64,000 nucleotides of DNA from an uncultured Cohaesibacter sp. (GTDB lineage: Bacteria > Pseudomonadota > Alphaproteobacteria > Rhizobiales > Cohaesibacteraceae). The translations under genes were made by a program, and so were the position numbers. A model generated the notes under the pieces. It was not told where the DNA came from. It worked only from the letters and a program-made list of their open reading frames with translations, and did no database searches. Position 1 is the stretch's first letter, and every line of letters starts with the position of its first letter. The stretch lies in the NCBI RefSeq assembly GCF_963667045.1, contig NZ_OY762934.1:3974501-4038500 (forward strand). The letters run 5' to 3'. This document shows positions 1 to 64,000 of the stretch, piece by piece.

Positions 1-836
1 TTGCTGTCGGCGCCGACCTGATCGATCTTGCGCGAGAGCTGGTCAAGAACCGTAACGAGCTGTTCGTTGTCACCGTTGCCCAGTGCTTCGCCATAGCCGC
101 TGTCCAGTGCCTCGAAGTTGATGTCGGTGACCGTCGACAGCCAGTCTTCAAGATTGGTGAAGAAGCGGGTCTGGGCCTGACTGGCCTGCAGGTCGAGGAA
201 GCCCAGGACCAGCGAGCCGGAGAGACCGAAAAGGGAGGATGAAAAGGCCGTGCCCATGCCCTGCAGCGGCGCTTCCAGACCCTGCTTGAGGTCTTCAAAG
301 ATCACGCCGACATCGCTTGAGGCAACCGAGAGCGAGCTGATGACGTCGCCAACCGAGCTCACGGTCTGCAACAGACCCCAGAAGGTGCCCAGAAGGCCGA
401 GGAACACCAGAAGGCCGGTGAAATAGCGGGCCATGTCGCGGGCTTCGTCAAGGCGCATGCCGACGGATTCCAGAATGGAGCGCATGGTTGAGGTGTTGAT
501 CGCCATGCGGCCGACCCGGTCGCCAAGCAGGGTCGCCATGGGCGCCAACAGGATGGGGGGGCGATCAACCTCAAGGCCGGGATCGCCGAGACGGAAATTG
601 TTGACCCATTTGACTTCCCGGAAGAGCCGCACGACCTGTCGCATGGACAGGAAGATGCCGATGGCCAGCACGAAGAAGATCATGGAGTTCAGGAGCGGGT
701 TGCTCCAGAAAGCCTGCAGGATCTGTCGGTAAAGGATGATGGGAACAAAGGCTGCTGCGCCGATGAAAATGAGCATGCGCCACAAATAGCGTTGTGGGCT
801 TGAAAGCTTGTAAGGATCGAGTTCGCTAGACATCAT
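1..836 (-). CDS. MotA/TolQ/ExbB-type proton channel protein, 3' end cut by window
   Basis: About 278 codons are visible; the C-terminus lies left of the window. The N-terminus opens MMSSELDPYKL. Membrane segments are visible near residues 18-36 and 46-64. A third hydrophobic block, with the motif GLLGTFWGLLQTV, resembles the channel helix of MotA/ExbB/TolQ proteins, and a fourth follows after FSSSLFGLSGS. Members of this family pair with a MotB/TolR-like partner to conduct protons and move a peptidoglycan-bound arm. The true TolQ is encoded at 18,632, so this is a second channel. Two adjacent ATG codons (836 and 833) can both start it, and no strong ribosome site separates them. Assignment to family is firm; the partner and role are unknown because the downstream gene is outside the window. 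Confidence 0.8.
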   Translation of the reverse strand, partial: MMSSELDPYKLSSPQRYLWRMLIFIGAAAFVPIILYRQILQAFWSNPLLNSMIFFVLAIGIFLSMRQVVRLFREVKWVNNFRLGDPGLEVDRPPILLAPMATLLGDRVGRMAINTSTMRSILESVGMRLDEARDMARYFTGLLVFLGLLGTFWGLLQTVSSVGDVISSLSVASSDVGVIFEDLKQGLEAPLQGMGTAFSSSLFGLSGSLVLGFLDLQASQAQTRFFTNLEDWLSTVTDINFEALDSGYGEALGNGDNEQLVTVLDQLSRKIDQVGADS

Positions 837-863
837 CCGATTCCGGTTACGCGTAAAGCAAAT

Positions 864-898
864 CAGGGGCTTGAGGATTTGTTAACCACAAGCCCCAG
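864..898 (-). terminator. Hairpin after the YeeE/YedE gene pair
   Basis: An 8-bp perfect stem (ggggcttg at 866-873, caagcccc at 889-896) lies between the end of the transporter pair and the MotA-like gene. On the minus strand it is followed by a short T-rich stretch. It is a plausible intrinsic terminator with a weak U-tract. Confidence 0.4.
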
Positions 899-984
899 AA
901 CTTTGCCCAATTTCGTCCAATAGGAAAAGGGGGCTTGTGGACTATACACGCAATCAGGGGCAGAAAGATGACGCTGGCGAGCGG

Positions 985-1476
985 TTATGCCCTGTCCTGT
1001 AATTTTCCAGCGCTGCCATTGAGCGCGATTCTGCGCACGCTACGGGAGGAGGCGTCAAAGAGTTTCGCTTTTTGAAGCAGCTGCGCAAGAATGATTCCGG
1101 TGATGAGTGCCAGCACGAAAACATAGCTGGACAGGTGTCCCAGCCCGAGCGCGGGCAGGGAGGCGCCGGGGCAGAAGCCGCCGATGCCCCAGCCGATGCC
1201 GAAGATGGCAGAGCCGATGACGAGCTTGCGGTCGATTTTGCGGTTGGTCGGCACGTTGAAGTCGGACGTGAAGACGGGTTTGCGCACTTTGCGGAAAATG
1301 AAAGCGTAACCGGGCACGGCAACTGTCAGGGCTCCGGCCATGACAAAGGCGAGGCTGGGGTCAAAGCTGCCTGCCAGATCGAAGAAATTCAGCACCTTGG
1401 CCGGATTGCCCATGCCTGATGTAATGATGCCGAGGCCGAAAATCGCCCCGATCAGTCCAACGACGATATAGCGCAT
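985..1476 (-). CDS. DUF6691/YeeE-YedE family membrane protein, second gene of pair
   Basis: This 163-aa protein has four or more hydrophobic segments. The motif GWGIGGFCPGAS near residues 94-105 carries the conserved cysteine of the YeeE/YedE sulfur-transport superfamily. It lies 11 bp downstream of another half-size YeeE/YedE gene (1488-1904), so the two half-proteins together probably form one transporter. Such pairs are known next to sulfide and persulfide detoxification genes and are thought to move thiosulfate or other reduced sulfur compounds. No sulfur enzyme gene is in this window, so the substrate is inferred only from family membership. The C-terminal 25 residues are hydrophilic. 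Confidence 0.85.
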   Translation of the reverse strand: MRYIVVGLIGAIFGLGIITSGMGNPAKVLNFFDLAGSFDPSLAFVMAGALTVAVPGYAFIFRKVRKPVFTSDFNVPTNRKIDRKLVIGSAIFGIGWGIGGFCPGASLPALGLGHLSSYVFVLALITGIILAQLLQKAKLFDASSRSVRRIALNGSAGKLQDRA

Positions 1477-1487
1477 GATGGATTTCC

Positions 1488-1904
1488 TTAAACGATATGG
1501 CGGGTCACGAAGACGGTCAGGAAGGCGAGGCTCATGAACATGATCACAGCGACGGCCGACCTGCGCGAAAAGCGGGCAAGGCCACAGACGCCGTGGCCGG
1601 ATGTGCAGCCGGAGCCAAAGGTTACACCGATGCCGGTGATGACGCCGCCAATGATGAGTTCCGTGGAGGAGATGGGCATCTGGTAGTCAACCTTGGCGAT
1701 GGCCAGTTGATAGAGGAGGGGAGCGAGAATGGCGCCAGCCAGAAAGCTTGCCTTCCAGCGCACGTCGCTGCCGAGCGGTGGCAGGATGCCAGCCAGAATG
1801 CCGGTCATGCCGGCGATGCGTCCCCAGAACAGCATCAGCAGAACTGCGGCAAGGCCGATCAGCATGCCGCCAGCATAGGAAACGAGGGGGGTGAATTCGG
1901 TCAC
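1488..1904 (-). CDS. YeeE/YedE family membrane protein, first gene of pair
   Basis: From a GTG start at 1904 this gives 138 aa. The start is supported by a GGAG site 8 nt upstream; a longer reading frame runs to 1952 but starts inside the control region. The protein begins MTEFTPLVSY and has about four membrane segments. The signature FGSGCTSGHGVCG (about residues 96-108) has two cysteines, C100 and C107, which in this superfamily line the sulfur-substrate path. It is translationally close to the second half-transporter gene, which starts 11 bp beyond its stop. The palindrome-rich region just upstream suggests control by a redox- or sulfur-sensing repressor, which is not encoded nearby. Confidence 0.85.
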   Translation of the reverse strand: MTEFTPLVSYAGGMLIGLAAVLLMLFWGRIAGMTGILAGILPPLGSDVRWKASFLAGAILAPLLYQLAIAKVDYQMPISSTELIIGGVITGIGVTFGSGCTSGHGVCGLARFSRRSAVAVIMFMSLAFLTVFVTRHIV

Positions 1905-1976
1905 TTGATAAACTCCACGAAAGGGACGGATGTCCGAACTGGACGGAGCCAAGCAGGACGGAAGGAGCCTACTCTT

Positions 1977-2052
1977 CTTATACTTTCATATATTCGACTT
2001 AAGTCAAATTTGCGAGCAAATTGACAACTATTTCGTGGATTTCGAATATATG
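1977..2052 (-). promoter_or_regulatory. Palindrome cluster upstream of the sulfur transporter pair
   Basis: Several symmetric elements are packed in 76 bp. An 11-bp inverted repeat has arms catatattcga (1987-1997) and tcgaatatatg (2042-2052). A perfect 10-bp palindrome gacttaagtc sits at 1996-2005. A near-perfect palindrome spans 2003-2025. A possible minus-strand -35 (TTGACT, 2007-2002) and -10 (TATAAG, 1982-1977) overlap these with a long 19-bp spacer. This looks like a repressor-controlled promoter. Which protein binds is unknown; BigR/SqrR-type ArsR repressors control similar operons in other alphaproteobacteria. Confidence 0.5.
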
Positions 2053-2202
2053 TATATAGAAGACCGGATTTGGGGTAAGAATTGCTGCTGCCTGCAAGCA
2101 CAGGAGAATGCCGTTGCGCAGTCTCGCGGCAGAGACTCTCGTCTTTTAGCCCCTTGAAGAGCTGGCTTTGTGGAAGAGCACAGTGGCGCGGCAGGCTCAA
2201 AC

Positions 2203-2233
2203 AAAAAGGAGACCGCCGGGTGGGCGATCTCCT
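2203..2233 (-). terminator. Intrinsic terminator of suhB
   Basis: A 10-bp stem (2208-2217 with 2223-2232, one wobble pair) with a 5-nt loop is followed on the minus strand by five T. It lies 25 bp past the suhB stop. Confidence 0.85.
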
Positions 2234-2258
2234 CAAAACGCTTCGGTAAGCCGATAGC

Positions 2259-3044
2259 CTATTTCTTCAGGATCTTTTCCAGACGCATGCGAATCAGCTC
2301 GTTGCCTGCGATGACTGAGCCGATTTCCAGCATCTTGTCGCCACCTTCCATGTCAGTCACGAAGCCACCGGCTTCGCGCACCATCAGGACGCCTGCCGCA
2401 ATGTCCCAGGCGTTGATGGATTCTTCCCAGAATCCGTCAAAGCGGCCCGATGCCACGTAGGCCATGTCGAGGGCGGCCGAGCCGAGGCGACGGATGCCCG
2501 ATACGTCGGCCATGACATTTTCCAGATGGGCCAGATAGGGCTTGTGCTTGCCACGACCCAGATGGGGGATGCCGGTGCCGATGACGCAATCATGGATATC
2601 ATCGCGAGCGGCAACGCGCATGCGGCGGTCGTTGTGGAACGCGCCGCGGCCACGCTCGGCGGTGTAGAGGTCGTCGGTGGCCGGGTTGTAGATTACCCCG
2701 GCGATGATCCGGCCTTCATGTTCCAGTGCGATGGAAATGGAGAAAATGGGGATGCCGTGCAGGAAGTTGGTGGTGCCATCCAGCGGGTCGATGATCCAGC
2801 GGTGGCTCTTGTCGAGACCTTCCTCGGCGCCGGCTTCTTCCCGCAGGAAGCCGAAGTTCGGACGTGCCCTGCGCAGCTCGTCGGTCAGGGTCTTTTCTGC
2901 CTGCAGATCGGCGTTGGTGACAAAATCGCCCGGTCCCTTGCGCGAGACCTGAAGGTTTTCCAATTCACCGAAATCGCGAGCAAGCTTGCGGCCTGCCTTG
3001 AGTGCGGCCTGTACCATGACGTTGAGGAGTGCTGAGCGTGCCAT
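2259..3044 (-). CDS. suhB: Inositol-1-monophosphatase
   Basis: From the ATG at 3044 the protein is 261 aa, the normal length for the family; the frame stays open further upstream, but this start has an aggaacg ribosome site. It is a Mg2+-dependent, Li+-sensitive phosphatase that hydrolyses inositol monophosphates. Metal ligands are visible: E69-E70 in LREEAG, D86 and D89 in DPLDGTTNFLHG (residues 86-97), and the distal WDIAAG at 213-218. SuhB homologues also act as RNA polymerase and ribosome maturation partners in enterobacteria; whether that holds here is unknown. It lies downstream of efp on the same strand with a terminator-like hairpin between them, so it probably has its own promoter. 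Confidence 0.93.
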   Translation of the reverse strand: MARSALLNVMVQAALKAGRKLARDFGELENLQVSRKGPGDFVTNADLQAEKTLTDELRRARPNFGFLREEAGAEEGLDKSHRWIIDPLDGTTNFLHGIPIFSISIALEHEGRIIAGVIYNPATDDLYTAERGRGAFHNDRRMRVAARDDIHDCVIGTGIPHLGRGKHKPYLAHLENVMADVSGIRRLGSAALDMAYVASGRFDGFWEESINAWDIAAGVLMVREAGGFVTDMEGGDKMLEIGSVIAGNELIRMRLEKILKK

Positions 3045-3155
3045 TTTCGTTGACGTTCCTAGATAGAGCGGGGCTTGACAAAACGAGCCTTGATATACGG
3101 ACGGACGCGGACCGCTCCGTATGATTGATGATGCAAGGGAGCGCCGCAAGGGTAA

Positions 3156-3197
3156 AACAAGGCGCGTCAACGAAAAAGCCATTCGTCGACGCGCCAT
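3156..3197 (-). terminator. Hairpin after efp
   Basis: The arms ggcgcgtc (3161-3168) and gacgcgcc (3188-3195) pair, with an inner cgaa/ttcg stem. The minus strand then reads TTGTTTT. It probably ends the efp transcript. Confidence 0.6.
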
Positions 3198-3242
3198 GAA
3201 ACTTGATAAGCCAGACGAACCGGTCGTCCGGGGGTGAGGGGC

Positions 3243-3806
3243 CTAGTCGGCGCGCTTCACATATTCGATTTCGTTGGTGTCGACGACGATCTTTTCACCG
3301 GTGGTGACGAACGGAGGCACCATGCAGCGAACGCCGTTTTCAAGCATAGCCGGCTTGTAGGAAGACGACTGGGTCTGACCCTTGATGGTCGGTTCGGTTT
3401 CCGTCACTTCCAGCGTGACCTGATCCGGCAGATCAATGCCGATCGGGCGTTCTTCGTAGAGTTCGACCACAACAGGCATGCCGTCCTGCAGGAACGCAGC
3501 GCGCTCGCCGACGAAATCCTTGTTCAGTTCGAGCTGTTCGTAGGATTCGGTATCCATGAAGACAAGGTTCTCGCCTTCTTCATAAAGGAACGTGAAATCC
3601 TTCTGCTCCAGACGCACGCGCTCAACGGTTTCCGACGCACGGAAGCGTTCGTTGAGTTTGCGGCCGTCGAGCAGATTTTTCAGCTCAACCTGAGCGAATG
3701 CGCCACCCTTGCCGGGTTTCACTGCATTCACCTTGACTGCAGCCCAGATCGTGCCCTGATGTTCGATCACGTTGCCAGGCCGGATTTCGTTACCATTGAT
3801 TTTCAT
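3243..3806 (-). CDS. efp: Translation elongation factor P
   Basis: From the ATG at 3806 the protein is 187 aa, exactly the family length. EF-P binds between the P and E sites of the ribosome and relieves stalling at consecutive prolines. The modification loop reads KPGKGGAF (residues 30-37), with the lysine at position 33 equivalent to the beta-lysylated Lys34 of E. coli EF-P; this implies an EpmA/EpmB-type modification elsewhere in the genome. The three beta-barrel domains are intact, including the C-terminal [12 protein letters not shown] end. An in-frame extension to 3896 lacks family similarity and is rejected. Confidence 0.96.
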
Positions 3807-4046
3807 AACAAGCCATCTTGCTGACAGGACGCGGAACCAAAGGCAGCTGCGATCCTGTAATAATGCCATAGGGTGAAAAGGCCCCGCAGAGGCCAAGCGA
3901 ACAGCAGCCTTCGGGGCGGGTGCCTTGTAGGACCATATTCAGGGTCCTTTTGCAAGGCTTTTGGCTGATTTTCCGGCGTAAAACTGCCGAAATACTTAAG
4001 TTGCTAACGTTTGGACCGCGCACTGACAGGAGAAAAAGGAAAAAGC

Positions 4047-5237
4047 CTACCAGAATGTTCGGCTGCTGAGTTTCTTGATTGCCAGCTGCTTTTCCGCGTC
4101 GGGCAGTTCCTTGAAGAATTTTTCAAGCCAGTCGTCCGTCTTGCCTGCCCGCTTGGAGAGCAGATAGTATTTGGCGGCATCGACCGGAGCGGGGGGCTCG
4201 CCATAGCCGCGGGCGAGGATGCGGGCGAGGCGGTTCTGGGCCAGAATGCTGCCAGCATCGGCGGCCTGTTTGATCCAGGCGCGAGCGGCCGCGAAGTCCT
4301 GTGCAACGCCCTTGCCCTGAAACAGCATCAGGCCATATTCCAGCTGGGCATCGAGAAAGCCGTTCTGGGCCGCCTGCTGCATCCAGTAGGCGGCCTGATC
4401 CATATTCGGGGTCGGGAAGTAATCCGACTGATAGAGATTGGCCAACGTGTATTGCGCCTCGGCAACACCCTGATTGGCAGCTTTGGTGAGCAGGTCCATG
4501 GCCTTGGTGGTATCCTGCTCGACCAGTTGGCCGTGCAGATAGAGAAGGCCCAGATTGAACTGTGCGTTCTTCTGGTCTTGCGCGGCGGCCTTTTCGAACC
4601 AGCCGAGCGCCTTCTGCAGGTCCTTGTCGACACCCTGTCCCCGTGCATAGAGCATGCCGAGGCTGAACTGGGCTTCCCGGTCACCCTGTTCCGCCGCCAG
4701 AGCGAACCAGTTGGCCGCTTCCTTGAAGTCCTGCGGAATGCCGGAGCCGTCCAAATAGAGATTGCCGAGTAGGGTCTGCGAGGGGACATCGCCAAGGCCC
4801 GCAAGCTTGGTGGCAAGGGCGAAGGCTGTGAGATAGAAACCACGCTGATAGGCCGAATAGGCCGACGTCGACTTGAGCACGAAACGCGGCACATCGAATG
4901 GGTTGGACGGGTCGGTAATGGACGCCGGGGGATTGAGGGTCGGGTCGGTTGCGGCATCCGCATCGTCGGCATTCTGGTCGCCAGATCCGCTTTCTGATGC
5001 AGCGTTGCCGTCCGAGGTGGGCTGTGCCGCCGGAGCGCTGGCCGTCTTGGTGGTTGCGGCTGCTGGCTGCTGCGGGGTTTGCGCCACTGCCGGGGCGGTA
5101 CTGAACGGAGCTGCCAGAAGTGCGGTCCATGCCATAGCGAGGACGAGCCCGAGACGCCAGTCTTTGAGCCGATGCCGAAATGGCTGTGCATGCTGCTGCG
5201 GGATCGCCATACGCGCTCTATTTTTGCTTGAAAACAT
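4047..5237 (-). CDS. Secreted Sel1-repeat (TPR-like) protein
   Basis: This 396-aa protein has a signal-like hydrophobic segment (about residues 29-52, ending APAVAQ), then a low-complexity Ala/Thr/Ser/Asp linker to about residue 110. About six Sel1-like repeats of roughly 36 residues follow; examples read ANWFALAAEQGD, GWFEKAAAQDQ and MDLLTKAANQG. Sel1 repeats are protein-protein interaction solenoids, common in periplasmic and envelope scaffolds, and no catalytic domain is seen. ATG codons at 5237 and 5210 are both possible starts. It lies 169 bp downstream of the ThiE-like gene on the same strand. The partner and process are unknown. Confidence 0.8.
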   Translation of the reverse strand: MFSSKNRARMAIPQQHAQPFRHRLKDWRLGLVLAMAWTALLAAPFSTAPAVAQTPQQPAAATTKTASAPAAQPTSDGNAASESGSGDQNADDADAATDPTLNPPASITDPSNPFDVPRFVLKSTSAYSAYQRGFYLTAFALATKLAGLGDVPSQTLLGNLYLDGSGIPQDFKEAANWFALAAEQGDREAQFSLGMLYARGQGVDKDLQKALGWFEKAAAQDQKNAQFNLGLLYLHGQLVEQDTTKAMDLLTKAANQGVAEAQYTLANLYQSDYFPTPNMDQAAYWMQQAAQNGFLDAQLEYGLMLFQGKGVAQDFAAARAWIKQAADAGSILAQNRLARILARGYGEPPAPVDAAKYYLLSKRAGKTDDWLEKFFKELPDAEKQLAIKKLSSRTFW

Positions 5238-5406
5238 GACCCTGTATTCTGACTTCAGTCTCTGGCACCAATCTTGGCATTGATCTCCGGGGCGCGCCTA
5301 TGCCCCGTCAACCATGGTTCTCTCTCATGTTGTGGCAAGCAATTCCGGCCATTCTATGGTCGGACTGGTGATCCTGCGGCGCGAGTGGCGCGGGGATGTG
5401 CCCGCA

Positions 5407-6045
5407 TCACTCGGCGCTTGCTGCACCTGCTGCCAGAAGCGAGACTGCCTCGCGGATTGCGACCTGCGGACCGGCTTCATGATCCCAGATGGCTTCTCTC
5501 AGGGCGATGAACTCGATGCCCATTGCCGATACCTTGGCGCATTCGCCAAGATCCAAGCCGCCAATGATGACGGCAGGCACTTCGAACAGGGCCGACCACC
5601 ATTCCGCCATATCGAGGGATTTTTCGTGGATGGTTTCTGCGGTCGGGGCATCGAGGCGTCCGAACATGATGTAGTCGATGCCGCTCTCGCCGATTTCCAT
5701 GGCCGAATGGCGCTTGTTGCCGCCTTCGGTGCCGAGCATGAAGCGGTTCGAGAAATCCTCGACGCTGTTCTGAATGTCCGTGAGGTCGCCATCAAGATGC
5801 AGGCCATCGCATTTGGTGCGTCCGGCGATGCGTGAGTCGCCTCGTAATACGACGGCGATGTCGTGCTTCTGGGCCAAAGGAGCAATGGTTTGGGCGATCT
5901 TCTGCAGCTCGTTGTCGTTGGCGGTCTCGCAATCGATCAGCAAGGCTGCGATCTCGCCTCCCTCCATGGCTGCCTGCAATTGGGCCGGGAAGGTTTCCAG
6001 ATCAATGTGCCGCGGGGTGACGAGATAAATCTGGGTTGGCTCCAT
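5407..6045 (-). CDS. Divergent thiamine-phosphate-synthase-like TIM barrel protein
   Basis: This 212-aa protein has the ThiE/TenI fold pattern: an opening IYLVTPRHIDL, a central CDGLHLDGD strand matching the ADGVHLGQxD block, SGIDYIMFGRL matching the GADYigfGP strand, and a late VIIGGLD strand. Thiamine phosphate synthase joins the thiazole and pyrimidine moieties. However, the substrate-binding motifs are altered: the usual NDR before the D loop reads RGD, and the GxSxH loop is replaced by GTEGGNKRH. It may therefore be a paralogue with a changed substrate or no synthase activity. No other thiamine gene is adjacent. The family call is reasonable and the function unproven. Confidence 0.7.
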   Translation of the reverse strand: MEPTQIYLVTPRHIDLETFPAQLQAAMEGGEIAALLIDCETANDNELQKIAQTIAPLAQKHDIAVVLRGDSRIAGRTKCDGLHLDGDLTDIQNSVEDFSNRFMLGTEGGNKRHSAMEIGESGIDYIMFGRLDAPTAETIHEKSLDMAEWWSALFEVPAVIIGGLDLGECAKVSAMGIEFIALREAIWDHEAGPQVAIREAVSLLAAGAASAE

Positions 6046-6139
6046 GATGTGACCTATCGATGCTTGGGGGCTTGGTTCGCTTTGCTCTCATATCTCGCAA
6101 AAGCGGTCCGGTTGCAAGGGCGGGAAACCGGTGGGCAAT

Positions 6140-6169
6140 AAAAAATGCGCCAATCGGCTGATTGGCGCA
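6140..6169 (-). terminator. Intrinsic terminator of pgk
   Basis: A perfect 9-bp stem (tgcgccaat at 6146-6154, attggcgca at 6161-6169) has a 6-nt loop. On the minus strand it runs into a T tract (complement of 6140-6145). It lies about 40 bp beyond the pgk stop. Confidence 0.85.
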
Positions 6170-6207
6170 CCTTTTCATCAGCGTGAGGGGACCTGACGGT
6201 CCTGCCA

Positions 6208-7401
6208 TCAGGCCTTGAGGACTTCCACACCCGGAAGGGCCTTGCCTTCCATCCATTCAAGGAACGCACCGCCAGCGGTGGAGATGTAGGAGAAATCTTC
6301 GTAAACGCCAGCGTGGTTGAGGGCGGCCACGGTGTCACCACCACCGGCAACAGAGGTCAGCTTGCCAGCCTTGGTCTTGGTGGCAGCAGCCTTTGCGGCA
6401 GCAACGGTTGCGGTGTCGAACGGTGTGATTTCAAAGGCGCCGAGCGGGCCGTTCCAGACAATGGTGTTGGCTTTTTCGATCCAGGCCACAACGGCTTCAA
6501 CGGATTTCGGCCCAACGTCCAGCATCATGCCATCGGAAGGAACGCTGTCCACGTCGCAGACTTCATAAGGCGCGTTGGCTGCGAATTCCTTGGCAACCAG
6601 AGCGTCGGTCGGCAGAACGATCTCGCAGCCAGCCTTCTCGGCAGCAGCCATGATGCGTTTTGCGGTTTCAGCCAGATCGTGTTCGCAAAGGGACTTGCCA
6701 ACATTCTTGCCCAGAGCGGCCAGGAAGGTGTTTGCCATGCCGCCGCCGATGACCAGACCGTCAACCTTGGTGACAAGGTTTTCGAGAAGGTCGATCTTGG
6801 TGGAAACCTTGGCGCCGCCAACAACAGCCAGAACCGGACGGTTCGGGGTGCCCAGTGCGGAATCGAGGGCTTCCAGTTCCTGCTGCATGGTGCGACCGGC
6901 AACCGCCGGCATGTGGTGGCAGAGGCCTTCGGTGGAAACGTGGGCGCGGTGGGAAACGGAGAATGCATCAGCAACCAGCAGATCGCCGTTGGCGCCCAGC
7001 TGTGCGGCAAATTCCGGATCGTTCTTTTCTTCGCCCTTGTAGAAACGGGTGTTTTCCAGCACCAGAATGTCACCGTTTGCCATGTTGTCGATGGCTGCCT
7101 TGGCAACATCGCCGATGCAGTCTTCAGCGAAGCCAACCGGCATGTTGAGAGCCTTGGAGAGAGCCGGAACAACCTGCTTGAGACTCATGGCCGGGTTCTT
7201 CTCACCCTTGGGGCGGCCGAAATGCGCGAGGATGATAACCTTGCCGCTCTTTTCGGAGATTTCGGAAAGGGTTGGCACGATGCGATCGATACGGGTGGTA
7301 TCGGTGACTTCGCCGTCTTTCATCGGAACGTTGAGGTCAACGCGAACGAGTACGCGTTTGCCGCTTACATCCACGTCATCAAGGGTTTTGAAATTTGCCA
7401 T
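6208..7401 (-). CDS. pgk: Phosphoglycerate kinase
   Basis: This 397-aa protein has the normal length and a typical start (MANFKTLDD, then [11 protein letters not shown]). The enzyme transfers phosphate between 1,3-bisphosphoglycerate and ADP in glycolysis. Visible family blocks include [37 protein letters not shown], the nucleotide-site strand [10 protein letters not shown] and the C-terminal GGGDTVAAL. It is the last gene of a tkt-gap-pgk cluster. A long hairpin lies between gap and pgk, so pgk may receive reduced read-through or have its own promoter in 7402-7570. Confidence 0.97.
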
Positions 7402-7572
7402 TGGATGATCCTACAGTCTGGCCGACATCTGTCTGCCGGTTGTGTGTCTGTTCAAAGCCGTTTGGTCTCTTCGGGAGAGACCGGCTTCAGGTCGGATTCT
7501 CGACTTCATGTCGCCTGTCGGAGCGTTGCCGGTTGCCGGAACAGGGCATCGCGTCTCGTCCGGGCCATGAAG

Positions 7573-7637
7573 TAGAAAAGGCGCTGTTCCCGGAGCAAAA
7601 CCCGCTTGTCCGGTTTTGTCTCAAAAACAGCGCCTTT
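7573..7637 (-). terminator. Long two-tier hairpin between gap and pgk
   Basis: The outer stem is 12 bp and perfect (aaaggcgctgtt at 7577-7588, aacagcgccttt at 7626-7637). An inner stem pairs gcaaaacc with ggttttgt. On the minus strand the outer stem is followed by TTTT. It could terminate gap transcripts partially or act as an RNA processing or stability element that sets the gap:pgk ratio. Confidence 0.65.
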
Positions 7638-7686
7638 GAAGACTTGGCACCCCGCCGGAGTGGTCCGGCAGGGCAGGCTGTCATCA

Positions 7687-8697
7687 TTACTTGATGAGTT
7701 TAGCCATAGCGACTGCAGTGTCGCCCATGCGGTTGGAGAAGCCCCATTCGTTGTCGTACCAGCTCAGGATACGAACCATGCGGCCGTCCATGACTTTGGT
7801 CTGATCCATGTGGAAGATGGAAGAGTGGCTGTCATGGTTGAAGTCAGAGGAAACGTTCGGCAGATCGGTGTAGCCGAGGATGCCTTTGAGTTTGCCGTCG
7901 GCAGCTGCCTTGATTGCTGCGTTGACTTCTTCAACAGTGGTGTCTTTTTTGGCCATGAAGACCAGGTCGACAACAGATACGTTCGGGGTCGGTACGCGGA
8001 TGGCGACGCCGTCCAGCTTGCCAGCCAGTTCAGGCAGAACCAAGCCAACAGCTTTTGCTGCACCGGTAGAGGTCGGGATCATGGACAGAGCTGCTGCGCG
8101 AGCGCGATACAGGTCCTTGTGCATGGTATCGAGGGTCGGCTGGTCACCAGTGTAGGAGTGAATGGTGGTCATGAAGCCTTTTTCGATGCCAACAGCTTCG
8201 TTCAGTGCGTAAGCAACCGGAGACAGGCAGTTGGTGGTGCAGGATGCGTTGGAAACAACCAGATCATCTGCAGTCAGGGTGTCGTGGTTGACGCCGAAAA
8301 CGATGGTCTTGTCAGCACCGGAAGCAGGAGCGGAAACCAGAACGCGTTTTGCACCGGCTGTCAGGTGCATGGAAGCTTTTTCCTTGGCAGTGAAGATACC
8401 GGTGCACTCCATGGCAACATCGATACCCAGTTCGCCCCAAGGCAGTTCTTCAGGGTTGCGGATGGCGGTTACCTTGATCGGGCCACGGCCCACGTCAATG
8501 GTGTCGCCGTCAACGGTTACGGTGCCAGGGAATTTGCCATGGACAGAGTCGAAGCGGACCAGGTGGGCGTTGGTTTCAACAGGGCCCAGGTCGTTGATTG
8601 CAACAACTTCGATGTCGGTACGGCCGGATTCGATGATGGCACGAAGCACGTTACGGCCAATACGACCGAAACCATTGATCGCCACTTTTACAGTCAT
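7687..8697 (-). CDS. gap: Glyceraldehyde-3-phosphate dehydrogenase
   Basis: From the ATG at 8697 (ribosome site aggaga, 5 nt upstream) the protein is 336 aa, as expected. It oxidises glyceraldehyde-3-phosphate with NAD(P)+ and phosphate. The Rossmann motif INGFGRIGR (7-15), the catalytic C153 in SNASCTTNC and H180 in [10 protein letters not shown] are all present. It lies between tkt and pgk on the same strand, the arrangement common in Hyphomicrobiales. A candidate promoter with an adjacent inverted repeat sits in the 228-bp gap upstream. Confidence 0.97.
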
Positions 8698-8822
8698 GAC
8701 TTTCTCCTGATTTAGCCGGCACTTCATTCTGTCGGGCCGGTCTTGCACTTAGATCAAGTTGATGAACGCGTGATATTAGAGGGTTGACGTCCGCGCCTTG
8801 ATCGATCTCATCTTAGGTAGAC

Positions 8823-8900
8823 AATATACTTTTGTCGTATGACAATTCAACATCGCTGCCAAGCAAATTGGCAGAAAAAATCGGATTTTCCCTGCCAATT
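8823..8900 (-). promoter_or_regulatory. Candidate gap promoter with operator-like repeats
   Basis: On the minus strand TTGAAT (8850-8845), 16 bp, TATATT (8828-8823) makes a sigma70-like promoter. Immediately upstream is an inverted repeat ctgccaa (8856-8862) and ttggcag (8868-8874), with a third copy of ctgccaa at 8892-8898. Such repeats could bind a sugar-responsive regulator; none is identified here. Confidence 0.45.
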
Positions 8901-8925
8901 GCGAGTGCTGGATACGTGTTTACGC

Positions 8926-10911
8926 CTATTTTAGACGTTCTACAACCTTTGCGACAACATTGGCTGAAGTGATGCCGAATTTTTCATAGAGTTCCTGATA
9001 TGGGCCTGACGCGCCGAAGCTGTTCATGCCGATGAAGATGCCGTCAGAGCCGATGAAACGATCCCAGCCCATGCGCAGGGCGGCTTCGATACCGACATTG
9101 ACCTTGGCTTCACCCAGGATCTCTTTCTTATACTCTTCCGATTGCGCTTCGAAAAGCTCAAAGCAGGGAACCGATACAACGCGGGCCAGAATGTCCTGTT
9201 CAGCCAGAGCGTCCTTGGCAGCCATTGCAATCTCGACTTCCGAGCCCGATGCGAAGATCGAGACATCGGCGTCGCCGTCACAATCGGAGAGCAGGTAGGC
9301 GCCGCGTGCACAGAGGTTTTCTTCCGAATATTCGATGCGATACGGGGTGAGGTTCTGGCGGGTCAGCGCCATGGAGCTCGGGTTGCTCTTCGACAAGATG
9401 GCAATTTCCCAGCATTCTGCGGTTTCCATCGCGTCAGCCGGACGGAAGACCAGCATGTTCGGGATGGCGCGCAGGGATGCGAGGGTTTCAACCGGCTGAT
9501 GGGTCGGGCCATCTTCGCCAAGGCCGATGGAGTCGTGGGTCAGGACGTAGATGACCCGCTGTTCCATGAGGGCGGACAGGCGCATGGCACCGCGCATGTA
9601 GTCGGCAAAGACGAGGAAGGTGCCGCCGTAAGGGATGACACCACCGTGCAGGGCCATGCCGTTCATTGCGGACGCCATGCAGTGTTCACGGATGCCCCAG
9701 TTCATGTAACGGCCGGAGAAGTCGTCCGGTGTGACAGAAACGGTCGAGGGGGTCTTGGTGTTGTTGGATCCTGTCAGGTCGGCGGACCCGCCAATGGTTT
9801 CCGGCACAACTTCGGTGATGACGTTGAGCGCCATTTCGGAAGCCTTGCGGGTTGCCACTTTCTTGGGGTCTGCTGCCAGGGACTTCTTGTATTCGGCCAT
9901 GGCATCTTCGAAGCCTGCTGGCAGATCGCCACGCATGCGGCGTTCGAACTCGGCACGCAGTTCCGGATCGGCAGCCTCAAGGCGCTTCTGCCATTCCTTG
10001 TGGGCCTGTGCGGCGTTGAGGCCGGCAATGCGCCATGCATCACGGATGTCGGCAGGGATTTCGAACGGGGCGCTGTCCCAGCCGAGCGCTTCGCGGGTGG
10101 CCGCGATTTCTTCAGCGCCGAGCGGAGCGCCATGCACCTTGTTGGTGCCAGCCTTGTTCGGGGCACCGAAGCCGATGACCGTCTTGCAGGCGATCATGGT
10201 TGGCTTGTCGCTCTTTTCGGCAGCCTCGAGGGCTGCTGCAATGGCGGCCTGGTCATGGCCGTCAACACTCATGGTGTTCCAGTTGCAGGCCTTGAAACGG
10301 GCGTGCTGATCGGTGGAATCAGAGACGCTGACATTGCCGTCGATGGTGATGTTGTTGTCGTCCCAGAGCAGGGTCAGCTTGTTGAGCTTGAGGTGACCTG
10401 CCAGAGCGATGGCTTCCTGCGAGATGCCTTCCATGAGGCAGCCGTCGCCAGCCAGAACATAAGTGCGGTGGTCAACCAGATCGTCGCCGAATTTGGCAGC
10501 CAGCAGCTTTTCGGTGATTGCCATGCCGACGGCATTGGCAATGCCCTGGCCCAACGGGCCGGTTGTCGTTTCGATGCCGGCGGCATGACCGTATTCAGGA
10601 TGGCCAGCGGTCTTGGCGCCCAGCTGGCGGAAGTTTGCCAGATCTTCGATGGACATGTCTTCGTATCCCAGCAGATGGAGCAGGGAATAAAGCAGCATCG
10701 AGCCGTGGCCACCAGACATGACAAAACGGTCGCGGTCAGCCCACTTCGGACTGGTCGGGTCGAATCGCATGAATTTGGTGAAGAGTACGGTAGCAACGTC
10801 CGCGGCACCCATTGGAAGGCCGGGGTGTCCGGAGTTTGCTTTCTCAACGGCGTCCATTGAAAGAAAGCGGATCGCATGCGCCATGCGGGTCTGTTTATCC
10901 ATGTTGTTCAT
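8926..10911 (-). CDS. tkt: Transketolase
   Basis: This 661-aa protein has the full family length. It moves two-carbon ketol units in the pentose phosphate and Calvin cycles using thiamine diphosphate. Visible landmarks are [11 protein letters not shown] near residue 28, the ThDP-Mg site [13 protein letters not shown] (about 155-167) and the pyrimidine-domain block [19 protein letters not shown] (about 460-478). The start [10 protein letters not shown] has an alternative ATG at residue 4. It heads the tkt-gap-pgk cluster. No phosphoribulokinase or Rubisco gene is present, so a glycolysis/pentose-phosphate role is the default reading. Confidence 0.97.
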
Positions 10912-11532
10912 GAACTCTGCTTCTGGATGTTGTCCTATGCCATCGACCTGGAAATTGTCTGAAACTGCCCATTGTCGGTTTTAACATTTGAACGCAATCT
11001 GGTTAGACAGGAACTGCCTTGCCACTTAGCAAGCCCGGCAGACAGAGGCGTTTTATAAACGCCCTGACATTTATCATCAGGGTGCGCAGAGTCAATCCGC
11101 TCGAATGGGGCAAATACCCAAAACAGCAGAATCTGCATGATAAACGGGCCAAGTTTCATTCCCTGTGGACTTGATCTGTTGACGAACAGGCGCCATTGAC
11201 GAAGTTCGATTATGTCTCCTAGATTTGGTAGGAATGAAGAATCTTGCGTGATTCAGCGTCCTGATTCTGTCGGCTCATGCATATTTCGTGTTGAAATTTG
11301 TCCCTCGGCCTGTTTGTTTGGCCTGCTCGCGTATGCGATTTTGGTGAGGACGCGTGGCGTTTGTGGCGCAAGGCCCTTGGGAAAAGCGGAAATCCGGGTA
11401 TTTCTTGACCAGATTTGACACAGTTCGGTCCAAGTGATGGATCAATGACAGATACTTCTGTTGCATGATGTCTGGATATGCCACGCGTGGAATGGAAATG
11501 AAAAGCCGTCTCTTGCGAGATCTGGGGGTCAA
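10912..11532. other. Divergent intergenic region, tkt / DUF4164 gene
   Basis: This 621-bp region has no convincing gene. It must hold the divergent promoters. A small hairpin (ggcgttt 11047-11053, aaacgcc 11057-11063) and a second (cctga/tcagg flanking 11065-11083) lie on the tkt side and may sit in its 5' leader. No known riboswitch was recognised. Confidence 0.5.
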
Positions 11533-11814
11533 ATGAGTAATAAAACGCGGGTAGAGATGGCATTGACCAGGCTTGATGCGGCGATTGCGGGACTTTCGCA
11601 GTCGATCGACAAGCGGCAGACCAAGGACCTGTCGGTCAAGGCCATGCAGGACGACCTGCAGCGCATGACACGGGAACGCTCGGATCTGACGGGGTCATTG
11701 GAAAAGGAAAAGGCTCGTGCAGAGAAGCTGGAAGGGGCCAACGAAGAAGTGTCCCGTCGGCTGGGCGCAGCAATGGAATCGGTTCGGGCTGTTCTGGACC
11801 GGCATGGTGGGTGA
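11533..11814 (+). CDS. DUF4164-type coiled-coil protein
   Basis: From the ATG at 11533 (ribosome site gggg just upstream) the protein is 93 aa. It is almost entirely heptad-patterned and charged, consistent with one long coiled coil, with no membrane segment. Small coiled-coil proteins of this kind are consistently encoded just before zapA in Hyphomicrobiales. By position it is thought to work with ZapA and FtsZ in cell division, but no function is proven. The zapA gene starts 37 bp downstream, so the two are probably co-transcribed. Confidence 0.75.
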   Translation: MSNKTRVEMALTRLDAAIAGLSQSIDKRQTKDLSVKAMQDDLQRMTRERSDLTGSLEKEKARAEKLEGANEEVSRRLGAAMESVRAVLDRHGG

Positions 11815-11851
11815 CAGAATGGGTCAGCCACCGGATTGGCTGGAGTAACAC

Positions 11852-12211
11852 ATGGTTCAAGTCAGTGTCAGCATCAATGGGCGTGCTTACCGAATGGCCT
11901 GCGAAGATGGTCAGGAGGAGCATCTGCTGGCGTTGGCCCGGCGATTTGACGGCATGATTGCTCAGCTCAAGGAAAATTTTGGTGAAATCGGCGATCAGCG
12001 GCTGACGGTGATGGCCGGGATCATGGCCATGGACCTTTTGGCCGAGGCCGATGGCCGGGTGAAGCATCTCAGTGAAGAGATTTCCGCCCTGCGGGATGCC
12101 CGCTCTGCGGTGCTGGAAAAGTCCGAAGGGGATCAGGAGGTGCTGGCCAAGCGGATCGACAAGGCCGCCGAGGAGCTCGAGCGCCTGTCGAAAGTGCTGC
12201 TTGAGAGTTGA
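11852..12211 (+). CDS. zapA: Cell division protein ZapA
   Basis: This 119-aa protein has the ZapA pattern: an N-terminal VSVSINGRAYRMAC strand pair, a central LTVMAGIMAMDLLAE helix and a C-terminal coiled coil. ZapA binds and cross-links FtsZ filaments at the division site. The order DUF4164 gene, zapA, 6S RNA, 5-formyltetrahydrofolate cyclo-ligase is a known alphaproteobacterial arrangement and supports the call. Confidence 0.92.
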   Translation: MVQVSVSINGRAYRMACEDGQEEHLLALARRFDGMIAQLKENFGEIGDQRLTVMAGIMAMDLLAEADGRVKHLSEEISALRDARSAVLEKSEGDQEVLAKRIDKAAEELERLSKVLLES

Positions 12212-12287
12212 TCTTCGAGAATCGGACTGGAAATCTCATTGCCGATCCTTTATATATGGAAAGCTTGCTGCACTTCGCGTTAGATGC

Positions 12288-12430
12288 AACTTTTCCTCGG
12301 GGCCTTAAAGATCCGAATGGGAGCTGGCGCTGATCTGGACCGTGGTCCGTTTCAACTGGCACCCCCCTGTATTACAGGTGTCCCAGGATCTGAAAAGCAT
12401 CGACGGTCGTTGCGGCTTTCTGTTTGGGAG
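12288..12430 (+). ncRNA. ssrS: 6S RNA
   Basis: The 272-bp gap between zapA and the cyclo-ligase gene is the usual location of 6S RNA. The sequence can fold as a long irregular hairpin: cttaaagatcc near 12304-12314 pairs with ggatctgaaaag near 12391-12402, enclosing a GC-rich internal arm. The 5' part contains the cctcggggcc block typical of alphaproteobacterial 6S RNAs. 6S RNA mimics an open promoter and sequesters sigma70 RNA polymerase. The exact 5' and 3' ends are estimates. A strong terminator follows directly. Confidence 0.75.
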
Positions 12431-12462
12431 CGGCGATCCTTTTGGGGATCTGCCGCTCTTTT
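12428..12462 (+). terminator. Intrinsic terminator after 6S RNA
   Basis: The stem gagcggc-gatcc (12428-12439) pairs with ggatc-t-gccgctc (12446-12458), one bulge, followed by TTTT (12459-12462). It ends the 6S RNA or zapA transcript 22 bp before the next start codon. Confidence 0.85.
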
Positions 12463-12483
12463 ACAATTGGTTGGTATCGATCA

Positions 12484-13077
12484 ATGGACGACGTCGCAAT
12501 ACGAACGCTCAAACAGGAAACAAGGCGCAGCATGCGCGCCCTCAGAAATGCCCTGTCGCCACAGGAGCATGCAGCAGCCAGCGTTGCCATCTGCGACAAT
12601 CTTCTGCAATTCATGGACTGGAAAGCCCTGCCTGACGGGGCTTGCATCGGCATGTTCTGTCCAGTCAAATCCGAAGTTGATATCACTGCACTTTCCGAGC
12701 CTCTGCGCGCACGCGGCTATCGTCTGGCCCTGCCGGTGACTGTTGGTGCGACCGGCATGATCTTTCGTGTCTGGAACAGGGATGCCGCGCTGGAAGATGC
12801 CGGATTTGGTACTGTGGGGCCAAAAGCCGATGCGGAAGAGGTCTTTCCGGCCTGTCTGTTGATGCCGCTGCTGGCCTTCGATGCCCAATGCAACCGGCTT
12901 GGCTATGGCGCCGGGCATTATGACCGCTATATTTCCGAACGCATCATCCTGAACTCCCGCCCCTATCTGGTCGGACTGGCTTTTGCCCTGCAACAACTGG
13001 ACAAGATACCGGTTGGAGAGTATGACCTTCCGCTAGATGCCATTTTCACGGAAAGAGAAATAATTGTTCCGGCCTGA
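12484..13077 (+). CDS. 5-formyltetrahydrofolate cyclo-ligase
   Basis: From the ATG at 12484 the protein is 197 aa. It converts 5-formyl-THF to 5,10-methenyl-THF with ATP. The signature LLAFDAQCNRLGYGAGHYDR is seen at about residues 137-156, and the N-terminal KQETRRSMRALR helix matches the family's ATP-site helix. An in-frame extension to 12424 would run through the terminator hairpin and is rejected. The location after 6S RNA matches ygfA/fau in proteobacteria. No strong ribosome site is visible. Confidence 0.93.
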   Translation: MDDVAIRTLKQETRRSMRALRNALSPQEHAAASVAICDNLLQFMDWKALPDGACIGMFCPVKSEVDITALSEPLRARGYRLALPVTVGATGMIFRVWNRDAALEDAGFGTVGPKADAEEVFPACLLMPLLAFDAQCNRLGYGAGHYDRYISERIILNSRPYLVGLAFALQQLDKIPVGEYDLPLDAIFTEREIIVPA

Positions 13078-13113
13078 CCAAACGGTTGTGTCGGTTAGAT
13101 TGAGCGAGAATTC

Positions 13114-13941
13114 ATGCGACTGCTGTTTGTTGGGGATATTGTTGGGCGGTCCGGGCGGGCCGTTATCGAAGAAAAGTTGCCGGGTCTTGTCGAGAAATAC
13201 CGTCTCGATTTTGTCGTGATCAATGGCGAGAATGCCGCTGGCGGCTTTGGAATCACAGAGACTATCGTACAAGATCTCATTGATGCTGGTGCGGACGTGA
13301 TCACCACGGGCAACCATGTCTGGGATCAGCGTGATGCCATGGTCTATTGTGAACGCCAGCCCGCCTTTCTGCGTCCAATCAACTTTCCATCCGGTGTCCC
13401 CGGCAAGGGGGCCAACCTCTACCATGCCCGCAATGGCGCGTCCGTTCTGGTGATGAATGCGATGGGGCGGGTTTATATGGATGCGCTCGATTGCCCGTTC
13501 CATGCGGTGGAGAGGGAGCTTGATGCCTGCCCTCTGGGTGACTTCGCCGATGCGATCATCCTTGACTTTCACGCTGAAGCGACTTCGGAAAAGCAGGCCA
13601 TGGGCTATTTTCTGGACGGTCGGGTCAGCATGGTGGTGGGCACCCATACCCATACGCCAACCGCGGATCACCGCATTCTGCCCGCCGGTACGGCCTATCT
13701 GACCGATGCGGGGATGTGCGGCGATTATGACTCCGTGCTGGGCATGGACAAGGAAGAGCCGGTGCAGCGGTTCCTGCGCAAGGTTTCCTCCTCGCGCTTT
13801 ACACCGGCGCTTGGCGAGGCCACACTTTGCGGTTTTGCGGTTGATACCGATGATCGCACGGGGCTTGCGGTAGCTGCCGAACCGGTCCGGATCGGTGGCC
13901 AATTGTCCCAGCATATCCCGACTTTCTGGGAAAATCGCTGA
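13114..13941 (+). CDS. YmdB-family metallophosphoesterase
   Basis: This 275-aa protein belongs to the TIGR00282/YmdB family. Metal-binding residues are visible in GDIVGRSGR (D8), NGENAAGG (E39, N40), GNHVWD (N67, H68), DFHAEATSEK and GTHTHTPTAD. Family members hydrolyse 2',3'-cyclic nucleotides and, in Bacillus, influence biofilm and motility decisions. The C-terminal DAGMCGDYDSVLGM block is also conserved. It lies 36 bp downstream of the cyclo-ligase gene on the same strand and is probably in its operon, an arrangement common in alphaproteobacteria. Confidence 0.9.
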   Translation: MRLLFVGDIVGRSGRAVIEEKLPGLVEKYRLDFVVINGENAAGGFGITETIVQDLIDAGADVITTGNHVWDQRDAMVYCERQPAFLRPINFPSGVPGKGANLYHARNGASVLVMNAMGRVYMDALDCPFHAVERELDACPLGDFADAIILDFHAEATSEKQAMGYFLDGRVSMVVGTHTHTPTADHRILPAGTAYLTDAGMCGDYDSVLGMDKEEPVQRFLRKVSSSRFTPALGEATLCGFAVDTDDRTGLAVAAEPVRIGGQLSQHIPTFWENR

Positions 13942-14066
13942 AATTGATGCAACTAATCGACGTCTGCTCAACAGGTCACTTGATCTTTGTCGCCTGTTTG
14001 TGGCATGACCGGCTGCAAATATTGCGTGGGACGCGCGACGACCAAAATACAGACGGATTGTAGGAT

Positions 14067-14816
14067 ATGGCAGGCCATTCAAAATTCAAGAACATCATGT
14101 ATCGCAAAGGCGCACAGGATGCGAAGCGATCAAAGCTGTTCTCCAAGCTTTCCAAGGAAATCACAGTTGCCGCAAAAATGGGCGGTTCTGATGCGGATTC
14201 CAACGCTCGTCTGCGTCTGGCCATTCAGAACGCCCGTGGCCAGTCCATGCCGAAGGACAATATCGACCGCGCTATCAAGAAGGCTGAAGCCGGTGATGAA
14301 GGCAACTTCGATGAAGTCCGGTATGAAGGGTACGGCCCGGGCGGCACTGCCGTTGTGGTCGAAGCCCTGACCGACAACCGAAACCGCACCGCGTCCAACG
14401 TGCGCGCAGCCTTCACCAAGAACGGCGGTTCGCTGGGTGAAACCGGCTCTGTCGCCTTCATGTTCGACCGCGTGGGCGAACTGGTCTATCCGGTTGACGC
14501 AGGCGAAGCCGACGATGTTCTGGAAGCCGCAATCGAAGCTGGTGCCGACGACGTGGTCAGCGATGAAGAATCGCACACCATCTACACCACGTTCGAAGAC
14601 ATGATCGAAGTTGGCAAGGCGCTGGAAGATGCCCTTGGCAAGGAACCGGAATCCCAGAAAGCCATCTGGAAGCCGCAGAACGAGATCGATGTGGATGCCG
14701 AAAAGGCTGAAAAGATCCTGAAGCTCATCAACGCTCTGGAAGATGATGACGACGTGCAGAACGTCTATTCCAACTTCACCATGAGCGATGAAGTGGCCGC
14801 TTCCCTTGAGGGATAA
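14067..14816 (+). CDS. YebC/PmpR/TACO1-family protein
   Basis: This 249-aa protein starts [10 protein letters not shown] and continues [16 protein letters not shown], the hallmark of the YebC family. It is often annotated as a transcriptional regulator; recent work on relatives points to a role in translation of proline-rich stretches. The acidic C-terminus ([16 protein letters not shown]) is typical. It lies 125 bp after the ymdB-like gene and ends at a strong terminator. In many bacteria it precedes ruvC, as here, although an antisense transporter gene intervenes. Confidence 0.94.
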
Positions 14817-14843
14817 CCTTTTGAGGTTTTGAAGACAGTTAAG

Positions 14844-14872
14844 ACCCCGCATGGTTGCCATGCGGGGTTTTT
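14844..14872 (+). terminator. Intrinsic terminator of the yebC-type gene
   Basis: An 11-bp perfect stem (accccgcatgg 14844-14854, ccatgcggggt 14858-14868) with a TTG loop is followed by five T. Confidence 0.92.
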
Positions 14873-14885
14873 CATTGGCTGACGC

Positions 14886-15518
14886 TCACCGGTTGATCGA
14901 GGCTGTCAGGATCTTGATGCTGGCAAGGCCGAACAGCATGGCGAACAGTCCTTCGAGCGCCCGGCGCATCTTGCGATAGCCGACAACGATCGGCTTGCTG
15001 GCGAACAACATCGCGTAGAGATGGCAGACGAAGGCGCTTTGCAAGCCCAGCGCCAGCACGACCGTGGCAAGGTCGGCAACAGATGCGTCACGGGGCAGGC
15101 CGAGTGCGTAGATCGAGCCGATGAACAGGATGGCCTTGGGGTTGGACAGGTGGATGGCCAGCCCCTTGAAATAGGTTTTGCGCAGGCTCAGAAGGCGGGG
15201 CGCACCTGTTGCAGGGGCATCCGTGTCCTGCCTCAGCGCTGACCGGGCCGACTTCAGCGCCAGATAGAGGAGATAGGCCGCGCCGCAATAGCGCAGGATT
15301 TCGAACAGCCACGCATTGGTGGCCATCACGCCGCCCATGCCGAGCGCTGCGGCGAGCGACCAGAACAGCGAGCCGGAGGTTACGCCCGAGGCCAGTGCTA
15401 GGCCATGTCTGCGGCCGTTGGCCATCGATGTGCTGGCGATGGCGAGGGTTGCCGGTCCGGGGCTGGCCATGGCAACGAGGGCAGCGCCCATGATGAGAGG
15501 CAGGTTGATGTCGGTCAT
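14886..15518 (-). CDS. LysE/RhtB-family exporter
   Basis: From the ATG at 15518 the protein is 210 aa, the usual LysE size; a longer frame exists but adds a non-hydrophobic tail. It has six predicted membrane segments. The family motif MASPGPATLAIAST is near residues 16-29, and the block NPKAILFIGSIYALG lies mid-protein. The family exports amino acids and derivatives. It is inserted convergently to the yebC-type gene and divergently from ruvC, so it is an independent unit. Its substrate cannot be told from sequence. Confidence 0.88.
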   Translation of the reverse strand: MTDINLPLIMGAALVAMASPGPATLAIASTSMANGRRHGLALASGVTSGSLFWSLAAALGMGGVMATNAWLFEILRYCGAAYLLYLALKSARSALRQDTDAPATGAPRLLSLRKTYFKGLAIHLSNPKAILFIGSIYALGLPRDASVADLATVVLALGLQSAFVCHLYAMLFASKPIVVGYRKMRRALEGLFAMLFGLASIKILTASINR

Positions 15519-15661
15519 CGGGGAATGGATCCTGAAGTGGTGCCAGTTGATCGGGCGCTGGGTTGAAAGGCATCTTCTCACGGTTGCCGAATTTGTCAAA
15601 TCCTGTTTGAACCCTTAGTTTGTTCTGGTATTGTTCATATTTCTTCGGTAAGGAAGAAAGC

Positions 15662-16165
15662 ATGATAGAGCATCCTACAAGAATCGTCGGGTTTGACCCG
15701 GGTCTGCGCAAGACCGGCTGGGGCGCGATCGATGTGATCAGCAACCGGTTGATTTTCGTCGGGTCGGGCCTGATCACGTCTGATGGCACAAAGGATCTGG
15801 CGTCCCGCCTGCTGGAGCTGCACAATGGTGTCATGGCCGTGTTGCAGCGCTATGAGCCGCAGGAAGTGGCGGTGGAACAGACCTTCGTCAACAAGGACGC
15901 CACCGCGACCCTGAAGCTGGGCCATGCCCGCGCGGTATCTCTGCTGGCTCCGGCGCAGCTTGGGCTGCCGGTTTCCGAATATGCGCCGAACGCAGTCAAG
16001 AAGACTGTGGTCGGGGTGGGGCACGCGGACAAGAAGCAGGTTCAGGTGATGGTCAAGATGCTGCTGCCCAAGGCGACCTTCGATAGCGAAGACGCCGCCG
16101 ACGCGCTTGCCATTGCCATTTGCCATGCCCATCAGCGTGGCCACAAGGCCTACAAGATTGCTTAG
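15662..16165 (+). CDS. ruvC: Holliday junction resolvase RuvC
   Basis: From the ATG at 15662 (ribosome site ggaag) the protein is 167 aa. It cuts Holliday junctions symmetrically as a dimer. The catalytic acidic residues are present: the first Asp in [13 protein letters not shown] (D12), the Glu in VEQTFVNKD, and the Asp residues in [14 protein letters not shown]. It is followed 22 bp later by ruvA and then ruvB, the classical resolvasome order. Confidence 0.96.
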
Positions 16166-16187
16166 TTGAAGATAAGGACGCTGGCCG

Positions 16188-16805
16188 ATGATCGGGAAGC
16201 TCAAGGGGTTGATTGATGAATATGCCGATGGCTATGTCATCGTGGATGTTGGTGGTGTCGGCTACGAGGTCTATTGTTCGAACCAGACCCTGCAATCCCT
16301 GCCTTCGGTCGGCGAGGCGGCGACGGTGCTCATCGAGACCCATGTGCGGGAGGACCAGATCAAGCTGTTCGGCTTTGCCACCTCGCTTGAGCGCGACTGG
16401 TTCCGGCTCCTGACCACAGTTCAGGGCGTTGGCCAGAAGGTGGCTCTGGCAATCCTTTCCACTCTCAAGATTTCCGAACTGACCTCGGCCATTGCCCTGC
16501 AGGACAAGGCGATGGTCGCCCGCACGCCCGGCGTCGGTCCCAAGGTTGCCCAGCGCATTGTCTCCGAGCTGAAGGACAAGACCCCGAGCCTTGCCGCAAC
16601 CGACAAGGCGGTGGCCAATCTGCAGGCCGAGATCGATGCGGTCGGTGCGCCCAAGGCCATGGCCGAAGCGGTATCCGCCCTTACCAACCTTGGCTATGCC
16701 CAGGTGCAGGCCAGCGCTGCGGTGGCCACCGTGATCAAACGCGAAGGCGACGGGCTTGGGACGGCAGCGCTCATCCGTCATGCGCTCAAGGAGCTTAGCC
16801 AATGA
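16188..16805 (+). CDS. ruvA: Holliday junction branch migration protein RuvA
   Basis: This 205-aa protein has the OB-fold start [12 protein letters not shown], a central pair of helix-hairpin-helix motifs ([13 protein letters not shown] and [13 protein letters not shown]) that grip junction DNA, and the C-terminal domain III ([11 protein letters not shown]) that contacts RuvB. It overlaps ruvB by 4 bp (ATGA), so the two are translationally coupled. Confidence 0.97.
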
Positions 16806-17854
16806 TTGGGGATGAAGACCGGCTTGTTTCCGCGGCCATTCGCGAAGAGGATACGGATCGGGCGCTGAGGCCGCAGATGCTGGACGATTTTGTCGGGCAG
16901 GCTCAGGCGCGCGCCAATCTGGCAATTTTCATCGAGGCTGCGCGGACCCGCAAGGAGGCGCTGGACCATGTGTTGTTTGTCGGTCCTCCGGGGCTTGGCA
17001 AGACCACGCTGGCGCAGATCGTCTCTCGCGAGCTGGGGGTGAATTTCAAGTCCACCTCCGGCCCGGTGATCGCCAAGGCTGGCGATCTGGCGGCGCTTCT
17101 GACCAATCTGGAAGAGAATGACGTCCTGTTCATCGACGAGATCCACCGTCTCAATCCGGCGGTGGAGGAAATTCTCTATCCGGCGATGGAGGATTTCCAG
17201 CTCGACCTGATCATCGGCGAAGGTCCGGCTGCGCGATCGGTGAAGATCGATCTGGCGAAATTCACCCTTGTCGCAGCGACGACACGGCTTGGGCTGCTGA
17301 CCACGCCTTTGCGCGACCGCTTCGGGATTCCGGTGCGGCTCAATTTTTATACTGTGGATGAACTGGAGTATATTGTCACACGTGGTGCCCGTCTGATGGG
17401 GGTTTCGATCACCCGCGACGGGGCCGTCGAGATCGCCCGCCGCTCGCGCGGCACCCCCCGCATTGCTGGCAGACTTCTGCGCCGGGTGCGCGATGTGGCC
17501 ATCGTCCAGGCCGGGGGTGAAATCAGCCGTGAACTGGCCGACAGGGCGCTGAAGATGCTCGAAGTTGACAATGAAGGGCTCGACGCCCTAGACAGACGGT
17601 ACCTGACCTTGATCGCGGCCTCCTTTGGTGGCGGGCCGGTTGGAGTAGAGACCATAGCCGCTGCGCTCTCGGAACCCCGGGACGCAATTGAAGAAATTAT
17701 AGAGCCTTACCTGATCCAGCAGGGTTTCATCCAGCGCACCCCGCGCGGGCGCCTGCTGACACCCAAGGCTTTTGCCCATCTTGGGTTGGCTGTGCCTCGG
17801 AAAGACACTCCTCCACAAATGGGCCTGTTTGCTGAAGGAATTGATGATGCCTGA
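16802..17854 (+). CDS. ruvB: Holliday junction branch migration ATPase RuvB
   Basis: This 350-aa AAA+ motor drives branch migration. It has [11 protein letters not shown] near the start, Walker [13 protein letters not shown] (about residues 60-71), Walker [11 protein letters not shown], sensor 1 VAATTRLG with the arginine finger region TPLRDRFG, and a C-terminal winged helix ([18 protein letters not shown]). It starts inside the ruvA stop, and ybgC starts inside its own 3' end, linking the recombination genes to the tol operon. Confidence 0.97.
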
Positions 17855-18305
17855 GCATCGCAATGAAAGCGACTGGCCGGATCTGGCTGGTCGCCTTACG
17901 GACTACGGACACCAGCAGATGATCCGGGTCTATTACGAAGACACTGACTTTTCCGGTATCGTTTATCACGCCTCCTACCTGCGCTTCATCGAGCGGGGTC
18001 GGTCGGACTATATCCGGTTGCTTGGCATCGAGCACAGCGTGCTCGACAGTGGCGAAGAGGGAGAGCGCCTGGCGCTGGCCGTGCGCCACATGGATATCAA
18101 CTTTCTCCGCTCCGCTCATATTGACGATATTCTCAAGGTGGAGACCCGCGTCAACACCGTCAAGGGTGCGCGTATGATCCTCGATCAGCAGATCCTGCGT
18201 GGCGAGGAAGTCCTGTTCACTGCCCGCGTAACGGTTGTCGCCATAACCCGCGAGGGTAAGCCTCGACGGCTGCCAGACAAAATGCGCAATATTTTGGCTC
18301 CGTGA
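17844..18305 (+). CDS. ybgC: Tol-Pal system acyl-CoA thioesterase YbgC
   Basis: From the ATG at 17844 (preceded by gaagga) the protein is 153 aa. It is a hotdog-fold thioesterase with the 4-hydroxybenzoyl-CoA-thioesterase-type motif [16 protein letters not shown], in which the Asp before FSGIVYH is the usual catalytic residue. It overlaps the end of ruvB by 11 bp and precedes tolQ by 326 bp. Family members act on acyl-CoA or acyl-carrier thioesters near the inner membrane; the link to Tol function is positional. Confidence 0.92.
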
Positions 18306-18631
18306 GAGCGAAATTGTTTCAACAGGGCTTTTCCTTTCGGCTCTGTTCACTTTACTTAAACTTTCATTAACCATAATCGTGCCTTGTCAAAGAGTGCGTT
18401 CTTTGTGTTTGCACGCTTTTGCCGACCCTAGTTTTGACAAAATCTGCTGACAAATGCTGTCGCTAAGAGTCAATCCGGGGGCCGGCTGGTTGTGCCTGTT
18501 TGAAATGGCCCACGGCAAGGATGGCAGCAGAATTTCCTGCCGGATATGCTCGAGGCCCCAGTTTACATGTATTGGTTTGTCTGAAGCTGTCCGCTCCAGA
18601 CGGGACCGTGCGCTAGAAAGGACTAAGTTAC
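18306..18631. other. Intergenic region ybgC-tolQ
   Basis: A hairpin (aacagggc 18321-18328, gctctgtt 18340-18347) may end the ruv-ybgC transcript. The rest should hold the tolQ promoter, including a TTGACA at 18434-18439 without a well-spaced -10. No gene is seen. Confidence 0.4.
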
Positions 18632-19342
18632 ATGCCCAATGAGGTTGTGCAAACAGCCCTGGCCAATGCCACCGCCGATGTTTCTCTGTGGACCCTGTTC
18701 ATGCAGGCTCACATCGTGGTCAAGATCGTCATGATTGGCCTCTTGTCTGCGTCGGTCTGGTCATGGGCGATCATCATCGACAAGAGCCTGCTCTACACCC
18801 GCACCAAGCGCCAGATGGACCGGTTCGAAAAGGTGTTCTGGTCCGGCCAGTCCCTTGAGGATCTGTATCAGACCCTGTCTGGTCGTCCCAATCACGCCAT
18901 GGCTGCGCTGTTCGTGGCGGCGATGCGCGAGTGGAAGCGGAGCTTTGAGGGCCATGCTCGCTCGGTTGCCGGTCTGCCGGGGCGTCTTGAGAAGGTGCTG
19001 GACGTGACCCTGTCGCGGGAAGTGGATCGCCTGGAAAAGCGCCTGTTGTTTCTGGCGACCGTCGGTTCTGCAGCTCCCTTCGTCGGCCTGTTCGGTACGG
19101 TCTGGGGCATCATGAGCTCGTTCCAGGGCATCGCAGCCTCCAAGAATACGTCTCTGGCCGTTGTGGCGCCCGGTATCGCCGAGGCCCTGTTTGCCACGGC
19201 GATTGGCCTTGTTGCGGCCATTCCTGCCGTTATTGCCTATAACAAGCTGGCCTCCATTGCTTCCCAGCATGCGATGCGCCTTGAAGGCTTTGCCGACGAG
19301 TTTTCCGCGATCCTGTCGCGTCTGATGGACGAAAGGGGCTAG
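18632..19342 (+). CDS. tolQ: Tol-Pal proton channel subunit TolQ
   Basis: This 236-aa inner membrane protein has three membrane segments: about 27-47, then two late helices in GSAAPFVGLFGTVWGI and LFATAIGLVAAIPAVIAY. The large cytoplasmic loop carries the VDRLEKRL pattern seen across TolQ/ExbB. TolQ and TolR form the proton-driven motor that energises TolA during outer membrane invagination. Ribosome site aaggac precedes the ATG. tolR starts 3 bp beyond the stop. Confidence 0.96.
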   Translation: MPNEVVQTALANATADVSLWTLFMQAHIVVKIVMIGLLSASVWSWAIIIDKSLLYTRTKRQMDRFEKVFWSGQSLEDLYQTLSGRPNHAMAALFVAAMREWKRSFEGHARSVAGLPGRLEKVLDVTLSREVDRLEKRLLFLATVGSAAPFVGLFGTVWGIMSSFQGIAASKNTSLAVVAPGIAEALFATAIGLVAAIPAVIAYNKLASIASQHAMRLEGFADEFSAILSRLMDERG

Positions 19343-19345
19343 TCT

Positions 19346-19798
19346 ATGGGTATGGGCTCAATGGGAACACCGGGGGGCTCGCGCAGACGTGGTGCGCGCA
19401 GGGCCATTCGTCACCGGCCGGTGGCGGAAATCAACGTGACGCCAATGGTCGACGTCATGCTGGTGCTGCTCATCATTTTCATGGTGTCGGCCCCGATGAT
19501 GACAGTTGGTGTGCCGCTTGATCTGCCCGAGAGCGCGGCCAATCCGCTGTCGAGCCAGACACAGCCTCTGACCCTTTCCATTCGCAAGGACGGCAGCGTC
19601 TATCTGCAGGACCAGCCGGTCGAGTTCGACAAACTTGTCGAAACGCTGCTGGGTGTCGCCAAGAATGGCTACGAGGAACGCATTTTCGTACGCGGTGACA
19701 AGGATGCTGATTATGGTTCCATCATGCGTGTGATGGGAGCGATGAATCGCGCCGGTTTCAAGAAGATCGGGCTGGTTAGCACCGAGGAGCTTCGTTAA
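19346..19798 (+). CDS. tolR: Tol-Pal channel subunit TolR
   Basis: This 150-aa protein has a basic N-terminal stretch, then one membrane helix in INVTPMVDVMLVLLIIF, where the Asp of VDVML is the conserved proton-carrying residue. The periplasmic domain follows, ending GFKKIGLVSTEEL. It is closely spaced with tolQ and tolA in the operon. Confidence 0.96.
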   Translation: MGMGSMGTPGGSRRRGARRAIRHRPVAEINVTPMVDVMLVLLIIFMVSAPMMTVGVPLDLPESAANPLSSQTQPLTLSIRKDGSVYLQDQPVEFDKLVETLLGVAKNGYEERIFVRGDKDADYGSIMRVMGAMNRAGFKKIGLVSTEELR

Positions 19799-19800
19799 CC

Positions 19801-20826
19801 TTGAAGAATGTCGGACTTGTTGCGTCGAGTATTGGACATGCTGCGGTGTTGGCGTGGGCTTTGATCAGTCTGCCGTCGCCGGGTGCCCATGACGTGAGCG
19901 ATCTCGAGATCCTGCCGATCGAACTGGTGTCCGTGTCGGATGTGACCGATGTGGTCAAGGGTCAGTCGACGGCCAAGGTCCAGAAGAAGGTGCAGGAAGC
20001 AACCCGCAAGGCGCCGCAGCCGGAAGAGAAAAAGCCAGAGCCAGCGCCAAAGGTTGCTCCGAAGCCCAAACAGGCCGAACCGCAAAAACAGGCCGAGCCC
20101 GAGCCGCCCAAGGCAAAGCCGGAGCCAGCACCGAAAGTGGAGCCGGCCCCGAAGCCCGAGCCGTCACCCAAACCGGAACCTGCTGCCAAACCCGAGCCAG
20201 CTCCGAAACCGGAACCGGCTCCGAAGGTGGAGCCTGAGAAGAAGGTAGAGCCGCAGCCCGAACCGACGCCGAAGGCGGAGGAAAAGCCTCAGTCCGAGCC
20301 GACACCGGAAGAGCCCAAGGAAGCGGCTCCAAAGCCGGTTGCAGCGTTGCCCAGGATCAAGCCGAAGGCGCCGCCAAAACCGCAGAAGCCGGCGGAAGAG
20401 AAACGCAAGTTTGACGTCGATTCTCTCAAGGCTCTGGCCAATCAGACCGACAGCGCCCAGCCGACACCGAGCGGCGAGCAGGATCAGGACGCTTCCTTCG
20501 GTTCCAGAAATGGCAAGGAAGCGGCAGCTATGACCCAAAGCGAGCTTGATGCCCTGAGGGCGCAGATCGCGCAGTGCTGGTCGCCTCCGGTTGGTGCCGC
20601 GGATGCGTCACAATTGGCTGTAAAGATAGAGTTCGGCCTTGATCAGCAGGGCAATGTGAACTGGGGTCCGCAGCCGATCGAGTATCCGGCAAACCAGTTC
20701 GGCGTTGCCGCTGTTGAAAGCGCCATGCGTGCCGTGCGTCGATGTGCGCCTTACACGCTGCCTGCAGACAAATATGATGCATGGCGTCGTGTCCGGATCA
20801 ATTTTGATCCAAGTGACATGTTCTAG
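19801..20826 (+). CDS. tolA: Tol-Pal energy transducer TolA
   Basis: The 341-aa frame begins at TTG (19801), 3 bp after the tolR stop, with a gaggagc ribosome site inside the end of tolR; no nearby ATG fits as well. One membrane helix spans about residues 8-26. A long Pro/Lys/Glu-rich linker (about 60-215) made of PEPAPK-like units follows; it replaces the alanine-rich helix of enterobacterial TolA and should span the periplasm. The C-terminal domain (about 240-341, containing LRAQIAQCW and [11 protein letters not shown]) matches the TolA/TonB-like fold, with two cysteines. Confidence 0.93.
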
Positions 20827-20933
20827 GACCCATTAGCCGGAAAGACGCAAGCCTCTCCGGCCCAAAGACTATCAGGATGTTCATTCATCAGACAGACCGT
20901 CAGCGGTCTGGACAGGACAGGACGATTTTTGAG

Positions 20934-22292
20934 ATGAAACAGCTTCGACATGCCGGGCCTATCCGGCTCATCAAATGCCATATGACTGTGAAAACCTTCT
21001 TGCTGCCACTGCTGGCGGTTGCCATTCTGTCCAGCATGGCCATGGTGCGCCCCAGCTATGCCTTGATCGAAATCGACATTACTCGCGGCAACATCCAGCC
21101 GATGCCGATCGCCATCACCGATTTTGACGGCGTGGGGCAGGGCGTGGATATTTCCAAGGTCGTTGAAGCTGATTTGCGGCGGTCCGGGCTGTTTTCTCCG
21201 CTTGATCGCAATACCTTCCTGCAGAAGAACCTGTCTTCCTCGACGGTGCCATCCTTTCCCAACTGGACGGTGATCAACGCCCAGGCACTGGTGACCGGAA
21301 CCGTGAGCCAGGAAGCAGATGGTCGGCTGAAAGCCGAATTCCGCCTGTGGGACGTCTATGCTGGCAAACAGATGACGGGGCAGCAATTCTTCACCTCGCC
21401 ACAGAACTGGCGGCGGGTTGCTCACATCATTTCTGACGCCATTTACGAACGGCTGACCGGCGAAAAGGGCTATTTCGACACGCGCATCGTGTTTGTTGAT
21501 GAAAGCGGCCCGAAAGACGCTCGCGTCAAGAAGCTGGCGATCATGGATCAGGATGGCGCCAACGTGCGCTATCTGACCGATGGCCGCGATCTCGTGCTGA
21601 CGCCGCGCTTCTCTCCCACCAAGCAGGAAGTTACCTACATGGCGCTGGAGAATGGTGAACCGCGCGCCTATCTGCTCAATATCGAGACAGGCCGCCGCTC
21701 CGTCGTGGGCCAGTTCCCCGGCATGAGCTTTTCCTCGCGTTTCTCGCCGGATGGCCAGAGCATCGTTCTGAGCCTGCAGCAGGGGGGCGACGCCAATATC
21801 TACCGGATGGATCTGCGCAACGGCAAGATTACCCGCCTGACCAACTCGGCTTCCATTGATACCAGCCCGAGTTTTTCACCGGACGGGCGCTATATCACCT
21901 TTGAAAGTGACCGTGGTGGCAAGCAGCAGATCTATGTGATGGGCTCTGATGGGTCCAACGTGCAGCGCATCAGCTTCGGGGATGGCAGCTATTCCACTCC
22001 GGTCTGGTCTCCGCGTGGTGACCTCATCGCCTTCACCAAGCAATACAAGGGTGAATTCCAGATCGGCGTGATGCAGACCGACGGCTCGCGTGAACGCACG
22101 CTGGTCAGCGGCTTTCACAATGAGGGTCCGACCTGGGCCCCGAACGGTCGCGTGCTGATGTTCTTCTCCGATAGTGGCGGAGCAAATGGCGGGCCGAAGC
22201 TCTATTCCATCGACCTGACCGGCCGCAACAAGTTTCAGGTTCCGACGCCAGATTTCGGGTCCGACCCGGCCTGGTCGCCGCTGATCGACTGA
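20934..22292 (+). CDS. tolB: Tol-Pal periplasmic beta-propeller protein TolB
   Basis: From the ATG at 20934 (aggac ribosome site) the protein is 452 aa; ATG 20982 is an alternative giving a more standard signal peptide ([11 protein letters not shown] to about PSYA). The N-terminal alpha/beta domain is followed by WD40-like PD40 repeats with recurring FSPDG or FSPT units ([38 protein letters not shown]). TolB binds Pal and transmits TolA-driven movement in the periplasm. A strong terminator follows, so pal is probably transcribed separately as well. Confidence 0.95.
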
Positions 22293-22320
22293 TACGGTCG
22301 CAAAACTGGTCCTGTTTTCG

Positions 22321-22359
22321 TCTCCGGGGTGGCCTGACGGTTGCCCCGGAGATTTTTTT
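22321..22359 (+). terminator. Intrinsic terminator of tolB
   Basis: A 9-bp stem (tctccgggg 22321-22329, ccccggaga 22344-22352) is followed by seven T (22353-22359). Confidence 0.9.
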
Positions 22360-22695
22360 ATAGCGGTCTTGTGCCGGGCGGTTGGCGGAAAACCGGGCGG
22401 ATGACCAGCCAACTTGGTTCTTGCAGGGCGTGATTGCGGTGCTTTGTCGGTTCTGGAGTGCAAAAGAGCGTCGGATTGCTGTGGACGCGCAATTTGCCAA
22501 GGGTGCAAAGGGCCGGTTGGCGCGGTTGCGCCTCAGTGTGGCCATGATTTGATTCGATCAGAAGATCAGGTTAGTTAAGACAATATGGTTATTAACAGTT
22601 TGGTAACCATGTTTGCGAACGGGCGGTTAACCTAAATTTTTTATTATGGCCGCCGAAGAGTAACGATCTCAGACTAAATCTCGAAGGACAATCAG
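22360..22695. other. Intergenic region tolB-pal
   Basis: There is no convincing gene in these 336 bp. The last 120 bp are AT-rich and probably carry the pal promoter and leader. Confidence 0.4.
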
Positions 22696-23175
22696 ATGTC
22701 AAATCGTGCAAAAACTTCCATTCGTGTTGTATTCGGCGTCGCACTGCTGACTGCATTGGCAGCCTGTTCTTCGACGCCAAGCAAATTGGGCGGCGAGGGG
22801 TTGAATTCCGCAACCCCGGGCTCGGCTCAGGATTTCGTGGTCAATATCGGTGACCGCGTCTTCTTTGAAACGGACAGTTCCGATCTGAACTATTCCGCTC
22901 AGGCAACGCTGGACAAGCAGTCTACATGGCTGCAGCAGTATCCGAATTATCGTATTGCGATTGAAGGACACGCCGACGAACGCGGCACACGCGAATACAA
23001 CATCGCGCTTGGGGCGCGGCGCGCCAACGCTGTCCGCAACTATCTCGTATCCAAGGGCATCCAGTCCAACCGGATGACCACCAAGTCCTATGGCAAGGAA
23101 CGCCCGGTTGCCGTTTGCAACGACATTTCCTGCTGGTCCCAGAACCGCCGCGCGGTTACCACTCTGGCCAACTAG
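22696..23175 (+). CDS. pal: Peptidoglycan-associated lipoprotein Pal
   Basis: This 159-aa protein has a lipoprotein signal ending in the lipobox LAAC (Cys24 is the predicted acylation site). An OmpA-like peptidoglycan-binding domain follows, with VFFETDSSDLN, IEGHADERGTREYN and LGARRANAVRNYL, the latter two carrying the diaminopimelate-binding Asp and Arg. Pal anchors the outer membrane to peptidoglycan and is remodelled by TolB. It stands between two terminators, suggesting an independent, abundant transcript. Confidence 0.96.
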   Translation: MSNRAKTSIRVVFGVALLTALAACSSTPSKLGGEGLNSATPGSAQDFVVNIGDRVFFETDSSDLNYSAQATLDKQSTWLQQYPNYRIAIEGHADERGTREYNIALGARRANAVRNYLVSKGIQSNRMTTKSYGKERPVAVCNDISCWSQNRRAVTTLAN

Positions 23176-23274
23176 AAGCGGGCCAACTAAGGGCAGCTTG
23201 ATGAAGGGCGGGACATCGCTTTTCGCTCAGGGCTGGATCCCGCAAGCCAATGGCAGGTCGAAGCGACTGTATGG

Positions 23275-23303
23275 AAGGGCCGGTTTTCTTGCCGGTCCTT
23301 TTT
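23275..23303 (+). terminator. Intrinsic terminator of pal
   Basis: The stem aagggccgg (23275-23283) pairs with ccggtcctt (23292-23300), one wobble pair, and is followed by a run of T. Confidence 0.85.
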
Positions 23304-23530
23304 GTTTCGTTGCATGGTGCCACACATTTTCCTATATTCGCAGGCACACTTTATGTGTGTAACCGACATGTTTGCCTGATGGATGTGGGTGGGCCATGAT
23401 GGTCAGTATCCAGATTTCGGATGGTGGCGGCCCCGGGCAAATGTCGGGTTCGTCCAGTCGGGCTGTATTGATCGTGGATGTGCTGTGTGGTTCAGGGCAG
23501 TGGTTCACATTTGATTTTATGAGGACTTTC

Positions 23531-24556
23531 ATGAACAGGTTTTTGGTTGCCGTCATGGCTCTGATCGTGAGCGGAAACGGAGCCGCTTTTGCGTCCAGCA
23601 ACTTTTCTCTCAACGGGCTGGCCGAGCGGGTCGGAGCGCTGGAAACGCAGGCGTCCAATCATGGGGTTCCCATGCCGCCAATGCCGATTGCTCCGACAGA
23701 GAAACGCATGCAGGTGGCCCAGTCGGCCGCCGATCTCGTGGTCCGGGTGGATCGGCTCGAAGAGCAGATGCGCCAGTATAATGGCCAGATCGAGGAACTC
23801 AATTTCCGCATTCGCCAGTTGCAGGAGCAGCTGCAGCGTTTTCAGGAAGATAGCGAATTCCGTTTCCAGGATCTGGAAGGGGGCAAGAAGCCGCGTCGCC
23901 AATCCAGCAACCAGACCACGCCGAGCCAGCCAGCTCCCCAGCAGTTTGACCGGCTTGGCACGCCGCCGCAAAATCTTGGCAGCCTGTCCCAGAACCAGAT
24001 GCCTCAAAACAATATGCCTCAGGGCAATGGTGGTGCCGATACCGGCCTGATCGGCCAGGCTCCCGGTGTCAACGGCTCGGCTCCCATCGATCTGTCGTCA
24101 ATGCTTGGCGGGGCTGTCAACCCGCCGACCGATAACGGGTCTTTTGGTCAAGGCTCATCGGGCGGGCTAACTGGCGACCCAAATTCCGACTATGATGTGG
24201 CCTATGGCTATATGCTGCAGAGCGACTATATTGCCGCCGAGCAGGCCTTTCAGCAGTTTGTCAGCGTCTATGGTCAGGATCGCCGGGCTCCGGATGGGTT
24301 CTACTGGCTGGGCGAAGCCAAGTTCCAGCAGGGCAAGTACCGGGATGCCATTCAGGTGTTCCTTGATGCCTATTCCAAATATCCCAATGCCCAGAAGTCG
24401 CCCGACATGCTGCTGAGAACCGGTATGGCACTACGCCAGATCAACGAACGCGATGCGGCTTGTGCGACCTATGATGAACTGTTGAAGAAGTTCCCCAATG
24501 CTTCTTCTGCCATCCGCCAGAAAGTTCGGGCCGAGATTCAAAGTGCCAAATGCTGA
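23531..24556 (+). CDS. cpoB: Cell division coordinator CpoB (YbgF)
   Basis: From the ATG at 23531 (gagg ribosome site) the protein is 341 aa. A signal peptide ends near GAAFA (residue 23). A coiled-coil trimerisation region spans about 60-120 (RVDRLEEQMRQ, RQLQEQLQRF), then a Gln/Asn/Gly-rich linker, then a C-terminal TPR domain of about 120 residues starting DYDVAYGYMLQSDY. CpoB links peptidoglycan synthesis with Tol-driven outer membrane constriction. An upstream in-frame extension lacks a signal peptide and is rejected. The 355-bp gap from pal holds the pal terminator and nothing else recognised. Confidence 0.92.
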   Translation: MNRFLVAVMALIVSGNGAAFASSNFSLNGLAERVGALETQASNHGVPMPPMPIAPTEKRMQVAQSAADLVVRVDRLEEQMRQYNGQIEELNFRIRQLQEQLQRFQEDSEFRFQDLEGGKKPRRQSSNQTTPSQPAPQQFDRLGTPPQNLGSLSQNQMPQNNMPQGNGGADTGLIGQAPGVNGSAPIDLSSMLGGAVNPPTDNGSFGQGSSGGLTGDPNSDYDVAYGYMLQSDYIAAEQAFQQFVSVYGQDRRAPDGFYWLGEAKFQQGKYRDAIQVFLDAYSKYPNAQKSPDMLLRTGMALRQINERDAACATYDELLKKFPNASSAIRQKVRAEIQSAKC

Positions 24557-26006
24557 AGATCACTCCGCAGGGAGTGAGCCGCTGACCGACGGCGAGTTGG
24601 ACGCGGCCTTTTTGACTGTTTTTTCCTTTCTTGATGACGGCCCACCGACAGACACCCGGACGCCCCACGCGAGCGCCCGTCCGGTGCCCGGGCGGTTGTT
24701 GCTTGCGGTGTCCGGTGGCGCCGACTCCCTGTCGCTGATGGTGCTGTGCCACGAATGGGTGCAGCGGAACCGGCTTCCGGTGCACATATTTGTGGCCAGC
24801 GTTGACCATCGCTTGCGGCCAGAGTCGGCAGATGAATGCGCCTATGTGGCCCGCCTTGCCGCCGAGCGCGGTCTTCCTCACCAGACGCTTGTCTGGGAAG
24901 GGGAAAAATCCCATTCCAATGTGCAGGGCTTGGCGCGCGAGGCGCGCTACCGGCTGCTGACCGACCATGCCCGTTCCATTGACTGTGGCCATATCGCGAT
25001 TGCCCATCATCAGGACGATCAGGCGGAAACGCTGATCATGCGCCTGTTGCGTGGCAGTGGGGTGACGGGGCTGGCGGCGATGCGTCCGGTGCAGCCGTTT
25101 GGGGCGGTGACCCTTCTGCGGCCTCTGTTGGGCTTTCCCAAGGCGCGGCTTGTGGCCAGTCTTGACGCACGCTCCATCGGTTGGGCCGAGGATCCGAGCA
25201 ACCGCAGCCCTGGCTATCTGCGGACGCGGGTGCGCTCGATGCTGCCGATGTTTGCCGCCGAGGGCTGCGATTCTGCCCGTCTGGCAGCGACTGCCCGTCG
25301 CCTGCAACGGGCGGAAGATGCGCTCGATGGTATGGTGCAAGATTTCTACCGGCGTTTTGTTTCGGTGGGGCCGGGACATTCCCTCTATCTGTCGCTAGCC
25401 GCTTTTCAGATTCTGCCGGAGGAGATTCGTCTGCGCCTGTTGCGGGCCATGCTCGGCTTTGTGGCCGCGCCCTCCTATCCGCCGCGGGAAGAAAAGCTGA
25501 TGACACTGGATGAGGCCTTGTGCCAGAAACCGGAGCAGAGACCGGGGGGCTCGCGAGAAACGGGTCTGCCGGGCAAGCGTACTGTTGGTGGCTGCTGTTT
25601 CGAGGCTATCGGTGACCTGTTGTGGGTCTATCGCGAGCCGGGGCGGGCGCTTCAGGCGCTGCCGCTGTCGGTTGACGAAGACGTGAACTGGCTGGGGCTT
25701 TATGGCGTAAGGATTTCCAGCGATTGTGCGTCTGAAGTCCGGACAGATCCCTCAGCGCGGCCCGTGCTGCGGCCGCTGGGTGTCGAGGGGCGCCTGTGGC
25801 TGGTGAAGGAAGGGTATGCGTTTTGCGCAGAGGCGTTTGGTGTGCCATCCGTGCCCAAGGGCGCGCTTGAGGCCCTGCCTTCGGTGTGGTCGGCGGGGCG
25901 GCCCGTTTATGTCGCGGACTGGACCAATGGCGAGCCAATCGATGGCATCATGTTGGAATTTGAGGAAAAAGATGCAAAATTCGGGTCAAATGAAACGATA
26001 GAGTAA
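24543..26006 (+). CDS. tilS: tRNA(Ile)-lysidine synthase TilS
   Basis: The enzyme adds lysine to C34 of tRNA-Ile(CAU), letting it read AUA. The PP-loop ATP motif SGGADSLSL lies about 55 residues from the start, followed by VDHRLRPESADE and AHHQDDQAETLIMRLLRGSG, all diagnostic. The start is uncertain: GTG at 24543 (487 aa, used here) or ATG at 24498; both overlap the end of cpoB, so translation is probably coupled. The C-terminal third is less conserved, as usual. Confidence 0.92.
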   Translation: MPNAEDHSAGSEPLTDGELDAAFLTVFSFLDDGPPTDTRTPHASARPVPGRLLLAVSGGADSLSLMVLCHEWVQRNRLPVHIFVASVDHRLRPESADECAYVARLAAERGLPHQTLVWEGEKSHSNVQGLAREARYRLLTDHARSIDCGHIAIAHHQDDQAETLIMRLLRGSGVTGLAAMRPVQPFGAVTLLRPLLGFPKARLVASLDARSIGWAEDPSNRSPGYLRTRVRSMLPMFAAEGCDSARLAATARRLQRAEDALDGMVQDFYRRFVSVGPGHSLYLSLAAFQILPEEIRLRLLRAMLGFVAAPSYPPREEKLMTLDEALCQKPEQRPGGSRETGLPGKRTVGGCCFEAIGDLLWVYREPGRALQALPLSVDEDVNWLGLYGVRISSDCASEVRTDPSARPVLRPLGVEGRLWLVKEGYAFCAEAFGVPSVPKGALEALPSVWSAGRPVYVADWTNGEPIDGIMLEFEEKDAKFGSNETIE

Positions 26007-26260
26007 ATCTTATTACTATATTAGTGCAGAAAAGGGGGGAGCTTGCCTTGGCAAGTTCCCATCGAGACCCTAAATTCATCGAAGAGTGATCAAGGGCGCC
26101 GGACGGGATTTCAAGGAATTCTCTGGCCGCCATGAAATTCTGGCCTGCCGGAGGGTGGTGTGAAAGCTTCAGGGCGCTCACTGCGGGCCAGTCAGAAGCG
26201 AGAGCTGGGTTGTTTTCTGGAGCAGAGCGACCCTCTTTCTGAGGAACCAAGGGATAACAT

Positions 26261-28189
26261 ATGAACGCGAATTTCCGCAGTCTGGCTTTGTGGGTCATTA
26301 TCGGCCTGTTGCTGGTGGCATTGTTCCAGCTGTTTCAAAGCCCGGCGCAACAAGCCAATTCTCAGGAGATTCCATTTTCGCAGTTTGTGACTGATGTGCA
26401 GCAGGGTCGTGTCAAGGCTGTCACGATCGTTGGCCAGCAGGTCTCGGGACAAATGTCGGACAGCAGTAGTTTCCAGACTTATCTGCCGCAGAATGACACG
26501 ACGCTTATCCCTTTGCTGCAAGAAAATGGTGTTTCCATTACTGCCAAACCTCAGACAGAGAGCTTCTCGTTGCTCAATGCGCTGATTTCCTGGTTTCCGA
26601 TGATCCTCATTCTCGCAGTCTGGATCTTTTTCATGCGACAGATGCAGGGCGGCGGCAAGGCCATGGGCTTTGGTAAATCCAAGGCCAAGCTTCTGACCGA
26701 GGCACAGGGCCGCGTCGTGTTTGACGATGTTGCCGGTGTTGATGAAGCCAAGGAAGACCTTCAGGAGATTGTCGAGTTCCTGCGTGATCCGCAGAAATTC
26801 CAGCGCCTTGGTGGTCGTATTCCGCGCGGCGTGCTGCTTGTAGGCCCTCCGGGCACCGGCAAGACCCTGCTCGGCAAGGCGATTGCTGGTGAAGCAAACG
26901 TGCCGTTCTTCTCGATCTCCGGTTCCGATTTCGTTGAAATGTTCGTTGGTGTCGGTGCCTCCCGTGTGCGCGACATGTTCGAGCAGGCCAAGAAGAATGC
27001 ACCTTGCATCATCTTCATCGATGAAATCGACGCGGTGGGGCGCCATCGTGGTGCCGGTCTTGGTGGTGGCAATGACGAACGCGAACAGACGCTCAACCAG
27101 TTGTTGGTCGAGATGGACGGCTTTGAGGCCAACGAGGGCGTGATCCTTGTGGCTGCGACCAACCGTCCGGACGTTCTTGACCCTGCCTTGATGCGTCCTG
27201 GCCGTTTCGACCGCCAAATCGTGGTGCCGAATCCGGACATTACCGGCCGCGAAAAAATCCTCAAGGTCCATGTGCGCAATGTGCCGCTGGCTCCGGATGT
27301 GGATTTGAAGACACTTGCACGCGGTACGCCCGGTTTCTCCGGTGCGGATCTGATGAACCTCGTCAACGAAGCCGCTTTGCTGGCTGCTCGTCGTGACCGT
27401 CGTCTGGTGTCCATGAATGAATTCGAGGATGCCAAAGACAAGGTGATGATGGGGGCTGAGCGCCGCACGCTGGTGATGAGCGAAGAGGAAAAGAAACTCA
27501 CTGCCTATCATGAAGCCGGTCACGCCCTCGTTGCATTGCACATGCCTGCATCCGATCCGATCCACAAGGCCACCATCATTCCGCGCGGTCGCGCGCTGGG
27601 CATGGTGATGCGTCTGCCGGAAAAGGATCAGGTTTCGCTGACCCGTGCCAAATGCTATGCCGACCTTGCGGTCGCCATGGGTGGCCGAGTGGCCGAAGAG
27701 CTGATCTTTGGCTATGAAAAGGTCACTTCCGGTGCTTCCGGCGATATCCAGATGGCAACGCGCCTCTCCAAGGCGATGGCCACACAGTTTGGTATGTCCG
27801 ATCTTCTTGGTCCGTTGCTCTATGCCGAGAATGAGGAAGAGGTCTTCCTTGGCCACTCGGTGGCCAAGCAACAGAATGTCTCCGACGACACCCAGAAGCT
27901 GGTGGACGCCGAAATCAAGCGGTTTGTCGACGAAGGCTACAAGAAGGCGCAGGAAATCCTGACCGAGCACAAGGATCAGCTGGAAATCATCGCGCAGGGG
28001 CTTCTGGAATATGAAACCCTTAGCGGGCAGGAAATCCGCGACCTTCTGGAAGGCACGCCTCCGATCCGCGAAAGCGATGACGAGCCGTCTGCTCCCAAGG
28101 GGTCAGCCGTACCGTCCGCCGGCACCATCAAGAAGGGCCCCGAGCCCGAAGCTCCTCAGGGCGGTGCCGAGCCGCATCCCGAGGACTGA
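26261..28189 (+). CDS. ftsH: ATP-dependent zinc metalloprotease FtsH
   Basis: This 642-aa membrane protease has TM helices at about 7-26 and 108-127. Its AAA+ domain has Walker [17 protein letters not shown], Walker [13 protein letters not shown] and the second region of homology ([19 protein letters not shown]). The zinc site is YHEAGHAL. FtsH degrades misassembled membrane proteins and unstable regulators such as RpoH (gene at 38929) and LpxC in E. coli. The C-terminal tail is Pro/Glu-rich. Ribosome site aaggga precedes the ATG. The 254-bp region upstream shows no gene. Confidence 0.97.
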
Positions 28190-28522
28190 TTGATCTTGAT
28201 GACCAACAGACAAAAGCGCCCCTTCGAGGGCGCTTTTTTTGTCGTCTGGCCGTTGCGCTGTGGTGGCTTCAAGGCGCGCAAGCGGGGCGGAACAGGATGT
28301 AACAACAGGAAACAAAGTTTGAATACAAGAGCCTGAATTCCCGCCCGAATTGCCTTATAAAGAAATCGAGGCTGGTGAAGCATTTACGGGACCTTAGCGA
28401 GTCCTCCCGTAAAGTCGCTTTACTACAATATGTTATTGAATGGCCTGAACCCCGGGGCTTCATGAGAGGAGCGCGTGTGCGGTCGGCCAATTTTTTGCCG
28501 CTTGAAAGGTTTATTGAGACTG
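28190..28522. other. Intergenic region ftsH-glmM
   Basis: Beyond the ftsH terminator, about 280 bp hold no gene. The glmM promoter and leader should lie here, but no clear promoter was recognised. Confidence 0.4.
28212..28240 (+). terminator. Intrinsic terminator of ftsH
   Basis: A stem of about 10 bp (aaaagcgccc 28212-28221, gggcgctttt 28228-28237) is followed by T through 28240. Confidence 0.92.
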
Positions 28523-29869
28523 ATGGCTAAATATTTCGGAACGGACGGTATTCGAGGCTGCGCCAATCGTTTTCCAATGACGCCGGAAATTGCAATGAAG
28601 GTCGGTATGGCGACTGGCAAGATCTTCCGGCGGGGGGACTTCCGCCATCGTGTTGTGATCGGGAAGGATACGCGGCTGTCCGGCTACATGCTGGAGCCTG
28701 CACTTACAGCAGGGTTGACGGCGATGGGCATGGATGTCTTCCTTCTGGGGCCGGTGCCGACGCCGGGCGTTGCCATGTTGACCCGCTCTCTGAGGGCGGA
28801 TCTCGGCGTGATGATTTCCGCTTCCCACAATCCCTATCAGGACAACGGCATCAAGCTGTTTGGTCCGGACGGTTACAAGCTGTCTGACGAAATCGAGGCG
28901 GAGATCGAGGAACTGATCGAAACCGACATGCTGAGCAGTCTGGTGGATCCGGAGCGCTTGGGCCGCACCAAGCGCATCGATAGTGTCTATGACCGCTATA
29001 TCGAATTTGCCAAGCGGACCATGCCAAAGGATCTGTCGCTGGAAGGGCTCCGCGTGGTCATCGACTGCGCCAACGGGGCGGCCTATCGCGTGGCGCCTGA
29101 TGCGCTGTGGGAGCTGGGGGCCGAAGTGGTCAAGATCGGCGTCGATCCCAACGGCTTCAACATCAATGACAATTGCGGCTCGACCTCTGTCGGTGCTCTG
29201 GTCTCCAAGGTGCGGGAAGTCCGCGCCGATATCGGCATTGCGCTTGATGGCGATGCCGACCGGGTGATCATCGTTGATGAAACCGGCACGGTGGTTGACG
29301 GTGACCAGCTGATGGCCGTTGTTGCCGAAAGCTGGTTCCGGGAAGGGCTGCTGACGGCTCCGGGCATCGTGGCAACGGTCATGTCTAACCTTGGTCTGGA
29401 GCGCTATCTCAAGAGCCTCAAGCTTTCGTTGGTGCGCACCAAAGTCGGAGATCGCTATGTGGTCGAGCATATGCGCAAGCATCATTACAACGTGGGCGGC
29501 GAGCAGTCCGGTCACATCGTGCTGAGCGACTATTCCACCACGGGTGACGGCTTGATTGCCGCGCTGCAGATTCTGGCCGTGGTTGTGAAAATGGGTAAAC
29601 CTGTCAGTGAGGTGTGCAATCGTTTCGAGGCTGTGCCTCAATTGCTCAAGAATGTGCGCTTCCAGGAAGGGGCTCCGCTTGAAACCGAGGCGGTCAAAAA
29701 GGCGATCGAAGCGGGCGAAAGCAAGCTGGGCAGCAATGGCCGATTGGTCATCCGCAAGTCCGGCACCGAGCCGCTCATTCGCGTGATGGCAGAAGGCGAC
29801 GATTTCGATCTGGTCGAACAGGTCGTCGATGACATTTGCGGCGAGGTGCGCAAGGTCAGCGCGGCCTAG
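28523..29869 (+). CDS. glmM: Phosphoglucosamine mutase
   Basis: From the ATG at 28523 the protein is 448 aa. It interconverts glucosamine-6-phosphate and glucosamine-1-phosphate for UDP-GlcNAc synthesis. The start [12 protein letters not shown] is diagnostic. The phosphorylated serine is S101 in [13 protein letters not shown], and the Mg2+-binding loop LDGDADR is at 241-247. The sugar-site GGEQSGHI and phosphate-binding [12 protein letters not shown] blocks follow. The ftsH-glmM order is common in proteobacteria. Confidence 0.97.
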
Positions 29870-30020
29870 AGCTTGTCGCGTTCATTTGCATTCACTTGAC
29901 TTGCTCTATCTATTTGTTTGGGTGCGAATTCTTTTCGTTAAATCGAGGTCGATTTAGCGCAACGCGCGCTAGGCCCAAAGGGGCCGGGTCTTCAGTTGGC
30001 CCCGGTGTTCATCGTCAATA

Positions 30021-30055
30021 AAAGAAAGCCGCTGCGGTTGTCCGGGCGGCTTTTC
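30021..30055. terminator. Bidirectional terminator between glmM and EamA gene
   Basis: An 8-bp stem (aaagccgc 30025-30032, gcggcttt 30046-30053) is flanked by T-rich sequence on both strands, fitting the convergent genes on either side. Confidence 0.75.
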
Positions 30056-30109
30056 TGATTCTGTGATTTCTATGATCAATTGGCCTTCAAGCTGCTTTCA
30101 TGCCTGATG

Positions 30110-31012
30110 TCAGCTTGCACGCCTGCCGGCGCGACTGCTGATGGCCACGCCTGCGAGGATGATGGCAAAGCCCAGCCAGACGACCCAGGTGAGGCTTTCG
30201 CCCAGAAACAGGATGCCGCCGAGAGCTGTGGCGATCGGAATAAGATAGTTGCTGGTGGCCAGAAAGGTCGCCGTGGTTTGCGATAGCAACACGAATACCA
30301 TGAGGGTCGCCAGCGCTGTAGGCACGATGCCCAGATAGATGAGGATCAGCCACAAATGCGCTGGAGCGGCAAGCAGGGTGTCGACCGGCTCAAGGACCAG
30401 CCCGGCAATCAGCAGCAGCAGGGAAGAGGTCGCAACGACAGCGGTTGCCTTGTCCAGATTGTCTGCCGGAGGGATCATGCGCGATGACACCGTGTTCATG
30501 GCGTAGCACAGGCTGCAGAAGAAAATTGCCAGTTCGCCGAGCAGCTGCAGGGTGTGTTCAGGTGAGGATGGACCATTGTCCGGCTTGATGATCAGCACAA
30601 GACCGGCAAAGCCGATGAGAAACCCAAGGGCCTTGCTGCGGGTCATCTTCTCGTCCGGCAGCAGGAAGTGCGCCAGCCCCAGAACCGACAGCGGCACTGT
30701 TCCAATGAGGATGCCGGCGATGGCCGAGCTGGTATACCGAGACCCCCAGGCCAGAAAGACAAAGGGTACGGCGGAGCTGATCAGGGCCAGCCAGATGACC
30801 CACGGGATGTGATGTCGGCCCAGCGACCACGGCTTCTTGACGATCAGTACACGATAGAGAATGAGGGCGACCGCGCCAGAGCTCACCCGCGCCGCAGTCA
30901 GCCAGATCGGGGTGAGTTCGGTCACAATGACGCGCGTCAGGATGATGGCTGATGCCCAGCAAAGGATGAGAAAGCCCAGAATGAGCCATTGGCGGATGGA
31001 ATGTGTCTGCAT
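30110..31012 (-). CDS. EamA/DMT-family transporter
   Basis: From the ATG at 31012 the protein is 300 aa, the usual size; a longer frame to 31111 adds a polar tail. Ten membrane helices in two EamA repeats are predicted; repeat starts resemble LGFLILCWASAIILTRVIV and LAIFFCSLCYAMNTV. The family exports metabolites such as amino acids or nucleosides. The substrate is unknown. It stands alone, convergent with glmM and divergent from the outer membrane protein gene. Confidence 0.88.
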   Translation of the reverse strand: MQTHSIRQWLILGFLILCWASAIILTRVIVTELTPIWLTAARVSSGAVALILYRVLIVKKPWSLGRHHIPWVIWLALISSAVPFVFLAWGSRYTSSAIAGILIGTVPLSVLGLAHFLLPDEKMTRSKALGFLIGFAGLVLIIKPDNGPSSPEHTLQLLGELAIFFCSLCYAMNTVSSRMIPPADNLDKATAVVATSSLLLLIAGLVLEPVDTLLAAPAHLWLILIYLGIVPTALATLMVFVLLSQTTATFLATSNYLIPIATALGGILFLGESLTWVVWLGFAIILAGVAISSRAGRRAS

Positions 31013-31351
31013 GATTTCCCGGAAATCCGTGACGGTGGGTGCTGCACTGGCTATAGCGGGTTGGGCCCGGCGTTGGCAAGGCATTGCGGCCAGAATGGAT
31101 GTATAATGCACCTTTCGTCGCGGCTCCTTGAGGTTGGGCGTCTTGTCGGTTCTTGATGTGGTAATAATTTGTTAAGAATAAAATTTGCAATTTGCATAAA
31201 TTTATCTATCTCCAATTACCATTGTCACGTTTTCTTGATGTATTTATGTTTAATAATCGTAGTTAATCCAGTATTAAGAAAATTCTGTGATCTTTTCTCT
31301 TGAGTGAAATCTCCAATTCACGTTCAAACCTTTGTGTCGAGAGGAAAAGAG
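31013..31351. other. AT-rich intergenic region before outer membrane protein gene
   Basis: This 339-bp region is markedly AT-rich in its last 190 bp, unlike its neighbours. No gene is visible. It should contain the promoter and a long leader for the barrel protein. Confidence 0.45.
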
Positions 31352-32113
31352 ATGAGCAGCCTCAAAAAAAATCTGTTTTTGAGTGTGTTCGGGGCCGCTA
31401 TGTCAGCTTCTGTTGCTTTTGCAGCGGATTTGCCTGCGCCGCCGGTCATTGAATACGAACCCGAAGCCGTCGTTGAAATCGGTTCTGGATGGTATCTGCG
31501 TGGAGACCTTGGTGTTGCTGCCTATGTTGGTGGCAATGGATCCTGGCTTCCTGCTGTGGGGAACGATCCCAAGTTTTATAATGAGAAAATCAATAACGGT
31601 TGGTTGGCCGGGATTGGTGCGGGTTACTATTTCACCGACCAGCTTCGCGGTGATATAACCCTCGATTATCATGGCAAGGCAAAATATTCCGGCGATGCGA
31701 TCTGCACCAACGTTGGCTGTAACGCCCTCGCTGCAACCACTGAAACGGTTAAGTTCAGCGCCTGGACGTTGATGCTGAATGGTTACTATGATTTCGGTCA
31801 CTGGAATTCCATCACGCCTTATGTCGGCGCTGGTGCTGGTGTGGCCTATCTCAGAGCGACCGACTACAACAGCTCCGATCCGACCACCCAGATTTTTGGC
31901 AACCATTCCAAGTTCAATTTCGCATGGAACGTGATGGCGGGTGCTGCCTTCGATATCAGCGACAGAATGAAACTGGATGCGAACTATCGCCTGATGTCGT
32001 TCGGTCGCGCCGAAACCGGCCACTCGTCGGATCCGGCCCAGATAAACCCGGTCAAGTTCAAGGATCTCTATGCGCATGAGTTCCGCGTTGGTCTGCGCTA
32101 CGACCTGAACTAG
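31352..32113 (+). CDS. Outer membrane beta-barrel protein, Omp25/Omp31-like
   Basis: From the ATG at 31352 (strong site gaggaaaagag) the protein is 253 aa. A signal peptide ends at AFA (residue 24), then ADLPAPPV, a start typical of rhizobial and Brucella porin-like surface proteins. The rest alternates hydrophobic and polar residues as in an eight-stranded barrel (for example GWYLRGDLGVAAYVGG and WTLMLNGYYDFGHW) and ends EFRVGLRYDLN; its last residue is Asn rather than the usual Phe. Possible roles are structural or porin-like. It is followed by a strong terminator. Confidence 0.88.
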   Translation: MSSLKKNLFLSVFGAAMSASVAFAADLPAPPVIEYEPEAVVEIGSGWYLRGDLGVAAYVGGNGSWLPAVGNDPKFYNEKINNGWLAGIGAGYYFTDQLRGDITLDYHGKAKYSGDAICTNVGCNALAATTETVKFSAWTLMLNGYYDFGHWNSITPYVGAGAGVAYLRATDYNSSDPTTQIFGNHSKFNFAWNVMAGAAFDISDRMKLDANYRLMSFGRAETGHSSDPAQINPVKFKDLYAHEFRVGLRYDLN

Positions 32114-32170
32114 ATCGAGCTGAACTGCCTGTCAGTCTCGTGCTGGCCCGTGTTGTCGGGCCTGTATGGA

Positions 32171-32202
32171 CCAAGACGATGCCTGGCCAAGACGATGTCT
32201 GG
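32171..32202. repeat. 16-bp tandem duplication
   Basis: ccaagacgatgcctgg (32171-32186) is directly followed by ccaagacgatgtctgg (32187-32202), one mismatch, between the barrel protein stop and its terminator. Confidence 0.8.
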
Positions 32203-32222
32203 CAGTATGCTGAAAGCTCCTC

Positions 32223-32265
32223 TCGATAAAGGCGTTCATCTTCTGGTGAACGCCTTTATCGATTT
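32223..32265 (+). terminator. Terminator of the outer membrane protein gene
   Basis: A perfect 16-bp stem (32223-32238 with 32247-32262) has an 8-nt loop and is followed by TTT. Its position 110 bp past the stop and its strength suggest it also protects the mRNA 3' end. Confidence 0.85.
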
Positions 32266-32448
32266 CAGGATCATTTGGTGATCCATTGCCACTCTTGTGA
32301 TGCCCAATTGTGCGCCAAAACGGCAACGGCTGTTGCAATCTGGTGCTCAACGCAAAAAATCCGTTTGACGCCTTCAAGAAAGGGTAGTAATCCGGTCTGT
32401 GGGACACCTCTCCCCAACGAGAGGCAACTATCTGTGAGGGTAGCTTAC

Positions 32449-33612
32449 ATGAGCGACATGACTACACCGGCCGTGCGGCCGAACAATACCCATTTCTCTT
32501 CTGGCCCATGCTCCAAGCGTCCAGGTTGGTCTTTCGACAGCCTGTCTGATGCGCCACTGGGCCGCTCCCACCGCGCAAAACTTGGCAAATCCAAGCTGCA
32601 AGAATCCATCGACCTGACGCGCGAAGTACTCGGCGTTCCAGCCGACTATCGCATTGGCGTCGTGCCTGCGTCTGACACCGGCGCTGTCGAAATGGCCCTG
32701 TGGTCCCTGCTTGGTGCACGCGGTACCGATATTCTCGTCTGGGAAAGCTTTGGTGCGGGCTGGGCAACCGATGTTGTCAAGCAGCTCAAGCTTGACGATG
32801 TCCGGGTGATGAAGGCCGACTACGGTCAGATCCCCGATCTCGGCGCGGTTGACTTTTCCCGCGACGTTGTCTTCACCTGGAACGGCACCACCTCCGGCGT
32901 GCGCGTGCCCAACGGTGACTGGATCGCAGCAGACCGCGAAGGTTTGACCATTTGCGATGCCACGTCCGCTGCCTTTGCCCAGGATCTTGACTGGGACAAG
33001 CTCGATGTTGTCACTTACAGCTGGCAGAAAGTGCTGGGTGGGGAAGCGGCTCACGGCATGCTGATCCTGTCGCCACGCGCTGTCGAGCGTCTTGAAAGCT
33101 ACACCCCTGCATGGCCGATGCCGAAAATCTTCCGCATGACCAAGGGGGGCAAGCTGATCGAGGGCATCTTCCGCGGTGAAACGATCAACACGCCGTCCAT
33201 GCTCTGTGTCGAGGACTATATCGACGCGCTCAAATGGGCCAAGGAAATCGGCGGGCTTGACGGTCTGATGAAACGGGCCAACGCCAACCTCGCAACCCTT
33301 GAAGCATGGGCCGACCAGTCCGACTGGATCGACTTCCTTGCCAAGGACAAGGCCATCCGCTCCAACACTTCCGTGTGCTTTATCATCAAGGACAAGGATG
33401 TTGCGGCGCTTGATGCCGATGCTCAGGCCAAGTTTGCCAAGGCTCTGGTTGCTCGCCTTGAAAAGGAAGGCGTCGCCTATGACATCGGCGCCTATCGCGA
33501 TGCGCCGACCGGTCTGCGTATCTGGGCCGGTGCCACGATCGAGGCTTCCGATCTGGAAGCCCTGACCCATTGGCTCGATTGGGCCTTTGCTCAGGAAAAG
33601 GCCGCTCTCTGA
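32449..33612 (+). CDS. serC: Phosphoserine aminotransferase
   Basis: From the ATG at 32449 (gagg ribosome site) the protein is 387 aa; an ATG three codons later is also possible. It makes 3-phosphoserine from 3-phosphohydroxypyruvate with glutamate, using PLP. The PLP lysine is K194 in [13 protein letters not shown]. The N-terminal [12 protein letters not shown] and the block [15 protein letters not shown] are typical of the alphaproteobacterial SerC subgroup. It is followed 144 bp later by serA, which supplies its substrate. Confidence 0.95.
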
Positions 33613-33756
33613 TCAGAGTAGGGTCTTTGGTATCGAAAGCCGAATTGACGGCCCTGCCAGTCAGGGCCGTTGCAAGATCCCGTTATCACATTTTGTTTCA
33701 TGCAGCCTGCAGCGCCGGGGAGTTGGCGCGCGTTGCAAACCAGTGAGGATAATCCC

Positions 33757-35346
33757 ATGGCTAAAGTGCTTATTTCCGACAGTCTGTCTCCAACCGCCGT
33801 TCAGGTCTTCAAGGACAAGGGTGTCGAGGTTGACTACATGCCGGACCTTGGCAAGGACAAGGACAAGCTGATCGAGATCATCGGTCAGTATGACGGTCTG
33901 GCCATCCGCTCTGCCACCAAGGCAACCGAAAAGGTGATTGCTGCTGCCGACAATCTCAAGGTCATCGGGCGCGCCGGTATCGGTGTTGATAACGTGGACA
34001 TCGAGAAGGCCACCCAGCGCGGTATCATCGTGATGAACACGCCGTTCGGCAACTCCATCACCACCGCAGAGCATGCCATTGCCATGATGTTCGCCGTTGC
34101 CCGCCAGATTCCGGCTGCCGACGCTTCGACGCAGGCTGGCAAATGGGAAAAGTCCAAGTTCATGGGTGTCGAGATCACCTCCAAGACTCTCGGTATCATC
34201 GGCTGCGGCAACATCGGCGGCATCGTTGCCACCCGCGCTGTCGGTCTTAAGATGAAGGTTCTGGCGTTCGATCCGTTCCTTTCCCCCGAGCGTGCTGTCG
34301 AGCTGGGTGTCGAGAAGGTCGAGCTTGACGATCTGTTCAAGCGGGCCGACTTCATTTCCCTGCATACACCGCTCACCGACAAGACCCGCAACATTGTCTC
34401 TGCCGAGGCGATCACCAAGATGAAGGACGGTGTCCGCATCATCAACTGCGCCCGTGGCGGTCTGGTTGACGAAGAGGCTCTGGCCGAGGCCATCAAGTCC
34501 GGCAAGGTGGCCGGGGCTGCCTTTGACGTGTTTACTTCTGAACCTGCCAAGGAAAACGTGCTGTTCGGTCTGCCGAACGTGGTCTGCACGCCGCATCTTG
34601 GCGCGTCCACGTCGGAAGCTCAGGAGAATGTTGCCATCCAGGTGGCCGAGCAGATGGCCGACTATCTGGTCAACGGGGCCGTTTCCAACGCCCTCAACAT
34701 GCCGTCTATCACCGCTGAGGAAGCGCCGCGCCTGACGCCGTTCGTCAAGCTTGCCGACCAGCTGGGTTCCTTTGCCGGTCAGCTGACCGAAAGCGGCCTC
34801 AAGGGGATCCGCATCGAGTATGAAGGCGATGTTGCCGACATGAACACCCGCGCACTGACCTCTGTCGTGCTGGCTGGTGTTCTCAAGCCGCTGTTGCAGA
34901 CCGTCAACATGGTCTCTGCTCCGGCTGTTGCGCGGGAGCGGGGCGTCACCATCGAGGAAACCCGTCGCGAACAGCAGGGCAACTACGAAAACTACATTCG
35001 TCTGACGCTGGTGACCGAGCGCCAGGAACGCTCTGTGGCTGGTACGGTGTTCGGCGATTCCAAACCGCGTATCATCCAGATCAAGGGCATCAACATGGAA
35101 GCCGAGCTGGGCGAGAACATGCTCTACATCACCAACAAGGACAAGCCGGGCTTCATCGGTCGTCTTGGCACGTTGCTTGGCAAGGCTGAACTCAACATCG
35201 CGACCTTCAATCTGGGCCGCAAGCAGGCTGGTGATGACGCCATCGCACTGATCGAGATCGATGGCGCGATCAGCGACAAGGTGATTGCCGAAATCGAGGC
35301 TCTGGAAGGCGTGGTTCAGGCAAAGGCCCTGAAGTTCACCGTCTAG
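33757..35346 (+). CDS. serA: D-3-phosphoglycerate dehydrogenase
   Basis: From the ATG at 33757 (gaggat site) the protein is 529 aa, the long SerA type with an extra allosteric substrate-binding domain and a C-terminal ACT domain (about 455-529, starting NMLYITNKDKPGF). The NAD-binding motif is GIIGCGNIGGIV, and the catalytic regions are INCARGGLVDEEAL and CTPHLGASTSEAQ. It performs the first committed step of serine synthesis and is usually inhibited by serine via the ACT domain. With serC it forms a biosynthetic pair. Confidence 0.97.
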   Translation: MAKVLISDSLSPTAVQVFKDKGVEVDYMPDLGKDKDKLIEIIGQYDGLAIRSATKATEKVIAAADNLKVIGRAGIGVDNVDIEKATQRGIIVMNTPFGNSITTAEHAIAMMFAVARQIPAADASTQAGKWEKSKFMGVEITSKTLGIIGCGNIGGIVATRAVGLKMKVLAFDPFLSPERAVELGVEKVELDDLFKRADFISLHTPLTDKTRNIVSAEAITKMKDGVRIINCARGGLVDEEALAEAIKSGKVAGAAFDVFTSEPAKENVLFGLPNVVCTPHLGASTSEAQENVAIQVAEQMADYLVNGAVSNALNMPSITAEEAPRLTPFVKLADQLGSFAGQLTESGLKGIRIEYEGDVADMNTRALTSVVLAGVLKPLLQTVNMVSAPAVARERGVTIEETRREQQGNYENYIRLTLVTERQERSVAGTVFGDSKPRIIQIKGINMEAELGENMLYITNKDKPGFIGRLGTLLGKAELNIATFNLGRKQAGDDAIALIEIDGAISDKVIAEIEALEGVVQAKALKFTV

Positions 35347-35828
35347 GATTATCGCCTGCCTTTTGTGCTATGAGTGCAAGATATCATGAGGGCGTTCTGG
35401 ATCAATCGGGTCTGGAACGCCCTCTATGTTATGGCTGGCTGAGTCCTCGATTGGTGGATTCGGGCTTGTTTCATGCCCTCTGACCGGTGACATCCGGGCA
35501 CAGGCCATCGGTTACTGTGCAAATGCAGCAAAAAGCGCAAAAATATGTAGGATCAGTGGTGTTCAAAGCTTTGAAAAGTCGGTTTCCTACTCGCTTCACA
35601 TCAAAGAATTGTCTATAGTCCAGCTCGCTTGGTGAGGTGGTTTCAGCCCTGTGGTGGCGGGATCCGGTCATCAAGGGGTGTGCCTTGTCAGATAAGGCGC
35701 GTTTCCATGGGATTGGGTTGGCCGGTGTGTTTGCTCCGGCCTGATTTCCCGTTATCTCCTAGTCTGCTTTTGTGAAGCAATCGGGCCGATCCCTCTCAAA
35801 CATAACGTTATTAAAGGAGCTCGCATCG
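35347..35828. other. Intergenic region serA-purA
   Basis: No gene is seen in 482 bp. A 10-bp perfect stem (gagggcgttc 35388-35397, gaacgccctc 35415-35424) lies 40 bp past serA and may terminate it, although the T tract is poor. A perfect 14-bp palindrome ttcaaagctttgaa sits at 35562-35575 and may be an operator or chance. Confidence 0.5.
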
Positions 35829-37124
35829 ATGGCAAATGTTGTGGTCGTCGGGTCGCAGTGGGGCGACGAGGGAAAAGGCAAGATTGTAGACTGGTTGTCG
35901 GAGCGAGCCGATATCGTGGTGCGCTTTCAGGGCGGCCATAACGCTGGCCACACGCTGGTGATCGATGGCGTCAGCTACAAACTCAGCCTTCTGCCGTCCG
36001 GTGTGGTCCGTCCCGGCACCATGGGTGTGATCGGCAACGGTGTCGTGCTTGACCCCCATGCGTTGGTTGCAGAAATTGCCCGTCTGGGCGATCAGGGCGT
36101 CAAGGTTTCCCGTGACAACTTGCGCATTGCCGAAAATGCCACCCTCATTCTGTCGCTGCATCGCGAACTTGATGCAATGCGTGAGGAAGCTGCTTCTGCC
36201 GGTACCAAGATCGGCACCACCAAGCGCGGCATTGGCCCTGCTTATGAAGACAAGGTCGGCCGACGTGCCGTGCGCGTGATGGATCTTGCCGATCCGGATA
36301 CGCTGCCTGCAAAGATCGACCGTCTTCTTGCTCACCACAACCCGCTGCGCCGTGGTCTTGGTGTGAAAGAAATCAAGCGCGAAGACATTTTTGAAGAACT
36401 GATGAGTGTTGCCGATCAGGTGTTGCCGTTCATGGACCAGAGCTGGCGTCTTCTCGACCAGGCTCGCAAGGCTGGCAAACGGATTCTGTTCGAAGGGGCG
36501 CAGGGCGCTCTGCTCGACGTGGATCACGGCACCTATCCGTTCGTGACCTCCTCGCATACCTCAGCCGGTCAGGCTGCGGCCGGTTCGGGCATCGGCCCTT
36601 CTGCGCTCAACTATGTTCTGGGTATCACCAAAGCCTATACCACGCGAGTTGGCGAAGGACCGTTCCCGACAGAGCTGTTTGACGAAGTCGGGGCTTTCCT
36701 TGGCGAAAAGGGCCATGAATATGGCGTTGTCACCGGCCGCAAGCGCCGCTGTGGCTGGTTCGATGCCGTGCTCGTTCGTCAGACCGTTTGCACCTCCGGC
36801 ATCACCGGTATTGCCCTGACCAAACTGGATGTGCTTGACGGGTTGGAAGAAATCAAGATATGCGTCGGCTATATGCTGGATGGCGAACGAATCGATTATC
36901 TGCCTGCTTCGCAGGGGGCTCAGGCTCGGGTGGAACCGATTTATGAGACCCTTGAAGGCTGGTCGGAATCAACGGCGGGCGCTCGCAGCTGGAAGGATCT
37001 TCCGGCTCAGGCAGTCAAATATGTCCGTCATGTTGAAGAGTTGATCGGTGCGCCGGTTGCTCTGCTCTCGACCAGTCCTGAACGTGAAGACACGATTCTC
37101 GTGCAGGATCCGTATCAAGACTAG
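35829..37124 (+). CDS. purA: Adenylosuccinate synthetase
   Basis: From the ATG at 35829 (aggag site) the protein is 431 aa. It joins IMP and aspartate with GTP on the way to AMP. The GTP loop [15 protein letters not shown] (8-22), the catalytic histidine block GGHNAGHT and the late [15 protein letters not shown] are all intact. It is followed 79 bp later by an unrecognised membrane protein gene. Confidence 0.97.
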
Positions 37125-37203
37125 CATGGGGTTGCCTATTGTCTTGGTTGGTGCGATCTTTTGTGTTCAGATGGTTCCGGCGGACAAGCAAATGGAATAG
37201 GAA

Positions 37204-38790
37204 ATGGCGGACTATTACGCAATTTTGAAGCGGGCTGTAGAGGCGGTGCCATCCCAATCGCGGGAACAGCGCCAGACGATCTACGACAAGGCGCGCAAGG
37301 CGCTTTTGACGAAGCTTCAGAATATGGATCCGCCATTGGCCCCAGCCGATATCTCCAAACAGCGCATGGCGCTGGAAGAGGCGATCAGGGCTGTCGAGCG
37401 GGATTTGAGCGAGAGCAGCGAAAAGGCTGCTGAACCGGCTCAGGTCTCTGCGGGCTCTGAAGAGACACATGCAGGGCGCGGGCCTGTTCAGGACGCCGCG
37501 CCAGCTGCTCGGGTTGAAGCGGCTGTACCCGCTGCTGCCACACAGGTGGCCCCTGTCGCGCCATCGGCTCCCAAGGAGCGGCCAAAGTCCGAGCCGCCGG
37601 AGCCGCGGTCATCTTCCGACAAGGTCGTGCGCCGGGCCGGGCAGGATGTCCTCAAGAATGCCGTGCGTGACGCCAACGCGTTGGGAGAAGCCAGCAAGAA
37701 GGCGGTCAACAAGGCGCGGGATGCTGCCGACGCTGTTGGCGAAGAGCGCGACAGTGGCGAGGTTGCCCGTATCGAGCCAACGCTCGGTGACGCGGTCGTT
37801 TCCCAGTCTAAAACCTACAAGCGCACCAGTATTGAAGATGGCGTTTCCGAACGCCCCGGCTATGCATCCGGCGATGATGGCGAGGGAGCGACAAAGCCTA
37901 AATTCGGCTTGATCGCCATTGTGCTCATCGTGATTGGTGTGCTGGCGGGCAGTGGTTATCTGCTCTATGCCAACAAGGATGCCTTCCTGTCGTCAGGCTC
38001 CGAGACAGTAACGACGCGGATCGAGACCAAAGCCGGTGCTGATCAGGCTGTCGGCAAGACCGAGCCCGGGCAAGATGGTGCCGCTGCCGACATGGAGGCC
38101 AAGTCGGTCAGAACCATTACGGTGACACCACCCGGAACCAGCGATGGCGCTGCAGATGATGGTGCGGCTGCTGATGCTGCTACCGTTCCGGCAGGCACTG
38201 CTGATACGGCCGCAAATGCGACGACTGCTGACGATACCGGCACCAACAACGCCGGTCTTCCTGTGGCCCAGCGGTCTATCCTTTACGAGGAACCCGGCAG
38301 CGATGGCGAACCGGGCTCGGCCAGTGGTGGCGAGGTGGTCTGGAAGCTGGAAGGCTCCGGCGATGACGCGGTCGTGCGGATCGATGCGACGATCCCGGAT
38401 CGGAGCATGAGCTTCGACATTACCATCAAGAAAAATCTGGACGCTGAATTGCCAGCATCCCACCTCATCGAAATCTCGGCCTCGCGCGCAAATGGGGATC
38501 CGACCCGGGCCATCGTCAAGATTCCGGGCCTCATTCTCAAGCCGACGGAACAGAGCCGCGGTGAAGGACTTGTTGGCGCTGCCATTCGTATCGCCGATGA
38601 CCTGCACTGGGTTGCGCTGACGTCTGGCGAGCGGGAAGAGCGGTATAATCTTGAACTGCTGCACCTGCGCGGTTGGATCGACATTCCCATCCAGTATCAG
38701 TCAGGACGCCGTGCAATCCTTACGCTGGAAAAAGGCGATGCTGGCGACAAGGTGATCTCTGACGCCATCAAGGCCTGGACTGGCCAGTAA
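37204..38790 (+). CDS. Conserved membrane-anchored protein of unknown function
   Basis: This 528-aa protein has a compact N-terminal helical domain (about 1-70, MADYYAILKRAVEAVP, then TIYDKARKALLTKL), an Ala/Pro/Glu-rich linker to about 230, one membrane helix at 233-254, an Ala/Asp/Thr-rich stretch to about 350, and a C-terminal domain (about 360-528, from EVVWKLEGSG) rich in beta strands. The topology suggests a cytoplasmic N-terminus and an extracytoplasmic C-terminal domain. Similar proteins are common beside rpoH or purA in Hyphomicrobiales. No catalytic motif is visible. Confidence 0.7.
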   Translation: MADYYAILKRAVEAVPSQSREQRQTIYDKARKALLTKLQNMDPPLAPADISKQRMALEEAIRAVERDLSESSEKAAEPAQVSAGSEETHAGRGPVQDAAPAARVEAAVPAAATQVAPVAPSAPKERPKSEPPEPRSSSDKVVRRAGQDVLKNAVRDANALGEASKKAVNKARDAADAVGEERDSGEVARIEPTLGDAVVSQSKTYKRTSIEDGVSERPGYASGDDGEGATKPKFGLIAIVLIVIGVLAGSGYLLYANKDAFLSSGSETVTTRIETKAGADQAVGKTEPGQDGAAADMEAKSVRTITVTPPGTSDGAADDGAAADAATVPAGTADTAANATTADDTGTNNAGLPVAQRSILYEEPGSDGEPGSASGGEVVWKLEGSGDDAVVRIDATIPDRSMSFDITIKKNLDAELPASHLIEISASRANGDPTRAIVKIPGLILKPTEQSRGEGLVGAAIRIADDLHWVALTSGEREERYNLELLHLRGWIDIPIQYQSGRRAILTLEKGDAGDKVISDAIKAWTGQ

Positions 38791-38846
38791 TGGCCTGATA
38801 CTGGCCTGCTGAGCAGTGCCGGAAGGAAAGCCGTAACGTGATACCA

Positions 38847-38881
38847 AAAAGGCTGCTGCAGGGGATCTGCAGCAGCCTTTT
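38847..38881. terminator. Bidirectional terminator between the unknown gene and rpoH
   Basis: A perfect 14-bp stem (38847-38860 with 38868-38881) carries A and T runs at its base on both strands. The two flanking genes converge on it. Confidence 0.9.
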
Positions 38882-38928
38882 AAATAGAATAGTCTGGGCC
38901 GCCCGGGGTCGTTTGGCGAGGCAAGGGG

Positions 38929-39819
38929 TCAGGCATCTTCAAGCGCCTTGGCGGCGGCGTCCTGAACCTCTTTTTGTACCTTCTCGAAGGCTCGCACCTC
39001 GATTTGACGAATGCGTTCGCGGCTGACGCTGAATTCTTCGGACAACTCTTCAAGGGTTGCCGGCTTTTCCGCCAGACGGCGTGCCTCGAAAATGCGGCGT
39101 TCGCGGTCGTTGAGAATGTCCATCGCACTGGTTAGTAGTTCCATGCGGTGATCATATTCTTCCTTGTCAGCCAGAACAGTTTCCTGACTGTCGCTGTCAT
39201 CCACCAACCAGTCCTGCCACTGCCCGCTTTCTCCGTCGGATTTGAGCGGAGCGTTCAGGGAAGCGTCGCCTGACAGGCGACGGTTCATGGAGATGACTTC
39301 CTCGTTGCTGACGCCAAGTTTCTCGGCGATATAGTCAACCTGATCGGGCTTGAGGTCGCCGTCTTCCAGCGCCTGAATCTGGCCCTTCACCTTGCGCAGG
39401 TTGAAGAACAGGCGTTTTTGGTTGGCGGTGGTGCCCATTTTGACGAGCGACCAGGAGCGCAGGATATATTCCTGGATAGAGGCGCGAATCCACCACATGG
39501 CATAGGTGGCAAGGCGGAAGCCCTTGTCTGCGTCAAAGCGCTTGACGGCCTGCATCAGGCCAACGTTTCCTTCGGAGACGACTTCACTCACGGGAAGGCC
39601 ATAGCCGCGATAGCCCATGGCGATCTTGGCAACCAGACGCAAATGGCTGGTTACCAGCTTGTGGGCAGCATTTTTGTCGCCGTAATCGGTGTAACGCTTG
39701 GCCAGCATGTATTCTTCCTGCGGCTCAAGCATGGGGAAACGTCGGATTTCGTTAAGATACCGGCTCAATCCTCCTTCCGAGGAGAGCACTGGAACATTAC
39801 CTGCAGAATTTTTAGCCAT
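38929..39819 (-). CDS. rpoH: RNA polymerase heat-shock sigma factor RpoH
   Basis: From the ATG at 39819 (aggag site) the protein is 296 aa; a longer frame upstream lacks similarity. Region 2 shows FRLATYAMWWIRASIQEYI, the RpoH box TTANQKRLFFNLRKVKG follows, and region 4 ends with SVSRERIRQIEVRAFEKVQ, the -35 binding helix-turn-helix. RpoH directs heat-shock genes and in E. coli is unstable because FtsH degrades it. Alphaproteobacteria often have two RpoH paralogues; only one is here. rluD lies upstream on the same strand. Confidence 0.96.
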   Translation of the reverse strand: MAKNSAGNVPVLSSEGGLSRYLNEIRRFPMLEPQEEYMLAKRYTDYGDKNAAHKLVTSHLRLVAKIAMGYRGYGLPVSEVVSEGNVGLMQAVKRFDADKGFRLATYAMWWIRASIQEYILRSWSLVKMGTTANQKRLFFNLRKVKGQIQALEDGDLKPDQVDYIAEKLGVSNEEVISMNRRLSGDASLNAPLKSDGESGQWQDWLVDDSDSQETVLADKEEYDHRMELLTSAMDILNDRERRIFEARRLAEKPATLEELSEEFSVSRERIRQIEVRAFEKVQKEVQDAAAKALEDA

Positions 39820-39930
39820 ATGAATTACTCCTCTTATCCCCCAATGCGGCAGGACGAGTTGCGCAGCCTCTAGGCCTGCGGACATACCCAATATAGAGAG
39901 AATTACGACAATTACAGGGCCTCAACTCGA

Positions 39931-40965
39931 TTAATTCGACATTTTTTTCAATGCTTTCATTACATTTTGTAAATCTTTCGGCATTTCGCTCTGAAATGTC
40001 ATGGTTTCACCCGTGATGGGGTGGGCAAAGCCGAGGAGGCCTGCGTGCAGCGCCTGCCGTTTTCTCTTTTCGATATGGCGGGCCAGCGTGTCCGGCAACT
40101 TGTTGAGCTTGGACTTGAAGCCTTGGCCATATTCCGGGTCGCCAATCAGCGGGTGGCCGATGTGGGCCATGTGTACACGGATCTGATGGGTGCGCCCCGT
40201 TTCCAGACGGCATTCGACCAGCGAGACCAGCACTTCGCCTTCCGAGGCGAATTCCTCCAGTACCCGATAATGGGTGATCGCCTGACGCCCGCCGTCCTTG
40301 AGCACCTTCTGTTTGAGGCGATTGTGCTGGGAGCGGCCGATCTGGGTGTCGATGGTGCCCTTTTTGCTCTTGAGCTGGCCCCAGACGAGGGCCTGATAGG
40401 CGCGGAGCAGTGGCCCGGAGCGTCCGTGGTCGGCAAACTGATCGCTGAGGCCCTTGTGGGCGGCGTCTGTCTTGGCAACCACCAGCAGTCCCGAGGTTTC
40501 CTTGTCCAGCCTATGGACGATGCCAGGGCGTTTGACGCCGCCTATGCCGGAGAGGCTGTTGCCGCAGTGATGGATAAGGGCGTTGACCAGCGTGCCGGTC
40601 CAGTTGCCAGCCGCCGGGTGAACGACAAGGCCAGCGGGCTTGTTGATGACAATCAGCTCGTCGTCCTCATAGATGACCTCAAGCGGGATGTCCTCGCCCA
40701 GCGGCGTCGGATCTTCGGGTGGGGGCAGGGTGAGCGTTATACGATCCCCCGCATTGACCCGCTGGTTCGGCTCCAGTATCGTCCGCTCCGGCTGATCCGG
40801 GCGGGCGATGGAAACCTGGCCTTCCTTGATCAGGCTTTTGAGGCGGGAGCGGGAGTGGCGGTCTTCCTTTTCGGCGATATAGGCGTCCAGGCGTTTTCCG
40901 GTATCGGCTTCATCGACATCGAAAGTCAGGATTTCATTTTCACTAGCAGAAGTAGAGTCAGACAT
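39931..40965 (-). CDS. rluD: 23S rRNA pseudouridine synthase RluD
   Basis: This 344-aa protein has an N-terminal S4 RNA-binding domain (RLKSLIKEGQVSI, about 41-53) and an RluA-type catalytic domain with the catalytic D154 in HRLDKETSGLLV. KPAGLVVHPAAGN is also characteristic. It modifies helix 69 of 23S rRNA, by family. Its start codon overlaps the start codon of the divergent gene at 40964, sharing CATG, so each promoter lies inside the other's coding region. No clear ribosome site is present. Confidence 0.93.
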   Translation of the reverse strand: MSDSTSASENEILTFDVDEADTGKRLDAYIAEKEDRHSRSRLKSLIKEGQVSIARPDQPERTILEPNQRVNAGDRITLTLPPPEDPTPLGEDIPLEVIYEDDELIVINKPAGLVVHPAAGNWTGTLVNALIHHCGNSLSGIGGVKRPGIVHRLDKETSGLLVVAKTDAAHKGLSDQFADHGRSGPLLRAYQALVWGQLKSKKGTIDTQIGRSQHNRLKQKVLKDGGRQAITHYRVLEEFASEGEVLVSLVECRLETGRTHQIRVHMAHIGHPLIGDPEYGQGFKSKLNKLPDTLARHIEKRKRQALHAGLLGFAHPITGETMTFQSEMPKDLQNVMKALKKMSN

Positions 40966-41338
40966 GGTGCAACAAAACAACGACGAACAAATGCCCGGCG
41001 ATGAGTCCTTTCAGAGCCCGGAAATGCTGGATGTTCAGCGCAAGATACGCATGATGGTCGTCTCTTCCATTCTCATCATGGGTCTTGGCATCTTTTCCAT
41101 TCTTGGAGCTATTGTTTACAAGAGCGTAGCCAATAATGAAAGTGGCGGAAATGGTCAAGCCAATGTGGTGGCTACCGGCAATCAGCTGAAGGCAGGCGAG
41201 AGCATCCGCTCGATGCTTGTCGAAAACGGCACGGTCTATCTTCTGGTGGACGGCAAGGGCATGACGTCGCTGATGGTCGTGGACAAGAAATCGGGTGCCG
41301 TGACGCGTCGGATCGAGTTTATTCCACAGGCCGAATGA
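40964..41338 (+). CDS. Small single-TM membrane protein next to rluD
   Basis: This 124-aa protein has a short acidic N-terminus, one membrane helix at about 32-53 (VSSILIMGLGIFSILGAIVY) and a C-terminal domain of about 70 residues resembling a small beta-propeller blade or sheet (GTVYLLVDGKGMTSLMVVDKK). Small one-TM proteins divergent from rluD are common in alphaproteobacteria and are of unknown function. A preceding agtagag can serve as ribosome site; ATG 40991 is a possible shorter start. Confidence 0.75.
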   Translation: MVQQNNDEQMPGDESFQSPEMLDVQRKIRMMVVSSILIMGLGIFSILGAIVYKSVANNESGGNGQANVVATGNQLKAGESIRSMLVENGTVYLLVDGKGMTSLMVVDKKSGAVTRRIEFIPQAE

Positions 41339-41414
41339 ATATTCACAGATTCGTCAAATTCGTCTCTTGCGCTTTGAGACAAAGCTTTCTATAAACCGCC
41401 TCACCGATTGCTGA

Positions 41415-41489
41415 GCGCCCTTCGTCTAGCGGTTAGGACGCCGCCCTTTCACGGCGGTAACACGGGTTCGAGTCCCGTAGGGCGTACCA
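41415..41489 (+). tRNA. tRNA-Glu (UUC anticodon)
   Basis: A full cloverleaf is visible. The acceptor stem is GCGCCCT/AGGGCGT with a G-U closing pair. The D-arm contains GTCTAGCGGTTAGGAC. The anticodon stem is CCGCC/GGCGG with loop CTTTCAC, giving anticodon TTC. The T-arm is CGGGTTCGAGTCCCG, and CCA is encoded (41487-41489). An integrase gene lies 74 bp beyond its 3' end, so it is probably the attachment site of the adjoining element. Confidence 0.97.
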
Positions 41490-41498
41490 CTTTGCACA

Positions 41499-41535
41499 AA
41501 AAGCCCTTGCAGCTCAGGCAGTTGCGAGGGCTTTT
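41499..41535 (+). terminator. Terminator of tRNA-Glu
   Basis: A 9-bp stem (aaaagccct 41499-41507, agggctttt 41527-41535) ends in TTTT. It sits between the tRNA 3' end and the integrase stop. Confidence 0.75.
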
Positions 41536-41561
41536 GTCCAACCGGGGTGCCTAGGTTGGAC
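41536..41561. repeat. Inverted repeat next to integrase stop
   Basis: gtccaacc (41536-41543) and ggttggac (41554-41561) are perfect inverted copies. The location between the tRNA end and the integrase gene fits either an integrase terminator or an arm-type binding site of the attachment region. Confidence 0.5.
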
Positions 41562-41562
41562 A

Positions 41563-42582
41563 TCATTTCAGCTTTGCCATTGCATTGTCGGCCATCAGCT
41601 TCCTGTTTGCTTTCTTTACATATTTCCGTGCTTCTCCCGGGTTCGAATGGCCCAGGAACGTCATGATTTCAAACTCGGTGCCGCCTGCTTCTGCCAGCTT
41701 TGTTGCACCGGCTTTGCGCAATCCATGAGCCGTTCCAGGAACGCCGGCTTTCTTGCATTGTTTCCCAAACCAATTGCCGAACGATTCAGTTGTATAACTT
41801 TCATCAGCAGATTTGGTTTGGGTGATGAAGGTTTTCCGATGGCTTGGAATGTTGATCAGAAACTCTTTGAGTTTGTGATGAAGCGGCAGGTCCACCAATT
41901 CATCAGTTTTGCCCCTGTTGTAGCGGATCCTGTTTTCGTAAATGCTGTGCCAGCCCATCCGGTTGACGTCCTGTCGGGCAGCACCAGTGTAAAGAATAAG
42001 ATGCAAGACGATTGCTGCCAAAGAGCCCTCACCATGATGCGCCAGGAATTGAGAAATTTCTGCGTCGGTCCATGTATGGTAGCCATCCGCATTCATCTTA
42101 AAAGGTTTGACGCCCTGGGTGGGATCCGTCATCGCATAGTCAAAATCATTGATGGCATAGCGGCATAGGCGCCCAATGAGCTTTTTGAGTTTGTTGGTCG
42201 CTGCAGGGGTCTTACGCTTCTCTTCGATCAGTGCCTCAACGTGTTTTTTCTTGAGGCCAGTAATGCTGCGGTGCCCGTGATCTTTCCGAAAGCGCTCCAT
42301 CTCACAACTGAGATTGCGTTTGGTAATTGGCGCGAGATCACGGAAGGTTTTGGTTCTCATATATTGAGTGATGAGCCAATCAAAGGTGCCAGACTTGACT
42401 GTGGCTTTGGGGATCTCGAATGGCTTGTTGAGCGTGGCTGCTTGATAGGAGGCCTCGAATTCTTTCGAACCATATGTTCCTCGGATATAGCAGGAGCTGC
42501 ATCCCTTGAGTCTGAAACGCCATCGGATCTTGCCGTGGCGGTCCGTGACCCTGGTGACGCCGGGATAAGGGTTACGTTTCAT
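41563..42582 (-). CDS. Tyrosine recombinase (integrase)
   Basis: This 339-aa protein has a basic N-terminal arm-binding region, a core-binding SAM-like domain (about 70-150) and a catalytic domain. The catalytic residues are visible as the Arg in LYTGAARQDV, the His and Arg in TAHGLRKAGAT, the His in LGHSNPGE and the Tyr in ARKYVKKANR. It should integrate and excise an element at the adjacent tRNA-Glu gene. Its start overlaps the stop of a 61-aa ORF by 4 bp. It is the left boundary gene of the putative mobile island. Confidence 0.93.
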   Translation of the reverse strand: MKRNPYPGVTRVTDRHGKIRWRFRLKGCSSCYIRGTYGSKEFEASYQAATLNKPFEIPKATVKSGTFDWLITQYMRTKTFRDLAPITKRNLSCEMERFRKDHGHRSITGLKKKHVEALIEEKRKTPAATNKLKKLIGRLCRYAINDFDYAMTDPTQGVKPFKMNADGYHTWTDAEISQFLAHHGEGSLAAIVLHLILYTGAARQDVNRMGWHSIYENRIRYNRGKTDELVDLPLHHKLKEFLINIPSHRKTFITQTKSADESYTTESFGNWFGKQCKKAGVPGTAHGLRKAGATKLAEAGGTEFEIMTFLGHSNPGEARKYVKKANRKLMADNAMAKLK

Positions 42583-42764
42583 TTTTCCAGTATGTTGTCC
42601 CAGTCGTTTGCGTCTCTCAGTCCCGGTTCATCTGGGTCTTTGATCTGCAGGGTGATCTCGCCGAAGACGGTGATAGAGATTGCCGCAATGGCGACACCTG
42701 CAGATTGCGCGCCTCGGATGGCCCGTTTTATGTCTGCCTGCTTAAATGTCGCTGCGGTTTTCAT
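42579..42764 (-). CDS. 61-aa protein coupled to the integrase
   Basis: From the ATG at 42764 (aggag site) the protein is 61 aa: a short helical N-terminus (MKTAATFKQADIKRAIRGAQ), a central hydrophobic strand (VAIAAISITVFGEITLQI) and an acidic end. It overlaps the integrase start by ATGA. Similar short proteins accompany integrases in rhizobial phages and islands. It is too short and lacks a clear helix-turn-helix, so a directionality-factor role is only a possibility. Confidence 0.7.
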   Translation of the reverse strand: MKTAATFKQADIKRAIRGAQSAGVAIAAISITVFGEITLQIKDPDEPGLRDANDWDNILEK

Positions 42765-43249
42765 GACGGCTCCTGTCTGCTTTCTCGGCGAATTCCATCG
42801 CTTTACCGCCCGGTTGAATGCCAACCGACGGCTCTTTGCGTTTGCGTGAACTGAAAGGGAAGTAGAAAAGCTGAGAGCTGGACCCAAACCAGAATTCGTC
42901 TATTTCGCGAGAAAAACGCTCTCAAGACCGCGATCTGTGCCGAGAAGCTCTTTGATCACCTCGTTCTGCTGATATAATCGAGGTGGTCAGGGATCTTGTC
43001 AGTCCCGACACGCAGTATTTGTATCGCTATGACCGTTGGCGACGGGTGCGATATGTGCGGCTTTGCATAGGGCTAAAATTTCAGAAACCCAAATGAAATT
43101 GATAAATATGTTATCTGATTGATTTCATGATGGTTTATTCTCGGTTTCTGCCGCTTCCTTCGCATCTATCTGCTTTGCCGCCGATGCTGTCTCATTGGCC
43201 TCGCCATCACGTTATGGATGGCGAGGTTGATCGGTGCGTTCACCTTGAT
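42765..43249. other. Intergenic region in the mobile element
   Basis: There is no convincing gene in 485 bp. It includes an AT-rich stretch near 43070-43130, and no structure beyond short palindromes was seen. Confidence 0.4.
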
Positions 43250-43654
43250 TTACATCTCTCTGAACGATTGTGCCCGTCGCTTCTCAGCGTGAATGATATC
43301 CAGAAATCGATTGGCAAAATACTGAGCCTCTTGCAAGTCGGCGCGGGCACTGGCGTAGGCCGGAGCCAATGGATCGGCCTCGTCGAGGATAGGTAGTGCT
43401 TCAAGCAAATCGTCGACGATCTCGTCAAATTGCGGATCAAGGATACCGCGATTGCTGACAGCATCGATCAGGGCATGTAATGGCCTGATGTCGTCGAAAA
43501 TATCGCCGACTGCAATATCGGGCAAAGAGGAAGACGCCCTTCGAGCTGCGCAGATTGCATCGGCTCCAATATCGAGGATGCGGCTGGCATCGGTCGAGCG
43601 CTGATCGACAAGCAGTGAAATATTGTGGCGATAGGTTTCGGGAATAAGGGGCAT
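43250..43654 (-). CDS. Hypothetical protein, mobile element
   Basis: From the ATG at 43654 (aaggaag site) the protein is 134 aa, mostly helical and acidic, with no membrane segment or recognised motif (starts MPLIPETYRHN). It lies downstream of a second unknown gene on the same strand (84-bp gap), probably one operon. The overlapping longer frame upstream of 43654 adds sequence from the gap and is rejected. Confidence 0.6.
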   Translation of the reverse strand: MPLIPETYRHNISLLVDQRSTDASRILDIGADAICAARRASSSLPDIAVGDIFDDIRPLHALIDAVSNRGILDPQFDEIVDDLLEALPILDEADPLAPAYASARADLQEAQYFANRFLDIIHAEKRRAQSFREM

Positions 43655-43738
43655 GTAACTTCCTTTCGTACTGATAGGGGGCATGATTTGTCCGGCCGAC
43701 ACCGGGGCTGGTCGGACAAATCTCAAACCACTCTGTGA

Positions 43739-44305
43739 CTACTGCTGGGGATCGGGTGTTGGGATGGCAATCGGCGCTGGGATAATCATCCCGGACATTG
43801 GGCGGCCAGATCTCTTGGCAAGCAGGGCTTGTAGTTTGAGCATATCGGCTCGTCCTTCTGCGCGCTCAACGTTGATGGCATGGATACGAGCTCTAAGGCG
43901 TTCCAACTGAACGAGCTCATCGCCAACCAACCGGCCAAGGACTGGTGTTCCATCCTTGTTGGGAGCAAAGCCTTCATGGTTGACAGAGACGATCACAAGC
44001 CCCCGCAGATTGTAGATCGTTGGCTGCGTGAGACCTGCAGCGCCAAAGGCGGCAGAATGTTCGACGCGGAATTCGGCTCCGTGGTTGAAAGTTGTCCCGA
44101 CTGCATGCCCCCGTGCGAGGGTCAGATAACGGGTGCCGATATAGATTGCCTCGTCAACGATGAGCCATGGCAATGCCTTTTGGGGTGGTTGTAGAGGATT
44201 GTAGAGATGTTCTGAAGGCATCTCAAAGGCAACAATGTCGCCACAGCTGACAGTGTCTTGCCAGTTGCTGGCGTGCGTCGTGGACAAATAATTGGCGGTG
44301 GTCAT
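43739..44305 (-). CDS. Hypothetical protein, mobile element
   Basis: From the ATG at 44305 (ggag site) the protein is 188 aa. The first 100 residues look like a small beta-rich domain (DTVSCGDIVAFEMP, LPWLIVDEAIYIGTRYLTLARG), followed by an alpha-helical tail and a Pro-rich end (IIPAPIAIPTPDPQQ). The N-terminal pattern recalls PemK/CcdB-like or small SH3-type barrels, but no family was recognised. It probably shares a transcript with the 134-aa protein gene. Confidence 0.6.
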   Translation of the reverse strand: MTTANYLSTTHASNWQDTVSCGDIVAFEMPSEHLYNPLQPPQKALPWLIVDEAIYIGTRYLTLARGHAVGTTFNHGAEFRVEHSAAFGAAGLTQPTIYNLRGLVIVSVNHEGFAPNKDGTPVLGRLVGDELVQLERLRARIHAINVERAEGRADMLKLQALLAKRSGRPMSGMIIPAPIAIPTPDPQQ

Positions 44306-44716
44306 AAATATCTCCGACCTTGGTTGAAGGGATTTTGACACCTGCCTTTCCTGGTTTCTCTTTCTGGCGAACCGGATCGGGCGCGGCGTCACCAGACCCG
44401 CTGCGCACAATCCGGTCGCCATCTGTCAGAGGTTTTTGATCTCATGCTGATTGGTGGGATCAGCAAGGGATCAGGGTGCTTGCAGGTTTAGGGAAAGAGC
44501 CGCGAGAAAACCGCCGCCATGAGGTTGTCTCGCGTCCGGCTGAAGGCCGCCAAGGAGATCCAAGGAGGGCATGGCAATCACTCCCTTGGCCGGAGTTGGG
44601 CTGGCAGAGAGGATCGTCTGCCAGTCGCCCGACAGGTCCGTCAGAGACGAGTGGGAGATCCAAGAGGACGGGCGCGAAAGCCCCCTCTGGTCCGGCTGAT
44701 GGCCCCGGTCGGGTTT

Positions 44717-44761
44717 GGGTAGGTGGCGCGCTACCCATGCGGCGATATCATCGCCGCTGGG
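44717..44761 (+). promoter_or_regulatory. Pair of mutually exclusive hairpins
   Basis: gggtag (44717-44722) can pair with ctaccc (44731-44736). Alternatively ccca-t-gcggcgat (44734-44746) pairs with atcgccgc-tggg (44750-44761), a 12-bp stem with one bulge. The two share 44734-44736 and cannot form together, as in an attenuator. Confidence 0.5.
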
Positions 44762-44807
44762 TGCAGGGGTTTCCCATGCCGCACTCTGTGTAAGAGCTCT
44801 CGGAGAG

Positions 44808-44856
44808 CCGACACGTTTTGATCCGCGAAAGCGGAGAAATCAAAACGTATAGTCGG
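44808..44856. repeat. Nested inverted repeat, candidate oriT
   Basis: Three nested stems: ccgac/gtcgg (44808-44812, 44852-44856), cgttttgat/atcaaaacg (44814-44822, 44839-44847) and ccgc/gcgg (44823-44826, 44831-44834). It lies about 140 bp upstream of the relaxase start. Relaxases usually nick beside such a repeat. No nick site could be assigned. Confidence 0.5.
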
Positions 44857-44996
44857 AACCCTATTACTCTTGAACCACCCTTAATATGTCTCTGAAAATG
44901 AGAGGTTTCTGGGGTCGTTTGCTTTTATTTCCGGATCAATGAAATGCGCCCTATTTGCTCCACAGGTCATCACAACAGACATGTGGAGCAAGGAAA

Positions 44997-46727
44997 TTGC
45001 AAGGTTATCAATACGGTCGCGTCGAGTCATATAGCCGCAAAGGCGGCCAACAAAAAAAGCGTGCCAATGGAGACAGAGCCTGGACTGTCGATGAGGTTAT
45101 CGCCGAGGCAGAGCGCAAGCCTGGATCATGTAGTCATGTGGAAGAGCCAGATCCAGACCCATTGATTATACCGGGCTCTTGTAAAAATTTTGATGAGCTA
45201 CGCCAAGCTCACAATGATGCCTGCAAAGTCAAACAGCAGGTGCCATATACAATTCCAAAGACTGGACAAAAATCCGTACGCACCAAAGCCCTACGAGTCG
45301 ACAAACACACGCTATATTCATCTGTGATTTCGCTTCCAATCCTGAGTGCTGATGCATGGGCAATGCCCGACCTGATGAACGAGTGTATGGAATTGTTTCA
45401 ACAGGTCGTCCGTTTCGAAACGGACCGCCTCGAAGAGGCAGGTGGTCAATTTGCGATGGCAGTTGTGCACCGAGACGAAGCGCATATGCATATCCATGTT
45501 TATGGCGTTGATCCTGTGCGTGGAGAGATCACCTGGCTTCATCCAGGAAAAGCTGCCGTTGATAATATCCGTCGAGGCGCTGGCTGGAAGAAAGACAATG
45601 TGGCCGAACAGGGTCGAGCCTATTGTGATGCTATGCGTCAGTGGCAAGATGATATCTATACTTCAGTGTTCAGGGATGCCGGCCTGATGCGGTATGGCCC
45701 CAAGCGATTTCGCCTGCCACGAGCTGAATATCTGCAGCAAATGGCTGCTCATGAGCAGCTTGCGGTGACGAGAAGAGATCTGCCGGAGGCTAGAAAAACA
45801 ATTGACGAAGCACATAGCCTGCAGGAAAGCATCGAGGCAAAACGGCAGGAGTTGGAAAGGGAAAAGCGGGAATTTGAAGAGCATGTGACTTCCAAGGAAT
45901 GCGAGATCAAGATTGCCGAAGAGGATCTGTTTGAACGTCATGACGAGCTATATTTCGAACAGCGGCAAAAACAGGCGGAGGGTGATCAGATCATTGCCAA
46001 GGCAGAAGAAGCAAAACAAGAGGCAGATGCAATTCGGGCCCAGGCGTTATGCCAAAAAGAACTGAATGAGCAGTATATCGAGAGATACGACGATGCTCTT
46101 GAAGCAGGCCTGGCTGCTGTCGATGATGGAGTGATTTCCTATCAACCGTCGAGTGGAGCGGGCAAGCAAGACACGCTGAGTTTTGGCCCTTCTGCTCCCA
46201 AGGATGATGAGAAGAGAGCGATTTTAAAAGCCAAATGGCAACCTGCTCTTAAAACGATCAAAAAGTATGCCCGGCGAATCTGGAGCTCAGAGGCCGCTCA
46301 GTGTGAACGCCAATTCAAGGCGGATCCTTCACTGGTCGATGTGCAGGTGAACTATAACCCTGATGCAGAGCCTCAGTCTGACGATATTCTGAAAATGGAC
46401 GTAAAGGTCAGTCTTGATAAGATCAAGGGTCTTTCAAAGCCAATGAAGCGGATTCTCGGCGGCATCGCGACTGTCATTGCTACGCAGGTTGGCAACGCCG
46501 CGATCAAGTTGGCGCGATCAAAACTGCGGGATGAATTCGACGCCCTTAAGGCCTATCGTGTCCAGCACCGACAGCAATATGGTTCCGTTGATCCAAAAGC
46601 AGAAGCCAAAATGTCTCTTCGGGAACAGGGCCTGGAAAACATGATGGCCAAGGCACCAGATCCGCGCAATGCTGAGCGACTGGAAAGACTGGACCGAAGG
46701 GTCAAAGGTGACAAGATGGATCGGTAG
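44997..46727 (+). CDS. MobV/Pre-like relaxase with coiled-coil tail
   Basis: The frame opens without ATG. TTG at 44997 with GGAG 8 nt upstream gives 576 aa and begins just before GYQYGRVESYSRKG; TTG 44955 is an alternative. The motif VVHRDEAHMHIHVYG matches the HxDExxxHxH metal-binding signature of Mob/Pre (MobV) relaxases, with Ala replacing the usual Pro. A preceding LPILSADAW and VRFETDRLEEAG fit the same domain. A coiled coil spans about residues 275-380 and a long C-terminal region follows. It should nick the element's transfer origin; no type IV secretion genes are nearby, so the element would be mobilizable rather than self-transmissible. Confidence 0.78.
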   Translation: MQGYQYGRVESYSRKGGQQKKRANGDRAWTVDEVIAEAERKPGSCSHVEEPDPDPLIIPGSCKNFDELRQAHNDACKVKQQVPYTIPKTGQKSVRTKALRVDKHTLYSSVISLPILSADAWAMPDLMNECMELFQQVVRFETDRLEEAGGQFAMAVVHRDEAHMHIHVYGVDPVRGEITWLHPGKAAVDNIRRGAGWKKDNVAEQGRAYCDAMRQWQDDIYTSVFRDAGLMRYGPKRFRLPRAEYLQQMAAHEQLAVTRRDLPEARKTIDEAHSLQESIEAKRQELEREKREFEEHVTSKECEIKIAEEDLFERHDELYFEQRQKQAEGDQIIAKAEEAKQEADAIRAQALCQKELNEQYIERYDDALEAGLAAVDDGVISYQPSSGAGKQDTLSFGPSAPKDDEKRAILKAKWQPALKTIKKYARRIWSSEAAQCERQFKADPSLVDVQVNYNPDAEPQSDDILKMDVKVSLDKIKGLSKPMKRILGGIATVIATQVGNAAIKLARSKLRDEFDALKAYRVQHRQQYGSVDPKAEAKMSLREQGLENMMAKAPDPRNAERLERLDRRVKGDKMDR

Positions 46728-46752
46728 CCTGGTATCACCAATGTCGTCGATG

Positions 46753-47811
46753 TCAGCCTTTCCGGGTATTGCAGAGCAATGTTATGCAGAGGGCTGATAG
46801 CTCGGCCAAGATTCCGATATATAGTGGAACCAAGAGATCGGGCGCATATGGGTCTGTTCGAAACCGTTGCAGGACTTTCGCGATCCGCTCTACCACCGTT
46901 TCGTCTGATAATGATAAATCCTTGTGGCGACTGTCCGCCTTTCTTGCTGCTTCAATGGCCTCCGCTGCCATTGCCTCTGCTTGATTATACTGTCGTTCAT
47001 ATTCTGCGGCCTTTGGCCCGCATCTATCGCGCCGACATTCCGTCTCCCATTCATCATGGTAAAGCGCTGCAGCCCTCTTTTTCTTGTTATAGGTGATGAT
47101 ATATCCTTCAATGATGGCTGCCTGCTTTTCCCTCATATCCACTTCGTCCGTCGCTTTCTGCAGAGGCACGCATAAGAGCGTGGTGGTCGAAAGAATGGAT
47201 ATCGGGGTCGCGACGGTGATGTATAGAGCCAAGAGGCTGCCCAGGGACCATCGGTGGTTTCGGACGCATCGCAGCGCGCCACCAATAGCTGTTGATCGGC
47301 AAAGGTCCAAAATAATCATAAGAGCCATAATCGTATAGCTTGTTACAGGATCGCTCCCTCCGATCTCGTGGCCCAACCGAGCATTGATGATCATCAAGGC
47401 GACCCAGATCATTGTGCAAATGACCTGCAAATAACTTATTCGCCATATTTCCTTGGTTGGAGGCAGCGTTTCCGAGGAAGCCAATGTGCTGGGGTAATCG
47501 GTTGTGTCTGGCGACGCAGTTGGTATCGGTGAATTCTTTGGGGCCTGCTCCCACAAATCGGACTGCTTGTTGTGGTGCATCAAACCCTTCTCCTTGGCTT
47601 TCTGCATCGCGCCCCGCACCATATTGCGATCGACCGCAGCGTCCAGTCCGGCGCCTTCAAGAGCGTTGCGGAATGCTCGCTTTGTAAAGGCTCCGGGCAG
47701 TTGGGCCAATGCGGCTTCGATTTGGTGCCGATAAACCGGTGTGCCAGCAAAGGTACCGAAGAGATCGTCTGGTTCTTGCCCGGTGGTCGGGTATGATGTG
47801 CCATCGTTCAT
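46753..47811 (-). CDS. Unknown membrane protein with N-terminal winged-helix-like domain
   Basis: This 352-aa protein has a good ribosome site (aggaga). Residues 1-95 resemble a small helical or winged-helix domain (HQIEAALAQLPGAFTKRAF, DRNMVRGAMQKAKEKGL, LWEQ). Membrane helices are at about 126-147, 157-175, 192-215 and 328-347, with a long charged helical segment between the third and fourth (about 225-320). It is convergent with the relaxase gene. No family was recognised. A helix-turn-helix-type domain on a multi-pass membrane protein is unusual. Confidence 0.65.
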   Translation of the reverse strand: MNDGTSYPTTGQEPDDLFGTFAGTPVYRHQIEAALAQLPGAFTKRAFRNALEGAGLDAAVDRNMVRGAMQKAKEKGLMHHNKQSDLWEQAPKNSPIPTASPDTTDYPSTLASSETLPPTKEIWRISYLQVICTMIWVALMIINARLGHEIGGSDPVTSYTIMALMIILDLCRSTAIGGALRCVRNHRWSLGSLLALYITVATPISILSTTTLLCVPLQKATDEVDMREKQAAIIEGYIITYNKKKRAAALYHDEWETECRRDRCGPKAAEYERQYNQAEAMAAEAIEAARKADSRHKDLSLSDETVVERIAKVLQRFRTDPYAPDLLVPLYIGILAELSALCITLLCNTRKG

Positions 47812-49103
47812 TCTATTCTCCTAATCAAGACATCAGTGATTTGACCGGAAGAGCGAAGGCCCTTCCGAAAAGGAAATAGAAAGAATTCCCGGGAACGAAA
47901 AAGTTTATGCAGATTGCTGCTGCAAGACGGATTTACCGGTGATGTTTGCGCTCAGTTCGTGACAGCTGTCAGTGCATCAAGAGGTAATCGTGACGGCCAG
48001 AAGCGCACCTGATAAATGGCGCGTTGAAACCAAAAGCCGCAGCAATCATCACGTTGGTGCTGATGGTCAAAGGTGGATGTCTGATTGAATTGATAAAGCC
48101 CGCCATGACCGCTGCGGTCAGCTGGATCACACTGATCGTTCGTCACAGACGAGGTCTAGGCTTCGACAACTGCCGGTGATACGCAATTCAGGCTGGATGG
48201 ATAGGAGGGAAGGGGTGATTGCCAGTACATGACCGAAATGCCGCTATCGTGTTCTGCGTCATGCTGTCATGACAATCGTCAGAATACCCCGCCGACCATC
48301 ATGCCTTGCGAATGTTTGGACTAGTGGCTCTTATGATGGCCAAGCTGGTGTGGATGCACAACATGTTGGCTGCATGCTTTACGGTCAGGAAATTGCTGAC
48401 GACGCTGGTGACGATCAGTCTCTCATCACAATTGTCACAAAGACGGTCTGCCATCGCATGGTAATCGGAGTATCTGTTCCGCTCCTGTTTGAACGGCCAT
48501 CATAACTAGTAGCCTGTCCGTCGTGACGTCACGAAATGTGCCTGACATCCATCAGAAGCATCCTGACAACGTGATGACGAATGTGATGCCACGAACAAAA
48601 GCAAGGTCTTGGGTGGGCGGGAAGCAGCTATTTCCCGCAAGTGCGAACTCACCCTCATCTGGACATGGAAGCGGACATTCCTCTGGGATCTCGCCGCCGG
48701 ACCGAACTACCCGACAATGACGGCCGTGAGCGGATGGATGACTGCGCGGCATGGCTGGTGCAGCGAATAGTAGCCGCCGTTCGTGCGCACCGTAGCGAAG
48801 AACACTCGGGCCAACCGTGAAGGCAAGCAGCGGCCTGACGGTGGCATGCTGGGCCGCTGCGGTAAACATGGTCGAACAGCCAATCAGCCGTGACTTTGGC
48901 GCCCACACGAGACGCACAAATTGGCACAGTTTTGAGCGATGCGAGGCTATCGGACATGGCCACTGTGACATCGTTGATTTTTCGCTATCCTTTGAAAGAA
49001 AAATTATCAAGTTAATTCAAAGAGTAAGGTGGACGACGCAAAACCGGTGACCCGCTCATGTACTTATGATATTAATAGCGCTATGTGACATGGACGAAAT
49101 ATC
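47812..49103. other. Long region without a supported gene
   Basis: These 1.29 kb contain only short frames with no recognisable protein pattern, ribosome site or codon bias on either strand. They probably represent decayed sequence or recombination debris between the transfer module and the nuclease operon. The promoter of the nuclease operon should lie in the last 150 bp, which is AT-rich (around 48980-49090). Confidence 0.5.
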
Positions 49104-50657
49104 ATGAGTGAACTGGTTGAAAGCTTCCTAAAAACGCATGGGCCTTGCCTATCGAGCGGGGTCGCGGAGTATTTGGTCGTCACACTCGGGATTTCACAGG
49201 TAGCGGCGCGAAAACGGGTGTCCAGGCTCGCAGGTAATGTGCGGCGCCTCGGCTACATCACCTTTCCCCGCAAAGCCCGGTACATGTATCTTGAGCAGCA
49301 GTTCGGGTCACCCCAGTATTGGGAGAATCTAGTCGAAGCTCTCTTGCTGACCAAGTCCGCCTATGGCCATGCCATTGCTGCTTTGAGGCAGCGCGGCGGC
49401 GCGGTGCCCGAGCGGCTGTTTCCGATCGTGTGCGGCTCGCCGATAAAGCAGCTCAAACATCTGTCCGCCGAGAGCGTGTTGAAGCACCTTATTCAGGCTG
49501 GCCTATTGCAGCGGATCGCACTTCCAGGACTCGGAGACTGCATCGTGATCGTGCAGGCGGAGGGCTACTACAAGGACCTTGCCGAAATAGTTCGCGCCCG
49601 TCTCATCACCGAAGGTTTCCTACTTACGGCTGTAAGCGATTGGCTGAAGAAGCTCGGGATCGTCAGCTACGGAAAGGTGGCGATCCGCGACGGAGAAGAT
49701 CTGCCTCGCGTGGGCACGTTCGCGTGGGACTTAACCGCGCCGTCCTATCTCGGCCCGATGGTGAAGTCCGGCAAGGAGGGCAAGCAAAAGCCTGGGTTCG
49801 TCGTGTGCGACGTGCATTTGGGTGAAGATGCCTCAGTCGAGAGTGTTCGGCCGTTCGTCACAAAGTGCAAAACCTTACGAGGACTTCGCAATATCGGGCC
49901 ATGCCTGCAGATATTTGTGACCGGAGGCTATAGCAGCGAAGCTTTCAAGTTGCTGAAAGAAAACGGCATTGTGCCGGCAACGCCCGCCAATCTCTTCGGC
50001 GAGGAAATCGCGGCCGGTTTGAAGCAGCTTTCAACTGTCCTGGCGCAAGCGGCAGCGCTCTCGAAGATTGACCCGACTGCGTTCGATGAGCTGTTCAGCA
50101 AGTTCGGCAAGATTGAAGGCGCCGCCAACCAGCTCAGAGGCACCCTGTTCGAATACCTGGCCGCAGACATCTTACGCAAACACGGAGCGCATCAGGTGCG
50201 CATGAACCGAATATTCAAGCAGGAGGGCAAAGAAGCCGAGGCCGATGTGATTGCCGTGCGCGATAACCTGTCGCTGACCTTTATCGAATGCAAGGGCCAC
50301 TCGCCTTACGGCGAGACGCCGCATGACGAAGTCGAGAAATGGCTGCAGCACAACGTGCCGATCTTCTTCAAATCCTCGAGGGAGCATGCCGACTGGAAAA
50401 ACCTGCCTGTGCATTTTGAATTCTGGACGACCGCGCCCCTGACCGAGGAGTCGGTCCTTTTCCTTGAAAAGGCCAAGGAATCGATTAAGCCGACGCGCTA
50501 CACCATTGGCTGGCGTCTCGGACCGGAGGTGCTGAAAATTTGCCAGGAGACGAAGGATAATGGCCTAATCAACGCGTTTCGGAAGCACTTCATGAAGTAC
50601 AATGCAAAATCGGCAGCGATTTCCGAAGTCATCTGGCAGCAAGGGTCCAACACATGA
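49104..50657 (+). CDS. PD-(D/E)xK nuclease-like protein, first gene of candidate defence pair
   Basis: This 517-aa protein has three visible regions. Residues 1-165 look like tandem winged helices (VAEYLVVTLGISQVAARKRVSRL, ESVLKHLIQAGLLQRI). Residues 170-310 form an alpha/beta domain resembling a degenerate nuclease fold (FAWDLTAPSY at 206-215, GFVVCDVHLG at 231-240, with His where the catalytic Lys would be). Residues 340-440 form a likely active PD-(D/E)xK core: E350 in a helix, D381 in AEADVIAV, then E395 and K397 in FIECKG. The family includes restriction and Mrr-like enzymes. The stop overlaps the next gene's start by ATGA. The target and trigger are unknown. Confidence 0.8.
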   Translation: MSELVESFLKTHGPCLSSGVAEYLVVTLGISQVAARKRVSRLAGNVRRLGYITFPRKARYMYLEQQFGSPQYWENLVEALLLTKSAYGHAIAALRQRGGAVPERLFPIVCGSPIKQLKHLSAESVLKHLIQAGLLQRIALPGLGDCIVIVQAEGYYKDLAEIVRARLITEGFLLTAVSDWLKKLGIVSYGKVAIRDGEDLPRVGTFAWDLTAPSYLGPMVKSGKEGKQKPGFVVCDVHLGEDASVESVRPFVTKCKTLRGLRNIGPCLQIFVTGGYSSEAFKLLKENGIVPATPANLFGEEIAAGLKQLSTVLAQAAALSKIDPTAFDELFSKFGKIEGAANQLRGTLFEYLAADILRKHGAHQVRMNRIFKQEGKEAEADVIAVRDNLSLTFIECKGHSPYGETPHDEVEKWLQHNVPIFFKSSREHADWKNLPVHFEFWTTAPLTEESVLFLEKAKESIKPTRYTIGWRLGPEVLKICQETKDNGLINAFRKHFMKYNAKSAAISEVIWQQGSNT

Positions 50658-51148
50658 ACGACTATCGCATTGGTATCGAGAAAAGCCTCGCTCCCATCGC
50701 GCTTGAGTTTTTCGTGACTTTCACGCGCTTCGAATTCGCTTTGAAGCGCGGTAACTACGCGGCAGGCGATGAGGGCAAGAAAGCCTCTCCTGACTGGAAC
50801 GGCTTTGCGGGCGACCTAGGTGAGGATTTCTTCAAGCAAATGGAGGCGGCGCACGACGCCCAAATTTTCTTCCAGGCACCACCGAAGCGCCTGACGATCA
50901 AAGTTGGCGGCGGTGTCGAGTTCACCGATCAGGACAAGCTGACAAACACGCAGATGCTTCTGGCGGCCGTGGGCCTCGTGCGAAACAATCTATTCCATGG
51001 CGAGAAAATTTGGGTGGGCGAGCGTGATGTGGCGCTGATCCGCGCCTCCTTGTTCGTGCTCGATAGCGCGTATGCGGCAGCGAGCGCCCGAGAGGACATG
51101 AGGCAGGTCTGCGCGGCTTTCGAGTACGCCCAGATCACCCCGCACTGA
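50654..51148 (+). CDS. HEPN-like protein, second gene of candidate defence pair
   Basis: This 164-aa, largely helical protein has TRFEFALKRG near residues 24-33 and AVGLVRNNLFHGEK at 105-118. The latter contains R110-x4-H115, the R-x4-6-H signature of HEPN ribonucleases and toxins, in the frequent local form RNxLFHG. HEPN proteins often degrade RNA to arrest infected cells, or act as nucleotidyltransferase-controlled toxins. It is translationally coupled to the nuclease-like gene and followed by a hairpin terminator, so the two form a closed unit. HEPN identity is inferred from motif and length only. Confidence 0.72.
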   Translation: MNDYRIGIEKSLAPIALEFFVTFTRFEFALKRGNYAAGDEGKKASPDWNGFAGDLGEDFFKQMEAAHDAQIFFQAPPKRLTIKVGGGVEFTDQDKLTNTQMLLAAVGLVRNNLFHGEKIWVGERDVALIRASLFVLDSAYAAASAREDMRQVCAAFEYAQITPH

Positions 51149-51485
51149 CAAAGAGAGCGCCGGATGATCCGGCACTCTCGCCTGACATTCGAAGGACGGA
51201 CTGCCTACGGCTCATATGAACCATACTTATATGTCTGCTGCTCGGATCAGTTGACCCAAAAGCTGCCATTCTGGTTGACCTGCGCCCCCAAAACATCGAC
51301 CTAGCTTCTCCCTAGAGAGTACATTCACCACCTCCAAAAACCGATACTGCACGGTCTCAGAAATCGGCCGTAAACTGTTTACCTGCGGCGCGACATTCCA
51401 AACGTCACATTGGGTTGTCGATCTATTGATTGGCCGTTAAAAACGCAATTTTGCTGAAGATACATCTTACGCACTTCTATGGGAC
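51149..51485. other. Intergenic region between convergent genes
   Basis: Apart from the hairpin at its left edge, these 337 bp show no gene and no clear repeat. The flanking genes converge. Confidence 0.4.
51153..51179 (+). terminator. Hairpin after the nuclease-HEPN operon
   Basis: gagag-c-gccgga (51153-51164) pairs with tccggc-a-ctctc (51168-51179): 11 pairs and one mismatch, loop TGA. It starts 4 bp after the HEPN stop codon. There is no T tract, so it may be a processing barrier or weak terminator. Confidence 0.55.
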
Positions 51486-52694
51486 CTATTCGTCACCGTA
51501 ATCGTGGTCCTCTGGCTCGAATATATCCACTTCGCCGAGATCGACTTCGTGATAACAGTCCTCGATTTCGCTATCGTCGATGTCGACCGTTTCGTCTTCG
51601 GTCGCGAGGTCGTAAACAAGAAGTGTTAGAGACGCACGAACGTTCAATTCTTCTTCGACTTCAACCGACCGACTTCCCATCGATAACGACTCACCGTCTA
51701 CGCCGTCCCATATCGAGAAACTGAGTTCGACCGGTACATTTACTAATAGGTCAAGCGGTACACTGGCAACTACCTGCAGTCCTTCACCATCATCGATCTC
51801 TTCGACGTCGATGATGTCGATTTCGGATTCTTCCGGCAATGTTACAGCTTTCAGTTCCCCCGCCATGGCATAAAGCTCGACTTCACCATACATCGGGTAT
51901 GCTCTCGCCGTAAACTCGAGGCGCTCCACATCGGCGGCAATGAGTCGCTTGACTTGGTCGTTTCCAGCGCCTTCTAGCGAAGCGTGGATAGCAGCCCGGA
52001 GTCCGATCGGCGCGTCTGTCACGAGCGCTAGGGCACGTTCGATCTGAGAAACAAGGAAAAGGCGGTCCGACTGCTCGCAGTACGCTCGCCAATCACCATC
52101 GTTGGATACGACCAGTATCCAGATTCCTTCTTGCGAAGCCCTTTTCTCCAAAGCATGTAGAGCGAGTGCGTCAGGAAACTCGTTCTTTTTCCTACCCGTG
52201 CCAAATGGTGGTTCGCCTGCAAAATAAGAATCGAAAATAGTCGCAGTTGGCACAAGCGCAGTATCGTCCAACACTTCGCATCCAGTGTCATTGACGAACT
52301 TATCCCACCGGAGGTTGGCCGTATCGGAAGGCGATCTGCTTCCTGATATTTGCTCCAAAATGTGTTCTCGCGTCGGGGCACGTGTGTCAAAGGCAAACAA
52401 TGCTTGTCCGATGCTTTTCCTTGCTTCTTGAAGCGCGTTCGTTGCCGCCTTAGTCATATGCATGACCACTTCCTTTGCAACTGTTCCAGAAAGTATAAAT
52501 CGGAAGGGACGCGCCTTCAGGCTTGCTAGCGCCTGCATTGATGCTGAATTGAGTTGTAGTCGTTTCTGGTCGAAAATATTTGTGTCAACGGAAATGGCTT
52601 TAACGCGGTCCGCCGCCAGATGTGCCTTCACCTGTTTGTCATCTACAATCGGCATTTTGACGTTTGTCCCGCTGGTTTGAAGGGCTCCAATCAT
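51486..52694 (-). CDS. PIN-domain protein, DUF4935-like
   Basis: From the ATG at 52694 the protein is 402 aa. The N-terminal half is a PIN nuclease fold: VDTNIF (D37), a conserved Glu at 75, NEFPDALALHAL (E172, D175) and VSNDGDWRAYC (D199, D201). PIN domains cleave RNA or DNA with Mg2+. The C-terminal half (about 230-402) is acidic and beta-rich (ESEIDIIDVEEIDDGEG), possibly a substrate- or partner-binding domain. DUF4935-type proteins occur in accessory islands and are suspected toxins or defence nucleases. No antitoxin-like small gene is adjacent. Confidence 0.78.
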   Translation of the reverse strand: MIGALQTSGTNVKMPIVDDKQVKAHLAADRVKAISVDTNIFDQKRLQLNSASMQALASLKARPFRFILSGTVAKEVVMHMTKAATNALQEARKSIGQALFAFDTRAPTREHILEQISGSRSPSDTANLRWDKFVNDTGCEVLDDTALVPTATIFDSYFAGEPPFGTGRKKNEFPDALALHALEKRASQEGIWILVVSNDGDWRAYCEQSDRLFLVSQIERALALVTDAPIGLRAAIHASLEGAGNDQVKRLIAADVERLEFTARAYPMYGEVELYAMAGELKAVTLPEESEIDIIDVEEIDDGEGLQVVASVPLDLLVNVPVELSFSIWDGVDGESLSMGSRSVEVEEELNVRASLTLLVYDLATEDETVDIDDSEIEDCYHEVDLGEVDIFEPEDHDYGDE

Positions 52695-53090
52695 GAAGCT
52701 TTCAAGCAAATTTGCAGCAATAGGATGTGTGCTTCAAGGTTAGGAAACTGGCTTACCAACCAAAAAGATCCCAAAGCGGTCTAACGGTGGATTTCGGCTG
52801 GTTCGCCAGAATCGTGCTCAGTCATATGCCATGAAAGTTCTGCGCTGCGGCGAATGTCGCAAATGACCTCATGCCGGTAGCAGGATCGCTGAAAATGCTG
52901 CGTTGTAATCGAATGGCCTCAAAGAGGAAACGATTTTGCTGCCAATGCCGGAAGACAAGCGGCAGCTAATGGGATAGAAGACCGGCCATTTGCTGTGCGT
53001 GAATATCACGACATCTGAGCACACCTTCAAGCTGTGCGGCCAGCCATTGGAACACCGCTCTGACCCACTCGAAACACTCGCTCCAGCCCT
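52695..53090. other. Intergenic region with a repeat fragment
   Basis: No gene is seen in 396 bp. A degenerate repeat fragment begins at 52892. The rest probably includes the promoter of the PIN gene. Confidence 0.4.
52892..52965 (+). repeat. Partial, diverged copy of a dispersed repeat
   Basis: The sequence aaaatgctgcgttgtaatcg, then aatggc, resembles the start of the copy at 56077. Similarity fades after about 30 bp, so it may be a decayed or unrelated copy. Confidence 0.35.
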
Positions 53091-53903
53091 TTAGTCTTTC
53101 CCATCTGCCCACTGCATGAGATTAGGATCAGTGCGGAAGTCTCCCACTTGGAACAGAGCATCGATCTTCTGCAGCTTTGTCATTTCGTCGGCAGGAATTT
53201 CGGCTTCAATTCCGAATTTCTCCTGCAAACCCAGCGTTGTTTGTTCTACCTTGTTTAAAACGAAGCGAGCAACATTTCCAGTCTCAGAGATTTCAAACAG
53301 GTTTTTAATTTCAAACTGTAGCGTTCCAAGTTCCTGGTGGCGTTTTCTATGGCCTTCTGCATCCTTGATAGGTGAGCCAAATTCCTCTGAGATTGCACTT
53401 TGAGCTTTCGAGAGCGCCTTGGAGAGAGAGGGTTTTATTTTTGTATACAAGTGATCTACGGCATCAAATACCATCACTCTATATACTTTCTCCTTAAGTG
53501 GTAGAAAGTCTATATGCTGACCAAGTGTATTGTGTTGGTCGACGAGCTCTTCATAAAGTGCCCAACGATCGGACCATTGCGAGCCTCCGCCCCATCTCCC
53601 TGCCATTACCTTCATCATCACAATTTCGCGGGTATAAACTTGTACGATGCTTTTGAGGCGTTCGATAAGGTCGGCGGCCTCTTTCTGCTTGTCTTCCCAG
53701 AGTTCGGCTTCGAACCCCAATCCCTTGAATCTCTTGAAACGGGAGACGTTGCCATAGATCAAACAAAGAAAAAACATGACGAAGGCCGCAGTGGCCCCAG
53801 TCACTTCGGCCTTGAGGAAAGACAGGATGCTGAACGCTAGGAAAATTAGTGCGATCAAGAACAGGAAGCAGCGCTCCCAGTTGCTTTTAGTCCAGGCCCA
53901 CAT
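53091..53903 (-). CDS. Two-TM membrane protein of unknown function
   Basis: This 270-aa protein starts after a gaggga ribosome site. It has two adjacent membrane helices at about 11-32 and 36-53, then a cytoplasmic, helical, charged domain of about 215 residues (FKGLGFEAELWEDKQKEAADLI). Several helix breaks suggest a folded bundle rather than one coiled coil. The motif GFEAELWE recalls two-TM proteins in bacterial islands, but no named family was recognised. It is encoded behind the PIN gene with a 396-bp gap and may be independent. Confidence 0.65.
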   Translation of the reverse strand: MWAWTKSNWERCFLFLIALIFLAFSILSFLKAEVTGATAAFVMFFLCLIYGNVSRFKRFKGLGFEAELWEDKQKEAADLIERLKSIVQVYTREIVMMKVMAGRWGGGSQWSDRWALYEELVDQHNTLGQHIDFLPLKEKVYRVMVFDAVDHLYTKIKPSLSKALSKAQSAISEEFGSPIKDAEGHRKRHQELGTLQFEIKNLFEISETGNVARFVLNKVEQTTLGLQEKFGIEAEIPADEMTKLQKIDALFQVGDFRTDPNLMQWADGKD

Positions 53904-54205
53904 ATCGGTCTCCCTCGTGTGAAATATGGATCATGATATAGAAGTAAAAGAGCATCGTGACCAGATAGCAAAATGCAGCAGACAGGAACGTCTCCTTCAT
54001 CTTCTGTTCGCCGAAAATATTGCATCTCGTTCGAATGGCAGCAATGGGGAAGTTGCTTTGGAACATTTGCCGACCGGCGAATGACCGCATAGGGCCGCGA
54101 CTGCACAACAGGGCCTAAACGACCGTTTTGTATGATCGTACTCTGCACGGGACGATTTGAGTCCCAATGCTTCTGGTCTCCGAATGTAAAGGTCAGCGGA
54201 TGATG
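53904..54205. other. Intergenic region with repeat copy A
   Basis: No gene is seen in 302 bp. The centre is a copy of a dispersed degenerate repeat (54014-54109). Confidence 0.45.
54014..54109 (+). repeat. Dispersed degenerate repeat, copy A
   Basis: This 96-bp segment contains gttcgaatggcagcaatggg and ends agggccgcgactgcac. It matches the copies at 56077-56173 (same strand) and 56281-56375 (opposite strand) over most of its length. Confidence 0.65.
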
Positions 54206-55477
54206 TCAGAATTTGCTGCGGCTGAAAACCAATGCTGCATTTACACCACCAAAACCGAAAGCATTGGATAGCACATGGTTCAACTCGGCGGCTCGTGGCT
54301 TATCGCGTACCAGATCAAAATCGGCAGCGGTGTCCATAGGATCGGTGATGTTGAGTCCGGCTGGTAACAGTTGATCGCGCAGCACCAACACTGAAAACAC
54401 GGCCTCAATAGCCCCGGCAGCTCCCAGCATATGCCCGGTTGCCGACTTTGTGGAGCTGATCGGAACCCCGCCGCCATTCGCACCGAAGACCCTCGTCAGC
54501 GCCGCGAGCTCGGCCGCATCTCCCACAGGGGTCGATGTGGCATGGGCATTCACATAGCCTATCTGCTCCGGCTTCAGCCCTGCCATTGCCAACGCCAACT
54601 CCATGGCTCGAGCAGCCTCGCGGCCATCCTCCCAACCAGCTGTAACGTGATGCGCGTCTGTGGTGGTGCCATAGCCGGAGAGAATGGCAAGAGGGGCTGC
54701 ACCGCGCGCCTGAGCATGGCTGAGCCGTTCAATCACCAGCATAGCCGCGCCCTCGGAAAGCACAAAACCATCATGGCCATTATCGAAGGGGCGTGATGCT
54801 TGGGCCGGATTGTCATTGTAGCCAAAAGACAAAGCCCGTGCCGCTGTGAACCCACCAATAGAAACCGGATCGACGCAGGCCTCAGCCCCACCGCAAAGGG
54901 CAATATCGGCTTCGCCATTTCGGATCAGCCGCATGGCATCACCAATGGCTTGAGCCGACGCCGCACAAGCCGTCACAGGGGCACCCGAGGGCCCATGGAA
55001 GCCGTGGCGGATCGAAACTTGACCGGCCGCGAGGTTGGGCAGGAAAGATGGCACCACAAACGGAGACAGCCGACGGACACCTGCGGTGCGGATGGTCTCG
55101 GTCGCATTGGAAATTGCCGGAACGCCCCCCACTCCGGTGCCAATCAGAGTCGCTGTGCGCAGGCGCATCTGGTGATCCTGAGGATGCCATTCCGCCTGAT
55201 GCAACGCCTCGTCCGCCGCAGCCATGGCGTAGTGAATGAAGAGATCTGTTTTGCGGAGTTCCTGCGGCGTCATCACCGCCTCGGGATTGAAACCATCCTT
55301 CACATCGGCTTTGGAAGGCACCAATCCGGCAATCCGGCATTTCCAAGCCTCAGTATCGAAGCGGTTGTTTAGACCGATCCCGCTTTCACCTGCCAGCAGG
55401 CGCCGCCAACTAGCCTCAACGCCGGAAGCAAGCGGCGTAACGGCCCCAAGACCAGTGACAACAATTGGATCCAACAT
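54206..55477 (-). CDS. Beta-ketoacyl-ACP synthase II-like protein (FabF-like)
   Basis: From the ATG at 55477 (GAGG 8 nt upstream) the protein is 423 aa, the usual FabF size. It elongates acyl chains by condensing malonyl-ACP with acyl-thioesters. The catalytic triad is present: C171 in VTACAASAQ, H312 in NAHATSTPVGD and H349 in KSATGHMLG, with K344. The sequence after the Cys (AASAQ in place of ATG/ASG) departs slightly from housekeeping FabF. No fatty-acid synthesis genes are adjacent. The gene is preceded by a MarR regulator and a palindromic operator, so it is probably an inducible, specialised synthase, for example for lipid remodelling or resistance to a ketosynthase inhibitor. Confidence 0.88.
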   Translation of the reverse strand: MLDPIVVTGLGAVTPLASGVEASWRRLLAGESGIGLNNRFDTEAWKCRIAGLVPSKADVKDGFNPEAVMTPQELRKTDLFIHYAMAAADEALHQAEWHPQDHQMRLRTATLIGTGVGGVPAISNATETIRTAGVRRLSPFVVPSFLPNLAAGQVSIRHGFHGPSGAPVTACAASAQAIGDAMRLIRNGEADIALCGGAEACVDPVSIGGFTAARALSFGYNDNPAQASRPFDNGHDGFVLSEGAAMLVIERLSHAQARGAAPLAILSGYGTTTDAHHVTAGWEDGREAARAMELALAMAGLKPEQIGYVNAHATSTPVGDAAELAALTRVFGANGGGVPISSTKSATGHMLGAAGAIEAVFSVLVLRDQLLPAGLNITDPMDTAADFDLVRDKPRAAELNHVLSNAFGFGGVNAALVFSRSKF

Positions 55478-55504
55478 GACGAGAACCTCTTTTTGTGTAA
55501 TAGC

Positions 55505-55549
55505 ACAGTGTATATACACCAATGATATTCAAGTCAACTCTACAGTGTA
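55505..55549 (-). promoter_or_regulatory. Promoter of the FabF-like gene with overlapping MarR-type operator
   Basis: On the minus strand TTGACT, 17 bp, TATACA makes a good sigma70 promoter. The -10 overlaps a perfect 12-bp palindrome gtgtatatacac (55508-55519). Two direct copies of acagtgta lie at 55505-55512 and 55542-55549, flanking the promoter. A repressor bound here would block RNA polymerase; the adjacent MarR protein is the obvious candidate. Confidence 0.6.
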
Positions 55550-55553
55550 AAGA

Positions 55554-55973
55554 TCATTCTTCTGAAAGTGCTTTTGCGACTCGCAAATATGTTTCGGCCT
55601 CGTCTTCTGTCACCCGCGAGAGGAGCTCACTTTGCGCGGTCAGCCATTCGTCTAGCAGCGTATCAAGCAACAGGTCTCCCGCCTCGCTCAAGGTACAAAG
55701 ACGAACATTCCCACTCCCGGCCACCCGACAGACAAGGCCCTTTTTCTCGAGAAGATTGAGGTTCCTTGTCAGACTGGTGCGATCCAGCGCAACCTTATGC
55801 GCGAAGGCGGCCACAGGCTCGGATGGATGAAATCGGATCGCGGAGAGCAGAGCGAATTGCTGAACTGTCACCCCATGTGACTTCAGCCGCTTGTCATAGC
55901 GACGTAAAAGGATACGAGCGGCCGAAACAGTGTTCAGCACGAGGCATTTAGAGAGATTATTGGCAATGTCCAT
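55554..55973 (-). CDS. MarR-family transcriptional regulator
   Basis: This 139-aa protein has the MarR winged helix: FALLSAIRFHP, then VALDRTSLTRNLNLLEKKGLV as recognition helix and VRLCTLSEAGDLLLD as wing. The N-terminal dimerisation helices contain LVLNTVSAARILLRRYD. It lies 76 bp upstream of the FabF-like gene on the same strand. It probably represses that gene through the palindrome in the gap and may respond to a fatty-acid-like or phenolic ligand; the ligand is not predictable. Confidence 0.9.
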   Translation of the reverse strand: MDIANNLSKCLVLNTVSAARILLRRYDKRLKSHGVTVQQFALLSAIRFHPSEPVAAFAHKVALDRTSLTRNLNLLEKKGLVCRVAGSGNVRLCTLSEAGDLLLDTLLDEWLTAQSELLSRVTEDEAETYLRVAKALSEE

Positions 55974-56076
55974 AGCGTCTGACTATGTCTCGCGACGAAC
56001 TGCCCGTCAAGAACAGAAACGGGAACCTCTTATACACAAGAGTCCCCAAATTTCCCTTGTCCGCCAGCCGATCATT

Positions 56077-56173
56077 AAAATGCTGCGGTGTTGTTCGAAT
56101 GTCAGGAATGGGGAAGCTGGCTTCTTGGAAGTCGTCCGTGCCGAAGGTCTCCAAAAGGCCGCGACTGCCAATT
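56077..56173 (+). repeat. Dispersed degenerate repeat, copy B
   Basis: This segment shares ttgttcgaatgtcaggaatg and aggccgcgactgc with copy A at 54014. It forms an inverted pair with the copy at 56281. Confidence 0.65.
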
Positions 56174-56280
56174 GCGCGTCTGGATGACTGTTTTCTATTA
56201 CTGGTGCGCTGCACCAGTCCGGTTGGAGCCCAAGGTGTACATTGAGATTTATGGGTCATTCATGGGTGCAAAAATTGGCA

Positions 56281-56375
56281 TGCTGAAATCCCAGACTCTA
56301 TCCTGCCGTTCGTCTGTCAGCAAATTCCGCAGGGCAACTTTCTCATTCCTGCCACTCGAACAAAATGTTGCATTT
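56281..56375 (-). repeat. Dispersed degenerate repeat, copy D, inverted
   Basis: Read on the minus strand it contains gttcgagtggcaggaatgag and the downstream gttgc, ggaatttgc and cgaacgg elements of copy A in the same order. Confidence 0.6.
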
Positions 56376-56494
56376 TTAGTCACGATGTGACCGGTGGGCG
56401 GACTCAGCAAAAGATAAGAAGTTTGGTTGTTACCGAAGACGGACGAAGAGATAGAACCTCCCGTCATGTGCCGAACGACTGACACGCTCAACCC

Positions 56495-56517
56495 GTTGGT
56501 GCTCGTAGAGCACCAAC
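56495..56517. terminator. Hairpin downstream of the cyclic glucan synthase gene
   Basis: A perfect 10-bp stem (gttggtgctc 56495-56504, gagcaccaac 56508-56517) with a 3-nt loop lies 33 bp after the stop. There is no U tract on the minus strand, so termination is uncertain. Confidence 0.45.
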
Positions 56518-56549
56518 ACATCGGGATTTTGCGCGTTCACAAAGTCTGC

Positions 56550-59500
56550 TCACCCCTTTTGTCTTTGCAATTCCAATTGCAAACTATGATGTAGTCCATC
56601 CAGTTGAACGCTTACACTGTTGTGAGACACCGGACATGACTTGCCATCCAGAATGGCGATTGCCCTGTCCTCTCTGCCTACAAAAGACTGCGAAACGGCA
56701 ACGTCATAGTCCGTCTCATCGACCCGCACATGCAGGTGAAAGCTTGGCCAGTTTCTCGGAATGCAGGGAGCGATAATCAGCGTTTTTCCTTCGCGTCTCA
56801 AGCCAAGAATGCCAGAGATGCCAGCCTGATACATCCATCCGGCTGATCCGGTGTACCAGGTCCATCCTCCGCGTCCGACATGAGGTGCGACAGAATAGAC
56901 ATCTGCGGCAATGACATAGGGTTCCACCTTGTATCGCTCAGTTGCCTCTGGTGTTAGCGCATGATTGATGGGATTGACCAAAGACAATAGTGAGTGAGCC
57001 GTCTCGCCCTCACCCAATTGTGCAAAGGCTAGGATCGCCCACATCGCCGCATGGGTATATTGTCCACCATTCTCGCGCAACCCCGGCGGGTAGCCCTTGA
57101 TGTAGCCGGGATCGCTGGCAGATTGATCGAAAGGCGGTGTGAACAGCAGCGCCAACCCCTCGTCCCTCAGAACAAGGTGCTGATCAAGGGAGTGCATGGC
57201 CATTCGCGCCCGATCCGGGTCGGCCACACCGGATAAAACTGCCCATGATTGGGCGATGGAATCGATTTTACATTCTTCACTGGCAGCAGATCCCAACCAC
57301 ATGCCGTCATCAAAGGTTGCCCGGCGATACCATTCCCCATCCCATGCAATATTTTCAAGAGACGTGAGCAAGGAGGCTGCATGCGCGGTCCAGAGTTTGG
57401 CCCGTTCGGGATCTCGTTGTTCAGCAATCGGAGCGAAAAGATCAATGCTCCGCAAAAGCAGCCACCCGAGCCAGACGCTTGTTCCCTTGCCAGCTTCACC
57501 AACACGGTTCATGCCGTCATTCCAGTCGCCGGTGCCGATCAGCGGCAAACCGTTTTCTCCTGTTAACGCCAGACACAAATCCAGTGCACGGGCGCAATGC
57601 TCAAACAGGTTTCCTGTTTCGTCCGAAATGTCCGGCACGAAGAAGGCATCATGGGTCCCTGCTGCCAACAGAGGACCATCCAGAAACGGCAACTCTTCAT
57701 CGAGAATGGCCTCATCCCCGGTTTGGACAATGTAGGTTGCCGTGGCAAAGGCCAGCCACACGCGGTCATCGGAAATATGTGTTCGGACCCCTTGGCCCGA
57801 ATGGGGGAGCCACCAATGCTGAACATCGCCTTCCACGAACTGCCTTCCGGCAGCATGGAGAAGGTGCTTTCGTGTTTCCTCCGGTTGAGAGAAGGTCAAT
57901 GCGATGTGGTCCTGCATCTGGTCTCGGAACCCATAGGCTCCACTTGCCTGATAAAATCCCGAGCGCGCCCAGATACGACAGACCTGCGTCTGATAGAGGA
58001 GCCAACCATTGAGCATGATGTCCATGGCGCGATCTGGGGTTTTAACCTGCACCGCTCCCAGACTATCCTTCCAATACCGTTGAACCTCATTAAGACAGGC
58101 ATCGATATCACAAGCGCGGTATCGCGTGATAATTTCGCGGGTGTTCTCCCTGCTGCGGCTTTGCCCAAGAAAGGAGACAAAATCGTGGCTTTCGCCCGGT
58201 TCCAGCACGACGGAGATGCGCTGTGCTGCACACGGATCAAGGCAGGCCCCCATGGCACCAGAAAGTGCTTTTTTACCTCTCATGGCTTCTGGATGGGCAA
58301 GGCTGCTGTTTCGTCCGATAAAGCCGGTTCGGTCGGCCGTCCATTCCTGCTGAAGACCGTTAAAATCGGCAAATGCAACCCTATCGGGGAAGGCTGTATT
58401 CCACGGTTTGGTTGCAAACAGAGCACCGGTTTCTTCATCTCGCTCGCTTAGAATGAAAGGCTCGGACTTGGCTCGGGATGAGCCCAGAACCCAGTCATTA
58501 TAGAGGGTGACGGACAAGTGCCGTCTCCCTTTGGATCTATTGGTCAGTGTTAATTTGGAAATCCTGATCGGATCTGACAGAGGAACGAATTGCACCAGAT
58601 TGGAATGGATCCCACCGGCGGCATGCTCGAACCTGCTGTAGCCGAACCCGTGGCGTGTGATATAGGTGCCTTTGTCACGAATGGGCTGAGCCGTTGGACA
58701 CCAAACCGCACCACTCTCCTCATCGCGGATATAAACTGCCTCACCCGCAGGATCGGCAACCGGATCATTGGACCACGGCGTTAGCTGGTTCTCGCGGCTA
58801 TTCTCTGCCCAGCAATATCCGCTCCCCGTCTCCGAGACCTGAAAGCCGAAATGTGGATTGGCAATCACATTGATCCATGGCGCAGGCGTATTGTCGCCAT
58901 CCTTCAGAGTGATGACATATTCTGTGCCGTCTTTATCGAAGCCTCCAATCCCGTTGAAAAACTCCAGATCCTTTGGCTGTGGCAAGAGGTCCTGGTCTGA
59001 GACAATGACTGGAATAGGAGATGTGTTGCCAACACCAGTCCTTGACGCCTCGTCCGACTGGAAAATACGGCCCAGTTGCTCCGAGAGGGACCCGTGATTG
59101 GCGACAAGCGACACGCGTGCGACCGAAACCAGAAGGGATTTTGCTTCCAGACTGATCTGGTCTGTGCGCAGAAGCTGGACAGATCCCAGATCATTTTCAT
59201 TGCGGATTTGCGACGATCTCATCGCCGTTTGTATTGCCGACTGCAAATCCTGAATATAGCTGGTTGAAAGATCGTTCAATATGATGAGATCAATATGGAG
59301 CCCTTTCATGCGCCAATAGGCATAAGCACGCAGTAGCTGTCTCACCAATGGCATACCATCCAGATCCGATATTCGTAAAAGGACAATGGGAAGGTCTCCG
59401 GAAATTGACAAAGGCCACAGTGACGATTGCCGTCCGGCCCCGTTTGCAACGACTGAAGCAGAAGCCCGGAACCTGCGATCTGAATAGAGAAGTGCTGAGG

Positions 59501-62500
59501 CCAGACTCTGAAAATCTGCCGCTTCGCTTGAAGTCACGTTCAGGTGACGCAATTGCACCTGCGCTTGCGTCCAGGCCAAAGTTTTTGCTCGATCATAGGA
59601 ATTATGATCATGATGCTTATCAAGCAAATTCATCAACTCGGAACGAGACGCTGCCACCAGCGTCCAAAATGTGATGTGCAATGTTTCGCCGGGGGCGATG
59701 CTGACCCGATGCCTTAGGGAAAAGATCGGATCGAGAACAGTGCCCGTCGTATTGGATAGCGAAGCCTTGTCGTTTAAAGCCTTCGCGTTGGCAAGCGAGC
59801 GATTGCGCCCCAAAAACTTCAGCCTGTCCGTTTCGTATTGTGGGTCTTGCGCTATTTCCCCTTCTACAATAGCAAAATGACAGACCCAGATTTCCGGCTC
59901 ATCTGGTGAACGACGGCGGCGATTTGCCAAAAGACCGCCAAATTCGGGCAGATATTCCGTTTCAACAAACATCTTGGAAAAGACCGGATGAGCGGCATCC
60001 GATACCGGGGAGGCAAGAACCAACTCGCTATAGGACGTGACTTCAATATGACGCGCTCTTAGCCCCGCATTGGAGAGCGTTATCCGTCGCACTTCACCAT
60101 CATCTTCACCCGAAACCAGCACGTCCATTCGGCAGGTGAGCAATCCGTTGCGGCAGGAATACTCTCCATAATCCTCAGCAAAGACCGCTTGCTGTTGTTT
60201 CAGGTCTCGTTTGGCCAAATGACCGGCAGGAGACCAAACAGAACCGGAATCGACATCTTTGAGGAAGATGAAAGAACCGAAATTTTCATGGGTAGAATCC
60301 TCACCCCAGCGCGTGATGGCAATCTCACCCCACCGGCTGTAACCGGCGCCTCGCGCTGTCAACATCACGCTGTAGCTGCCATTTGAGAGCAAATGGGCTA
60401 TTGGTGCCCCAATCAGTGGAGACTTGAAGCGCCGGATTGTGGGCTCGTTGAATATGGCTTCTTCGGTTGAGGCTTTCACTTCTTCGGCGCCGGGGTGGAC
60501 CAATGACACATAACGCGGTCTGCGTTCTTGCAGCAAAAGCTCGCTGGCCATGATGAGTGGATCGCTGTGAAAACGGGATCGCATGAGCCCATCATGCATA
60601 ACGTTGGCGATGGCGACAATGGTCATGCCCTGATGATGGGCCATCACGTTGCGGACGATTGCCACTTTCTGCCCGTCGGGCAATCGGGATTGCGTAAAAT
60701 CCAGGGCCTCATAAAATCCGTAAGGTCCGCATCCTCCCATATCAGCTATCCGATCATAGTTGATCGAGGCATTGCGGGCGTCGAACATCGCGGCCAACCC
60801 CGTCGCATAGGGTGCAATCACACGGTTCTCGGAAAGCCCGCGCTTCAATCCCAAGCCGGGAACCCCAAAATTGGAATATTGATAGGTGAACTCGATATCC
60901 CGGGCGTTAAACGCAGATTCAGAGATGCCCCAAGGCAGGTTCAGCTTTCTGCCATAGCCTTGCTGAAGCGCCACAATGCGGCGATTGGTGTCATTGAGAA
61001 GGCTGTCAGCAGGGGCCTGCATCACCAAGGAAGGCATCAGATATTCAAACATGGACCCTGACCAGGAAACGAGGGCAGACCCGTTCTTGACTGGTGTTAG
61101 TTGTCGACCAAGTCTGAACCAGTGGCGTGTTGGAATATCCCCTTTTGCTATGGCTACAAAGCTCGCCAGATTGGCTTCGGAGGCGAGAAGATCATAGCAA
61201 TTCTCATCAAGCTTGTTCTCGGCACGCGCATAACCGATGGAGAGCAGTTTCCGCTTTTGGACAAAGAGGAATGTGAAATCCATAGCCAAAGCCATGGCTC
61301 GCGCTTCATCAGCCAGAGCGTCCAAGCGGAGACTCAAATGATCCCGTACCTCTGGCGAGGCGGAATGATCCCTTTCAAACTCGCGGATTCTGTTTGCGAG
61401 TGCTGTGGTCCAGTAGACCAGGTCCGGCATACGGTCTTTTTCCGGGATGACGGAAAGCTCGTTTGCCAGGACGACCGATTTTCTCGCAATGCGACCCAAT
61501 CTTGGCGCGATCACCTCTAGGTCCTGATCCCCATTCAGTCCGGCCTTGAGTTCTTCATAGAGCAGGCCAAGGCGTTGGGTGCTGGCAGACTTGACCATGA
61601 CGGTCTCAAAGGCCTCAAGCGCCAGCATGAGCGTGTCGTTCATCCCCATACGCACGGTGACTATGGGTAAGTCGGCTTTCCACTCCTGACATGCTTTTGA
61701 CAGAGCGATCAGATGGCCAGCAAGGTTGCCGCTATCCACCGTGGAGACATAAGCCGGTTCGAGAACCTTCAAGTTGGTTGTGTCATACCAATTGAAGAAA
61801 TGACCACGGAATTGCTCCATGCGACGCAGGGTTTCAAAGCAAGATTCCAGCCGTTCGACCGTCTCGCTTTTTCCTGCCCATCCGAAATCATAGGCAGCGC
61901 CAGCGGACAGAAGATAAAGCCCGATATTGGTCGGAGATGTCCTGTGTGCGATGACTGGCTTGGGGTCTTCCTGAAAATTGTCAGGTGGAAGCATATTGTC
62001 AGCGGGAGTGACGAATCTCTCAAAATAGCGCCAAGTGCGGCGTGCTATCGCGCGCAGGCGCTCTTTCTCACTCTGCGTTAATTCGGTGCTCTTTGCCTTG
62101 TCAGATGTGCGGCTGATCTGAAAGGCAACGATTGGAGCGATAAGCCAAAGACAGGCAAAGACTCCTGTGATCGGCAATGACTGCAGGGATAAAAGGGCCA
62201 CGCCCGCGATCATGACAAGGCCCAACACTGTTCCACCGATCATTAGTCGGTAGAACCCCGAAAGCTTCAGTTCACATGCAAGCTCTGCCTGAGCCGCCGT
62301 AACCCACTGCAGCATGTTGCTGTGAGTCACATAGAGCCTCGTGACTGACTTTATAATGGCGCGTCCCATGATCGCAGCCTGATGAGGCAGGAAGACGAGT
62401 GACAACAAGGTCTTGATTGCCGCTGCATTGAATTCGGCCCCCAGCATCTGGAAATGGCTACTGATGCGTATCCCCATATTCCTGGGAATAACGGCAAAGA

Positions 62501-64000
62501 AGCAAGAAACAAATTCGGGAATAGCCACGGCACAGAGAACGAAACACGTACCCAACAGCGCCGACGTAAAGGGCAACATCCAAACGAGCCCGAGGCAGGC
62601 TAACAAGGTGGGGGCAACAAGGGATCGCCGCAAATTGTCGAGAATTTTTGCAAAGCCGATCAGATCGACCGATTTTATGTGGCTGTGCCATGCCAATAGC
62701 CATGGGAGCAATTGCCAATCGCCTCGGGCCCAGCGGTCTTGGCGTTTGCATGCCACGTCGTAGCGAGAGGGAAAATCGTCGATGACTTCAATGTCTGAAA
62801 CCAGACCAGAACGAACGAATATCCCTTCGAGCAGATCGTGGCTGAGAACCGTATTCTCCGGAATGCGATTGGCCAGAGCCGCCTCAAAGGCATCAACGTC
62901 ATAAATGCCCTTGCCAGTATAAGAGCCCTCACCAAATAGATCCTGGTAGACATCGGAAATGGCCGAAGAGTAAGGGTCTATGCCGCCGGGTGCAGAAAAG
63001 ACCCGGTGAAAAAGCGTGTTCTTCCCCTTGGCTGTCAGCGTAGGAGTTACGCGTGGCTGGAGAATACCGTAGCCGTGAATAATGCGTTGTGTCTTTTTAT
63101 CGAAAATCGGACGATTGAGGGGGTGAGCCATTTTACCAATTAGCTTGCGGGCGGCATCCCTTGGCAATCGGGTGTCAGCATCCATCGTGATTACATAGCG
63201 AACCTGGTCCGGCACCCAGGGAATTGTGCCATCGAGAGCGTTGAAAGAGGTGTCCTTTGCCCCTCGCAGCAATTGGTTGAGCTCTTGCAGTTTTCCGCGC
63301 TTGCGCTCCCAGCCCATCCATTTGCCTTCAGAAGCATTGAACTGCCGATCTCTAATGAGAAGAAGAAAACGTTTGCCCGCGACGCCTGCTCCATAGCGTT
63401 CGTTCAGTTGCAAGATCGCGGCCTCTCCATCTGCGATCATGGCATCTTCTTCAGCGATGAACTTCTGGTCAGCATCCGTACGATCGAGCAGCAATGCAAA
63501 TGTGAGATCGTCTTCCGGGCCGGACAGATAATGGATTTCAAGGTGCTCGATCTGCCTGAGAAGCTCTTCCGAATTGCTCAGCATGGTCGGGACGACCACC
63601 ATGGTTCGCGAGTCTATGGAGACGCCGTGCTCAAACTCCATGCTGGGCAGGATCACCGCGCCAAAGCTCCAGGTCACGAACCGGTTTACGAATGCTGTCG
63701 AAACCTCCGTTGCGGGAATGAAGCCGGCCAAACAAAGCAGAATCCCGACCGGGATACTTGAGATATTCAAAGCCCAAATGCATGCCCATAGCATCATGAC
63801 GGCAAGACAGGAGATAAGACCGACATAGCCGCCAACGCCCAACCGTTGGCTGAAGCGCAGTATCGACAGGCGCATGGGGGGCTTGAAGTCTATTTGGGTT
63901 TCAAGCAGCGGTCGCCCATCTGAAAGCAGATAGTATCCGGGATCGGAGAGGCGGGTGTCTTGCGAATCCGCATCGCCCGCGCTTGAAACCAGTGCCATGA
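56550..64000 (-). CDS. ndvB: Cyclic beta-1,2-glucan synthase, 5' end outside window
   Basis: About 2,483 codons are visible. Known NdvB/ChvB/Cgs proteins are about 2,830-2,870 aa, and the ATG at 63998 would start just before the catalytic domain, so roughly 350-400 codons probably lie beyond the right edge. A GT84 glycosyltransferase region carries ITMDADTRL (about 270-278) and KRQDRWARGDWQ (about 418-429). Six or so membrane helices surround it. The C-terminal half is a GH94-type phosphorylase with GFRDQMQDHIALTF, HWWLPHSGQGVRTHISDD and GTGDWNDGMNRVG, which controls ring size. The product is a periplasmic cyclic glucan for osmoadaptation and, in relatives, host interaction. The flanking ABC exporter gene is not visible. 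Confidence 0.93.
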   Translation of the reverse strand, partial: MALVSSAGDADSQDTRLSDPGYYLLSDGRPLLETQIDFKPPMRLSILRFSQRLGVGGYVGLISCLAVMMLWACIWALNISSIPVGILLCLAGFIPATEVSTAFVNRFVTWSFGAVILPSMEFEHGVSIDSRTMVVVPTMLSNSEELLRQIEHLEIHYLSGPEDDLTFALLLDRTDADQKFIAEEDAMIADGEAAILQLNERYGAGVAGKRFLLLIRDRQFNASEGKWMGWERKRGKLQELNQLLRGAKDTSFNALDGTIPWVPDQVRYVITMDADTRLPRDAARKLIGKMAHPLNRPIFDKKTQRIIHGYGILQPRVTPTLTAKGKNTLFHRVFSAPGGIDPYSSAISDVYQDLFGEGSYTGKGIYDVDAFEAALANRIPENTVLSHDLLEGIFVRSGLVSDIEVIDDFPSRYDVACKRQDRWARGDWQLLPWLLAWHSHIKSVDLIGFAKILDNLRRSLVAPTLLACLGLVWMLPFTSALLGTCFVLCAVAIPEFVSCFFAVIPRNMGIRISSHFQMLGAEFNAAAIKTLLSLVFLPHQAAIMGRAIIKSVTRLYVTHSNMLQWVTAAQAELACELKLSGFYRLMIGGTVLGLVMIAGVALLSLQSLPITGVFACLWLIAPIVAFQISRTSDKAKSTELTQSEKERLRAIARRTWRYFERFVTPADNMLPPDNFQEDPKPVIAHRTSPTNIGLYLLSAGAAYDFGWAGKSETVERLESCFETLRRMEQFRGHFFNWYDTTNLKVLEPAYVSTVDSGNLAGHLIALSKACQEWKADLPIVTVRMGMNDTLMLALEAFETVMVKSASTQRLGLLYEELKAGLNGDQDLEVIAPRLGRIARKSVVLANELSVIPEKDRMPDLVYWTTALANRIREFERDHSASPEVRDHLSLRLDALADEARAMALAMDFTFLFVQKRKLLSIGYARAENKLDENCYDLLASEANLASFVAIAKGDIPTRHWFRLGRQLTPVKNGSALVSWSGSMFEYLMPSLVMQAPADSLLNDTNRRIVALQQGYGRKLNLPWGISESAFNARDIEFTYQYSNFGVPGLGLKRGLSENRVIAPYATGLAAMFDARNASINYDRIADMGGCGPYGFYEALDFTQSRLPDGQKVAIVRNVMAHHQGMTIVAIANVMHDGLMRSRFHSDPLIMASELLLQERRPRYVSLVHPGAEEVKASTEEAIFNEPTIRRFKSPLIGAPIAHLLSNGSYSVMLTARGAGYSRWGEIAITRWGEDSTHENFGSFIFLKDVDSGSVWSPAGHLAKRDLKQQQAVFAEDYGEYSCRNGLLTCRMDVLVSGEDDGEVRRITLSNAGLRARHIEVTSYSELVLASPVSDAAHPVFSKMFVETEYLPEFGGLLANRRRRSPDEPEIWVCHFAIVEGEIAQDPQYETDRLKFLGRNRSLANAKALNDKASLSNTTGTVLDPIFSLRHRVSIAPGETLHITFWTLVAASRSELMNLLDKHHDHNSYDRAKTLAWTQAQVQLRHLNVTSSEAADFQSLASALLYSDRRFRASASVVANGAGRQSSLWPLSISGDLPIVLLRISDLDGMPLVRQLLRAYAYWRMKGLHIDLIILNDLSTSYIQDLQSAIQTAMRSSQIRNENDLGSVQLLRTDQISLEAKSLLVSVARVSLVANHGSLSEQLGRIFQSDEASRTGVGNTSPIPVIVSDQDLLPQPKDLEFFNGIGGFDKDGTEYVITLKDGDNTPAPWINVIANPHFGFQVSETGSGYCWAENSRENQLTPWSNDPVADPAGEAVYIRDEESGAVWCPTAQPIRDKGTYITRHGFGYSRFEHAAGGIHSNLVQFVPLSDPIRISKLTLTNRSKGRRHLSVTLYNDWVLGSSRAKSEPFILSERDEETGALFATKPWNTAFPDRVAFADFNGLQQEWTADRTGFIGRNSSLAHPEAMRGKKALSGAMGACLDPCAAQRISVVLEPGESHDFVSFLGQSRSRENTREIITRYRACDIDACLNEVQRYWKDSLGAVQVKTPDRAMDIMLNGWLLYQTQVCRIWARSGFYQASGAYGFRDQMQDHIALTFSQPEETRKHLLHAAGRQFVEGDVQHWWLPHSGQGVRTHISDDRVWLAFATATYIVQTGDEAILDEELPFLDGPLLAAGTHDAFFVPDISDETGNLFEHCARALDLCLALTGENGLPLIGTGDWNDGMNRVGEAGKGTSVWLGWLLLRSIDLFAPIAEQRDPERAKLWTAHAASLLTSLENIAWDGEWYRRATFDDGMWLGSAASEECKIDSIAQSWAVLSGVADPDRARMAMHSLDQHLVLRDEGLALLFTPPFDQSASDPGYIKGYPPGLRENGGQYTHAAMWAILAFAQLGEGETAHSLLSLVNPINHALTPEATERYKVEPYVIAADVYSVAPHVGRGGWTWYTGSAGWMYQAGISGILGLRREGKTLIIAPCIPRNWPSFHLHVRVDETDYDVAVSQSFVGREDRAIAILDGKSCPVSHNSVSVQLDGLHHSLQLELQRQKG

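Follow-up and report, generated by a model that had tools for sequence, protein, structure and literature searches.

A conserved nuclease-like core gene with a 21-bp upstream element and a variable second gene: a candidate modular defence locus in a probable Cohaesibacter island

The locus and its probable island setting

We analysed two overlapping forward-strand genes within a window of 64,000 nt (the whole stretch of DNA under study). The first ORF (49104..50657, +), here called the core gene, encodes a 517-aa protein whose PD-(D/E)xK region (50121..50513, +) contains E350, D381 and E395-x-K397 and was located by invariant residues and weak family matches. The second ORF (50654..51148, +) encodes a HEPN-like protein of 164 aa with E27-x3-K31 and R110-x4-H115, and is joined to the core gene by an ATGA overlap at 50654. 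Folding revealed a hairpin at 51153..51179 (+), which starts 4 nt past the stop codon of the HEPN-like gene and lacks a T-run. This stretch reaches -23.1 kcal/mol (z -3.3), and 1 of 200 shuffles was equally good. No methyltransferase was found in the two-gene unit, as judged by the ORF list. The reading frames, the overlap, the positions of the named residues and the hairpin agree with the initial annotation of the locus.

Upstream of the core gene we found a 21-bp element, TATTAATAGCGCTATGTGACA (49070..49090, +), which consists of a -10-like part and a version of AGCGCWGTGTGACA, and which is common to nearly all relatives. Just upstream of it lies an imperfect palindrome, TCATgtacttATGA (49056..49069), which is weak in the window. 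The element is the strongest signal in the locus, and it was missed by the initial annotation.

The pair had also been described as part of a mobile island. A tRNA-Glu (TTC) gene (41415..41489, +), likely the attachment site judging from the adjoining integrase, is accompanied by a tyrosine integrase gene (41563..42582, -; Pfam PF00589, E 4e-9) and by a weak MobV-like relaxase gene (44955..46727, +; NCBIfam MobV, E 0.001, far below the cut-off). Because these three genes lie nearby, an island around the pair is likely, and the core gene is absent from all 17 same-genus genomes searched. The right end of this island was not found: an att repeat search gave no second copy of the tRNA-Glu 3' end in the window, and a near-repeat of the tRNA end at contig position 4061334, considered as the right end, proved to be another tRNA-Glu gene. 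The third-position GC of the core and HEPN-like genes is 0.70 and 0.73, compared with 0.39-0.59 in the surrounding ORFs from 41.5 kb on, and resembles that of many chromosomal genes before 41 kb. Since these values lie above those of the surrounding ORFs and are chromosome-like, the pair may have entered the island separately.

The core family and its upstream element

Relatives of the core were found on 359 of 72,556 plasmids, and in 334 of these a single place matches 80% or more of the query. A profile scan covering 84,980 species by one genome apiece gave 28 core loci; as it relies on short peptide patterns, many cores will escape it. A single-sequence scan of genome contigs gave no core relatives. 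Among 5,426 complete E. coli genomes, an IncF-type core was present in 71 and a small-plasmid-type core in 20; cover reached 80% or more in 63 and 15 of these, respectively. In whole-genome samples the core is rare (3/101, 1/385, 2/398 and 6/397, with the window's own genome counted each time). No core was found among annotated phages or by the profile scan of viral contigs; two distinct viral contigs with a core were found via the element. Annotations of the core read hypothetical protein or NERD-domain protein.

The settings of these copies are diverse. The annotation of one 3.6-kb plasmid shows only the core and two replication genes, in IncF plasmids it lies near ccdAB, at another locus it is inside a conjugative module, and Alkalimonas holds three identical copies. 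Complete Gabija lies near the core at three loci, and DarTG and a type III R-M system were also seen; these defence neighbours are among ten neighbour proteins picked by eye, with no control set. The comparisons below use 54 core loci, which include near-copies (L004/L127, L018/L099 and the IncF group) and one locus entered twice (L044/L092); 40 cores are under 90% identical. Before this count we set aside all but one of the Alkalimonas copies, L107 (a near-copy from a viral contig), loci that had been refetched under another id and a 65-residue fragment (L085); a core found later (L128) lies outside the 54.

The core protein has a winged-helix-like N-terminus (about aa 1-66), a middle domain (about 200-330) and a predicted C-terminal PD-(D/E)xK nuclease domain (about 340-470). 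E350, D381, E395 and K397 are invariant in all 51 full-length relatives, whose pairwise identity falls as low as 23%, and in 26/26 members of a smaller alignment; the larger set comprises 51 of the 54 loci, the truncated L044/L092 and the split L118 being left out. The window protein matches Mrr_cat at E 0.001, below every Pfam cut-off. Scanned singly against Pfam, with matches counted up to E 0.1, 26 core relatives gave weak matches to DUF4143 (9/26), NERD (5/26, best 1.4e-5), DUF234 (5/26), Mrr_cat (3/26) and the Card1 endonuclease family (2/26). These five families have the PD-(D/E)xK fold in common. The best solved-structure match of the core profile is the Card1 nuclease domain (E 0.016). 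The assignment thus combines motifs with weak family matches, and the invariance of the four residues at 23% identity is good evidence that the core is an active PD-(D/E)xK nuclease, as predicted from its sequence.

The N-terminal region contains G13, P14, R36 and R41, invariant in 51/51 relatives, and its first 66 residues look marginally winged-helix-like. HTH_AsnC, HTH_24 and HTH_10 were each matched by 1 of 26 members at E of about 0.08-0.09, and the N-terminal profile found no credible match among solved structures. The sequence data support the initial annotation in so far as it describes a PD-(D/E)xK-type protein with a DNA-binding-like N-terminus. In the middle domain, D236 and K254 are invariant. 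We considered a second, degenerate nuclease fold there and dropped it because searches of solved structures and Pfam gave no credible match.

The element, TATTAATAGCGCAGTGTGACA, was placed by best match in the stretch of about 90 bp upstream of each core. It occurs with at most 3 mismatches in 43/54 core loci and with at most 6 in 51/54; among the 40 cores under 90% identical the counts are 35/40 and 39/40. Elsewhere in the same loci, 1,324,820 positions held no site at up to 5 mismatches and four at up to 6. The exceptions are L044/L092, a double entry of one locus that lacks the start of its gene because of truncation, and the Sinorhizobium meliloti locus L005, which keeps the core N-terminal region and has no element (11 mismatches). 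In 222 core pairs whose proteins share 20-30% identity, identity within the element is 81%, compared with 33% for the preceding 21 bp and 27% for the positions 24-45 bp before the element; this comparison covers only loci in which the element was found, placed by best match, which favours high identity. Such conservation of a DNA site is unusual: the element persists in alpha-, beta- and gammaproteobacteria, whether the locus is chromosomal or belongs to a plasmid or viral contig, with cores down to 23% identity.

We then counted element sites in whole genomes. With at most 3 mismatches, the genome of the window has a single site, before the core. Under the same mismatch limit, 36 sites were found in 33 of 35 genomes or records, versus 2 for the reversed pattern, and the counts equal the known core copies apart from one surplus site. 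This surplus site, in an Erythrobacter genome, precedes a second, divergent and previously unseen core (E 1.5e-144), which indicates that the element can be used as a search tag. Alkalimonas has three sites for its three cores, and in the two records without a site the element of the core differs at 4 positions. A regulon governed by the element was not supported, as the window's own genome has one site and elsewhere sites are as many as core copies.

In viral contigs the outcome was mixed, with 17 stretches matching a 16-mer of the element. A core accompanies each of the three sites that differ from the 21-mer by no more than 1 mismatch, two of them being near-copies of one locus. No core was found within the fetched stretch at the six sites with 2-3 mismatches (one of which lies at the edge of its stretch), nor in the remaining eight stretches. 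Scans with variant elements returned 0, 1 and 0 stretches, and the one found carries no core.

The element lies -1 to 36 nt from the start codon that the script selected, and several gammaproteobacteria have it immediately before the ATG. A palindrome with an arm of at least 5 occurs in the 24 bp before the element in 20/51 loci, compared with 9.6% of random places. The arm of the window palindrome is 4, which 33% of random places attain. Many alphaproteobacterial relatives read NCATGnnnnCATGN at this position, where the outer bases change in pairs. Because a -10-like half precedes the nearly fixed AGCGCWGTGTGACA, the sequence suggests that the element is a promoter plus operator. This raises the question of whether a nuclease reads its own promoter.

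The position behind the core and the HEPN-like family

The HEPN-like protein was aligned with its relatives, giving 34 sequences from the window, three Sphingomonadales, six plasmids and 24 viral loci. R110, N111, H115 and E27 are invariant in 34/34, and K31 is kept in at least 90%. The protein has the Rx4-6H motif with a polar residue after the arginine (R110-N111-x3-H115) and the Ex3[KR] motif (E27, K31), and the HEPN motif description given in PMC3710099 fits both. No family match was found in Pfam, NCBIfam or PADLOC, and one PHROG with function not known matches at 1.5e-12. Other matches were weak: the family profile reached a CRISPR-associated protein among solved structures (E 0.06), the best PADLOC value for the family was 0.0093, CARF_HEPN was matched by 1/34 relatives (E 0.0096) and the PD-T4-5 model by 1/34 (E 0.047). 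Identity with the pEK499_p136 HEPN family was tried and rejected, since the profile comparison gives no match. Profile matches to known HEPN proteins are weak or failing, and the HEPN fold proposed in the initial annotation is likely, as an assignment from invariant motifs.

Relatives of the 164-aa protein occur in 20 plasmid records and at 35 viral-contig loci. Within the stretches fetched, no core lies next to them at the six plasmid loci inspected or at any of the 35 viral loci; most members of the HEPN family are thus unlinked to the core nuclease. On a Rhizobium leguminosarum plasmid (L011), a HEPN of the window's subfamily lies 1 nt behind genes annotated as an AAA ATPase and an ATP-dependent helicase. 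Qat adjoins one HEPN relative.

A HEPN of the window's kind is present in 4/54 core loci, always overlapping the core and nowhere else in those loci. The overlaps are 4, 8, 11 and 4 nt in the window, a Sphingomonadales MAG, an Altererythrobacter MAG and Sphingomonas jinjuensis, respectively, the last two being near-copies. These overlaps point to translational coupling of the two genes. A search for co-occurrence, which the initial annotation had suggested, thus recovered the overlapping pair in three other genomes, with the HEPN absent from 50/54 core loci.

Other lineages carry other genes at this position. A TIR gene lies 9 bp behind a core that is 69% identical, and among the closest kin of the window core the tail gene is either absent (Jiella; Acinetobacter and Klebsiella plasmids) or TIR. 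DUF4238 and a small gene follow the core at five IncF/IncR-type plasmid loci (Pfam-tested in one); at four of these five an annotated HEPN family nuclease lies upstream, which is pEK499_p136 by Pfam in the one tested. DUF2513 overlaps the core by 4 nt on an Agrobacterium plasmid, DUF2971 follows it in Pantoea and a KAP NTPase in Sinorhizobium meliloti, AbiE genes lie 104-110 bp behind it at three Rhizobium loci, and genes of 535 and 277 aa, for which the Pfam search was empty, follow it at two more loci. At 25/54 loci, the 160 bp that follow the core contain no start of a same-strand ORF of 90 aa.

DNA homology stops within 50 bp of the core stop in five of the compared pairs (window/L017, window/L087, L039/L040, L090/L040 and L033/L008), extends about 300 bp past it when L040 is compared with L041 and L042, and crosses the tail genes in L024/L027 and L018/L099. 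As 25/54 loci have no close ORF and homology continues past the stop in some pairs, the slot may be partly opportunistic. The HEPN pairing requires two changes on the core tree, which is a quick version, and two on the HEPN tree. Two independent recruitments are favoured by both trees; we dropped this scenario because the AU test does not reject a single origin (p 0.21). Taken together, sequence comparison indicates that the core nuclease is the conserved part and that the slot behind its stop varies by lineage. The description of the pair as a closed unit is therefore not supported, as most core loci are without this HEPN and its family occurs mostly elsewhere.

Interpretation and relation to known systems

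The widespread core family with its varying tail genes suggests a modular defence unit. Our main reading, to which we assign a probability of about 0.5, sees this locus as one form of a mobile cassette built around a single defence nuclease, the core, which controls its own expression and is followed by an exchangeable effector. The winged helix would bind the 21-bp element in the promoter of the core gene, keeping expression low. When a phage or plasmid enters, the core would be freed or induced, and its nuclease would then attack foreign DNA in a manner resembling type IV restriction, or shut the infected cell down. The HEPN would add an RNA-cutting abortive arm, with the ATGA overlap setting the translation ratio, and the TIR gene of a close relative may play the same abortive role. 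That the core binds the element and attacks DNA, that the HEPN is active and that the locus defends against phages are all inferences from sequence. If the main reading is right, it adds a modular defence cassette carried on Enterobacteriaceae plasmids and in environmental bacteria. A more specific version, which we regard as a long shot, treats the operator as a safety catch: the nuclease would be parked inactive on its own element and released by invader takeover or loss of the element, and the slot would take the death effector of the lineage (HEPN, TIR or others).

Toxin-antitoxin loci typically have a fixed gene order, an overlap, an operator at the promoter and a small second gene, and the gene order, overlap, operator-like promoter site and small HEPN-like second gene found here fit that layout. 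The core would then be a DNA-binding autorepressor and antitoxin, the HEPN its toxin, and other lineages would pair the core with other toxins. In having a second gene that can be exchanged, the locus resembles promiscuous antitoxins, for example Panacea (PMC10440598). However, a close same-strand ORF of 90 aa is missing from 25/54 loci, the core stands solo on the 3.6-kb plasmid, and a nuclease site invariant in 51/51 relatives would be unneeded in an antitoxin. The AbiEii toxin in the Rhizobium loci already has its own DUF6088-type partner, and the conserved two-gene pairing of type II and IV toxin-antitoxin systems was not found among the 54 loci, where the HEPN accompanies four and no single partner is common. 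We consider this explanation unlikely.

It is rather unlikely, in our judgement, that the core is a stand-alone type IV-like restriction nuclease behind which the HEPN landed as a passenger. The weak similarity to Mrr_cat and NERD agrees with this explanation, as do the 50/54 core loci without this HEPN and the spread of the HEPN family across phages and plasmids, mostly unlinked to the core. Yet the same HEPN subfamily occupies the same overlapping place in two distinct lineages of the core (a single origin having AU p 0.21), and the series of 4, 8, 11 and 4 nt overlaps suggests that translation of the two genes is coupled. We also weighed a role in plasmid or island housekeeping (maintenance, exclusion of related elements or DNA processing) in place of phage defence, to which the presence on 359 of 72,556 plasmids, the proximity to ccdAB in IncF plasmids and the position inside a conjugative module would correspond. 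This seems improbable, as the core is also found at chromosomal loci and on viral contigs, with defence genes near several copies, and as copies do not exclude each other, given that Alkalimonas holds three identical ones. The self-regulated defence nuclease with an exchangeable effector remains our preferred reading.

Comparison with known systems gave weak and partial similarities. In PADLOC-DB 2.0.0 we found no firm match of both proteins to one named system; the best PADLOC matches, 1.3e-4 for the nuclease part of the core and 0.0093 for the HEPN family, belong to different systems. No firm family model for either protein was found in Pfam, NCBIfam or PADLOC, and a literature search, whose coverage left out most subscription papers, found no name for the core family. 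This agrees with the initial annotation, which recognised no named system in this domain combination.

Card1/Can2-type CARF-PD-(D/E)xK proteins, which are type III CRISPR ancillary nucleases, contain the closest solved nuclease domain (Card1, E 0.016), and one PADLOC CARF_PDDEXK model matches 7/26 core members weakly (best 1.3e-4). Unlike these proteins, which have a CARF domain, the core matches in the nuclease part only and has a winged-helix-like N-terminus instead. No CARF domain was found in the core, as the PADLOC matches of the window protein span aa 326-400 only. Mrr type IV and NERD proteins are weakly similar in the nuclease region, and the core unit is likewise without a methylase. 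In contrast to them, the core comes with a 21-bp promoter element of its own and an exchangeable tail gene, and the window protein falls below the Pfam cut-off.

The 164-aa protein resembles HEPN toxins known from defence and toxin-antitoxin systems, among them pEK499_p136 and PD-T4-5, in its Rx4H and Ex3K motifs, its size and its overlapping second position, whereas it has no Pfam family and the comparison with pEK499_p136 fails. The pair at L011, called Gabija-like from the annotation of its ATPase and helicase alone, has a HEPN tail of the same subfamily as the window's; the ATPase and helicase genes before it show no relation to the core. At another Gabija-like/HEPN locus the gap is wider than the 1 nt of L011. 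Other PD-(D/E)xK and HEPN systems are described in PMC9519451 and PMC10952713. According to PMC10440598, Panacea is a promiscuous antitoxin with a conserved first gene and an exchangeable second gene; unlike Panacea, the core has an invariant nuclease site and often stands without a close second gene. We rate modular nuclease-based defence as a known kind of system, and the family-bound 21-bp element as the surprising part of this one.

Probable recent movement of the core gene

The solo core nuclease genes of Agaricicola, Devosia, Paracoccus, Brevundimonas and one further genome (L039:1091-2704; L040-L042:6001-7614; L090:7009-8646) showed 92-96% DNA identity. In two pairs of these loci, the common DNA extended hardly beyond the gene and 140-190 bp upstream. 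Because the identity is so high and these pairs have little else in common, the solo core gene and its promoter appear to have spread recently among these hosts.

DNA comparison also revealed three copies of a core-bearing segment in Alkalimonas amylolytica (L029, L030, L031), 100% identical over at least 7.7 kb. The segment contains the core gene, a gene for a 1098-aa protein and two further genes, and is probably a mobile element that has no name.

The core of Rhizobium sp. SSA_523 (L118:4001-5493) is annotated in two pieces. A viral contig copy (L112:4362-5918) adjoins genes resembling, by eye, phage packaging genes, whose vicinity is a common site of prophage cargo.

Genes adjoining the core

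In the window, the pair is adjoined by a PIN-domain gene (51486-52709; PF16289, E 6e-21) and by a second gene (53091-53903), whose 270-aa product has a hydrophobic N-terminus and gave no firm match to anything. Inside the island, a 352-aa protein with hydrophobic stretches mid-protein (46753-47811) had no Pfam match.

On IncF/IncR-type plasmids, a HEPN gene of another family and a ~260-aa gene without a Pfam match lie immediately upstream of the core (L006:4501-5793; L097:4512-5773; L124:2505-3787); the HEPN gene of L006 belongs to the pEK499_p136 family. In an Erythrobacter genome (L025:7578-9182), the gene for a 535-aa protein, which belongs to no known Pfam family, begins 5 bp downstream of the core.

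HEPN relatives behind Gabija-like gene pairs

On a Rhizobium leguminosarum plasmid (L011:987-5444), genes annotated as AAA ATPase and ATP-dependent helicase are followed, after a 1-nt gap, by a HEPN gene that belongs to the same subfamily as the one in the window. Such a HEPN gene also lies downstream of an annotated AAA ATPase and ATP-dependent helicase on a Paraburkholderia caribensis plasmid (L012:1136-5447). From their annotation, both ATPase-helicase pairs resemble Gabija, and the arrangement with HEPN as the third gene may be a three-gene Gabija.
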